Positions 1 through 44,899 of a stretch of 44,899 nucleotides of DNA are shown in pieces. The stretch is from contig JACQWY010000057.1 of assembly GCA_016209015.1 (NCBI GenBank), positions 1 through 44,899 of the forward strand. Reading direction: 5' to 3'. Both the position numbers and the translations under genes were made by a program. Numbering within the stretch: the first letter of the stretch is position 1; each line of letters begins with the position of its first letter. The notes beneath the pieces were generated by a model. It saw nothing but the letters and a program-made list of their open reading frames with translations. It was not told the DNA's origin and searched no databases. Source of the stretch: Gammaproteobacteria bacterium (GTDB lineage: Bacteria > Pseudomonadota > Gammaproteobacteria > Ga0077536).

Positions 1-59
1 AAACCTCGGACGTTCGAGCGCTCTGCTCCGCACCGCGCTCGTTTTCTGCGCTGGGCCCA

Positions 60-116
60 CGGTTCGACCTCAGCGCCGAGGCTGAACGACCGGGCCCTCG
101 CCTGCGCGAGGGCGAC
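60..116 (-). repeat. Dispersed palindromic repeat, solo/partial copy
   Basis: The reverse complement of this stretch matches the left part of the element at 34587-34645: the 24-bp palindromic end (93-116 here) is identical, and about 35 further bases match with scattered differences. The inner core GCCCTCGC-GCAG-GCGAGGGC can form a hairpin. No open reading frame goes with it. It is probably an end or truncated copy of a small non-autonomous element. The window edge prevents seeing whether a second end lies to the left. Confidence 0.75.
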
Positions 117-172
117 AGGTGGGAAATACGCGCCGCGGTGTACCGGGGAACAGACCCCGCAGTCTGGAGAAG

Positions 173-212
173 AGCCAAAAGAAAAGCCCCCGCCACTTGC
201 GTGGCGAGGGCT
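173..212 (-). terminator. Rho-independent terminator of the DUF1329 gene
   Basis: On the minus strand, 24 bases after the stop of the DUF1329 gene, a stem AGCCCTCGCCAC / GTGGCGGGGGCT (one mismatch) closes a 4-base loop and is followed directly by a T-rich run (TTTTCTTTTGG). This is the classic intrinsic terminator layout and shows that the DUF1329 transcript ends here. Confidence 0.85.
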
Positions 213-235
213 CGAAGGAACGGTCTGCGGGTCTC

Positions 236-1612
236 TTAAGTACCCAGACGGCGGATGGCCGATTCCGTCAGATAGTTTTCATACGCATCCGGATCGTTGT
301 AGCCGTCCTGAGCACCCGCGACGCGCGGCACGTGCTCGAAGGAGGTGATACGGTCGCTCTGGATGTCGTGCGAGTGCACGTGCGTCCAGCTCCAGATCGG
401 ATGCGGCATGCGGCTCTTGAACACGTTGTTCGGCTTCTCGTAGAAGTCGAAACCGCCTTCCCACTGCTTCCAGACCTGGCCGCGGCGGTCGAAGGAGTTC
501 ATCACCATCGGGGTCACTGTACGGGCGTCGAACCAGATGCGCTTCTTGCTGTACGGGGCACGCGGATAACCCGTCGGCTCGAGCTCGACCACGAAGACTT
601 CCGGCACGAGCTGCATGGTCGTACGGAAGAACTTCTTGCCCGACTTGCCGCCTTCGCGGATGTGCTTCCAGTTCTCCGGATCGCGGCCGCCCTGCCAGTT
701 GCCGTGCACGCAGCACAGCGCCGGGCCCTTGCCGATGAGCTTGAAGTTGCCCCAGGTGAGCGTCGGATCGCCGGTCATCCACGCATCCGTGAGGAAGAAC
801 GTGGAACCCGCGATGACGGGCTCGAAGCGCTGGTTCGTCGGGAAGCGACGCACGCGCTTGAATGCGGGCAGATAGCCGAAGAAATCGGGGTACTGGGTCT
901 GGTCGTAGGGCCAGATGTTCAGAATCGAGGTGCCCTTCACGTCGTTCGGGGCGGTCCATACGGCCGACTGGTAACGCAGGATGTTGCCGTCTTTGAAGTA
1001 GGGCTTCGGATCCAGCATGATGCGGCCCGTGCCGGCCATCTCGCACCACCAGAAGTTGTAGTGGTACTGCTCGTTGCCGTCTCCGTCCATGTCCCACTCG
1101 TCGACGCAGTACTGTGCGACGTCGTAACGGCCCCAGCTCAGGTTGTGGCCGGCGAGAATTTCCGCGGCGGTGCTCGCGGCGGGAAACGGATTGCCGCCGA
1201 TCCAGGGCTTGCCGTCCAGCGTCGTGACGTTGCCCTTGTCGTCGAACTTCGCCTGCCCCTTGTTCTTCATGGTCACGTCGAGATAGGTCGGCGGGTTCAG
1301 CTTGTAGATGTCCGTGACGGTCTCCGTTATGTCGACCTTGCGGCCCTGCTGCTTGATCTGGACGTAGCTGATTTCGTCGAGCAGATCCTTCACGTAGTCG
1401 ACGTTGCTGGCATCGAGCGTCTGGCCGGCTTTGACCTTGCCCTTCGTGTAGAGATCGAGCGAGAGCAGTTCTTCGGGGTAGGCCTTGGTGACGTCGCCTT
1501 CAGCGGCGATGACATCCCAGAGCGGCGCAAGCACACCGGCCGAAAAGCCGGCGCCCATGGTCTTCAGGAAGTGCCGACGGGAATAATCCCTGTCGTACTT
1601 TTTGATATGCAT
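236..1612 (-). CDS. DUF1329 family protein, Tat-exported
   Basis: 458 residues, close to the usual length of the DUF1329 family (about 450-475). The N-terminus carries a twin-arginine motif (SRRHFLK, residues 11-17), then a hydrophobic stretch and an Ala-rich cleavage region near residue 37, so the protein is probably exported folded to the periplasm or cell surface. The start is supported by a strong ribosome site (AAGGAGG) 8 bases before the ATG. The molecular function of DUF1329 proteins is not established; in hydrocarbon and steroid degraders they often accompany outer-membrane and RND-type export genes. Here the nearest gene on the same strand encodes an outer-membrane barrel-like protein, but 411 bp separate them, so co-transcription is uncertain. 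It ends at an intrinsic terminator. Confidence 0.85.
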   Translation of the reverse strand: MHIKKYDRDYSRRHFLKTMGAGFSAGVLAPLWDVIAAEGDVTKAYPEELLSLDLYTKGKVKAGQTLDASNVDYVKDLLDEISYVQIKQQGRKVDITETVTDIYKLNPPTYLDVTMKNKGQAKFDDKGNVTTLDGKPWIGGNPFPAASTAAEILAGHNLSWGRYDVAQYCVDEWDMDGDGNEQYHYNFWWCEMAGTGRIMLDPKPYFKDGNILRYQSAVWTAPNDVKGTSILNIWPYDQTQYPDFFGYLPAFKRVRRFPTNQRFEPVIAGSTFFLTDAWMTGDPTLTWGNFKLIGKGPALCCVHGNWQGGRDPENWKHIREGGKSGKKFFRTTMQLVPEVFVVELEPTGYPRAPYSKKRIWFDARTVTPMVMNSFDRRGQVWKQWEGGFDFYEKPNNVFKSRMPHPIWSWTHVHSHDIQSDRITSFEHVPRVAGAQDGYNDPDAYENYLTESAIRRLGT

Positions 1613-1694
1613 TAGTGTTCCTCCTTCAGCTAGCTCGTTGGTGCGACGGGTTCTGTCCCGAAGCCGGCGCGTTCCTACGCGGATGCGTTAAAGG

Positions 1695-1720
1695 TAAATA
1701 TTTAGATCGCTGTCCAGCGA
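1695..1720. promoter_or_regulatory. Two adjacent palindromes upstream of the DUF1329 gene
   Basis: The 411-bp gap between the DUF1329 gene and the barrel gene (1613-2023) holds no convincing gene. About 85 bp upstream of the DUF1329 start lie two perfect palindromes, TAAATATTTA (1695-1704) and TCGCTG-TC-CAGCGA (1707-1720). The AT-rich one stands out in GC-rich DNA and could be part of a promoter; the second could be an operator. The regulator is unknown. Confidence 0.35.
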
Positions 1721-2023
1721 CAGTTCGTATGTTCCAGACAGGCCCCCCTCGGTTCAAAGTCCCCGGCTGCACTTCGAGTGTGGATGCAACAGGTTGCCCC
1801 AAGCCACGGGCGTGGGCCATTAAAGCCGATTTCCTACACGAGCATCAAGGACTGATCCGCCTCGGCCACGCGTTACGTCGCGATGCACGAGCGAAAGTGA
1901 ATCGACGGGCGCGGACGAGGTGGAAAATTTCGCTGCAGTGCGGCAAGGAAGACCGGTTTCGAGGCGTCGCGTCTCGCGTTTCACGACGCGGACGCGTGAC
2001 GCCGAGGCCCGCGTCGCACCTGC

Positions 2024-2983
2024 TCAAAACAGGTAGGTGATGCTGCCCGCGATCTTGTATGCCTCGCCGAGCTGTGTGCCGTCGAGATCGTGATGCACGG
2101 CGGACTGGAACGTCGCCTCGAAAATCCATTTGCCGTTCACGATCGCCTGCAGGCCGGGTGTGAGATAGACGACGTGTCCGCCGCTGTCGGCCACGACGAC
2201 GCCGTTCTCGTGCTCGCGATCGCGCCACTCGCCGTTCACGCCGAACGACACGAACCACTGCACGGGGGACGCGCCGAGCTCGGGCGGCGAGACGCGGTAC
2301 TTCGCGGTCACGTCGTAATTGATGGAATCTCCGAACTGATGATCGTCGACGCCTGATTCGCCCTCGGTCGTCAGCGCGGCGAGCAGGTTCGTCGAGACGC
2401 TGAAGCGCTTGCAGGCATGGCTCGCGGTGAAGCCCAGCAGCGCATCCGTCGAGCCGGTGCCGAGCTGGGTGTGGGCGTCGAGGAAGTTGCCGTCGTCGTC
2501 GTGGCCCTGCGTGTCGCCGGTTGGCAGCTTCACGCCGACCTGCGCCGCGAACGTCGTCGTCGTCGTCAGGGTATGGAACGTGAACAGGCTGTAACGGCCG
2601 AGCAGCGCGATGTCGCCGAGACCGCGGTCACCCCCGCGCGCGGTATCGAAGTCGACGCCGCCGAAGGCATCGGTGCCGACGTCGCCATCACCCAGCGTGA
2701 CGCGCATCGGCAGGTTCAGGAGCACCGTGAGCTTCGGCATCACGCTGTAGAACGCCGCGATGTCCGTCGTCCAGAACGCCTCCGAGGCCCCGGGGTTCGA
2801 TACCTCTCTTGTCCCCTGATAGACACCGTCGAGCAGGCTGTAGCGCTCGTTGACGCGCAGGCCCGCGCCGCGAACCGACTCGAGCGGCGAGATGCCCTGC
2901 GAGAGCAGACAGAACTCGCACGCCTCCGCGGCGGGAACGGCGAGGAATGGCAGGGCGAGAACGAGGGCTGGGGCGCGGCGCAT
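2024..2983 (-). CDS. Outer-membrane beta-barrel protein, transporter/phenol-degradation-like
   Basis: 319 residues from the ATG chosen here; a TTG 21 bases upstream (position 3004) is possible, but the ATG begins directly with a normal signal peptide (MRRAPALVLALPFLAVPAAEA). The mature protein starts with CEFC, an unusual N-terminal CxxC pair. The rest alternates short polar and hydrophobic segments and ends in aromatic Phe (ITYLF), the usual C-terminal signal of outer-membrane barrels. The overall pattern resembles the 'MetA-pathway of phenol degradation' transporter-like family (PF13557), but this is by pattern only. Its substrate is unknown. It is transcribed away from the ABC operon, with a 309-bp shared upstream region. 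Confidence 0.6.
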   Translation of the reverse strand: MRRAPALVLALPFLAVPAAEACEFCLLSQGISPLESVRGAGLRVNERYSLLDGVYQGTREVSNPGASEAFWTTDIAAFYSVMPKLTVLLNLPMRVTLGDGDVGTDAFGGVDFDTARGGDRGLGDIALLGRYSLFTFHTLTTTTTFAAQVGVKLPTGDTQGHDDDGNFLDAHTQLGTGSTDALLGFTASHACKRFSVSTNLLAALTTEGESGVDDHQFGDSINYDVTAKYRVSPPELGASPVQWFVSFGVNGEWRDREHENGVVVADSGGHVVYLTPGLQAIVNGKWIFEATFQSAVHHDLDGTQLGEAYKIAGSITYLF

Positions 2984-3046
2984 GGCGGGGACCCGGGTTT
3001 CCAATCGAGAATGGTCCGCAGTCTAGCGAACGGATCCAGGCGTGCC

Positions 3047-3065
3047 GTGTGGCGAAATGTCGCAC
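3047..3065. promoter_or_regulatory. Candidate upstream activator site (imperfect dyad)
   Basis: GTGTGGC-GAAAT-GTCGCAC is an imperfect dyad (5 of 7 pairs match) centred about 200 bp before the expected sigma-54 start site, a usual distance for an enhancer-binding activator. It does not fit the NtrC consensus well, so assignment to NtrC is not supported. No other clear activator site was found in this gap. Confidence 0.2.
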
Positions 3066-3228
3066 CCCGCCCGATCCGGGACGTCGCGCCCGCCGCCGCC
3101 GCCATCGCCCCATTTTGATCGCTCCTCCGCGGCGCCGGCACCAGGACGGCGCCTGTGGCGCCGTGGTTTCCCGAGGCTCCTGCGTCGTTTCCCAGCGCAT
3201 TCCGGGCCTCCGGCCGATTCCCGATCGC

Positions 3229-3244
3229 TGGCACACGGCTTGCT
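3229..3244 (+). promoter_or_regulatory. Sigma-54 (RpoN) promoter of the ABC importer/ligase operon
   Basis: TGGCAC-ACGGC-TTGCT matches the -24/-12 consensus TGGCAC-N5-TTGCA/T at every conserved position. The GG (3230-3231) and GC (3242-3243) dinucleotides have the obligatory 10-base separation. Transcription would start near 3255, leaving a leader of about 38 bases before the ATG at 3293. Sigma-54 dependence fits an operon for nitrogen acquisition. An enhancer-binding activator must exist, but it is not encoded in this window. Confidence 0.75.
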
Positions 3245-3248
3245 CTCA

Positions 3249-3280
3249 CGGTAATACGAATTCAGCTAACGGTATTACCG
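3249..3280. promoter_or_regulatory. NikR-type operator overlapping the transcription start
   Basis: CGGTAATAC (3249-3257) and GTATTACCG (3272-3280) form a perfect 9-bp inverted repeat with a 14-base spacer. The inner 28 bp, GTAATAC-N14-GTATTAC, have the same length and outline as the E. coli NikR operator GTATGAC-N14-GTCATAC. The site covers the expected sigma-54 start (about 3255) and touches the ribosome site GGAGGAG (3280-3286). A NikR-family protein is encoded by the last gene of the same operon, so negative autoregulation is the simplest reading. Confidence 0.75.
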
Positions 3281-3292
3281 GAGGAGATCGCG

Positions 3293-4267
3293 ATGAGGAA
3301 GACCCTGAAGCATGTCTACGGCGCCCTGGCCGGCATCCTGCTCGGCGGCAGTGCGCTGGGGGCGGCGGCCGAACCCTTGAAGATCGGTTACAGCGACTGG
3401 CCGGGCTGGGTCGCCTGGGAGGTCGCGATCCAGAAGGACTGGTTCAAGGAAGCCGGGGTCGAGGTGAAGTTCGAGTGGTTCGACTACGCCGCGTCCATGG
3501 ACGCCTTCGCCGCCGGCAAGCTCGATGCCGTCACGATGACGAACGGCGACGCGCTCGTGACCGGCTCGCACGGCGGCAAGAGCGTGATGATCCTCATCAA
3601 CGACTACAGCAACGGCAACGACATGATCGTCGCGAAGCCCGGCTTCGACGACGTGAAGTCCCTGCGGGGCAAGAAGGTCGGCGTCGAGGTCGGCCTCGTC
3701 GATCACCTGCTGCTGCTGCAGGCCCTGAAGGACAACGGTCTGTCCGAATCCGACGTCGAGCTCGTCAACACGCCCACGAACGAAACGCCGCAGGTCCTGG
3801 CCTCGGGCGACGTCGCCGCAATCGGCGCGTGGCAGCCGAACTCGGGTGTCGCGCTCAAGCTCGTCTCCGGCTCGAAGGCCATCTACACGAGCTCGAACAA
3901 GCCCGGCCTCATCTACGACGTGCTCGCGGTCGCGCCGGCCAGCCTCTCCGCGCACAAAGAGGAATGGAAGAAGATCGTGAAAGTCTGGTATCGCGTCGTC
4001 GACTTCTACTACGACCCGAAGACCCACGACGAAGCGATCAGGATCATGGCCTCGCGCGTCGGCGTGAAACCGGAGGAATACGCGGCGTTCGCGGGCGGCA
4101 CGAAGATCCTGAAGTTCGACGAGGCGAAGAAGGTCTATACGAAGGGACCCGGTCTCGATTCCGTCTACGGCTCCTCGCAGGTCTCCGACGACTTCAACGT
4201 CGCGAACAAGGTCTACGCCGAGCCGCAGAAGGTCGACGGTTACATCGATCCTTCCTACATGCCCTGA
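3293..4267 (+). CDS. ABC importer substrate-binding protein (urea-carboxylase-region/NMT1-like)
   Basis: 324 residues from the ATG preceded by GGAGGAG; an upstream in-frame extension is excluded because it would run through the promoter and operator. A signal peptide spans residues 1-23 (hydrophobic core [17 protein letters not shown]). The mature part starts [17 protein letters not shown] and continues in the style of periplasmic binding proteins of nitrate, taurine and thiamine-precursor transporters. It most resembles the subfamily found beside urea carboxylase/guanidine utilisation genes (TIGR03427-like, from memory). The ligand is therefore likely a small nitrogen compound, but it cannot be read from sequence. 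First gene of a five-gene operon; 24 bases separate it from the permease. No urea carboxylase or allophanate hydrolase is present in the window. Confidence 0.85.
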
Positions 4268-4291
4268 TCGAGCCGGCGGCGGCAGGAATCC

Positions 4292-5254
4292 ATGGCGACG
4301 TATTCAGGACCCCTCGGCCGCGGCGTCACGCCGCGGGCCCGCTTCGCCCTCGGCGTCGCGAGCTTCCTGCTGCCGCTCGGTCTGTGGTGTCTCGTGAGCT
4401 ACGTGCCCTTCGTGTGGCATCCGCTCGTCGAGGTCACCGTGCCGGGCGGGGTGTCCTATTTCGAGGAAGGCATGCTCGTCGAGCACGCTGTGTTCGAGAA
4501 GGAGCGCGATACGGTGGCCGAGGCCGGTCAGCCCGTGCCCGCCGGCGTGCCCGCGAACCCGGTCTATCTGCCGGCGCCGCATCAGGTCGCGAGCGCGTTC
4601 TACACCGCGTTCACGACGAAGCCGCTCAGGCGTGACGAGAAGTGGCTGCACGAGAGTCTCTGGACGAGCATCCAGGTGATCTTCTGGGGCTTCGTGCTGT
4701 CCTCGGCTTTCGGTGTGCCGCTCGGCATCCTCGCCGGCAGCTATCTCACGGTCTCGAAGCTCACCGAGCCGTTCATCGAGTTCTTCCGCTATCTGCCGGC
4801 GCCCGCCTTCGGCGCGCTCGCGGTCGCGATCCTCGGCATCTACGAGGCGCCGAAGATCGCCATCATCTTCATCGGCACGTTCTTCCAGCAGGTGCTCGTC
4901 ATCGCGAACACGACACGGAAGATCGATCCGACGCTGCTGGAGGCGGCCGTGACGCTCGGCGCGAAGCGCGTGAGCCTGCTCTTCAAAGTCGTGATCCCCG
5001 GGGTCGTCACGCATCTCTATCTCGACATGCGCATCCTGCTCGGCTGGGCCTGGACCTACCTCATCGTCGCCGAGCTCATCGGCACGAGCACGGGCATCAC
5101 CTGGTTCATCACCCAGCAGGCGCGCTACAAGAACTTCGCGAACGTCTACGCCGCGATCATCATGATCGGCATCCTCGGCCTGACCACGGATCTCTTCCTG
5201 GGCTGGCTCGGCGCGCGGATCTTCCCCTGGGAGCGGCATCGCCGCCGCGCCTGA
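4292..5254 (+). CDS. ABC transporter permease (SsuC/TauC/NrtB-like)
   Basis: 320 residues, longer than the common 250-280 of this family because of an inserted periplasmic stretch of about 80 residues between the first membrane helix (about 17-38) and the conserved transport core, which starts near residue 110. The core has five or so membrane segments and the EAA loop that contacts the ATPase ([21 protein letters not shown] region, around residue 217). Such permeases homodimerise in the inner membrane. It sits between the binding protein and the ATPase gene with short gaps (24 and 22 bases), so the three form one importer. Confidence 0.9.
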
Positions 5255-5276
5255 AACGACTGGACGGCCTGACGGA

Positions 5277-6200
5277 ATGAACCAGATGAACCGTATCGCC
5301 CTGCCGAGCCATCTCGATCAGTCGGAAGCCGTGCGCGACCGTTTCGGGAGACTGAAGAAGCGGCCCGTCATCCTCGACGTGCAGAGCCTGCAGAAAGAGT
5401 TCGAATCGAATGCCGGCCGCACGGTCGCGCTGCAGAACATCAGCTTCCAGACGCACCGCCGCGAGTTCCTGTGCGTGATCGGGCCGTCGGGCTGCGGCAA
5501 GTCGACGCTCATCCGCATCCTCGCCGGCCTCGAACCCCAGACCGGCGGGCAGGTGCTGATCGACGGGAAGCCGGTGAACGGTCCGGGCCGTGACCGCGGC
5601 ATGGTGTTCCAGGGCTACAGCCTCTTTCCGTGGCGGACGGTCAAGAAGAACGTGATGTTCGGTCTCGAGATGTCCGGCAAGGAAGGCTCGGTCGCGGAAT
5701 CCGAAGCGCTGCAGTGGATCGATCTCGTCGGGCTCTCGAAGTTCGCGAACTCCTATCCCCACGAGCTCTCCGGCGGCATGAAGCAGCGCGTGGCGATCGC
5801 GCGCGCGCTCGCGAACCAGCCGCGGATCCTGCTCATGGACGAGCCGTTCGGCGCGCTCGATGCACAGACGCGCTCGAAGATGCAGCAGCACCTGCTCGAG
5901 ATCTGGAAGAACATCGACATCACGGTCGTCTTCATCACCCACGATCTCGACGAAGCGATCTACCTCGCCGACCGCATCCTCGTCCTGAAAGCGCATCCCG
6001 GCGAGATCCAGGAGCTCATCGAAGTGCCGGTGCCGCAGCCGCGCAGCCCGGATCAGTTCCTGAGCCCCGAATACCTGGCCACGAAGATGCGTCTCGAGCA
6101 GCTCATCCACCCGCCCGAAGAGGGCGTCGAGGTCAATGGCGACCACCTGAACATGATGCGCATGGTCCATGTCGACGACGCGGTCAGCGACGTGATGTAG
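5277..6200 (+). CDS. ABC transporter ATP-binding protein (SsuB/TauB/NrtD-like)
   Basis: 307 residues with all motifs of an active ATPase: Walker [10 protein letters not shown] (69-77), Q-loop FQG (111-113), signature LSGGMKQ (164-170), Walker B ILLMDEP (184-190), D-loop and switch His222 (THD). It energises the adjacent permease. The C-terminal tail of about 60 residues is longer than in minimal SsuB proteins and ends in an acidic, Met-rich stretch of unknown role. An internal ATG three codons later could serve as the start. The gene is followed after 44 bases by the ligase gene, with a good ribosome site (CGAGGAG) in that gap. Confidence 0.92.
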
Positions 6201-6244
6201 CGCCGCCCGCGCGGCGTTCCCCCTTACTCCCGAGGAGCGATTGA

Positions 6245-7606
6245 ATGAAATCAGCAGCCGAAATCCGTCAGATTCAGGCCGACCTGAAAGCCAAAGGCGT
6301 GAAATACTGCCTCGGCGCCTATGTCGACATCCATGGCCTGCCGAAGGGCAAGTTCGTGCCCATCGATCACCTGCCGCACATGGCCGAGGGCTCCGAGCTC
6401 TATACCGGCTACGCGCTCGACGGCCTCGGCCAGGCGCCGAACGACGACGAGATCGCGTCCGTTCCGGATCTCGATCACATCGTCCAGTTGCCGTGGCGGC
6501 CCGAAGTCGCCTGGATGCCGGCGGACAACACGTTCAAGGGCGAACCGTATGCGCTCAACACGCGCGTCGCGTTGAAGCGCGTCCTCGCCGAGGCCGAAGC
6601 CATGGGCTTCGGCTTCAATCTCGGCATCGAGTGCGAGGTCTTCGTGCTGAAGCAGAACGCGGACGGCAGCCTGAGCATCCCGAACCCGGACGACAAGCTC
6701 GTCAAGCCCTGCTACGACGTGCGCGGCTTCCTCGATCAATTCACCTGGCTCGACAAGGTCGCGACCTGCATCAACGACCTCGGCTGGGATCTCTATTCCC
6801 TCGATCACGAGGATGCGAACGGCCAGTTCGAGTTCGATTTCAAGTATGCCGACGCGCTCACGATGTGCGATCGCTTCGTGTTCTTCCGCTACATGGCGAA
6901 GGAGTACGCGAAGCAGGAAGGCCTGCTCGCGACGTTCATGCCGAAGCCGTTCGCGAACCGCACGGGCAACGGCGCGCACTTCAACATGTCGCTGTCCGAC
7001 AGGAAGACGGGCAGGAACGTCTTCGCCTGCGATCCGAAGGACGATCCGCGCGGCCTGGGCCTGACAGAGGTCGGCTATCACTTCATCGGGGGGATTCTGA
7101 AGCACGGCAAGGCGCTGTGCGCCGCTTATTCGCCGACGGTCAACAGCTACAAGCGCCTCGTGCGCCAGGGCGCGATGGCGACGTTCTCCTGGGCGCCGGT
7201 CTTCAATTCGTTCGGCTCGAACAACCGCACGAACTCCATTCGCGTGCCGATGGGCGGCGGGCGCTGCGAATCGCGGAACGCCGACGGCGCGCTCAATCCC
7301 TATCTCGCCGCGACGCTCGCGCTCGCCGCGGGCCTGGAAGGCGTGCGCGAGAAGATCGACCCCGGCCAGCCGCAGGAAGACAACCTCTACGAGCTCGGTG
7401 ACGCGGAGCGCCTGAAGCGGGGCATCGATTTCCTGCCGCAGAATCTCGCCGACGCCGTCGAAGCGTTCGCGGCCGATCCCTTCGTCGAGAAGACTTTGGG
7501 CCGTGCGCTTCGCGACGAGTTCATCAAGTACAAGACCGAGGAATGGCAGGCTTATCACCTGAGCGTCTCGGCCTGGGAGATCGAGCGCTACAGCCATCTC
7601 TTCTGA
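6245..7606 (+). CDS. glnT: Type III glutamine synthetase-like ligase (GlnT/GmaS family)
   Basis: 453 residues. The glutamine synthetase fold is clear: metal-binding Glu residues in IECE (128-131), HED (188-190) and FEF (195-197), NGAHFNM (242-248, His245 glutamate-binding), and the phosphoryl-contacting RCESR (340-344). NLYEL (380-384) aligns with the adenylylation loop of type I enzymes, keeping Tyr382. It belongs to the short GlnT/type III branch, which includes rhizobial GlnT and gamma-glutamylmethylamide synthetase. The enzyme therefore joins glutamate to ammonia or to a small amine. N-methylglutamate synthase genes are absent, so methylamine metabolism is not shown. Its place in an ABC importer operon suggests it processes the imported compound or the ammonia released from it. 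Symbol tentative. Confidence 0.85.
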
Positions 7607-7613
7607 GCGGCCG

Positions 7614-8066
7614 ATGGTGGAAGCCTCGAAGTCCGGCGTCCGGCGGATCAGCGTCTCGCTGCCCGAGCCGCTGTGGCGGCAGTTCAATGCGATGCTCGAG
7701 GATCGCAACTGCCGCAACTGCTCGCAGGTGATCGCGGAGCTGATCAACGACAAGCTCGTCGAGCACGCCGTCGGCCTCGGCGACGAGGTGATGGCAGGTA
7801 CGATTACGCTCGTCTACGACAACTCGACCGGCCTGCAGAAACATCTCGCGGATCTGCAGTACGAGTTCATCGACGAGGTGATCAGCTCGCTGCACATCAA
7901 TCTGACGCAGCACCAGACGATGGAAGTCGTGCTCGTGCAGGGACCGGCACGGAAGCTCCAGTGCATCGCGGACAAGATGGGCGCGAACCGCGGCGTCATC
8001 ACCTGCAAGCTGCAGGTGACCACGGCGGTGATCCCGCCGATTCATCCGAAGCTCGAGAGGGATTGA
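7614..8066 (+). CDS. NikR-family ribbon-helix-helix repressor lacking the nickel site
   Basis: 150 residues. The N-terminal ribbon-helix-helix domain (about 10-52) begins RRISVSL; Arg11, Ser13 and Ser15 sit where E. coli NikR uses Arg3, Thr5 and Thr7 to read DNA. The C-terminal half (about 60-137) aligns with the ACT-like NikR regulatory domain (ITLVYDN, SSLHINL, MEVVLVQG, IADKMGANRGV). Of the four high-affinity nickel ligands (His76, His87, His89, Cys95 in E. coli) only one remains: Tyr83, His94, Asn96 and Thr102 occupy these positions. The effector is therefore probably not nickel. The gene starts 7 bases after the ligase stop, so it is the last gene of the operon, whose promoter carries a NikR-shaped operator. 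No strong ribosome site is seen, which suggests translational coupling. Confidence 0.82.
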   Translation: MVEASKSGVRRISVSLPEPLWRQFNAMLEDRNCRNCSQVIAELINDKLVEHAVGLGDEVMAGTITLVYDNSTGLQKHLADLQYEFIDEVISSLHINLTQHQTMEVVLVQGPARKLQCIADKMGANRGVITCKLQVTTAVIPPIHPKLERD

Positions 8067-8087
8067 GCCGCCCGGAAGCATGCTGCA

Positions 8088-8120
8088 TTGCGATTGGAAT
8101 CAAACCGGCTCGAATCGCAA
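8088..8120. promoter_or_regulatory. Perfect 8-bp inverted repeat between the repressor and halogenase genes
   Basis: TTGCGATT (8088-8095) and AATCGCAA (8113-8120) are exact inverted copies separated by 17 bases. No T-run follows, so a terminator is unlikely; an operator for the halogenase promoter 40 bp downstream is the better guess. It does not resemble the NikR-type operator at 3249-3280. Confidence 0.4.
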
Positions 8121-8156
8121 CCCAACAATGAGTAGGGTAATCCAAAGCGGCCTGCC

Positions 8157-8162
8157 TATAAT
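8157..8162 (+). promoter_or_regulatory. -10 element for the halogenase gene
   Basis: A perfect TATAAT lies 32 bases before the halogenase ATG. No good -35 hexamer is visible at the proper distance, which suggests an activator-dependent promoter. The leader would contain the ribosome site GAGAGGAGGG. Confidence 0.5.
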
Positions 8163-8194
8163 CCGCGCGAAATCCTCGAGAGGAGGGTCGCGCG

Positions 8195-9721
8195 ATGACG
8201 GAACGACGCCCACATCCGGGCCGGGTCTTGATCGTTGGAGGCGGCACTGCAGGCTGGATGGCCGCCATTTCTCTCGCCATGGCATGGATCCCGCTCGGCG
8301 CGGAAATCACGCTGCTCGAATCCGATGCCATCGGCATCATCGGCGTCGGCGAGGGCTCGACCCCGAAGATGCGCCGCTTCATGCAGAAGCTGGGCGTCGC
8401 GGAGCACGAGTGGATGCCTTCCTGCAACGGCACCTACAAATGCGGCATTCGCTTTCCGGCCTGGTCGACGCGGCCCGGCTACGAGAGCTACTACCATCCC
8501 TTCTTCTCGCCGAGCGACGATCCCTTCATCCGCGCGTTCCACCAGAACATGACGCTGCGTCAGCGCAATCTCGACGTGCACGCGCTGCCCGACACGTTCT
8601 TCCTCTCGAACTATCTCGCGAAGCACTCGCGCGCGCCGCTCGGCGACGGGACGCTCGATCATCAGACGGACTACGCCTATCACTTCGACGCGCGGCTGAT
8701 CGGCGAATACCTCCGCAAGCGTTCGATCGAGCTCGGCGTGCGCCATCTCGTCGACACCGTGACGGGCGTGCGGCAGTCGGAGTCCGGCGCGATCCTGGGT
8801 GTCGACACCCAGCGCGGCGGATTCGTCGAAGCGGATTTCTTCCTGGACTGCTCCGGCTTCGCGAGCGTGCTCATCTGCGGCGCGCTGCGTGTACCGTTCA
8901 TGCCGTACAAGGATTTCCTGTTCAACGACGCGGCCGTCGCGATGCCGACGCCGCATCCGGACGCGACGACGCTGCGCTCGGAGACGCTTTCCAGCGCGCT
9001 CAAGTACGGCTGGGTGTGGAAGATCCCGCTGACGAACCGCCTGGGCAATGGCTACGTGTATTCCTCGGACTACATCGATGCCGCGACGGCGGAGCAGGAA
9101 CTGCGCCAGCATCTGAAGCTGCCGGAGTCGGATACGACCGAGGCGCGGCATCTCAAGATGCGCGTCGGGCGGCTGAATCATTGCTGGGAGTCGAACTGTC
9201 TCGCGATCGGTCTCGCGCAGGGCTTCATCGAACCGCTCGAAGCGACGGCGCTCATGATCGTGCAGGACACGGTCGAGCACTTCATCGAGCTCTATGCCAG
9301 GGGCGGCTTCACGCCCGAGCATCGCGACGCCTACAACGAGAAGATCAACCGCATCTACGACAGCGTCAGAGACTACGTCTACATGCATTACAAGCTGAAC
9401 TCGCGACGCGACACCGACTACTGGGTCAACGCGCGCGAGAATCGCCATGTCTCCGATTCTGTCGCGGCGATCCTCGAGGTCTGGGACAACGGCGGCGATC
9501 TGCTCGGCGAAATCGTGCGACAGCGCGATTACATGAGTTACAGCCCGACGTCGTGGTTCTGCATCCTCTCCGGCATGGCGCGCTTCCCGAAGCAGCCGCG
9601 CAAACCGCGCCGCGACATTCCGGTCATCGACCCGGCCGGCCCGCGCAAGGCCTGTATGGAGATGCTGGAACACTATCCCGATCACCGCAGCGTCGTGATG
9701 GCGATGCAGCCGGCGCATTGA
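8195..9721 (+). CDS. Flavin-dependent tryptophan halogenase-like protein
   Basis: 508 residues, the usual length of the tryptophan halogenase family. It has the FAD-binding motif GGGTAGW (15-21), IGVGEGSTP (49-57), the halogenase-specific WVWKIP (273-278), Lys82 in NGTYK (equivalent to the catalytic Lys79 of PrnA) and Glu349 in EPLEAT (equivalent to Glu346). Such enzymes use reduced flavin, oxygen and halide to form hypohalous acid, passed to the lysine. All key residues are intact, so the gene is probably functional. No peptide synthetase, flavin reductase or TonB receptor gene lies nearby in the window, so the substrate is unknown; many environmental members act on free indoles or remain unassigned. 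Strong ribosome site GAGGAGGG precedes the ATG. Confidence 0.9.
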   Translation: MTERRPHPGRVLIVGGGTAGWMAAISLAMAWIPLGAEITLLESDAIGIIGVGEGSTPKMRRFMQKLGVAEHEWMPSCNGTYKCGIRFPAWSTRPGYESYYHPFFSPSDDPFIRAFHQNMTLRQRNLDVHALPDTFFLSNYLAKHSRAPLGDGTLDHQTDYAYHFDARLIGEYLRKRSIELGVRHLVDTVTGVRQSESGAILGVDTQRGGFVEADFFLDCSGFASVLICGALRVPFMPYKDFLFNDAAVAMPTPHPDATTLRSETLSSALKYGWVWKIPLTNRLGNGYVYSSDYIDAATAEQELRQHLKLPESDTTEARHLKMRVGRLNHCWESNCLAIGLAQGFIEPLEATALMIVQDTVEHFIELYARGGFTPEHRDAYNEKINRIYDSVRDYVYMHYKLNSRRDTDYWVNARENRHVSDSVAAILEVWDNGGDLLGEIVRQRDYMSYSPTSWFCILSGMARFPKQPRKPRRDIPVIDPAGPRKACMEMLEHYPDHRSVVMAMQPAH

Positions 9722-9764
9722 GGCGGTAGGCGGGAATTGGAGGAGGGAATTGGGGAAAGGAATT

Positions 9765-9840
9765 GGGGTCAGGTTCGAATTCGCGGGCGAGCGCTGAAGT
9801 TTCGGTCGCTCGCGTCGGCCGCGAAATCGAACCTGACCCC
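9765..9840. repeat. 76-bp REP-like palindrome, copy A
   Basis: Arms of 22 bases (9765-9786 and 9819-9840, beginning GGGGTCAGGTTCGA) are inverted copies with one mismatch and enclose 32 bases. A second element of exactly the same length lies at 12716-12791. The outer flanks (GGAATTGGGG to the left, CCCGCCGGCGCCGC to the right) are shared in the same orientation, while the core appears inverted between copies. Palindromes starting GGGGTCAG resemble REP/BIME-like elements mobilised by Y1 (RAYT) transposases; no such transposase is in the window. Confidence 0.8.
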
Positions 9841-9919
9841 ATTTCCCGCCGGCGCCGCCCCCCTTCACGGCAAGCTTCGAGAAAACCGCCGCGCCTCGCG
9901 ACGCGGCGGATCGGACTTC

Positions 9920-10762
9920 TCAGCCCGCGATCTCCTTCAACACCGGAATCAGGTACTCGCGGAACTTCGCCGGGTTCTCGCTCATCGGGAAATGGCCGAC
10001 GTCCTTCATCTCGATGAACTTCGAGCCCGGGATGCGCGCGGCGAGCGCGGCGGAGTCCTGGGGGCTCGTCGCGAAGTCGTACTCGCCGGTGAGGAGATAC
10101 ACCGCGACCTTCTTCGTGTCGATGCGATCGAGGACCGGCTCCGCGTCGTACTCGATCGAGTAGTAATAGAGATCGCCCTTGAACAGGAACGGCGCGCCCT
10201 GGCTGTAGCCGAACACGGTCTCGCGGATGTACTTCTCCGGGCTCGTCGGCGAGCACAGACCGTACATCGTGGCGGGCTTCGCCTCGTTGCTGATGCGCGG
10301 ATGGTAGTAGGTGTCGAGATAGTAGCCGGGGCTCTTGATCGAGGCCTCGACGCCGATCACGGCGCGGAACCTGTCCGGGTGATGCGCGGCGAGATCGACG
10401 GCGATCTGGCCGCCCATGGACGAGCCCATGAAGACCGGCCGGTCGAGCTCGAGCGCCTCGGCGAGCGCGACGATGAACTTCATGAAGAAGTCGCGCGTCA
10501 GGTTATAGGGCTTTTCCCAGTGCCGATCGTCCTCAGGCGGCAGCGACTTGCCGTGGAAGGGCAGGTCGTAGGCGATGACGTCGAAGTTCTTCGTGATCTC
10601 CGCGTCCTCGTGCAGGTGGCGCCACTGGAAGCTGTGCGCGCCCGCGGTGTGCTGGCACATGAGCGGAATGCCCTTGCCGGTGCGCTCGTAATAGGCACGG
10701 TATTCGATGCCGTTGATCGTGAGATAGACGTATTTGCCGGTGGTCTGGTCGTGACGGGCCAT
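9920..10762 (-). CDS. Alpha/beta hydrolase
   Basis: 280 residues from the ATG preceded by AGGAGA; an upstream in-frame extension would run into the neighbouring gene and is not used. It is an alpha/beta-hydrolase fold protein: the oxyanion region (PLMCQHTAGAHSFQW), the nucleophile elbow GSSMGG with the catalytic serine, an Asp in LLTGEYDFAT and the catalytic His in DVGHFP. There is no signal peptide, so it is cytoplasmic. Substrate unknown; C-C bond hydrolases and esterases share this layout. It is the second gene of a two-gene unit, 10 bases after the SCP2-like gene, which suggests a lipid or sterol-like substrate. Confidence 0.88.
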   Translation of the reverse strand: MARHDQTTGKYVYLTINGIEYRAYYERTGKGIPLMCQHTAGAHSFQWRHLHEDAEITKNFDVIAYDLPFHGKSLPPEDDRHWEKPYNLTRDFFMKFIVALAEALELDRPVFMGSSMGGQIAVDLAAHHPDRFRAVIGVEASIKSPGYYLDTYYHPRISNEAKPATMYGLCSPTSPEKYIRETVFGYSQGAPFLFKGDLYYYSIEYDAEPVLDRIDTKKVAVYLLTGEYDFATSPQDSAALAARIPGSKFIEMKDVGHFPMSENPAKFREYLIPVLKEIAG

Positions 10763-10772
10763 GCTGTGTCTC

Positions 10773-11147
10773 CTAGCGGGTCGCGTTGTCGCGCATGATC
10801 TGGAACATCCGGCGGAACGCGCCGTAGTAGGCGAAGAACGTTTCGCTGCTGCCCGACCACTCGAAGGCATTGCGCACGATGGCGGCGAACATGTCGTGGT
10901 AGAACGGGCGCGGAATGGGCTGCAGGAATTCCTTCCAGCTCGCGAGCGGTCCCTTGATCGTGACGTCGGCCGAATCGAACTTGTTCGCCGGACCCATCGC
11001 GACGAGCTGGCCGTCGCGGAACTTGAGCAGCAGGGGCTCCCGATCGAAATAGAGCGTCATCGCGCCGTCCAGGAAGCGCGCGGCGATCTTGAATTCGCCG
11101 TCGCGGTTTACCGCTTCCTGGAACGCGGCCTGATTGAATAGCGACAT
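10773..11147 (-). CDS. SCP2 sterol-binding domain protein (small)
   Basis: 124 residues from the ATG with GGAGG ten bases upstream; the in-frame extension beyond it runs through the promoter region and is rejected. The centre (FDGAMTLYFDREPLLLKFRDGQ and SADVTIKGPLASWKEFL) has the pattern of SCP2-like lipid-binding domains, in which a hydrophobic tunnel holds acyl chains or sterols; the C-terminal part (AFEWSGSSETFFAYYGAFRRMFQIM) is rich in aromatics. No enzyme motif. It is the first gene of the unit with the alpha/beta hydrolase and is divergent from the CoA-transferase gene. A role as carrier of the hydrolase substrate is inference. Confidence 0.7.
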   Translation of the reverse strand: MSLFNQAAFQEAVNRDGEFKIAARFLDGAMTLYFDREPLLLKFRDGQLVAMGPANKFDSADVTIKGPLASWKEFLQPIPRPFYHDMFAAIVRNAFEWSGSSETFFAYYGAFRRMFQIMRDNATR

Positions 11148-11169
11148 GATGGTTTGACCTCCAAAACTA

Positions 11170-11332
11170 AGGACCCTGGTCGAAATTATCTCTACATTCG
11201 GGTGTCCGTGAGCGGCCGTGGCGGCGTTGCGGGTCTTGGCAATAGTCCCCGCTATGGGCCCGCGACACGCGCCTTGCCCCGACCACTCACAAACACCCCC
11301 GGTGTTGACGACATAATTTCGACCAGGGTCCT
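11170..11332. promoter_or_regulatory. Inverted duplicated promoter region of the divergent cassette
   Basis: A perfect 20-bp inverted repeat (11170-11189 and 11313-11332; outward reading ATAATTTCGACCAGGGTCCT) flanks 123 bases. Further inside, both arms share CTCAC-N2-ACACCC at nearly the same place (10 and 13 bases before ATAATTT), so about 50 bp are duplicated in inverted orientation. Each arm points toward one of the two divergent genes. The left arm ends 22 bases before the SCP2-like ATG, the right arm 180 bases before the CoA-transferase ATG. GATAAT and CATAAT, just inside the repeat ends, could be -10 elements. The 365-bp gap holds no gene; a second -10-like TATACT lies near 11472. Confidence 0.65.
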
Positions 11333-11512
11333 GATGGCATGCGAAACGGCCGCAGGACGCGGCGCGTCTCCTCTCGAACCGCAAGCGGTACGGTCCGGCG
11401 GCTGGGGCGCCGGACGGCGGCCACACCATGACCGCGCGGTGGCGCGATGTCAATTCGGGTCCGCTGCTTCGGTATACTCCGTTTTTTTTTCATCTGCCGA
11501 GGACTGCACTCC

Positions 11513-12670
11513 ATGAAGCTCGAGGGCGTGAAGGTCGTCGATTTCTCCATGTTCCTGCCGGGACCGCATTTCACGATGATGATGGCCGACCACGGCGCCG
11601 AGGTGATCCGCATCGAGCCCATGGGCGGCGAGCCGGCGCGCGCGCTGGGTCTCAAGCAGGGCGAGCACACGGTGTGGTTCCGCAACACGCATCGCGGCAA
11701 GCAGAGCGTGCGCCTGAACCTGAAGGATCCGCGCGGCCTCGAGTTCGCGATGAAGCTGCTCGAGGACGCCGACGTGCTCGTCGAGGGCTTCCGTCCCGGG
11801 GTGATGGAACGCCTCGGTCTCGGCTACGAAGCAGTGCGCGCACGCGCGCCGCAGGTCGTCTACGTCTCGCTGTCGGCCTTCGGGCAGACCGGGCGTTATC
11901 GTTTGAAGCCCGCGCACGACATGGTGATGCAGGCGATGCTCGGCGTGCTGAGCTTCAACCTCGGCCGCGACGGCAAGCCGGCGAACCCCCACATGCCGGT
12001 CGCCGACATGTGCGGCTCGCTGACGGCGTTCGCGGGCGTGCTGATGGCGCTCTTCCGTCAGCGTCAGACCGGGCAGGGCGATTACCTCGACATCTCCATG
12101 CACGATTCCGTGCTCGCCTGGACCGCGAACTACCAGGGCCCGGTGATGGCCGAGCATCGCGCGCACGACGTGAAGCAGGAGCGCAACTGGGGCGGTGCCG
12201 CGTTCTACAACATCTACGAGACGAAGGATCGTCAATGGATGGTGCTCGGCGGCGTCGAGCACACGTTCTGCGAAAATTTTCTGAACAAGGCCGGCCGCCC
12301 GGATCTCATTCCGCCTTGTCACCAGCCGCCGGGCCCGGTGCAGGAGCCGGTGAAGGTTTTCCTCGCCGAGTTCTTCGGCGCGCGCACGCAGGCCGAGGCG
12401 CTGGCCTGGCTCGAAGGCCTCGACGTCTGCTACGCGCCGTTGCGCACGCTGCTCGAAGGCGTGTTCGATCCGAACACCGCCGAGCGCGGCATGCTGATCA
12501 CGGACGAGGCCGGCTGCCATCACCTCGGCATCCCGATCAAGTACACGCGCGAACCGGGCCGCGTCGACACGCACGTGCCGGCGCTCGGCGAGCACTCGAA
12601 GCAGGTCGCCGCGCGCCTCGGTTATTCGGCGGAGCGGATCGCGGAGCTCGAGCGCGACAAGGTGATTTGA
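11513..12670 (+). CDS. CaiB/BaiF family III CoA-transferase
   Basis: 385 residues, start chosen at the ATG 8 bases after GAGGA; an ORF extension to 11447 crosses the poly-T promoter region. Family III features: N-terminal LEGVKVVDFSMFLPGPH, the nucleotide-like CoA loop, RNTHRGKQSVRLNLK (CoA-binding), and PVADMCGS, in which Asp166 is the expected catalytic aspartate. Enzymes of this family move CoA between acids (carnitine, bile acids, oxalate, 2-methylacyl racemases). The gene is divergent from the SCP2/hydrolase unit and shares its duplicated promoter, so the three proteins likely activate or process the same hydrophobic acid. Transcription runs toward the second REP-like palindrome. Confidence 0.9.
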   Translation: MKLEGVKVVDFSMFLPGPHFTMMMADHGAEVIRIEPMGGEPARALGLKQGEHTVWFRNTHRGKQSVRLNLKDPRGLEFAMKLLEDADVLVEGFRPGVMERLGLGYEAVRARAPQVVYVSLSAFGQTGRYRLKPAHDMVMQAMLGVLSFNLGRDGKPANPHMPVADMCGSLTAFAGVLMALFRQRQTGQGDYLDISMHDSVLAWTANYQGPVMAEHRAHDVKQERNWGGAAFYNIYETKDRQWMVLGGVEHTFCENFLNKAGRPDLIPPCHQPPGPVQEPVKVFLAEFFGARTQAEALAWLEGLDVCYAPLRTLLEGVFDPNTAERGMLITDEAGCHHLGIPIKYTREPGRVDTHVPALGEHSKQVAARLGYSAERIAELERDKVI

Positions 12671-12715
12671 TTGCGCGCAATGAATTCGTAGGTCCGTATG
12701 GCGGACGAGGGAATT

Positions 12716-12791
12716 GGGGTCAGGTTCGATTTCGCGGCCGACGCGAGCGACCCATGTCCGGGCGCTGATCCGCGAATTCGAACCTGACCCC
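12716..12791. repeat. 76-bp REP-like palindrome, copy B
   Basis: Arms of 22 bases (12716-12737 and 12770-12791) with one mismatch enclose 32 bases. It starts 45 bases after the CoA-transferase stop. The arms and about half of the inner sequence are the reverse complement of copy A (9765-9840), while the outer flanks agree in direct orientation. The 384-bp gap 12671-13054 otherwise holds only the small reading frame at 12894-12992. Confidence 0.8.
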
Positions 12792-12893
12792 AATTCCCGC
12801 CGGCGCCGCGCTTCTTTCACGGCAGCCTGCCGGGCGATGGATGCATCGCGTGCCCGCTTCGCGCCGGCGCGCACCAACAGGGAGCAGGGCTCG

Positions 12894-12992
12894 ATGTCGA
12901 CCTCGGAAATCTTCCTCGTCGCGATGACGATCATCCTCGCGCTCCCCTATCCCGAGATCTCCTCGGTCGAGGCTCTGCAAGGCGGGCTATGA
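12894..12992 (+). pseudogene. Possible N-terminal remnant of a Kef-type antiporter gene
   Basis: A 32-codon frame with a fair ribosome site (GGGAGCAGGG) encodes MSTSEIFLVAMTIILALPY, which recalls the first residues of Kef-type cation:proton antiporters, where a membrane helix follows. After residue 19 the resemblance stops and the frame soon ends. It could be a decayed gene start left by a deletion, or a real small membrane protein. The identification is from memory of the family and is weak. Confidence 0.3.
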
Positions 12993-13054
12993 CCCGTGTG
13001 GACAACTCGCCGGGCGCGAGTCGCCCACACGCGCTCTGATTCCTCTACCACGCG

Positions 13055-13792
13055 TCAGACCCCTGCATCCCCCTCGAACACGAAATCCGCCACCAGCGGC
13101 AGATGATCCGACGCAATCAACGCGAGCCGGCTGCGATGCGTGCGCGCGGCCTGGACGCGCAGGTGATGGTCGTAATAAATGTGATCGAGGTGCAGCACCG
13201 GCAGACCGTGCGGGAAGGCGCGCAGCCGCGGCACGTGGGCCTCGAGATCCGTCAGCCCGAATTCCCGGCGCAGGCTCTTCGTCACCTGCCCCTTCACCCA
13301 TTCGTTGAAATCGCCGAGCACGATGCGCGCGCCGCTGAGATCCGGGGCTTTCAGCGCGTCGTCCTCGAACAAGCGGTTCGCCTGGTCGCGCCGTTCGAGA
13401 TAGCCGAGGCCGAGATGGACGTTGAAGACGTGCAGCACGCCGGCATCGAGCGCGAGGTCCGTGCGCAGCGCGCCGCGCCCCGTGCGCCGCGGCACGGTGA
13501 TGTTCAGGGGGCTGACGGACGCGAACGGGCGGCGGCTCAGCGTCGCGTTTCCGTAGACGCAGCCGCGGCCGCTGCGCGCGCGGCCGAAGGCGGCGTGATA
13601 GCCGAGCCGTTCAGCGAAGTAGCGGAGTTGATCGAACGCCTGCGGGTCGTCGCCCGGAGTCGCGACCTCCTGCAGCGCGACGACGTCGGCTTCGACCTCG
13701 GCGATGACGTCCGCAATGCGTGCGACGTTCACGCGGCCATCGAGGCCGCGGCCCTTGTGGATGTTGTAGGTCGCGATGCGGAGCACGTTCAC
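13055..13792 (-). CDS. ybhP: Endonuclease/exonuclease/phosphatase family protein, YbhP-like
   Basis: 245 residues starting at a GTG that overlaps the stop of the upstream gene by four bases (GTGA). EEP-fold motifs are complete: TYNIHKG (Asn and metal site), ALQEV (metal-binding Glu), GDFNEW (catalytic Asp/Asn) and SDHLPLVADF (catalytic Asp-His). In E. coli the homologous ybhP is paired with clsB, as here. The biochemical role of YbhP is not settled; a phosphodiesterase or phosphatase acting on a lipid or nucleic-acid phosphate is plausible. Translation is probably coupled to the cardiolipin synthase gene. Confidence 0.85.
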   Translation of the reverse strand: MNVLRIATYNIHKGRGLDGRVNVARIADVIAEVEADVVALQEVATPGDDPQAFDQLRYFAERLGYHAAFGRARSGRGCVYGNATLSRRPFASVSPLNITVPRRTGRGALRTDLALDAGVLHVFNVHLGLGYLERRDQANRLFEDDALKAPDLSGARIVLGDFNEWVKGQVTKSLRREFGLTDLEAHVPRLRAFPHGLPVLHLDHIYYDHHLRVQAARTHRSRLALIASDHLPLVADFVFEGDAGV

Positions 13793-15264
13793 ACTTGATC
13801 CTCGATCAGCGAGGCGACGGCTTCCTGCATGCGCCGCCAGCGGCCGCGGCCGTGCCAGGCGGCGTGGTCGATGCGCTCGCATGCCGTGAGGTCGGCGGCG
13901 AAAACGGCTTCGAGCTCGGCGACGAGCTCGGGATCGTCGAAGCAGAGATTCGTCTCCTCGTTCAGCGCGAAAGATCGGTTGTCCAGGTTCGCCGTGCCGA
14001 CCGTCGCCCATTCGCCGTCGATGACCATCGTCTTCTGGTGCAGCATCGAGGTCTGGTATTCGTAGATCTCGACGCCTGCTTCGAGCAGGCGGCCGTAGAG
14101 CCGCAAGCTGTTGTAGCGCGCCCACCAGCTGTCGATGTGCGCGCCGGCGATCATGAGCTGCACGTTCACGCCGCGCCGGCAGGCCTCGCGCAGGATCTGC
14201 ACGACGGTCGGCTGCGGGATGAAGTAGGGATTCGCGATGTGGATGGAGCGCGTGGCGCACTGCAGGGCGAGCAGGTACATCGTGCCGCCCGCACCCGCAC
14301 CGCCGAGCGGGGAGCTCAGGATCGTCTGCACCGCGACGCGGCCCGCGCCCCGGGGCAGGGGGAAGTAAGCATCGCCGCTCAACATTTCGCCGGTCGTGAT
14401 CATCCAGTTCTGTGCGAATCCGCTCTGTTGCGCGTGCACCGCCGGGCCTTCGACGAGCACGCAGGTGTCGCGCCATTCCTGCGGGCCGCGTGCGCGGCCG
14501 ATCCACTGATCGGCCAAGCCCGCGCCGCCCGTGAAAGCGACGCGGCCGTCGACGATGAGCGACTTGCGGTGCGTGCGCAGGGTCGCGCGGTTCAACGTAT
14601 ACCAATGGATGGGGCGGAACCACGCGAGTTCCACGCCGCCCGCCTCGAGCGTGGCGAGGATCTCCTCGCCGATGATGGACGAGCCGATCGCGTCGACGAG
14701 CACTTTCACCGCCACGCCGTGTCGCGCACGCTCGGCGAGTGCCTCGGCGAACGCGAGCCCGACCCGGCCCCGCCAGAAGATGTACTGCTCGAGCGTGATG
14801 GAGCGTGTCGCGAGCTGGATCGCGGTGAGCATCGCGGGGTAGAACGCGTCGCCGTTCTGCAGGATCTCGACGCGATTGCCGGGTACGAGCGGCATGCCGG
14901 TCATGCCGGCGACGGTCAGCGCGAATTCGGGCGCCCCGGCGGGCAGGCTCGCCTCGACGGCGTAGACGGCGGGATGGACGCGCGGTGTCACGTGATAGAG
15001 CACGAAGGACAGCAGCCCGGTCGCGATCGCGAACCCGCGCAGGCCCGAAGCTTCGAGCAGCACGGCCAGCGCGAGCCACACGACCCAGGCGCGCATCAGC
15101 GAACGGGCGTGATCCCAGCGATCCTTCACGCCGAGCCGCAGCTTCGGCGCGCGGGGCGCGAGCCGGTAGAGCTGCTGCTTTCTCACGCGCGGGTTCAGCC
15201 AGGCCCGGGCTTCGGCCGGCGTGCGCGAAGCGCGGGAGCTCGTGCCGGAATCTTTGCTGCTCAT
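13789..15264 (-). CDS. cls: Phospholipase D family cardiolipin synthase
   Basis: 491 residues from the ATG at 15264; an in-frame extension of 48 residues upstream has no ribosome site and unusual composition. Residues 55-90 contain two hydrophobic segments (membrane anchor). Two HKD motifs follow: THRKSLIVDGRVAFTGG and LHQKTMVIDGEWATVGTANLD-like, each with the His-x-Lys-x4-Asp catalytic set. This is the layout of bacterial cardiolipin synthases, which join two phosphatidylglycerols, or phosphatidylglycerol with another lipid, at the inner membrane. It is followed by, and overlaps, a YbhP-like gene, as clsB-ybhP do in E. coli, so it is closer to ClsB than to ClsA by context. Confidence 0.85.
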   Translation of the reverse strand: MSSKDSGTSSRASRTPAEARAWLNPRVRKQQLYRLAPRAPKLRLGVKDRWDHARSLMRAWVVWLALAVLLEASGLRGFAIATGLLSFVLYHVTPRVHPAVYAVEASLPAGAPEFALTVAGMTGMPLVPGNRVEILQNGDAFYPAMLTAIQLATRSITLEQYIFWRGRVGLAFAEALAERARHGVAVKVLVDAIGSSIIGEEILATLEAGGVELAWFRPIHWYTLNRATLRTHRKSLIVDGRVAFTGGAGLADQWIGRARGPQEWRDTCVLVEGPAVHAQQSGFAQNWMITTGEMLSGDAYFPLPRGAGRVAVQTILSSPLGGAGAGGTMYLLALQCATRSIHIANPYFIPQPTVVQILREACRRGVNVQLMIAGAHIDSWWARYNSLRLYGRLLEAGVEIYEYQTSMLHQKTMVIDGEWATVGTANLDNRSFALNEETNLCFDDPELVAELEAVFAADLTACERIDHAAWHGRGRWRRMQEAVASLIEDQV

Positions 15265-15407
15265 CGTCTGTCGTGCCTCGGACGCGCGCTTACGTGCTGG
15301 GCGGCGCAATCGGATGATAGGCCCTGCGGCGCGGCCGAGGTATTGTCCGGGCACACGCGCGGCCGAACTTGTTCGCCGTATCGGTACATCGGATAATGCC
15401 GGGCGCA

Positions 15408-15521
15408 ATGGCGGCCGTGTCGGTCCCCTCGCGACGTAAGGTTGTGAACCCCGTCAGGCCCGGAAGGGAGCAGCGGTAACGACGACTGCGGGCGCCGAGG
15501 TGTGGCTGGCAGGGCCGCCTC
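15408..15521 (+). ncRNA. ffs: 4.5S signal recognition particle RNA
   Basis: The conserved apical domain is unmistakable: GTCAGGCCCGGAAGGGAGCAGC (shown in part) with the GGAA tetraloop and the asymmetric internal loop, and the 3' side GAGGTGTGGCTGGCAGGGCC. Ends are set by the closing helix GGCGGCC (15410-15416) with GGCCGCC (15513-15519). It is the short SRP RNA type without an Alu domain. It binds Ffh for co-translational membrane targeting. Location just before dnaX is conserved in gammaproteobacteria. End positions may be off by a few bases. Confidence 0.95.
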
Positions 15522-15527
15522 CATTTT

Positions 15528-15551
15528 CCGGGCCCGGCAGCCGGCCCGGGT
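15528..15551 (+). terminator. Hairpin after ffs
   Basis: CCGGGCC and GGCCCGG form a 7-bp GC stem around an 8-base loop, 7 bases after the SRP RNA end. The T-run is poor (TTTT lies before, only TT after), so it may be a processing or pausing structure rather than an efficient terminator. Confidence 0.45.
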
Positions 15552-15614
15552 TCCCGCCCATCACGCGCCAGGGCGCGGGCCGCGTCCGGATCCGGACGCC
15601 ACAACAGGGTCGAT

Positions 15615-17258
15615 ATGAGTTATCAGGTTCTCGCCAGGAAGTGGCGGCCGCGCGATTTCAGTCAGGTCGTCGGACAGGCGCACGTGCTGAAGGCGCTCGT
15701 CAACGCGCTCGACAGCGGCCGGCTGCACCACGCCTACCTGTTCACCGGGACCCGCGGCGTCGGCAAGACTTCGCTGGCGCGCGTGTTCGCGAAATCCCTG
15801 AACTGCGAGACCGGCGTCTCGAGCAAGCCCTGCGGCGTCTGCTCGTCCTGCGTCGAGCTCGACGAGGGGCGCTTCGTCGACCTCATCGAAGTCGACGCCG
15901 CCTCGCGCACCCGCGTCGACGAGACGCGCGAACTGCTCGACAACGTCCAGTACGCGCCGACGCGCGGCCGCTTCAAGATCTACCTGATCGACGAAGTTCA
16001 CATGTTCTCGAACCATTCCTTCAACGCGCTGCTGAAGACGCTCGAGGAGCCGCCGCCGCACGTGAAGTTCCTGCTCGCGACGACGGATCCGAAGCGCCTG
16101 CCGATCACCATCCTCTCGCGCTGTCTGCAGTTGAATCTGAAACGACTGAGCGCGGAGCAGATCGCGGGCCAGCTCAGGAACGTCGCCGATCGCGAGAACG
16201 TGCCGGCCGAGCCGCGCGCGCTCGAGCTCATCGCCGAGGCCGCGGACGGCAGCGTGCGCGATTCGCTGAGCCTGCTCGACCAGGCCATCGCCTACACCGG
16301 CGGGACCCTGAGCGAAACTGAGGTCGCGGCGATGCTCGGCACGGTCGGCACGGAGCGCATCACGGGGCTCCTCGATTCCCTCGTCGCGGGCGAACCGCGC
16401 CGGCTCATCGAGTTCGCGCGCGAGCTCGCCGAGGTCGCGCCGGATTTCGCGCAGGTTCTCGGCGAGCTGCTCGGGCTGCTTCGCCGCGTCGCCGTCTACC
16501 AGGCGCTCGGTGACGATGCAGCGACCTTGAACGAGAGTCCGGCCGTCGCCGGGCTCGCGGCGCGCATCACGCCCGAAGACTGCCAGCTCTACTACCAGAT
16601 CGGGCTCCTCGCGCGCCGCGATCTGCCGCTCGCGCCGGAGCCGCAGGCGGGCTTCGAAATGGCGCTGCTGCGCATGCATGCGTTCCGCCCGCTGCCCGAG
16701 GGCGCTGCCGGCACGGCGCCGGCCGCCGCACCGGCCCGTCCGGCATCGCAGCGCCCGGCACCGGCACCGGCGCCCGCGCCGAGCGCCGCACCGGCGGCGA
16801 AGCCGGTCGCGACGGCGGCCTCCGAGGCAGCCGCACCCGAAGCCCCGCCGGCGCCGGTCGCCCGCGTGCCGGGCGAGCTCGATTGGAATGCGCTCGTGCC
16901 GGAGCTGAAGTGCACGGGGCTCACGCGCGAGCTCGCGCGGCATTGCGCGCTCGTCTCCTTCGACGGCCGCCTCGTCGATCTCGCGATCGCGCCGCAGGCC
17001 GAGCACCTGAGAACCGAACGCCAGGTGAAAGCGCTCGAAACGGCGATCCGCGAGAGCCTCGGTCCGGACATCGCCGTGCGGCTGAAAGTCGACGCCCTCG
17101 CGGGTCAGCGGTCGCCGGCCGCGCGCGCGAGCGCCGAGGAGCTGCAGCGCCAGGCCGCGGCCGAGCGCGAGATCGACGCCGATGCGACGGTCCAGGCCTT
17201 GAAGAACGAGTTCGGCGCGACCGTCGAGCGCATCGTGCCGCGCGACACCACCCATTGA
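15615..17258 (+). CDS. dnaX: DNA polymerase III subunit tau (clamp loader)
   Basis: 547 residues. The AAA+ core has Walker A GTRGVGKT (45-52), the zinc cysteines Cys64, Cys73, Cys76 and Cys79, Walker B LIDEVH (124-129) and the sensor/arginine-finger SRC motif. A long Pro/Ala-rich linker (about 368-432) leads to the C-terminal domain that in tau binds the polymerase alpha subunit and helicase. The slippery A-rich heptamer that E. coli uses to make the short gamma form was not seen in the linker region. ATG start follows a modest GGGTCG ribosome site. Heads the ebfC-recR-orn gene series. Confidence 0.95.
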
Positions 17259-17280
17259 CCCCAGTAGACAGGACACGACC

Positions 17281-17604
17281 ATGAAAGGCGCCATCGGCAA
17301 TCTCATGAAACAGGCCCAGCGCATGCAGGAGGAGATGCAGCGTGCGCAGGAGCAGATCGCGACCATGGAAGTGACGGGCGAGGCCGGTGCCGGGCTCGTG
17401 AAGATCGTCATGAACGGCCGCCACGACGTGAAGTCCGTGACGATCTCGCCGGAGCTCATGCAGGACGATCGCTCGATGCTCGAGGATCTCCTCGCCGCCG
17501 CCGTGAACGACGCGAACCGCAAGGTCGAGGCGCTCACGAAGGAACGCATGGCGGGCGTGACCTCCGGGCTCAATCTGCCGCCGGGCATGAAGCTCCCGTT
17601 CTGA
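17281..17604 (+). CDS. ebfC: YbaB/EbfC nucleoid-associated protein
   Basis: 107 residues, typical for the family. The N-terminal helix [20 protein letters not shown] and the conserved [17 protein letters not shown]-like core (shown in part) followed by SPELMQDD are family hallmarks. The protein is a small DNA-binding dimer. It lies 22 bases after dnaX and 19 before recR, the invariant order dnaX-ybaB-recR in proteobacteria. Confidence 0.95.
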
Positions 17605-17623
17605 GCGGAGCCGCACGCCGCCC

Positions 17624-18220
17624 ATGCTGCCCACCCCGCTGCTCGCGGAGCTCGTCAAGGCGCTGCAATGCCTGCCCGGCATCGGACCGAAGTCCGCGCA
17701 GCGCATCGCCTTCAACCTGCTCGAACGCAATCGCGACGGCGCGCGCCGCCTCGCCCAGGTCCTCGAACAGGCGATGGATGACATCGGGCAATGCGAATCC
17801 TGCCGCACGTTCGCCGAGAACACGCGCTGCCAGATCTGCAATTCCTCGAACCGCGATCGCAGCATGCTGTGCGTCGTCGAGAATCCGATGGACGTCGCGT
17901 CCATCGAGCAGTCGACGGATTTCGACGGCGTCTACTTCGTGCTGATGGGCCGGCTCTCGCCGATCGACGGCGTGACGCCGGAGCGTCTCGGTCTGCCGCT
18001 GCTCGAACGGCGTCTCGCCGAGGGCGGGGTGAAGGAGCTCATCGTCGCGACCGGCACGACCATGGAAGGCGAGGCGACCGCGCACTATCTGAAGCAGATC
18101 GCGCAGCGCGCGAACGTCACCGCGACCCGCATCGCCTACGGCGTGCCGGTCGGCGGCGAGCTCGAATACGTCGATGGCTCCACCCTGTCGCATGCCATCG
18201 CGAGCCGCCGCGAATACTGA
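17624..18220 (+). CDS. recR: Recombination mediator protein RecR
   Basis: 198 residues, standard length. Helix-hairpin-helix [13 protein letters not shown] (17-29), a four-cysteine zinc finger (Cys57, Cys60, Cys69, Cys72) and a Toprim domain from about residue 80 ([18 protein letters not shown]). RecR, with RecO and RecF, loads RecA at SSB-coated gaps. Follows ebfC closely. Confidence 0.95.
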
Positions 18221-18242
18221 GACAGGGAAAGGCGGCCCCGCG

Positions 18243-18803
18243 ATGAACCTCTCCGAACAGAATCTCATCTGGATCGATCTCGAGATGACCGGCCTCGATC
18301 CCGAGCGCGACGTGATCATCGAGATCGCGACCGTCGTGACCGACGCGCATCTGAAGGAACGCATCGACGGTCCGGTGATCGCCATTCACCAGAGCGATGC
18401 GACCCTCGCCGGCATGGACGAATGGAATACCACCCAGCACGGCGGTTCGGGCCTCACGGCGCGCGTCCGCGCGAGCACGATCGACACCGCGGCGGCGGAA
18501 GCCGCGACGCTCGAGTTCCTCGCGCGCTACGTGCCGCCGCGCGCCTCGCCGATGTGCGGCAACAGCATCTGCCAGGACCGGCGCTTCCTCTACAAGTACA
18601 TGCCTCGGCTCTGCGCGTTCTTCCACTACCGCAATCTCGACGTCAGCACCCTGAAGGAGCTGCAGCGGCGCTGGGCGCCCGGGCTGCCCGCCTTCGAGAA
18701 GCAGTCGAGCCACCTCGCGCTGTCAGACATCCACGACTCGATCGCCGAGCTCGAGCACTACCGCGCGCATTTCCTGAAGCTCGGACCCGAACGGCCGGCA
18801 TGA
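18243..18803 (+). CDS. orn: Oligoribonuclease
   Basis: 186 residues from the ATG at 18243; an in-frame ATG at 18174 lies inside recR and is rejected. DEDDh exonuclease: [10 protein letters not shown] gives Asp12 and Glu14, QDRRFL in the second motif, and DIHDSIAEL near the C-terminus supplies the His and final Asp. Degrades 2-5-mer RNAs, including pGpG from cyclic-di-GMP turnover. Its stop overlaps the next start by four bases (ATGA). Confidence 0.95.
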
Positions 18804-20272
18804 GACCGCCGCGCGAGCTCTATGCCGCCGCGGACGTGCGCGCGCTCGACCGCACGGCGATCGAGGCGCACGGCATCCCGGGCCGCGAGCTCATGGAGCG
18901 CGCCGGCGCGGCCGCGTTCGAGGTCTTGCACAGCCGCTGGCCGCGTGCCACGCGCGTCCTCGTCTGCTGCGGCCTCGGCAACAACGCCGGTGACGGCTAT
19001 GTCGTCGCGCGCCTCGCCGCCGCCGCGGGCCTCGCGGTCGAGGTGCTGCAAGTCGGCGCCGCGGCGCAAATTGCGGGCGATGCGCTCGCCTGTCACGACG
19101 CGATGCGTGCCGCGGGGATCGCGACGCGCGAGACGCTGCCCGGCGTGCGGGACGGCGACGTCGTCGTCGACGCGCTGTTCGGCATCGGCCTCGCGCGCGA
19201 CGTCGCCGGACGTTTCCGCGAAGTCGTCGACTGGATGAATGCCACGGGCCGGCCGACCCTCGCGATCGACATCCCATCCGGCCTGCAGGCCGACAGCGGT
19301 GCCGTGCTCGGGGCCGCCGTGCGCGCCGACGTCACGATCACGTTCATCGGAATGAAGCAGGGCCTCTTCACGGGCGCGGCCGCGGACCACGTCGGCGCGC
19401 TCGAATTCGCGGATCTCGGCGTGCCCGCGGCCGTGTACGACGCGGTGCCGCCGACCGGACGGCTGCTCGACTTCGCGGAGCTCGTGACGCGGCTCGGCCG
19501 GCGCCCGCGCCTCGCGCACAAAGGCGATCACGGCCATGTGCTCGTCGTCGGCGGCGCCCCCGGTTACTCCGGGGCGGCGCGGCTCGCGGCGGAAGCGGCC
19601 GCACGCGTCGGGGCCGGACTGGTCAGTGTCGCGGCGCATCCCGAGGTCGCGGCGGGCGTGAGCGCGCTCCGACCCGAGCTCATGGCCCACGGCGTCCGCG
19701 ACGCCGCCGGCCTCGCGCCCCTGCTCGCGCGGGCGAGCGTCGTCGCGATCGGTCCCGGCCTCGGCCAGTCGGACTGGGCGCGCGAGCTCCTCGGCAAGGT
19801 GCTCGACTGCCGGCTGCCGCTCGTCGTCGACGCCGATGCGTTGAATCTGCTCGCGATGGAACGCACGCGACGCGACGACTGGGTGCTGACGCCACATCCC
19901 GGAGAAGCGGCGCGGCTGCTCGCGACGACGACGCGCGCGATCCAGGGTGACCGTTTCGGCTCGGCACGCGCACTCGCCGCGACCTTTGGCGGCTCGGTGA
20001 TCCTCAAAGGCGCCGGCAGCCTCGTCGCGCGCGACGGCGCACCCGTCGGTGTCGTCACGGCCGGCAACCCCGGCATGGGCTCGGGCGGCATGGGCGACGT
20101 CCTGACCGGCATCGTCGCGGGCCTCCATGCTCAGGGTCTCGCGCTCCACGCGGCCGCGGAGCTCGGCGCCTGTCTGCATGCCGCGGCCGGTGACGCCGCT
20201 GCGCGCGCGGGCGGGGAACGCGGCCTCCTCGCCGGCGACGTCATCGCCGAGCTCCGCGCCCTGGTCAATTGA
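18800..20272 (+). CDS. nnr: Bifunctional NAD(P)H-hydrate epimerase/ADP-dependent dehydratase
   Basis: 490 residues, both domains present. The N-terminal epimerase (about 1-210) has [16 protein letters not shown] and the DALFGIGL loop; the C-terminal ribokinase-like dehydratase (about 225-490) has [20 protein letters not shown]-type start, [22 protein letters not shown], and [15 protein letters not shown]. Together they repair hydrated NADH and NADPH. The ATG overlaps the orn stop (ATGA) and its own stop overlaps the tsaE start, so the three genes are translationally linked. YjeF-TsaE-AmiB-MutL order is standard in gammaproteobacteria. Confidence 0.95.
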
Positions 20273-20763
20273 GCGTGGCCGGCAGGCAGCTCGCCGTCCC
20301 CACGGCCGCGGCCATGGAGGCGTTCGGCGGCGCGCTCGCCCGCGCCGTCGCGCCGGGCACGCTGATCTTCCTGTCGGGTGATCTCGCCGCCGGCAAGACG
20401 ACCCTGGTCCGCGGCTACCTGCGGGCGCTCGGGCACGCCGGTGTCGTGAAGAGCCCGACGTTCACGCTCGTCGAGTCCTATGCGCTCGCCGACCGCAGCG
20501 TCCACCACTTCGACCTCTACCGCCTCGCAGATCCCGACGAGCTCACCTACCTCGGCCTCGACGACTACCTAGGGCCGGACGCCGATTGTCTGATCGAGTG
20601 GCCCGAATGCGGGGTGGGCGGGCTGCCCGAGCCCGACCTGCGGATCGCCATCGCGTTCGAGGGCGACACGGGACGGATCGTCACGGTCGACGCGGTCGGC
20701 GGGCGCGGACAGAGCGTCCTCGGGCGGCTCGCATCAGAGGACAGTAATTCAGAGAGATCATGA
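20269..20763 (+). CDS. tsaE: tRNA t6A biosynthesis ATPase TsaE
   Basis: 164 residues starting with TTG that overlaps the nnr stop (TTGA); a GTG two codons later is the alternative. P-loop GDLAAGKTT (37-45), SPTFTLVESY and HFDLYRL are the TsaE signature; DCLIEWPE follows. TsaE is the ATPase needed by TsaB-TsaD to place threonylcarbamoyl on A37 of ANN-decoding tRNAs. Confidence 0.95.
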   Translation: MSVAGRQLAVPTAAAMEAFGGALARAVAPGTLIFLSGDLAAGKTTLVRGYLRALGHAGVVKSPTFTLVESYALADRSVHHFDLYRLADPDELTYLGLDDYLGPDADCLIEWPECGVGGLPEPDLRIAIAFEGDTGRIVTVDAVGGRGQSVLGRLASEDSNSERS

Positions 20764-20851
20764 ATTTACGCGCTAAACATACGAATCGCTTGAATTGAGG
20801 AGCATAAGGCGCTAAAAATTCGATACCTGTGTTCAGGATTCTTTTCTCCGC

Positions 20852-22120
20852 ATGCGAAGCTCAGTGATGCCGGCCCTGGTCTGCGCGTGGTTCGGACTGT
20901 CCGCCGTGGCGGGTGCGACCGAGCTCACGGGCGTCCGCGCCGAAGCCGCGCCCGGCGAGACCCGCCTCGTGTTCGATCTCTCCGGCGCGGCCCGGAAGCA
21001 CGTCTTCCTGATCCCCGATCCCGACCGCATCGTCGTCGACCTGAGCGGCACGCAGGCCGTGCGCGAGCCGAAGCTGCCGGCGGCTGCCGCCGGCGTCATC
21101 CGCCAGATGCGCTGTTCGCAGCAGGGCGACGGCATCCGCCTCATTCTCGATCTCGGCCGGCGCGTGAAGGCGAGCAACGAAATGCTCGACCCGGATGCCG
21201 GGGGCGGCAACCGGCTCGTGCTGACGCTCGCTCATGCCGACGCTCCGGCCGCGCATCCGGTCGTCGCGCGGACGCCGCCGGTGCCGAAGCCGGCACCCGT
21301 GGCCGCGGCTTCGGTCGCGGTGGCCGCACCCCTCGCGGCCGAGACGAAGCCCGCCGGGTTCGACCCCGTGCCGGCGAGCTCCGCGCCGCGTGCCGATGCC
21401 AAGGCCCGGCCGGTGCTGATCGCCATCGACGCCGGCCACGGCGGAGACGACGTCGGTGCCATCGGCGCGAGCGGCACCTACGAAAAGGACATCACGCTGC
21501 TCGTCGCCCGCGAGCTGAAGCGCATGATCGACGAGCAGCCCGGCATGAAGGCGGTGCTGACCCGCGACGACGACTACTACGTGGGTCTGCGCGAGCGCAT
21601 GGATAAGGCGCGCGAGGCGAAGGCCGATCTGTTCGTGTCGATCCATGCGGATGCCTTCCGCGATCGCCGCGTCCAGGGCTCGTCCGTATTCGTGCTCTCG
21701 CAGCGCGGCGCGACGAGCGAGGCCGCGCGCTGGCTCGCCGACCGCGAGAACGCGGCGGACCTCGTCGGCGGCGTCTCGCTCGACGACAAGAATCACGTGC
21801 TGAAATCCGTGCTGCTCGATCTCTCGCAGACCGCCTCGCTCGAAGCGAGCCTGCAGGTCGCGAACGACGTCCTCCGCTCGCTCGGCCGCATCGGTGCAAT
21901 CCATCATACGCAAGTCCAGCAGGCCGGCTTCGTGGTGCTGAAATCTCCCGACATCCCCTCGCTGCTCGTCGAGACGGCGTTCATCACGAATCCGCGCGAG
22001 GAGCAGCGGCTGCGCAACGAGAAGTTCCGCCGCGAGCTCGCGACCGCGGTGCGCGACGGCATCGTGAACTACTTCAACGAGTCGCCGCCGTCCGGTACGC
22101 AATTCGCGCAGAACCGCTGA
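20852..22120 (+). CDS. amiB: N-acetylmuramoyl-L-alanine amidase
   Basis: 422 residues. Signal peptide 1-22, AMIN domain (about 24-128) that targets septal peptidoglycan, Ala/Pro linker (130-185) and an Amidase_3 domain (187-412) with zinc ligands His196 (DAGHGG), Glu211 and His265 (SIHAD) and the catalytic Glu in VETAFITNP. It cleaves the amide between MurNAc and the stem peptide to split daughter cells. The E. coli AmiB LysM tail is missing, so by architecture it is also like AmiC; the symbol follows the tsaE-amiB-mutL position. A helix with a regulatory insertion (residues about 285-325) suggests control by an EnvC/NlpD-type activator. Confidence 0.93.
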   Translation: MRSSVMPALVCAWFGLSAVAGATELTGVRAEAAPGETRLVFDLSGAARKHVFLIPDPDRIVVDLSGTQAVREPKLPAAAAGVIRQMRCSQQGDGIRLILDLGRRVKASNEMLDPDAGGGNRLVLTLAHADAPAAHPVVARTPPVPKPAPVAAASVAVAAPLAAETKPAGFDPVPASSAPRADAKARPVLIAIDAGHGGDDVGAIGASGTYEKDITLLVARELKRMIDEQPGMKAVLTRDDDYYVGLRERMDKAREAKADLFVSIHADAFRDRRVQGSSVFVLSQRGATSEAARWLADRENAADLVGGVSLDDKNHVLKSVLLDLSQTASLEASLQVANDVLRSLGRIGAIHHTQVQQAGFVVLKSPDIPSLLVETAFITNPREEQRLRNEKFRRELATAVRDGIVNYFNESPPSGTQFAQNR

Positions 22121-22172
22121 TCGCAGCGACGCGCACTTGATCTCCCGCCGGCCCGCATGACAATGGCGGGCC

Positions 22173-23840
22173 ATGAGCTTCCTCGATCCCGAAATCCGTC
22201 CGCTCGGCGATGCGCTGATCAACCAGATCGCCGCCGGCGAGGTGATCGAGCGACCCGCCTCGGCCTTGAAGGAGCTCGTCGAGAACAGCCTCGACGCCGG
22301 CGCCACCGAAATCGACGTCGAAGTGGATGCGGGCGGCATCGAGCGCCTGCAGGTGCGCGACAACGGCCGCGGCATCCGCCGCGACGAGCTCGCGCTCGCC
22401 TTGTCCCGGCACTGCACGAGCAAGATTGCGCGCGCCGAGGATCTCGAGGCGATCGCCTCGCTCGGCTTTCGCGGAGAGGCGCTCGCAAGTCTCTGCGCCG
22501 TCGCCGAGCTGACGCTGACCTCGCGCCACCACGCCGCGGATACCGCGTTCGCCGTGCACTGCGCGCCGGGCGGCGCGATTTCGGCCCCCGAGCCGCGCCC
22601 GCATCCGCCGGGGACGACCGTGACGGTGGCGCGGCTGTTCGCGACGATCCCGGGCCGGCGGCGCTTCCTGAAACGGCCGCAGACCGAGCTCCTGCACGTC
22701 CAGCAGCTCGTCCGCCGGCTCGCGTTCTGTCATCCCGAGATCGGTTTCACGCTGAGCGTCGACGGTCGCCGCGTCGCCCGCTATGCGCCGGCCCGCGACG
22801 AGGTCTCCGCGGCGCGCCGCTGGCGTGCGGTGTTCGGGCCCGAATTCCAGCGCGCCGCGCGGCCCGTCGCCGCCGAGACGGCGCAGGTGCGCATCGCGGG
22901 CTGGGTGGGCGGTCCCGAGCTCGCGAGCAGTCAGATCGAGCTGCAATACCTGGCGGTGAACGGCCGGATGATCCGCGACCGCCAGCTCGCGCACGCGATC
23001 CGGCTCGCCTACGACACGCTGCTGCCGCCCGGGCGTTATGCCGTCTACGCGCTCCATCTCGCGGTGCCGGCGGAGGCCCTCGACGCGAACGTCCATCCGG
23101 CGAAGACCGAGGTGCGCTTCCACGCGCTCCGCGACGTGCACGATGCGCTCTACAGCGCCGTGCGGCATGCGCTCGAGCCGGCGCCGGCGGCCGCACCCAT
23201 GCGTTACGAATTGAGCCGGCCGCCGCGCCGCGAGCTGCGGGCGGCAGAGGCGGGCCCGGTGCACGTGCCTCGGGTCCCCGACGCGGCGCCGGTCGCCGAG
23301 CTGCCGGCGCTCGTCGCGCCGCTCGGCCGGCGCTTCGTGCTCGTGCGCGATCGGCGTGGGGATGGCGTGCTCGACGTCTGCGGGCTCGCGGTCGAGCTTT
23401 TCGCGCGACGGCTCCGCGACGCCTGCGCCGCGGGTCCGGTCGCGACGCGGCCGCTGCTCTTTCCGCCGACCGTGCAGAGCCCGGCGCTCGCCGCCGACGA
23501 GGCACGCTGCGCGGCGTTCGCGACGCTCGGCCTCGATCTCTCGGTGATCGGACCCGCCTCGCTCGTGCTGCGTGCCGTGCCGATCGTGCTGCCCGACGTC
23601 GATCCCCAGGCCTTCGCGGCCGCGCTCGGCAGCGCCACGGAAGAGCCGTCCGCCGCGCTGCGCAGCGCGCTGACCGCGGCATTCCGGCTGCCGGAGAGCG
23701 CGGCCGAGCGCCGCAGCGGTTTCGAGCGCCTGCTCGCTGCGGCGGCCGGGCACGGGATCGACGCGGGACGCCATCTGCGCGAACTCGACGAGGCGGCGCT
23801 CGCGCAGTGGTTCGAGACGCGCGGGCCGCGGGACCCGTGA
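22173..23840 (+). CDS. mutL: DNA mismatch repair protein MutL
   Basis: 555 residues, on the short side. GHKL ATPase domain: ELVENSLDAGA (34-44), DNGRGI (63-68), TSKI (82-85), GFRGEAL (98-104). The C-terminal dimerisation domain lacks the metal-binding DQHA-x2-E-x4-E motif found in MutL proteins that nick DNA themselves; the corresponding stretch reads LDVCGLAVELFARRL, like E. coli MutL. A MutH-type nicking partner elsewhere in the genome is therefore expected. Its TGA overlaps the miaA GTG. Confidence 0.95.
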   Translation: MSFLDPEIRPLGDALINQIAAGEVIERPASALKELVENSLDAGATEIDVEVDAGGIERLQVRDNGRGIRRDELALALSRHCTSKIARAEDLEAIASLGFRGEALASLCAVAELTLTSRHHAADTAFAVHCAPGGAISAPEPRPHPPGTTVTVARLFATIPGRRRFLKRPQTELLHVQQLVRRLAFCHPEIGFTLSVDGRRVARYAPARDEVSAARRWRAVFGPEFQRAARPVAAETAQVRIAGWVGGPELASSQIELQYLAVNGRMIRDRQLAHAIRLAYDTLLPPGRYAVYALHLAVPAEALDANVHPAKTEVRFHALRDVHDALYSAVRHALEPAPAAAPMRYELSRPPRRELRAAEAGPVHVPRVPDAAPVAELPALVAPLGRRFVLVRDRRGDGVLDVCGLAVELFARRLRDACAAGPVATRPLLFPPTVQSPALAADEARCAAFATLGLDLSVIGPASLVLRAVPIVLPDVDPQAFAAALGSATEEPSAALRSALTAAFRLPESAAERRSGFERLLAAAAGHGIDAGRHLRELDEAALAQWFETRGPRDP

Positions 23841-24823
23841 ACGACGCCGTGGAGCCCGGTCTCGTCTGCCTGATGGGACCGACCGGTGCGGGCAAGACGG
23901 CGCTCGCGCTCGAGCTCGCGGCCCGCTTTCCCGTCGAGATCGTGAGCGTCGATTCCGCGCTGGTCTTCCGCGGGCTCGACGTCGGCGCCGCGAAGCCGCC
24001 GGCGCCCGTGCTCGCCCGTGTCCCGCATCATCTCGTCGACATCTGCGATCCCGCCGAGGTTTATTCCGCGGCGCGCTTCCGCCAGGATGCGCTCGCCGCG
24101 ATTGCGGCGATCCGGGCGCGCGGGCGCATCCCGCTGCTCGTCGGCGGGACGGGACTCTACTTCCGGGCGCTGGAACGCGGCCTGTCCGTGCTGCCGGAGT
24201 CCGACCCGGGCGTACGCTCCGGGCTCGAGCGCGAGCGCGCGGCGCTCGGTCTCGCCGCGCTGCACGAGCGCCTGCAACGCGTCGATCCCGAGAGCGCGGC
24301 GCGCATCCATCCCAACGATCCGCAGCGCATCCTGCGTGCGCTCGAAATCCATGCGCTGAGCGGACGCTCGCGTTCGGAGTGGTTCGCCGCCGCGCCCGGG
24401 CCCTCTCTCACCTTGGTTAAGTTCGCCGTCGCGCCGCCGCACCGCGCGAGCCTGCATGCCGCGATCGCCGCACGTTTCTATTCCATGCTCGAGCAGGGGT
24501 TGATGAACGAGGTGGCGATGCTCCGCCGCCGCGGCGATCTCGGCCTGCACTGTCCGGCCGTGCGCGCGGTCGGTTATCAGCAGGCGTGGCGGCATCTCGA
24601 CGGGGAATTCGGGCGTGCGGAGATGATCGAGCGGGCGATCGCCGCGACGCGCCAGCTCGCGAAGCGGCAGTTCACGTGGTTCCGCGGTGACTCCGATGTG
24701 GTTTGGCTCGAAGCGGGCTCGCGTGCGACAGTCGACTGCGTCGCGGTAGCGCTCGAAGCCCAACACAAGGTTTCGAAACGTGATTATAATGGCCCCGTCA
24801 ATGAGTCTAGGCTCGATGGCTAA
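23837..24823 (+). CDS. miaA: tRNA dimethylallyltransferase
   Basis: 328 residues from a GTG overlapping the mutL stop (GTGA). P-loop GPTGAGKTAL (14-23), SVDSALVFRGLDVGAAKP (substrate-binding, positions 38-55), HHLVDICDP, LLVGGTGLYFRAL, and the C-terminal RQLAKRQFTWFRGD contact region. Transfers a dimethylallyl group to A37 of UNN-decoding tRNAs. An unusual point is Ser-Ala-Leu-Val in place of the common SxQ-Y-x-M stretch after SVDS; function is likely kept. The 3' end carries a probable hfq promoter. Confidence 0.94.
   Translation: MNDAVEPGLVCLMGPTGAGKTALALELAARFPVEIVSVDSALVFRGLDVGAAKPPAPVLARVPHHLVDICDPAEVYSAARFRQDALAAIAAIRARGRIPLLVGGTGLYFRALERGLSVLPESDPGVRSGLERERAALGLAALHERLQRVDPESAARIHPNDPQRILRALEIHALSGRSRSEWFAAAPGPSLTLVKFAVAPPHRASLHAAIAARFYSMLEQGLMNEVAMLRRRGDLGLHCPAVRAVGYQQAWRHLDGEFGRAEMIERAIAATRQLAKRQFTWFRGDSDVVWLEAGSRATVDCVAVALEAQHKVSKRDYNGPVNESRLDG
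24785..24790 (+). promoter_or_regulatory. -10 element for hfq inside the miaA 3' end
   Basis: A perfect TATAAT within the miaA coding end, 132 bases before the hfq start. A clear -35 is not visible. In other gammaproteobacteria hfq also has promoters inside miaA, which supports this reading. Confidence 0.4.
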
Positions 24824-24922
24824 GCGTCAGCGGCCGCGGTGTGATTTGCCAGACACACCCGCTGCCCGGAAGTTGGAACAACGACGCGATGCTCTGAATA
24901 AATCAAAAAGAAGGAGAGTCAG

Positions 24923-25168
24923 ATGACCAAAGGGCAATCTCTTCAAGAGCCTTACCTGAATGCCTTGCGCAAGGAGCGCATCCCGGTCTCGATCTACCTC
25001 GTGAACGGCATCAAGCTTCAGGGCCAGATCGAATCCTTCGATCAGTTCGTCATCCTGCTGAAGAATTCCGTCAGTCAGATGGTCTACAAACACGCCATTT
25101 CGACGGTCGTCCCCACCCGCAACGTCAAGCTGCCACGCGGTGACGGTGAATCCGAAGACGAAGAATAG
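24923..25168 (+). CDS. hfq: RNA chaperone Hfq
   Basis: 81 residues, with a strong ribosome site (AAGGAG). Sm1 and Sm2 motifs are typical, including Gln8 in SLQEP and YKHAIS (55-60) at the proximal RNA face. The C-terminal tail is short and acidic (GDGESEDEE), unlike the long E. coli tail. It forms a hexamer and pairs small RNAs with mRNAs. Confidence 0.97.
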
Positions 25169-25183
25169 TCGCGAGGCGCGCGT

Positions 25184-26503
25184 TTGTTAGAACGGCCTGA
25201 CGGAGGCGAACGCGCAGTCCTCATCCACGTCGACATCGCCCACCGCGATCACGGGAGCGATCCAGAGGAGTTCCGGGAGCTCGCGCTGTCGGCGGGGGTA
25301 CAGCCGGTCGCGGAGCTGTCCGCGAAGCGCGATCGCCCCGACCCCAAGTACTACATCGGGCAGGGCAAGGCCACGGAGCTGAAAGAGCTCGTCGCCGCCC
25401 AGGAGGCGGAAGTCGCGCTCTTCGACCAGGAGCTCTCGCCGGCCCAGGAACGCAATCTCGAACGCCTCCTGTCCTGCCGCGTGCTCGGCCGCAGCGGCCT
25501 CATCCTCGACATCTTCGCCCAGCGTGCGCGCTCCTTCGAGGGCAAGCTGCAGGTCGAGATGGCCCAGCTCAAACATCTCTCCACGCGTCTCGTCCGCGGC
25601 TGGACGCACCTCGAACGCCAGAAGGGCGGCATCGGCCTGCGCGGTCCCGGCGAGACGCAGCTCGAGACCGACCGCCGGCTCATCGGCGTGCGCATCAAGC
25701 AGCTCGGCGAGCGGCTCGAGAAGGTCCGCCGGCAGCGTCGCCAGGGCAGCCGTGCGCGCAAACGCGCCGAGCTCTCGCAGGTGAGCCTCGTCGGTTACAC
25801 GAACGCCGGCAAGTCGACGCTGTTCAACCGCCTCACCGAGGCGGGCACGTATGCGGCCGATCAGCTCTTCGCGACACTCGACACGACGCTCCGACGCATC
25901 AACGTGCCGGGCGAACATCCCGTGATCCTCAGCGATACGGTCGGCTTCATCCGCAATCTGCCGCCGGAGCTCATCGCCGCATTCCAGGCGACGCTCGAGG
26001 AGTCGAAGGATGCGACGCTGCTGCTGCACGTGATCGACGCGCATGCGGAGGAGTCCGACATGCACCAGACCGAGGTGCGCACGGTGCTCGAACGCATCGG
26101 CGCGGCCGAGACGCCGCGCATCGAGGTCTACAACAAGATCGATCTGATGCCCGATCAGGAGCCCCGGATCGAGCGCGACGCGGAGGGCGTGATCAGCGCG
26201 GTGTGGGTCTCGGCCTACAGCGGCGCGGGCATCGGGCTCCTGCTCGAGGCGATCGCCGAGCGGCTGAACCGCAACAAGACCCGGCGCGAGGTCCACATTC
26301 CGCCGCAGGCCGCGCGCCTGCGTGCCCAGCTCTACGCGCTCGGCGCGATCTCCGGAGAACGGCTCGCCCAGGACGGCGGCTGGAACCTCGACATCACGCT
26401 CGGCGACGAGCGCTGGGAGCGGCTCGCCGCGGAGGCCGGTCTCACCCGGGCCGAAGTCCCCGCGCCGAAGAAGGCCCGGACGCGACGGCAGCGCGCGCCC
26501 TGA
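25184..26503 (+). CDS. hflX: GTPase HflX
   Basis: 439 residues from a TTG start, chosen because translation begins LERPDGGERAVLIHV, matching HflX N-termini; no ATG is better placed. Glycine-rich linker GGIGLRGPGETQLETDRR (148-165), G1 GYTNAGKST (204-212), DTVGF (G3) and NKID (G4) are all present. HflX splits stalled or heat-damaged ribosomes. It lies 15 bases after hfq. Confidence 0.95.
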   Translation: MLERPDGGERAVLIHVDIAHRDHGSDPEEFRELALSAGVQPVAELSAKRDRPDPKYYIGQGKATELKELVAAQEAEVALFDQELSPAQERNLERLLSCRVLGRSGLILDIFAQRARSFEGKLQVEMAQLKHLSTRLVRGWTHLERQKGGIGLRGPGETQLETDRRLIGVRIKQLGERLEKVRRQRRQGSRARKRAELSQVSLVGYTNAGKSTLFNRLTEAGTYAADQLFATLDTTLRRINVPGEHPVILSDTVGFIRNLPPELIAAFQATLEESKDATLLLHVIDAHAEESDMHQTEVRTVLERIGAAETPRIEVYNKIDLMPDQEPRIERDAEGVISAVWVSAYSGAGIGLLLEAIAERLNRNKTRREVHIPPQAARLRAQLYALGAISGERLAQDGGWNLDITLGDERWERLAAEAGLTRAEVPAPKKARTRRQRAP

Positions 26504-26599
26504 CGCGCGAGAATCCGCGTCGCGTTGAACCGGGGTCGTCCGGCCCTTACAATCCCCATCCTTTACCGCCCACGAACCCCACAGCAACGAGAGCTTTTC

Positions 26600-27763
26600 A
26601 TGGCCTGGAACGATCCCAACGACGGTGACCGCGACCCCTGGGGCGGCAAGCGCAGCGACCAGGGACCGCCGGACCTCGACGAGGTCGTGCGCAAAGTGCA
26701 GCAGAAGCTCGCGGGTCTCTTCGGCGGTCGCCGGCCGGGCATTCCGTCCGCGCCGCGCCAGGGTGAGCCGGCAGGCCCGATCATCCTCGCCGTGATCGGC
26801 TTCGCGCTGCTCGTCGTGCTCGTCGTCTCGAGCTTCTGGCAGATCGATTCCGCGGAGCGCGGCATCGTGCTGCGCTTCGGGCGCTACGTCGATACGCTGT
26901 TGCCCGGTCCGCATTTCCGCTTCCCGCAGCCGATCGAGAACGTGGTGAAGGTGAACGTCGATCAGATCCGCGCCTTCCCGGTGAAGGCGAGCATCCTCAC
27001 GAAGGACGAGAACATCGTCGACGTCGAGATGAGCATCCAGTACCGCATCAAGGATCCCGTGCCGTATCTGTTGAAAATCAGCGACCCCGACGAATCCGTC
27101 CAGCGCGCCGCCGAGAGCTCGATTCGCGAGACGATCGGCACGAGCACGATCGACTTCGTCATCAACGAGGGCCGCGCGGAAATCGCGAGCAAGGTGGGCC
27201 AGGCGATGCAGATCATGCTCGACGGCTACGAGTCCGGCATCCAGATCACGAGCGTGAACATGCAGCGCGCCACGGCGCCGGAAGAAGTGAAGTCCGCGTT
27301 CGACGACGCCATCAAGTCGCGCGAGGATCGCCAGCGCAAGATCAACGAGGCCGAGGCTTATCGCAACGAAATCGTCGAACGCTCCGAGGGCGAGGCGAGC
27401 CGCATCCGGCTCGAATCCGAGGCCTACAAGGGCCAGGTCGTGGCGCGGGCGGAAGGCGAGGCGAAGCGCTTCACGCAAATGCTGACGCAGTACGAGAAGG
27501 CACCCGAAGTCATGCGCGAGCGCCTCTATCTCGACACCGTGGAAGAAGTGCTCGGCGAGGGCACGAAGGTCATGGTCGACGCCCAGGCCGGCAATCTCCT
27601 CTATCTGCCGATCGACAAACTCATCGAGCAGGCGCGCGCCGGCGCCGCCAGTGCCGCGCCGCAGACCGACTCCGATGCCTCGGGTGCCGAGTACGCGCCG
27701 GCGCAATCCGCCGACGGCCCGGGCCGCGAGCGTAATCTGAGCCGCGCGAGGGGCGTGCGATGA
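26600..27763 (+). CDS. hflK: HflK, FtsH protease modulator
   Basis: 387 residues from the ATG at 26600; the upstream in-frame start at 26525 lacks a ribosome site. Gly/Asp/Trp-rich N-terminus (WNDPNDGDRDPWGG), one membrane helix (about 60-80), then an SPFH/band 7 domain and a charged coiled coil. With HflC it forms a large periplasmic cage around FtsH and controls membrane protein turnover. Its stop overlaps hflC (ATGA). Confidence 0.95.
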   Translation: MAWNDPNDGDRDPWGGKRSDQGPPDLDEVVRKVQQKLAGLFGGRRPGIPSAPRQGEPAGPIILAVIGFALLVVLVVSSFWQIDSAERGIVLRFGRYVDTLLPGPHFRFPQPIENVVKVNVDQIRAFPVKASILTKDENIVDVEMSIQYRIKDPVPYLLKISDPDESVQRAAESSIRETIGTSTIDFVINEGRAEIASKVGQAMQIMLDGYESGIQITSVNMQRATAPEEVKSAFDDAIKSREDRQRKINEAEAYRNEIVERSEGEASRIRLESEAYKGQVVARAEGEAKRFTQMLTQYEKAPEVMRERLYLDTVEEVLGEGTKVMVDAQAGNLLYLPIDKLIEQARAGAASAAPQTDSDASGAEYAPAQSADGPGRERNLSRARGVR

Positions 27764-28620
27764 ACATCACCCGAGTCCTGATACCCGTCATCGTGGTCGC
27801 CGTGCTCGCGGCGCTCAGCACGTTCCGCGTCTATGAGAGCGAGGCGGCGATCCTCACGCGCCTCGGCGAAATCAAACGCTGGGACTTCAAGCCCGGCCTG
27901 CACTTCGCGATTCCTTTCGTCGAGAAGGTCTACAAGTTCGACACGCGTCTGCAGACGCTCGACGCCGAGCCCGAGCGCTTCCTGACCGGCGAGAAGAAGG
28001 ACGTGATCGTCGACTCGTTCGTGCGCTGGCGCATCAACGACGTCGTGAAATTCTACAACGCGACCGGCGGCGACGCGCGCCGCGCCGGCATCCTCGTCTA
28101 CCAGAAGATCAACGACGGCCTGCGCAGCGAGTTCGGCAAGCGCACGGTGCAGGAAGTGGTCTCGGGCGATCGCGGCACGATCCGCGACGTCGTGACGAAG
28201 ACCCAGGATCTCGGCCAGGAGCTCGGTATCCAGATCGTCGACGTGCGGCTGAAGCGCATCGATCTCCCGAACGAGGTCAACAGCGCGGTCTACGAGCGCA
28301 TGCGTTCCGAGCGCTCGCGCGTCGCGCGCCAGAACCGCGCGAGCGGTGAGAAGGATGCGACGAAGATCCGCGCCGATTCCGATCGCGCCCGCACGGTCAT
28401 CGCCGCCGAGGCCTACCGCGACGCGGAGAATCTGCGCGGCGAGGGCGATGCCCGCGCGGCGGAGATCTACGCCGCGGCTTTCGAGCGCAATCCCGAGTTC
28501 TATGCTTTCTACCGCAGCCTCAATGCCTACAAGAACAGCATGAAGGGCCACGGCAACGTCTTCGTGCTGAAACCGGACTCCGAGTTCCTGAAGTACTTCG
28601 CGCACCCCAAGGCGCACTGA
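27760..28620 (+). CDS. hflC: HflC, FtsH protease modulator
   Basis: 286 residues. An N-terminal membrane helix (about 5-22), an SPFH domain, then a helical region ending EFYAFYRSLNAYKNS and FVLKPDSEFLKYF, conserved in HflC. Partner of HflK; start overlaps the hflK stop by four bases, ensuring coupled synthesis of equal amounts. Confidence 0.96.
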   Translation: MNITRVLIPVIVVAVLAALSTFRVYESEAAILTRLGEIKRWDFKPGLHFAIPFVEKVYKFDTRLQTLDAEPERFLTGEKKDVIVDSFVRWRINDVVKFYNATGGDARRAGILVYQKINDGLRSEFGKRTVQEVVSGDRGTIRDVVTKTQDLGQELGIQIVDVRLKRIDLPNEVNSAVYERMRSERSRVARQNRASGEKDATKIRADSDRARTVIAAEAYRDAENLRGEGDARAAEIYAAAFERNPEFYAFYRSLNAYKNSMKGHGNVFVLKPDSEFLKYFAHPKAH

Positions 28621-28728
28621 GGTCCCCGTCGATGATCGCTCGCGAGTTCAGGTTCGCGGATCGCCCGTGCGCGGCTCCGCGGCCTGCCGCGCGCCCGGGC
28701 CGGGCGGATTGAGCAGCCGGCGCGCGGC

Positions 28729-28914
28729 ATGTGGCAGGATCTGCTCGCGGCCGTCGCGCTCGTGCTCGTCATCGAAGGCATGCTCCCGTTCGTGAGCCCG
28801 CAACGCTACCGGCAGACGCTGGAGGCGGTGACGAAGCTCGAGGACCGCAACTTGCGGACCATCGGCTTCGTCAGCATGATGGCCGGCGTAATCCTGCTCT
28901 ACTTGGTGAGATGA
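28729..28914 (+). CDS. DUF2065 small membrane protein (YjeT-like)
   Basis: 61 residues with two hydrophobic helices (about 3-22 and 43-60) separated by PQRYRQTLEAVTKLEDRNLR. This is the DUF2065/YjeT family, regularly located between hflC and hisZ/purA. Function unknown; possibly an accessory of the HflKC complex by context only. 108 bases separate it from hflC, 4 from hisZ. Confidence 0.9.
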   Translation: MWQDLLAAVALVLVIEGMLPFVSPQRYRQTLEAVTKLEDRNLRTIGFVSMMAGVILLYLVR

Positions 28915-28918
28915 ATCG

Positions 28919-31416
<2,498 letters not shown>

Positions 31417-31432
31417 AGCCGGGTTCTTCGCA

Positions 31433-32014
31433 ATGAGCGTGCAGGACCCTTTCGCGCGCTTCGGCGACTGGCTCGCCGAAGCCGAGCGCGACGAACCGAA
31501 CGATCCTGCGGCGATGTCCGTCGCGAGCGTCGGCCCCGACGGCCGGCCGTCGCTGCGCATGGTGCTGCTCCGCGGCTACGACACGCGCGGCTTCGTCTTC
31601 TACACGAACTTCGAGAGCCGCAAGGGGCGCGAGATCCTCGCGCATCCGTTCGCGGCGCTGTGCTTCCACTGGAAGTCGTTGCAGCGCCAGGTGCGCATCG
31701 AAGGCCCCGTCGAAGTGGTGAGTGAAGAAGAGGCGGATGCCTACTTCGCGACCCGCCCGCGCGATTCGCAGATCGGCGCCTGGGCCTCCGACCAATCGCG
31801 TCCGCTCGCGAGCCGCTTCGAGCTCGAGACGCGCGTCGCGAAATTCGCCGCGAAGTTCGCGATAGGCAGCATCCCGCGGCCGCCGCACTGGTCCGGCATG
31901 CGCGTCATCCCCGAGCGCATCGAGTTCTGGAAGAGCGGGATGTTCAGACTGCACGATCGGCTCCTCTACGAACGCAAGGGCGAGGGCTGGGAGACGCACA
32001 AGCTCTTCCCCTGA
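31433..32014 (+). CDS. pdxH: Pyridoxamine 5'-phosphate oxidase
   Basis: 193 residues, slightly shorter than the 215-220 of many PdxH proteins because the N-terminal arm is reduced. FMN-binding [18 protein letters not shown] and SRKGREI, substrate-contacting QVRIEGPV, and [15 protein letters not shown] are conserved. The C-terminus ends WETHKLFP instead of the common RLAP. Final step of pyridoxal phosphate synthesis. Last gene of the plus-strand housekeeping block. Confidence 0.93.
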
Positions 32015-32241
32015 TGCCCGTATCGCCCGTAGGGGATGTGCCGACGAAGGAGGCGCATCGACTCCGCTTCGTTCACCGGCAGATGGCCGCTACGCGAGCG
32101 CACGAGCAGATCCGCCGGATCCGGCTGCAGCCGGGCATCTCCGATCTGCTCGATCGACCGGAGACAGGCCGCTTGCACGGCCTCGGTGTCGAGCCGCGTT
32201 ACAGGGCCGAGCTCGGCCGCGCCTTCATGCGTCGATGCCAT
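31966..32241 (-). CDS. Possible small hypothetical protein
   Basis: A 91-codon frame with GC-rich third positions as expected for coding DNA in this genome, but it overlaps the GST-like gene by 43 bases at its start and the pdxH 3' end on the other strand by 49. A GTG at 32178 would avoid the first overlap (70 residues). No family recognised; no ribosome site stands out. The 184 bases between pdxH and the GST-like gene hold nothing else. Confidence 0.25.
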
Positions 32242-32828
32242 GCCGCGAGCTGCGTGTGCTCGGGCGGCACGGTGAGCTTGATCCACGCCGCGAAGTCGAC
32301 GACGCAGAGCGCGGTGATGTCGGCCATGGAATAGAAATCGCCGGCGATGTACTCCGCTTCGCCGAGCCGCGTGTTCAGCGTTTCGAGGAATTCCTGCGCC
32401 CGCGCGTAGCCGCGCTCCGCGAGCTCGGGGATCTGCGCGAAATTGCGCGGCCCGACGATCGCGCGATCCTTCAGTCCCTTCGATCGATTGCGGAAGCACT
32501 CCGCGACGGCCCACAGGCCCTCGAGTTCGACGCGCGCGTTCCAGTTCACGACGAGACCGCGCTCGCGCGGCGTGCGGCCGAGCAGCGGCGGTTCGGGATA
32601 CGCCGCGTCGAGGTACGCGGCGATGCCCTGGTTCTCGGTGAGCACGGTGCCGTCGTCGAGCACGAGCACGGGCACGGTGCAGCGCGGATTGATCGCCCGG
32701 AACGCGTCACCGAGTTGTTCGTTGTTCGCGAGGTCGACCTGGACGGTCTCGATGTCGAGTCCCTTCTCGGCGATGAAGATGCGGGCGCGGCGCGGGCTCG
32801 GCGCCGTCTTGCAGTCGTAGAATTTCAT
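32199..32828 (-). CDS. Glutathione S-transferase family protein
   Basis: 209 residues from the ATG with GGAG eight bases before it; the in-frame extension upstream is low in recognisable sequence. Thioredoxin-like N-terminal domain with [17 protein letters not shown], cis-Pro in [11 protein letters not shown] and [10 protein letters not shown] (the E-[NS] pair that binds glutathione), then an all-helical domain with the D in [12 protein letters not shown]. Detoxification or isomerase roles are possible; the substrate is unknown. Convergent with pdxH and divergent from scoA. Confidence 0.88.
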
Positions 32829-33150
32829 GCGATGGCTCCGGGCTCGGGATGGTGGCCGGCATTGTGGCGGTGCTCGGGCGTGCGGGCAATGCGGATTCTG
32901 CGCGGGCGGTTCATCGGCGACGCGATCCCGCGGTCTCCGTGCCCGGGGGCCCGCCCGCGGCGTGCGCGAAGCCGGACGAGGTGACGAGGGGAGCAGCGCA
33001 TGGACGACGTTCCCGGTGCTCATGAGGACTCGCTCCTGGCGCGATGGCGCATCCATCGTCACGGCGTCGCCCGGCCCTTCGGCACCCACGTTCCCCTGCC
33101 CGGTGATACGTAGTAACCTTCGGCGCTGTTCCGATCGAGGGGAGAGGCGG
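32829..33150. other. 322-bp divergent intergenic region, no gene seen
   Basis: Lies between the divergent GST-like and scoA genes. Long frames here are shadows without recognisable product. The end before scoA holds a strong ribosome site (GAGGGGAGAGG) and an AT-richer patch (TGATACGTAGTAAC near 33105) that could hold the scoA promoter; no clear -35/-10 pair, palindrome or terminator was found. Confidence 0.5.
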
Positions 33151-33861
33151 ATGAACAAGATTTATCCGAGTGCCGCGAAGGCGCTCGAAGGCATCGTCCA
33201 CGACGGCATATTGCTCGCCGTCGGGGGTTTTGGATTGTGCGGCATTCCCGAGGCCCTCATCGACGCCCTGCACGACAGCGGCGCGAAGAATCTGACAGTC
33301 GTCTCGAACAACGCCGGCGTCGACGGCTTCGGCCTCGGCAAGCTGCTGCTCACACGCCAGATCCACAAGATGATTTCGAGCTACGTCGGCGAGAACAAGG
33401 AGTTCGAGCGTCAGTACCTGAACGGCGAGCTCGAGCTCGAGTTCACGCCGCAGGGCACGCTCGCCGAGCGGCTGCGCGCCGGCGGCGCCGGCATTCCGGC
33501 CTTTTTCACGCGCACCGGTGTCGGCACGCTCGTCGCCGAGGGCAAGGAGACGCGCGAATTCGACGGCCACGTCTACGTGATGGAGCGCGCGCTCGTGCCC
33601 GACGTCTCGCTGGTGAAGGCCTGGAAAGCGGACAAGAGCGGCAACGCGATCTTTCGCCGCACCGCGCGCAACTTCAATCCGGCGGCGGCGATGGCCGGCC
33701 GCGTCACGGTGGTCGAGGTCGAGGAGATCGTCGAGACCGGCACGTTCGATCCCGACGCCGTGCACCTGCCCGGCATCTATGTGCACCGCCTCGTGCTGAA
33801 TGCGACGCCCGAGAAGCGCATCGAGAAGCGCACCACCAAGCAGAACCCGAAGGGAGCCTGA
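33151..33861 (+). CDS. scoA: 3-oxoacid CoA-transferase subunit A
   Basis: 236 residues from the ATG after GAGGGGAGAGG. Family I CoA-transferase alpha subunit: [48 protein letters not shown] (in part) and [10 protein letters not shown] are characteristic. With ScoB it moves CoA between succinyl-CoA and acetoacetate or another 3-oxo acid. Two bases separate it from scoB, so the subunits are co-translated. Confidence 0.94.
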
Positions 33862-33863
33862 AC

Positions 33864-34502
33864 ATGGCCTGGACTCACGACGAGATGGCCGCGCGCGCGG
33901 CCAAGGAACTCGCCGACGGCTTCTACGTGAACCTCGGCATCGGCCTGCCCACGCTGGTCGCGAACTTCGTACCCTCGGACATGGAGGTCTGGCTGCAGAG
34001 CGAGAACGGCATGCTCGGCATCGGACCGTTTCCGGACGACAGCGAAGTCGACGCGGACCTCATCAACGCCGGCAAGCAGACCGTCACCACCTTGCCCGGC
34101 TCGAGCATCTTCGGCAGTCACGAGAGCTTCGCGATGATCCGCGGCGGCAAGGTGAACCTCTCGATCCTCGGCGCGATGCAGGTGAGCGAGAAGGGCGACC
34201 TCGCGAACTGGATGATCCCGGGCAAGATGGTCAAGGGCATGGGCGGCGCGATGGATCTCGTCGCCGGTGTGAAGAGCGTCGTGATCCTGATGGAGCACGT
34301 CGCGAAGAAGAAGGACGGCGGCATCGATCTGAAGATCCTGCCGGAGTGCACGCTGCCGCTGACCGGCGTCGGCGTGGTCGATCGCATCATCACCGATCTC
34401 TGCGTCCTCGACGTGACGCCGCACGGGCTCAAGCTCGTCGAGCTCGCACCCGGCGTGACGCGCGAGGAAGTGCAGAGCAAGACCGGCGTACCGCTGCAGT
34501 AG
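33864..34502 (+). CDS. scoB: 3-oxoacid CoA-transferase subunit B
   Basis: 212 residues. Beta subunit with [13 protein letters not shown], the catalytic Glu47 in SENG, and [19 protein letters not shown]. The glutamate forms the CoA thioester intermediate. Located immediately after scoA, followed by a GC-rich hairpin that likely ends the transcript. It may serve ketone body or 3-oxoadipate-like metabolism; near genes suggest fatty or aromatic acid catabolism. Confidence 0.94.
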
Positions 34503-34519
34503 GCGGCATCGTCCTTCGA

Positions 34520-34544
34520 CAGCCGGCGGCGTGTTCGCCGGCTG
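34520..34544 (+). terminator. Hairpin after scoB
   Basis: CAGCCGGCG and CGCCGGCTG form a perfect 9-bp stem with a 7-base loop, 17 bases after the scoB stop. Only a mixed pyrimidine tail follows (TTCCCCGCCTTTCC), so it is a moderate intrinsic terminator candidate. Confidence 0.55.
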
Positions 34545-34586
34545 TTCCCCGCCTTTCCTGCCGATGTTCCAACAGACCACCACCGT

Positions 34587-34752
34587 GTCGCCCTCGCGCA
34601 GGCGAGGGCCCAGTCGTTCAGCCCCGGTATCTGCGTCGAACCGCGGGCAATGAACGACCATTCTGCGCCCGGCTGATGCTCAGTGAAATGCCCCGAGGTT
34701 CACTGGGCACGCCGTGGGTCACCGACTCGGCCCTCGCCTGCGCGAGGGCGAC
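34587..34752. repeat. 166-bp MITE-like element with 24-bp perfect terminal inverted repeats
   Basis: The ends 34587-34610 and 34729-34752 are exact reverse complements over 24 bases, and each end is itself a hairpin (GCCCTCGC-GCAG-GCGAGGGC). No transposase frame is inside the 118-bp middle. A solo copy of the end plus about 35 flanking bases is found at 60-116. The right end lies inside the 3' end of the LysR gene. Target-site duplications are not obvious. Confidence 0.75.
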
Positions 34753-35663
34753 GGCTTGTTGGGGTGGATATCGATTTCATGCGCCCCTTTCCCCAGCAAC
34801 TCCCGGAACCACAGGCTCGCGCCGTCCGCATGCGCGCTCTTGTGCCGGAACGCGAAGAGCTCGGACGGCGGCATTTCGAACGGCAGCTTCAGGATCCTGA
34901 GATCGTGCGCGGCGGCGAGTGAGCGCGGGATCGTCGCGGCGAGATCCGAGACCGCGACGAGGTGCGGCAGGCCGAGGTGATAGGGTGTACGCACGGCGAT
35001 GCGCCGTTGCTGGCCGAGACGTTTCAGCGCGAGATCGACCTGGCCGAGGCCCTGTCTCCGGCTCGAGGCGTGCGCGTGATCGAGGGCGAGATACTGCTTC
35101 AGGCTGATGCGTCGCCCGACCGCCGGGTGATCGGGCCGCACGGCGCACACGTATTCGTCGGACAACACCTTCATCGAGAGGATCTGCGGATCGCCGATCG
35201 CGACGGCATCGAGTGCGAAATCGATCTGGCCGGAGGTGAGCTCGTGGACGAGCGCCTCGCGGCGCAGCGCCGAGACTTCGAGCCCGATGTTCAACCCGAG
35301 CCGCGCGATCTCGCCGAGCACGCGCGGCACGACCGTCGCCGCGGCGAGGTCGCCCGCTGCGAGACGGAAGCGGCGCGGCGTCGTCGCGGGGTCGAAAGCC
35401 TTCGCGCTGCCGAGACTGCCGTGCAGGAGCTGCAATGCCGCGCGCACGTCGGCGGCGACGGTCTCGGCGAGCGGCGTCGGCACCATGCCGGTCGCGGTGC
35501 GGACGAACAGCGCGTCCGCATAGACCTCACGCAGCCGGGCGAGCGCGTTGCTCACCGCAGGCTGCGTCAGATGCAGCACCTCGGCCGCACGCGTCAGGCT
35601 GCCTTCCTGGTAGATCGTGTCGAAGATGCGGTAGAGATTCAGATCCACGCGGCGCGGGGGCAT
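34719..35663 (-). CDS. LysR-type transcriptional regulator
   Basis: 314 residues. N-terminal winged helix (about 5-64: LNLYRIFDTIYQEGSLTRAA, then LTQPAVSNALARLRE) and a substrate-binding domain (about 95-300) with GQIDFALDAV. NodD-like subgroup by its N-terminus. The C-terminal PSPSRRRGPSR is encoded by the MITE-like repeat end (34729-34752), so the original end of the gene was replaced or extended. Divergent from the acyl-CoA dehydrogenase operon, with a palindrome containing a T-N11-A LysR box between them; it most likely controls that operon and itself. Start ATG with GAGGA eight bases before it. Confidence 0.92.
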   Translation of the reverse strand: MPPRRVDLNLYRIFDTIYQEGSLTRAAEVLHLTQPAVSNALARLREVYADALFVRTATGMVPTPLAETVAADVRAALQLLHGSLGSAKAFDPATTPRRFRLAAGDLAAATVVPRVLGEIARLGLNIGLEVSALRREALVHELTSGQIDFALDAVAIGDPQILSMKVLSDEYVCAVRPDHPAVGRRISLKQYLALDHAHASSRRQGLGQVDLALKRLGQQRRIAVRTPYHLGLPHLVAVSDLAATIPRSLAAAHDLRILKLPFEMPPSELFAFRHKSAHADGASLWFRELLGKGAHEIDIHPNKPSPSRRRGPSR

Positions 35664-35714
35664 GGGCGGTCCTCGTCGGGCGGCATCACTGCCGATGATG
35701 GCGCCAGATAACGG

Positions 35715-35733
35715 TAATTGATTGGATCAATTA
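35715..35733. promoter_or_regulatory. LysR operator between divergent genes
   Basis: TAATTGAT-TGG-ATCAATTA is a perfect 8-bp inverted repeat in otherwise GC-rich DNA and includes the T-N11-A pattern of LysR-type boxes. It lies 51 bases before the regulator start and 75 before the acyl-CoA dehydrogenase start, the usual place for a shared recognition site. Confidence 0.75.
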
Positions 35734-35808
35734 TGCCGACCTTCCTACCATGCCGCCATCCGTCCGTCCGGACGGCTTCTCCGATCACGCCAACCCGAGG
35801 AGCCCACC

Positions 35809-37005
35809 ATGGATTTCCAGCCTTCCGCACGCATACTCGACCTCTGCGGCCGCATCCGCGAAATACTCGATCGCGACGTCCTGCCGCTCGAACCGGATTT
35901 CCTCACGAAGGGCTTCGACGCCGTGAAGGCGCCGCTCGACGTCGTGCGCGGCAAGGTGAAGGCCGCGGGCCTCTGGGCGCCGAATCATCCCGTCGAATAC
36001 GGCGGCATGGGTCTCGATCTCGTCGATCATGGCCTCGTCTCCGAAGTGCTCGGCCGCTGCCCGCTCGGCCATTACGCGTTCGGCTGCCAGGCGCCCGACG
36101 CCGGCAACATCGAGATGCTGCACCTCTACGGCACGCCGGAGCAGAAGGCCGAATGGATGCCGCGCATGGTCGGCGGCGAGCGGAGCTGCTTCGTGATGAC
36201 GGAGCGCGACAATTCCGGCGCGAACCCGATTTTCCTGAAGACGACCGCGCGCCGAGAAGGCGACGAGTGGGTGCTGAACGGCAACAAGTGGTTCATCACC
36301 TCGGCGCCCGGCTGCGTCGTCGCGTTCGTGATGGCGGCGACGGACCCGAGTGCCGGCCCGCACGCGCGGCAGAGCGTCATCATCGTCCCGGGCGGCACGC
36401 CGGGCTTCATCGTCGAGCGCAACACGCCGGTGATGGGGCATGCGAACACGGATCTCTTCGCGCATTGCGAAGTGCGTTTCGACAACTGCCGCGTGCCGTA
36501 CTCGAACCTGCTCGGCCGCGAGGGCCAGGCGTTCCACATGGCGCAGGCGCGGCTCGGGCCCGGCCGCATCCACCACTGCATGCGCTGGCTCGGCATCTGC
36601 GCGCGTTCGCTCGAGCTCATGTGCCAGCACGCCTCGAGCCGCGTCATCGGCGAGCCCGATCGCCGCATGGCGGAGAGCGACATCATCCGCGCCTGGATCG
36701 CCGAGGCCGCGGCCGGCATCACGGCGGCGCGTCTCATCACGCTCTACACCGCCTGGCGCATCGAGAAGGTCGGCGCGAAGGAAGCGCGCAACGACATCTC
36801 GATGATCAAGTACCACTGTGCGGAAGTCCTGCAGAAGACGGTCGATCGCGCGCTGCAGGTCCACGGCTCGCTCGGCATGACGGACTACACCGTGCTCGCG
36901 TACTTCTACCGCGAGGAGCGCGCCTCGCGCATCTACGACGGCCCGGACGAAGTGCACAAGCTCGCGGTCGCGAAGCGCGTCCTCAGTCAGGGCGGCAAGC
37001 TCTGA
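35809..37005 (+). CDS. Acyl-CoA dehydrogenase, ACAD10/11-like
   Basis: 398 residues from the ATG with GAGGAG upstream. FAD/substrate motifs: FVMTERDNSGANP, LNGNKWFITSA, and a C-terminal IYDGPDEVHK (375-384). Short- and medium-chain enzymes have the catalytic Glu in a YEG motif at this point; here it is Asp377, as in the ACAD10/11-like branch with the DGPDEVH signature. That branch includes enzymes for branched or 4-hydroxy acids, so an unusual acyl-CoA is likely. First gene of the LysR-linked operon; 134 bases with a weak promoter-like stretch follow. Confidence 0.9.
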   Translation: MDFQPSARILDLCGRIREILDRDVLPLEPDFLTKGFDAVKAPLDVVRGKVKAAGLWAPNHPVEYGGMGLDLVDHGLVSEVLGRCPLGHYAFGCQAPDAGNIEMLHLYGTPEQKAEWMPRMVGGERSCFVMTERDNSGANPIFLKTTARREGDEWVLNGNKWFITSAPGCVVAFVMAATDPSAGPHARQSVIIVPGGTPGFIVERNTPVMGHANTDLFAHCEVRFDNCRVPYSNLLGREGQAFHMAQARLGPGRIHHCMRWLGICARSLELMCQHASSRVIGEPDRRMAESDIIRAWIAEAAAGITAARLITLYTAWRIEKVGAKEARNDISMIKYHCAEVLQKTVDRALQVHGSLGMTDYTVLAYFYREERASRIYDGPDEVHKLAVAKRVLSQGGKL

Positions 37006-37071
37006 TCCAGGCCCGGCGAAACCGTCCACGACCGGCGGTCGCGGGGCCTGCCCGCGCCCGCCGTTTCCCGC

Positions 37072-37111
37072 TATAGTTCGACCCCTGAAGACCCACCGGC
37101 GCGTGCGCCGG
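37072..37111 (+). promoter_or_regulatory. Possible internal promoter and hairpin before the first SDR
   Basis: TATAGT (37072-37077) is a -10-like hexamer without a clear -35. Downstream, CCGGCGC-GT-GCGCCGG (37096-37111) is a near-continuous palindrome in the presumed leader, 28 bases before the SDR start. It could be an operator or an mRNA hairpin; no T-run follows. Confidence 0.25.
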
Positions 37112-37139
37112 CGCGGTCCTGCGTCCCGGAGGAAGCAAG

Positions 37140-37904
37140 ATGTCACGCGATCATTTCAATCTCGACGGCAAGGTGGCGGTGGTCGGCGGCGCGAGCCGCG
37201 GCATCGGTGAGGCCATCGCGAAAATCCTCGCCGATTACGGCGCCCAGGTCATCGTCTCGAGCCGCCGCTACGACGGCTGCAAGGCGGTTGCCGACAGCAT
37301 CGCGGCATCCGGCGGCAAGGCCGAGCCTTTTCCCTGCCACATCGGCGAGCTCTCGCAAATCACCCAGCTCTTCGATCACGTCGCGCAGAAGTACGGGCGC
37401 TGCGACATCCTCGTCAACAACGCCGCGGCGAATCCCTACTACGGCCACGTGCTCGACATCCCGGTCGAGGCATTCGAGAAGACGCTCGACACGAACGTCC
37501 GAGGCTATTTCTACATGTCCGTCGCCGCGGGCAGGCTCATGAAGCAAGGCGCCGGCGGCAGCATCATCAACGTCGCGTCCGTCGGCGGCGTCACGCCCGG
37601 CGACAAGCAGGCCGTCTACTCGATGACGAAGGCCGCGATCCTGAACATGACGCGCGGCTTCGCGAACGAATGCGCGCAGTTCAACATCCGCGTCAACGCG
37701 CTCCTGCCCGGCCTGACGCGCACGAAGTTCGCCCAGGCCCTGCACGACGACGAGGATTTCCACACCAGCGCCATGTTCCGCACGCCCATGAAGCGCTCCG
37801 CCGATCCGAGCGAGATGGCGGGCGCCGTGCTCTATCTCGCCTCCGACGCTTCGTCTTACACCACGGGCAGTTGGATCACGGTCGACGGCGGCTTTCTCGC
37901 CTGA
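37140..37904 (+). CDS. SDR family oxidoreductase (dehydrogenase 1)
   Basis: 254 residues, classical short-chain dehydrogenase: cofactor motif GGASRGIG (16-23, Gly-Gly for the usual Thr-Gly), NNAA (about 95-98), catalytic Ser in INVASVGG, YSMTK (Tyr-x3-Lys), and the C-terminal DGGFLA. Uses NAD(P). GC-rich ribosome site GGAGGAAG. Likely oxidises a hydroxyacyl-CoA made in the same pathway; exact substrate unknown. Three bases separate it from the next SDR. Confidence 0.92.
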   Translation: MSRDHFNLDGKVAVVGGASRGIGEAIAKILADYGAQVIVSSRRYDGCKAVADSIAASGGKAEPFPCHIGELSQITQLFDHVAQKYGRCDILVNNAAANPYYGHVLDIPVEAFEKTLDTNVRGYFYMSVAAGRLMKQGAGGSIINVASVGGVTPGDKQAVYSMTKAAILNMTRGFANECAQFNIRVNALLPGLTRTKFAQALHDDEDFHTSAMFRTPMKRSADPSEMAGAVLYLASDASSYTTGSWITVDGGFLA

Positions 37905-37907
37905 GGA

Positions 37908-38675
37908 ATGCTCATGTACGAATCGTTGAAAGGCAAGGTCGTCCTCATCACCGGCGCGAACGGCGGCATCGGCCTCGCGAGCGCCGAGGCGCTCGCCCGC
38001 GAAGGGGCGAGCCTCATGCTCTCCGACCTCGATGAGCAGCGCGGCCGCGAGCTCGTGGAGTCGTTCATCTCCCGCGGCACGCCGGCGGAGTTCGAGGCCT
38101 GCAACGTCACGGACGCGAAGGCCGTCGAAGCGTTGATCGCCGCGACCGTCGAGCGCTTCGGGCGCCTCGACTGCGCGGTCAACAACGCCGGCATAGAGCA
38201 CGCCCACCAGCGTCTCGCGGATCACAGCGACGACGATTTCGACCGCGTCGTCGCGGTGAATCTCAAGGGCGTCTATCTCTGCATGAAGCACGAGCTCAGG
38301 CAGATGCTGAAGCAGGGCGGCGGCACGATCGTGAACATCGCCTCGCTCGCGGGCCTCGGCGGCGCGCCGCAGCTCGGTGGCTACGTGGCTTCGAAGCACG
38401 GGGTCGTCGGGCTGACGAAGACCGCGGCGCTCGAATACGCACGCAAGAATATCCGCGTCAACGCCGTCTGCCCGAGCTTCACGAAAACCGAGATGGTGAA
38501 GCGCATGATCCGGAAGCGCCCCGAGCTCGAGCACGCGCTCGAGAGCGCGAGCCCCATGAAGCGCATGGGCGAGCCGGAGGAGATGGCGAACGTCGTCGTC
38601 TTCCTGTGCAGCGATGCCTCCTCGTTCGTGAACGGCCAGTGCCACGCGGTCGACGGCGGCATGACGGCGATGTGA
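37908..38675 (+). CDS. SDR family oxidoreductase (dehydrogenase 2)
   Basis: 255 residues. TGANGGIG (15-22) cofactor motif, NNAG, catalytic Ser in NIASLAG, YVASKHG (Tyr-x3-Lys), and DGGMTAM at the end. Distinct from the preceding SDR (different loops, only common motifs shared), so the operon probably performs two separate oxidoreductions or acts on two stereoisomers. GAATGCTC gives little ribosome site; translation may be coupled to the upstream gene. An alternative start is the ATG two codons later. Confidence 0.92.
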   Translation: MLMYESLKGKVVLITGANGGIGLASAEALAREGASLMLSDLDEQRGRELVESFISRGTPAEFEACNVTDAKAVEALIAATVERFGRLDCAVNNAGIEHAHQRLADHSDDDFDRVVAVNLKGVYLCMKHELRQMLKQGGGTIVNIASLAGLGGAPQLGGYVASKHGVVGLTKTAALEYARKNIRVNAVCPSFTKTEMVKRMIRKRPELEHALESASPMKRMGEPEEMANVVVFLCSDASSFVNGQCHAVDGGMTAM

Positions 38676-38688
38676 GGGAGTATTGCGC

Positions 38689-40470
38689 ATGAGTCTCCTG
38701 ATCAATCGCCGCGACGTCGAATTCCTGCTCTACGAGCTGCTGCACGTCGAATCGCTCACGAGCCGCCCGCGCTATGCCGGCCAGGATCGCGAGCTCTACG
38801 ACGCGACGCTCGACGCCGCCGAGACGCTCGCGACCGAGGAGTTCGCGGCCCATGCCCAGAAGCTCGACGCGAACGAGCCGCAGCTCGTCGACGGCCGCGT
38901 CGTGCTCATTCCCGAAGTGAAACAGGCGCTCGACGCCTATCGCGACGGCGGCTTCATGGGCGCGTCCTTCGACGCCGAGTGGGGCGGCATGCAACTGCCG
39001 TGGACGATCGCCCAGGTCGTCGCCTTCTACTTCAACGCCGCGAACGTCTCGACCGCGGCCTATCCCTTCATCACGATCGCGGCCAGTAACCTCTTGCAGA
39101 TCTGCGGCTCGCCGGCGCAGCAGGCGAAGTTTCTCCCCGGCATGATCGCCGGCCGCTGGTTCGCGACGATGTGCCTCTCCGAGCCGCAGGCCGGCTCCTC
39201 GCTCGGCGACATCCGCACGAAGGCCGTGCCGCAGCCGGACGGCAGCTATCTCATCTCGGGCAACAAGATGTGGACCTCGGCGGCCGATCACGAGCTCTCC
39301 GAGAACATCATCCACCTGGTGCTCGCGAAGATCCCCGGCGGCCCGCCGGGCGTGAAGGGCATCTCGCTCTTCATCGTGCCGAAGTTCCATGTCGACGACG
39401 ACGGCTCGCTCGGCGCGCGCAACGACGTGCGCATCGCGGGGCTCAATCACAAGATGGGATTCCGCGGCACGGTCAACGCGGCGTTCAACTTCGGCGAGCA
39501 GGGGCACTGCGTCGGTTATCTCATGGGCGAGGCGCACCAGGGGCTCGCTTACATGTTCCACATGATGAACGAGGCGCGCATCGGGGTGGGCTTGTGTTCC
39601 GTCGCGCTCGGCTACACGGGCTATCTGCATTCGCTGAAATACGCCCGCGAGCGGCCGCAGGGTCGTCATCCCGCGAACAAGGATCCGCAGAGTCCGCAGG
39701 TGCCGATCATCCAGCACGCCGACATCCGGCGCCTGCTGCTCGCACAGAAGGCGGCGGTGGAGGGCGGGCTCGCGCTCGTGCTGTATTCCGCCCATCTGCT
39801 CGATCTGCAGAGGACGACGGAAGACCCTGCCGAGCTCGACCGTCTGGGACTGCTGCTCGATCTGCTGACGCCGATCGTGAAGTCCTGGCCGAGTGAGTTC
39901 TGCCTCGAGGCGAACAAGCACGCGATCCAGATCCTCGGCGGCTACGGCTACACGCGCGAGTTCCCCCTCGAACGCTTCTATCGCGACAACCGGCTGAATC
40001 CGATACACGAAGGCGCGCACGGCATCCACGGCCTCGACATCCTCGGCCGCAAGGTCGCGATGCGCGGCGGTGCGGCGCTCATGGCGCTCGAGCGCGAAGT
40101 CGAGACGACGATCTCGGAAGCCCGCGCGCATGCCGGGCTCGCCGAATACGCGGCGCAGCTCGCCGCGACGTTCGCCGCGCTGAAGGAGACGACGGCCGCG
40201 CTCGGCGCGATCCGCGACGCCGGCGATCCGAACCGCGCGCTCGCGAACGCCGGTATCTATCTCGACAACTTCGGCCACCTCGTCGTCGCCTGGCTGTGGC
40301 TGAAGCAGGCGCTCCTCGCGAGCCGCGCCGCGGCCGACGACTTCTACGCCGGCAAGCTCACGGCCTGCCGGTATTTCTATCGCTACGTGCTGTCCCAGGT
40401 GCCGGACCGGCTCGCGCTGCTCGCGACGGCCGATACGACCTGTCTCGACATGCGCGAAGACTGGTTCTGA
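38689..40470 (+). CDS. Acyl-CoA dehydrogenase, long DmdC/AcdA-like type
   Basis: 593 residues from the ATG with GAGGGAG upstream (a TTG two codons earlier is in frame). The length, N-terminal extra helices and C-terminal domain of about 150 residues match the family with 3-methylmercaptopropionyl-CoA dehydrogenase (DmdC) and phenylacyl/long-chain FadE-type enzymes. Motifs: CLSEPQAGSSLGDIRT, ISGNKMWTSA, and HEGAHGIHGLDILGRK with the catalytic Glu retained. It introduces a second C-C double bond function in this operon beside the shorter dehydrogenase. Confidence 0.92.
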   Translation: MSLLINRRDVEFLLYELLHVESLTSRPRYAGQDRELYDATLDAAETLATEEFAAHAQKLDANEPQLVDGRVVLIPEVKQALDAYRDGGFMGASFDAEWGGMQLPWTIAQVVAFYFNAANVSTAAYPFITIAASNLLQICGSPAQQAKFLPGMIAGRWFATMCLSEPQAGSSLGDIRTKAVPQPDGSYLISGNKMWTSAADHELSENIIHLVLAKIPGGPPGVKGISLFIVPKFHVDDDGSLGARNDVRIAGLNHKMGFRGTVNAAFNFGEQGHCVGYLMGEAHQGLAYMFHMMNEARIGVGLCSVALGYTGYLHSLKYARERPQGRHPANKDPQSPQVPIIQHADIRRLLLAQKAAVEGGLALVLYSAHLLDLQRTTEDPAELDRLGLLLDLLTPIVKSWPSEFCLEANKHAIQILGGYGYTREFPLERFYRDNRLNPIHEGAHGIHGLDILGRKVAMRGGAALMALEREVETTISEARAHAGLAEYAAQLAATFAALKETTAALGAIRDAGDPNRALANAGIYLDNFGHLVVAWLWLKQALLASRAAADDFYAGKLTACRYFYRYVLSQVPDRLALLATADTTCLDMREDWF

Positions 40471-40484
40471 GAGGAGACGATCGC

Positions 40485-42119
40485 ATGGCGCTGAACATGC
40501 CCGACTACGATGCGGAGCGCGCGGCGTTCCGCTGGGATCCGCCTGCCCGCTTCAATTTTGCGCGCGACGTCATCGATCGCTGGGCCGGGCACGAGCCCGC
40601 GCTGAACGCGCTGCACTGGATCGACGATCACGGCCACGAGGTCAAGAGGACCTATGCCGAGATCTCGACGCGCTCCCGTCAGCTCTGCAACGTGCTCGCC
40701 GCGGCCGGCGTCCAGCGCGGCGATCTCGTGATCGTGATGCTGCCGCGCGAGATCGCGTGGTGGGAAGTGCTCGCGGCCTGCCTGCGCATGGGTGTCGTCG
40801 CGGCACCGGGCACGATTCAGCTCGCGCCGAAGGATCTCGCGTATCGCATCGCGGCCGCGAAGGCCGTCGCCGTCGTCACGGACGCTAAGAACGCGCACAA
40901 GTTCGAGACCGCGGATCACGCCGGTCACGCGCTCAGGCTCAAGCTCGTCGTCGGCGGCCCGCGCAAGGGCTGGACGGACTACGAGTCGAGCGTCGCCGCG
41001 GCCTCAGATGCGTTCGAAGCGGCGGACACGGCACCGGAGGACGATGCGCTCTGCTATTTCACGTCGGGCACGACCGGCCTGCCGAAGATGACGATCCAGA
41101 CCCAGGGCTACGGCCTCGCGCATCGCATCACCGGGCACTATTGGCTCGATCTGAAACCCGGCGACGTGCACTGGAACATCAGCGACACGGGCTGGGCGAA
41201 AGCGGCGTGGAGCAGCTACTTCGGGCCCTGGAACTGCGGCGCGACGATCTTCGTGCACCACACCGAGGTCTTCGATCCGAAGCAGGAGCTCGCGGTGCTC
41301 GCGAAGTGTCCGATCAACACGCTCTGCGGCGCGCCGACGATCTATCGCATGTTCGTGCTGGAGGATCTCTCGGCGTTCGCGTTTCCGCATCTGCGCCACT
41401 GCGTCGGCGCGGGCGAGCCGCTGAATCCCGAGGTCATCGAGACCTGGCGAGACGCGACGGGTCTCACGATCCGCGACGGCTACGGCCAGACGGAATCCGT
41501 GCTGCTGTGCGCGAGCTTCCCCTGCCTCGAACCGCGCCTCGGCTCCATGGGCAAGCCCTCGCCGGGCATCGAGCTTGCGGTGGTCGACGACGACGGCCTG
41601 CCGCTGCCGCCGAAGCGCGAAGGCGACGTCGCGGTCCTCGCGCGGCCGAAGCGCGCACCCGGCCTCTTCAAGGAATACCGCGGCGACGCCGAACGCACCG
41701 CGAAGAGCTTCCGCGGCGACTGGTATCTCACGGGCGATCGCGCCTACGTCGACGAGGACGGCTACTTCTGGTTCGTCGGCCGCGCCGACGACGTGATCCT
41801 CTCGGCCGGCTATCGCATCGGGCCGTTCGAAGTGGAGAGCGCGCTCATCGAGCATCCCGCGGTCGCGGAATCCGCCGTCGTCTCGAGCCCGGACGGCACG
41901 CGCGGCGAAGTCGTGAAGGCCTTCGTCGTGCTCGCGCCCGGCTTCGAGCCCGGCGAGGATCTCGCCCGCGCGCTCCAGGATCACGTGAAGAACGTCACGG
42001 CGCCGTACAAGTATCCGCGCAAGATCGAATTCGTCGACAAACTGCCGAAGACCGTCAGCGGCAAGATCCGGCGCATCGAGCTGCGCGAGAAGGAATGGGC
42101 CGGACACGGTAAGCATTGA
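40485..42119 (+). CDS. AMP-forming acyl-CoA synthetase, medium-chain type
   Basis: 544 residues from the ATG after GAGGAGA. ANL-superfamily motifs: P-loop YFTSGTTGLPK (191-201), DGYGQTES, TGDRAYVDEDGYFWFVGRADD, hinge and the catalytic Lys in KTVSGKIRR. Closest in pattern to ACSM-type medium-chain acyl-CoA ligases. It should supply the CoA thioester that the two dehydrogenases and two SDRs then oxidise. Its stop overlaps the start of the MFS gene by four bases (TTGA). Confidence 0.93.
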   Translation: MALNMPDYDAERAAFRWDPPARFNFARDVIDRWAGHEPALNALHWIDDHGHEVKRTYAEISTRSRQLCNVLAAAGVQRGDLVIVMLPREIAWWEVLAACLRMGVVAAPGTIQLAPKDLAYRIAAAKAVAVVTDAKNAHKFETADHAGHALRLKLVVGGPRKGWTDYESSVAAASDAFEAADTAPEDDALCYFTSGTTGLPKMTIQTQGYGLAHRITGHYWLDLKPGDVHWNISDTGWAKAAWSSYFGPWNCGATIFVHHTEVFDPKQELAVLAKCPINTLCGAPTIYRMFVLEDLSAFAFPHLRHCVGAGEPLNPEVIETWRDATGLTIRDGYGQTESVLLCASFPCLEPRLGSMGKPSPGIELAVVDDDGLPLPPKREGDVAVLARPKRAPGLFKEYRGDAERTAKSFRGDWYLTGDRAYVDEDGYFWFVGRADDVILSAGYRIGPFEVESALIEHPAVAESAVVSSPDGTRGEVVKAFVVLAPGFEPGEDLARALQDHVKNVTAPYKYPRKIEFVDKLPKTVSGKIRRIELREKEWAGHGKH

Positions 42120-43519
42120 GCTCCGCCCGCCCGGTGTCGCCCAATCACCCGGTAGCCGACACGACGACGCAGCGCGCCGTCGTGGTGATGGTGGTCGTCA
42201 GCACGTTCGCGCTCGCGCTCGTGCTGTCCTCGGTCACCGTCGCGCTGCCCGCGCTCGCGCGTGGCCTGAAGCTCGACGCCTTGCTCCTCTCCTGGGTGCC
42301 GCTGGTGTTCCTCGTGGCGAGCGCGGCGACGGTGCTGACCTTCGACCGCCTCGCCGACATGTACGGCCGGAAGCGCATCTTCACCTACGGCACCGTCGGC
42401 ATCATCGTCTCTTCGATCCTCATCGCGTTGAGCCCGAACGGCGCGACGCTGATCGGCCTGCGTGTGTTCCAGGGCTGTGCGGCGGCGATGCTCTACGCGA
42501 CCCAGGTCGCGATCCTCTCCTCGGTGTTCCCGCCGCACCGCCGCGGCCGGATGATCGGCATCATGGCCTCGGCGGTCTATTTCGGACTGACCTGCGGCCC
42601 CGTCCTCGGCGGCTTCTGCATCGAGCACTTCGGCTGGCGCGCGGCCTTCGTCGTCCACGTGCCGCTCACGCTGCTCGTGCTCGCCGGCATCCCCTTCGTG
42701 CACGGCGAATGGAAGGCGGAGGATCCGGGGCACTTCGACAAGGTGGGTGCGGCGCTCTACATGGGCGGGATCGTGACCATCATCGGCGGCAGCGCGCTCA
42801 TGCCGCATCTGCCCGGCATTGTGCTCATGCTCGCGGGTGCGGGCCTCATGTGGGGCTTCTTCCACTACGAGCACGATCGCGATCACCCGCTCTTCGACGT
42901 GACGCTCTTCTACACGAACCGCGTGTTCACGCTGTCCTCGCTCGCGGCGCTGCTCATGTACGCGACGACGTTCTCGATCCTCGTGCTCGCGAGCCTGTAT
43001 CTGCAATACCTGAAGGGCCTGCCGCCGACGAAGGCCGGCATGGTCATGCTCGCCCAGCCGCTCATGGTCGCCGTTTTCTCGCCGCTCGCCGGCCGCATCT
43101 CGGATCACTTCGAGCCGCGCTTCATCTCGACGTTCGGCATGGCCGTGACCGGCATCGGCCTCGTGATGCTCGCCGCGCTCACGCCCGAGACCGCGCTCAC
43201 GCACGTGGTCGTCTGTCTGCTCACGACCGGCTTCGGCTTCGGCCTCTTCGCCTCACCGAACGTCAACGCAATCATGAGCACGATCAAACCGAACCAGTAC
43301 GGTGTGGCCGGCGGCGCGGTCGCGACGATGCGCGTGCTCGGTCAGTTGTGCTCGATGGGCCTGGTGGCGACGGCATTCGCGCTGACGATAGGCCCGGTGG
43401 AGATCACGCCGGAGACTTATCCGGCGCTGTCGAAGGCGTTGCAGTTGAGTTTTACGGTGGCGGCTGCGTTGTGCGTGCCGGCGATGTTCTGCTCGCTGGC
43501 GCGGGGGAAGTTGCATTGA
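42116..43519 (+). CDS. MFS transporter, DHA2-like
   Basis: 467 residues from a TTG overlapping the ligase stop. About 14 hydrophobic segments; cytoplasmic loop motif A DRLADMYGRKRI between helices 2 and 3, and RVFQGCAAAMLYATQ/GPVLGGFCIEHFGWR of motif C type are seen. DHA2 members are usually proton-coupled exporters, but within a catabolic operon it could also import the acid. Coupled to the ligase. Last gene of the LysR-linked operon; no terminator found after it. Confidence 0.9.
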   Translation: MSSARPVSPNHPVADTTTQRAVVVMVVVSTFALALVLSSVTVALPALARGLKLDALLLSWVPLVFLVASAATVLTFDRLADMYGRKRIFTYGTVGIIVSSILIALSPNGATLIGLRVFQGCAAAMLYATQVAILSSVFPPHRRGRMIGIMASAVYFGLTCGPVLGGFCIEHFGWRAAFVVHVPLTLLVLAGIPFVHGEWKAEDPGHFDKVGAALYMGGIVTIIGGSALMPHLPGIVLMLAGAGLMWGFFHYEHDRDHPLFDVTLFYTNRVFTLSSLAALLMYATTFSILVLASLYLQYLKGLPPTKAGMVMLAQPLMVAVFSPLAGRISDHFEPRFISTFGMAVTGIGLVMLAALTPETALTHVVVCLLTTGFGFGLFASPNVNAIMSTIKPNQYGVAGGAVATMRVLGQLCSMGLVATAFALTIGPVEITPETYPALSKALQLSFTVAAALCVPAMFCSLARGKLH

Positions 43520-43714
43520 AGGCGTGCTGGTGCCGGCCGCTCAGCTGTTGCAGCTTGCCGTGAACGAGGCCTAGCGGTGGTCAACGGGCGGCACAGCGTC
43601 TGTATTCGTTCGCGGCGGGCTAGGGTAATTCGTGGGTGTCGACGGCAATTCCGCGACTGGTTCGGCGCGCTCTCGGGCATTAACATTGGAGTCGCAATCA
43701 GCCGGAGTTCGGCT

Positions 43715-43951
43715 ATGGCCAGTGTTGCGTTGGAAAGGCTTCGCTCCGAAGCCCTCAATTTGTCCGAAGCAGAGCGCGCCGAGCTTGCCCATGCGCTCGT
43801 GACGAGTCTGGACGGTCTCCCCGATGCGGATGCGCAGAACGCTTGGGAAATTGAAATCGTGCGACGGATCGGCGAAGTGGAGGCCGGCACGGCTGAGCCC
43901 ATTGACCGTGACGAATTCAGACGGCGAATGCGGAGTCGGCCCAAGGCCTGA
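43715..43951 (+). CDS. Antitoxin of a ParE-type module (addiction module component)
   Basis: 78 residues from the ATG with GGAG upstream; a longer frame from 43577 lacks support. LRSEALNLSEAERAELAHALVTSLDG is the typical start of the 'addiction module component' family (Unstab_antitox); the C-terminus is basic (RDEFRRRMRSRPKA). It should bind the toxin and the module's own promoter. The next gene starts 2 bases after its stop. The 195 bases before it hold no gene. Confidence 0.88.
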   Translation: MASVALERLRSEALNLSEAERAELAHALVTSLDGLPDADAQNAWEIEIVRRIGEVEAGTAEPIDRDEFRRRMRSRPKA

Positions 43952-43953
43952 GG

Positions 43954-44259
43954 GTGCGTCGGGTCCGCATTCTTGAAGAGGCTGCAAACGAAGCGATTGC
44001 AGCAGCTTCATGGTATGACAGGCAGAAACCTGGGCTCGGGCTCGAGTTCGAACAAGCAGTAGACGCTGCTCTGGATTTGCTCGAGGAAGACATGGCGCCG
44101 CTGGTGCCTGTGCCGGGCGCTCCCGGCCAGCTCGGTGCCATGCGACTCCTCCTGAGACGCTGCTCCTACGCCATCGTGGTCCACGAGTCGGAAGGCGGAT
44201 ACCTGGTCGTCGCCGTAGCGCATCAGCATCGGCGGCCGGGTTACTGGAAGGATCGGTAG
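43954..44259 (+). CDS. RelE/ParE family toxin
   Basis: 101 residues starting with GTG immediately after the antitoxin stop. RRVRILEEAANEAIAAASWYD, GLEFEQAVDAAL and the C-terminal VVAVAHQHRRPGYWKDR (in part) are the ParE/RelE fold signature. ParE toxins poison gyrase and RelE toxins cut mRNA at ribosomes; the sequence alone does not decide, though the residues H-x-x-R-P-G-Y-W are common in ParE-like proteins. Forms one operon with the antitoxin. Confidence 0.88.
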   Translation: MRRVRILEEAANEAIAAASWYDRQKPGLGLEFEQAVDAALDLLEEDMAPLVPVPGAPGQLGAMRLLLRRCSYAIVVHESEGGYLVVAVAHQHRRPGYWKDR

Positions 44260-44419
44260 CTGCGCCTGTACTGCGGATGCGCAGCGCGACCGCCGCAACG
44301 AGATCGCTCGTCATGAGTCGCAGAGTTACTCGGCCGGTGGGAGGGGAGCGATAGATTCAATTGATGGGTGTCCACGGGTTCCCGTCGTTTTTCTTGCACA
44401 CTCTTAGTAGGAGGACATT

Positions 44420-44899
44420 GTGCGATCACTGACGATAATAGTTTCCTTCGCCGTTGGCTTGTTAGCCAACGCCCCGACATTAGCCGCGTATTCCTATTCG
44501 CTAGTAGGAATTCCAAGCGCCACAATTACAAACTACTCCGCTATTGCAAATTCCGGCATCGTCGCCGGGCATTACGGTGAAGCCAATCAAAACTTCACGG
44601 CGTTTACCTTCGATGGAACGTCGTACTCGACCTTCTCAGTACCAGGGGCGTGGGGCACCTTTGCCCGTGGGATAAATTCGGCGGGAATTGTCGTCGGTGA
44701 ATACGGATTCAACCGCGCGACCGGCGAGGGCGGTGCATTCGTATCCGACGGAAATTCATTCGACCTTTTCAGCTTTCCTGGTGCCACAACTACAAACTTC
44801 TCCGCTATAGCAGATTCGGGCATCATCGCCGGACACTACGGTGACGCCAATCAGAACTTCACGGCGTTTACCTTCGATGGAACGTCGTACTCGACCTTC
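44420..44899 (+). CDS. Secreted repeat protein (HAF-repeat-like), 3' end outside window
   Basis: A continuous frame of 160 codons from a GTG with AGGAGG five bases upstream to the window edge. The first about 30 residues (RSLTIIVSFAVGLLANAPTLAAYS region) form a signal peptide. The rest is made of units such as FSVPGAW-GTFARGINSAGIVVGEYG and IANSGIVAGHYG, which match the extracellular HAF-repeat style (F-x-V/F-P-G-A, G-I-N-x-x-G-x-I-V-G-x-Y). Such proteins may fold as beta-propellers; function unknown. Base composition is clearly less GC-rich than the rest of the window. The C-terminal anchor, for example PEP-CTERM, would lie outside. Confidence 0.82.
   Translation, partial: MRSLTIIVSFAVGLLANAPTLAAYSYSLVGIPSATITNYSAIANSGIVAGHYGEANQNFTAFTFDGTSYSTFSVPGAWGTFARGINSAGIVVGEYGFNRATGEGGAFVSDGNSFDLFSFPGATTTNFSAIADSGIIAGHYGDANQNFTAFTFDGTSYSTF
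44522..44899 (+). repeat. 264-bp in-frame direct repeat within the secreted protein gene
   Basis: Bases 44522-44635 and 44786-44899 align with a 264-bp (88-codon) offset; the last 45 bases of each are identical and the rest differ at scattered sites, several of them synonymous. The second copy reaches the window edge, so more copies may follow. The pattern suggests recent internal duplication or gene conversion. Confidence 0.85.

Follow-up and report, generated by a model that had tools for sequence, protein, structure and literature searches.

The window, i.e., the whole stretch of DNA analysed here, is one complete contig of 44,899 bases from a gammaproteobacterial genome of 5.7 Mb. It contains a five-gene operon that encodes the three components of an ABC importer, a type III glutamine-synthetase-like ligase and, as its last product, a protein of the NikR family (Table 1). 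The substrate-binding protein scored 145.9 bits against TIGR03427, which is under the cut-off of 333.9. None of the operon proteins was identified as a nickel enzyme or a nickel transporter. Within the family of the window genome, the transport operon was found only in that genome itself (1 of 36 at an E-value of 1e-60), and the module is thus patchy there. A gene of the tryptophan-halogenase family (8195-9721) follows the operon on the same strand after 128 bp, with no visible link to the system, and a bacterial small signal recognition particle RNA was found at 15418-15514.

Table 1. Genes and promoter features of the transport operon in the window.
Feature	Position	Strand	Basis or remark
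Possible NtrC-type enhancer half-sites, GCAC-N7-GCGC	3138..3152	+	weak, one mismatch; 91 bp upstream of -24/-12
Sigma-54 -24/-12 promoter element, TGGCACACGGCTTGCT	3229..3244	+	exact; kept in relatives; rpoN in genome
Predicted operator for the NikR-like protein, CGGTAATAC-N14-GTATTACCG	3249..3280	.	core 3251-3278, over predicted start 3255
Ribosome-binding site GGAGGAG for ATG at 3293	3280..3286	+	read from sequence
Substrate-binding protein of the ABC transporter, related to the 'urea' (guanidine) binding protein that goes with the carboxylase	3293..4267	+	NMT1_2; TIGR03427
ABC transporter permease	4292..5254	+	BPD_transp_1
ABC transporter ATPase	5277..6200	+	profile matches
Type III glutamine synthetase-like ligase	6245..7606	+	TIGR03105, 652.7 bits, cut-off 469.6
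NikR-family regulator without nickel site	7614..8066	+	Y83, H94, N96, T102 at the ligand positions

The preliminary description of this DNA had assigned TGGCAC-N5-TTGCT to the RpoN consensus, and the element indeed has zero mismatches to it. Matches with two mismatches to the sigma-54 consensus are common by chance (5 seen in the window vs. 7.1 expected), which leaves the exact match and its conservation as the evidence that matters. The transcription start predicted from this element, counted from C3243 at -12, falls within the repeat GTAATAC-N14-GTATTAC. This repeat is matched without mismatch at 3251-3278, is the sole match in the window at up to three mismatches (0.05 expected) and occurs as an exact copy only once in the 5.7-Mb genome, where the next best sites have two mismatches. 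Its arms can be extended to 9 bp (CGGTAATAC/GTATTACCG). The positions in Table 1 agree with the earlier statement that the repeat begins in the predicted start region and ends at the ribosome-binding site. The repeat had also been described as a perfect inverted repeat of 28 bp, which is exact for the window, but the inversion is not essential. The half-site GTAWTAC is a palindrome by itself, so a pair may be inverted or direct, and the relatives have the variants GTATTAC..GTAATAC, GTAATAC..GTAATAC and GTATTAC..GTATTAC, all with a spacer of 14. No guanidine riboswitch was found in the window at the gathering score.

The protein of the last gene contains the NikR C-terminal domain NikR_C (PF08753, 79.8 bits vs. 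a cut-off of 22), and its residues 11-137 matched the structure 2bj1 (1.1e-28). With this domain and an N-terminal ribbon-helix-helix, it belongs by fold to the NikR family. In an AlphaFold model built from 8 sequences (mean pLDDT of 71.8, ~90 in the C-domain and low confidence in the N-terminal part), the predicted C-domain fits NikR C-domain structures at 0.8-1.8 Angstrom, with a full-length rmsd of ~10 Angstrom; the model adds only this predicted fold. Five NikR models of NCBIfam were matched, all of them under their cut-offs, and the nearest miss was to NF003381 (nickel-responsive NikR), where the score of 104.5 fell short of 105 by 0.5 bits. The nickel ligands of E. coli NikR are given in the excerpted text of one source as His76, His87, His89 and Cys95 (PMC7055735). 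At the corresponding positions, the window protein keeps one of the four ligands (Table 1).

This loss is general among the relatives of the window protein, which were collected by protein search independently of gene context. In the alignment, the full HHHC set was found in 0 of 28 NikR-like proteins vs. 20 of 20 other NikRs; the nickel-binding cysteine was absent from all 28, and the three histidines were kept in 3 of the 28. In the tree, a branch with a support of 100/99 separates the 28 NikR-like proteins from the 20 other NikRs; L047 is a long branch whose placement is unsure. For the comparison group, 20 of 24 loci (L012-L035) were aligned, and L021 (partial), L026, L027 and L033 (no tblastn match at the cut-off applied) were left out. 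For the NikR-like clade, the search of the class yielded 29 genomes with matches, from which 5 were taken as clade members besides the window's own, the plasmid search contributed 6 of 28 records, and 7 of 7 loci of one search and 8 of 8 other genomes of another were used. At the position of Glu58, D or E was found in 26 of 28 clade members vs. 3 of 20 other NikRs; as a guess from the alignment, Glu58 may be a candidate pocket residue for contacting a cation such as guanidinium. The window protein is the only NikR_C match found in its genome and, since it lacks the nickel site, no nickel-responsive NikR was found in that genome. Given that this protein has the fold and the DNA code of NikR while the nickel ligands are lost, 'nickel-responsive NikR' would be the wrong name for it. 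Both the loss of the nickel site in this clade and the company that the clade keeps with guanidine metabolism, described below, go beyond the preliminary description.

The operator was surveyed in 27 loci including the window (444,979 bases) with the half-site GTRWYAC. At a spacer of 14, there were 12 exact pairs and 15 with one mismatch, vs. no exact pair and 0-2 one-mismatch pairs at each of the spacers 6-13 and 15-22. For 24 of these 27 sites, the start of a gene for a transporter, NikR-like protein, UAAP1 or carboxylase is at the site or follows within 400 bp, and one further site (L045, 6162) lies just before UAAP1; the remaining two, inside UAAP2 in L068 and away from the cluster in L066, are probably due to chance. 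L036 is cut off upstream and was left out of further locus counts. Among the 26 other loci, the cluster-promoter sites had at most one mismatch in 18, two in 7 and three in one. Only degenerate operators with 2-3 mismatches were found in L038, L041, L044 (first promoter) and L047, and operators with two mismatches in L059, L060, L062, L063 and L069. It should be noted that matches at up to two mismatches also occurred 19 times in the 243,654 bases of the control loci described below (~0.08 per kb); the weakest sites thus prove little singly, and a three-mismatch site has little weight.

The layout of these sites, with 7-bp half-sites, a spacing within the 13-14 bp of NikR-type operators and a position upstream of the putatively regulated genes, is that of NikR-type operators. 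The half-site centres are 21 bp apart, i.e., two helical turns, and the two ribbon-helix-helix dimers of the NikR tetramer bind sites two helical turns apart. The likeness to E. coli NikR sites in size and half-site, which had been pointed out for the window, is most direct in L059, where GTATGAC-N14-GTCATAC (8370-8397) lies upstream of the locus' own NikR-like gene, a clade member without the nickel site; it contains the E. coli operator GTATGA-N16-TCATAC as published, according to the excerpted text of the source (PMC7055735). An operator also precedes the NikR-like gene in L061, L064, L066, L067 and L068, and in L058 the NikR-like gene and the transporter genes diverge on either side of it. 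Four operators were found within one guanidine cluster in L045 (3338-3365, 3510-3537, 6162-6189 and 11814-11841), one of which precedes the gene of a second, more distant substrate-binding protein, and a Novosphingobium plasmid cluster (L065) has two NikR-like genes (9001-9408 and 12546-12953) with two one-mismatch operators nearby.

The controls consisted of 13 carboxylase loci from 12 genomes of the class without a NikR-like match at 1e-10, together with the window genome's own carboxylase locus, and covered 12.5-19 kb each (243,654 bases in total). In none of these 14 loci, which lack an adjacent NikR-like gene, did a cluster promoter have the operator at up to one mismatch. Two one-mismatch sites and no exact ones were found off the cluster promoters, one inside a permease gene (L128) and the other in a repetitive stretch ~2.8 kb upstream of transporter genes (L125); by the same measure, the 26 loci of the relatives had 26 sites in 400,080 bases. 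A narrower control that extended ~1.5 kb past each carboxylase gene yielded no one-mismatch site, although it could miss transporter promoters. The absence of the operator from cluster promoters that lack a NikR-like gene is consistent with the earlier proposal that the protein encoded at 7614-8066 is the reader of the site.

Upstream of the operator, the sigma-54 element is similarly conserved. Outside the Novosphingobium/Asticcacaulis branch, a label that rests on the tree and four named plasmid records, an element matching at least 9 of the 11 consensus positions was found 15-35 nt upstream of the operator in all 16 loci that include the promoter in front of the first transport gene, compared to a background of 0.13 elements per kb per strand at this threshold. 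The offset from the operator was -21 or -22 in 8 of the 16 loci; the offsets of L038, L041, L044 and L047 were measured from operators with 2-3 mismatches, and the element of L058 is without the GC at -12. At up to one mismatch, there are 26 operator-gene pairs. A strict sigma-54 element lies upstream in 15 of them, six without it belong to the Novosphingobium/Asticcacaulis branch, and the five others without it are L045 3338, L045 6162, L058 (strict rule, both genes) and L067 1845. The L059 operator before the NikR-like gene is also without such an element. In L067, UAAP1 is preceded by an operator, a sigma-54 element and a guanidine-I riboswitch in that order, all in a stretch of 160 bp (1845-2002), with the operator upstream of the -24 element rather than over the start. 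The GG at -24, the GC at -12, the conservation in orthologues outside one alphaproteobacterial branch and the presence of rpoN all point to sigma-54 promoters. The preliminary description had named a lack of conservation as grounds for refutation; this condition did not hold, as the operator and the -24/-12 element recur together upstream of orthologous operons.

In the nine loci of the Novosphingobium/Asticcacaulis branch, no sigma-54 element was found near the examined operators. Lack of rpoN was considered as a reason and rejected, as rpoN was present in all five branch genomes searched, and in one of three plasmid records. In this branch, the operator is retained while no sigma-54 site can be recognised, despite rpoN in five genomes.

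The regions upstream of the sigma-54 promoters were also inspected for GCAC-N7-GTGC, which we take to be the half-site layout of NtrC. Among the 15 promoters whose sigma-54 element matched strictly, this motif was found within the upstream 250 bp at up to one mismatch in 11 (vs. 14.6% of random 250-bp windows) and exactly in 4 (vs. 1.1%), and a spacer of 7 occurred in 11 regions vs. at most 4 at each of the spacers 3-6 and 8-11. A one-mismatch site was also found within 300 bp in 4 of 6 promoters of the Novosphingobium branch, which lack sigma-54 elements, so that much weight can be given solely to the exact matches and to the spacer-7 peak. As a set, the putative NtrC-like sites are supportive, while the window's own one-mismatch copy is a weak candidate. 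With the two promoter elements co-conserved, rpoN in the genome and NtrC-like sites enriched as a set, the comparison favours the earlier suggestion that sigma-54 activation may be combined with a NikR-type block placed across the transcription start.

In most relatives, the NikR-like gene is clustered with the genes for UAAP1, UAAP2, 'urea' carboxylase and, if the locus extends far enough, allophanate hydrolase, i.e., with those of the guanidine carboxylase pathway; none of these genes was found in the stretches covered by L036, L040, L042, L057 and L059. Guanidine-I or -II riboswitches were detected in 8 of the 26 relatives' loci (L037, L038, L039, L041, L045, L046, L058 and L067) and not in L036, L040, L042, L043, L044, L047, L057, L059, L060, L061, L062, L063, L064, L065, L066, L068, L069 or L070. 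In the window genome, the carboxylase operon is located on contig 56; it is preceded by a guanidine-I riboswitch (89.7 bits) and has no operator-like site at up to two mismatches. Across the sample of the class, the NikR-like protein was found in 7 of 274 genomes, one by a partial match (G048) that was used solely for this count; the carboxylase was found in all 7 and in 19 of the 274 overall (hypergeometric p of 2e-9). In 15 further genomes, the carboxylase was present in 14, in 12 at full length and in 2 in two pieces. The exception is G619 (L057), which has the transporter, the ligase, the NikR-like gene and the operator, yet only biotin-carboxylase paralogues; this genome, rated 100% complete, has no guanidine-I or -II riboswitch, and its module suggests that a nitrogen compound other than guanidine could be the substrate. 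A guanidine-I or -II riboswitch was found in 12 of 21 genomes and neither in 9, a count that covers these two classes and whose first pass scored part of the candidates in many genomes.

Other arrangements of these genes were also noticed. In L040 (5787-6554) and L046 (6021-6806), a creatininase-family gene, which is absent from the window's operon, separates the transporter genes from that of the type III ligase, and L041 has a protein of creatininase-like look. In L038 (10169-13766), the guanidine carboxylase is present as two overlapping pieces in different frames. The carboxylase cluster of L121 (1322-11431) has a more distant transporter and a type III ligase (54% identity) and neither a NikR-like gene nor an operator; the type III ligase thus accompanies guanidine genes also without the NikR-like regulator.

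Taken together, these observations are in our judgment probably best explained by a NikR-like repressor that is independent of nickel, controls its own synthesis and, in response to guanidine or a metabolite of the pathway, gates an operon for guanidine uptake under nitrogen control. The conserved operator and sigma-54 element, the pairing of the operator with NikR-like genes, the association with guanidine genes and the loss of the nickel ligands all emerge from comparison of sequences, and from them we infer binding, repression, the role of NtrC, the ligand and the transporter substrate. Under nitrogen shortage, the operon would be activated via sigma-54, probably by NtrC. The element at 3249-3280 would be bound as an operator by the operon's own last gene product, whose tetramer, with two ribbon-helix-helix dimers two helical turns apart, would cover approximately -4 to +24 and so block productive initiation. 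As the nickel site is missing from the clade, guanidine or a metabolite from its breakdown is the most likely signal for relieving (or setting) repression; guanidine or a derivative would bind the repressor and release it, and the importer and the regulator itself would then be made. The products would be a guanidine-type ABC importer and a glutamine-synthetase-like ligase, and the riboswitch on the distant carboxylase operon would answer the same compound. A broader proposal, that the whole clade consists of guanidine-sensing transcription factors whose single origin was a NikR ancestor that lost its nickel site, with the operator geometry of NikR retained and a coupling to sigma-54 promoters acquired, is put forward tentatively, at slightly less than an even chance.

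The most serious competitor accepts the operator and its regulator as a real pair and differs in the signal, which would be another transported nitrogen compound, such as one like creatinine or methylguanidine, or an internal one, such as glutamine. The module without carboxylase in G619, the creatininase-family genes amid transporter and ligase genes and the ligase within the operon itself would all suit such a signal, while the carboxylase in 14 of 15 further genomes and in 7 of 7 in the class, along with riboswitches in 8 of 26 clusters, speaks for guanidine; we regard this alternative as unlikely, yet as one to be taken seriously. That the operon is controlled by nickel through an ordinary NikR is very improbable. 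Its appeal lies in the fold and family membership of the protein, in the three histidines retained by 3 of 28 clade members and in the agreement of the operator with NikR sites in size and half-site, including the delta-proteobacterial consensus GTGTTAC-N13/14-GTAACAC that appears in the excerpted text of PMC545781. Against it are the missing cysteine in 28 of 28, the HHHC set in none of the clade vs. all 20 other NikRs, the single ligand left in the window protein, the lack of a named nickel enzyme or transporter in the operon and scores under all five NCBIfam NikR cut-offs (one by 0.5 bits), and this reading was rejected on the loss of the ligands.

The proposed guanidine-responsive NikR-like repressor also has to be set against two readings that dispense with it. 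A different regulator might read the site, the adjacent NikR-like gene being incidental; the half-site and spacing are those of NikR-family proteins, the operator stands between or before NikR-like genes in the six loci named above, and it is absent at up to one mismatch from the cluster promoters of the 14 carboxylase loci without such a gene, which leaves this reading with very little credence. Least credible of all is an RNA hairpin or terminator in the leader, rejected although the leader region does hold a perfect inverted repeat with arms of 9 bp and a loop of 14 nt: a start at 3255, as predicted, leaves most of the left arm untranscribed, the spacer keeps a length of 14 but varies in sequence, and the palindromic half-site is repeated directly in some copies.

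Each component is already known, be it the NikR fold, the NikR operator, the sigma-54 promoter or the guanidine riboswitch. The combination of these, and a NikR clade moved from nickel to guanidine genes, did not appear in the listed titles and abstract starts, by which no description of this regulator was found in the openly licensed literature. Guanidine is known so far to be sensed by RNA switches. In the excerpted texts, 'NikR' and 'CopG' do not occur in PMC12508155, nor 'NikR' and 'regulator' in PMC11410670, and a supplement legend mentions NikR in organisms not using nickel (PMC2667541, excerpt). The finding names a candidate family of protein guanidine sensors together with its operator and target genes, and in the window bacterium control by protein and by RNA is apparently split between two operons. 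If the proposal is true, a metal sensor has been turned into a small-molecule sensor with its DNA code kept, and a two-input gate operates at a sigma-54 promoter, such that uptake and breakdown need both nitrogen shortage and guanidine. The clade would then be the protein counterpart of the guanidine riboswitches and, in genomes without guanidine-I/II riboswitches, the sole guanidine sensor found.

Compared with known systems, the NikR proteins of E. coli, H. pylori, P. horikoshii and delta-proteobacteria share with this clade the ribbon-helix-helix and NikR_C domains, and the operator resembles theirs in its 28 bp with 7-bp half-sites 14 bp apart. In contrast to them, this clade is without the nickel site, and its apparent targets are guanidine-assimilation genes, mostly with sigma-54 elements, instead of nickel genes. 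The guanidine-I and -II riboswitches are found in the same gene clusters (8 of 26), some adjoining a NikR-like operator, and also on the carboxylase operon of the window genome; they are RNA sensors in the leader, whereas a protein-DNA switch at the promoter is predicted here. NtrC/sigma-54 operons, such as that of the 'urea' carboxylase of Burkholderia cenocepacia, share the -24/-12 element and candidate NtrC sites before transport genes; in an ntrC mutant of that species under nitrogen limitation, the 'urea' carboxylase gene changed by a log2 of -6.0 and the transport genes also fell, according to the excerpted text (PMC5491218). Different from such operons, the promoter described here has an additional NikR-like operator placed over the predicted start site.
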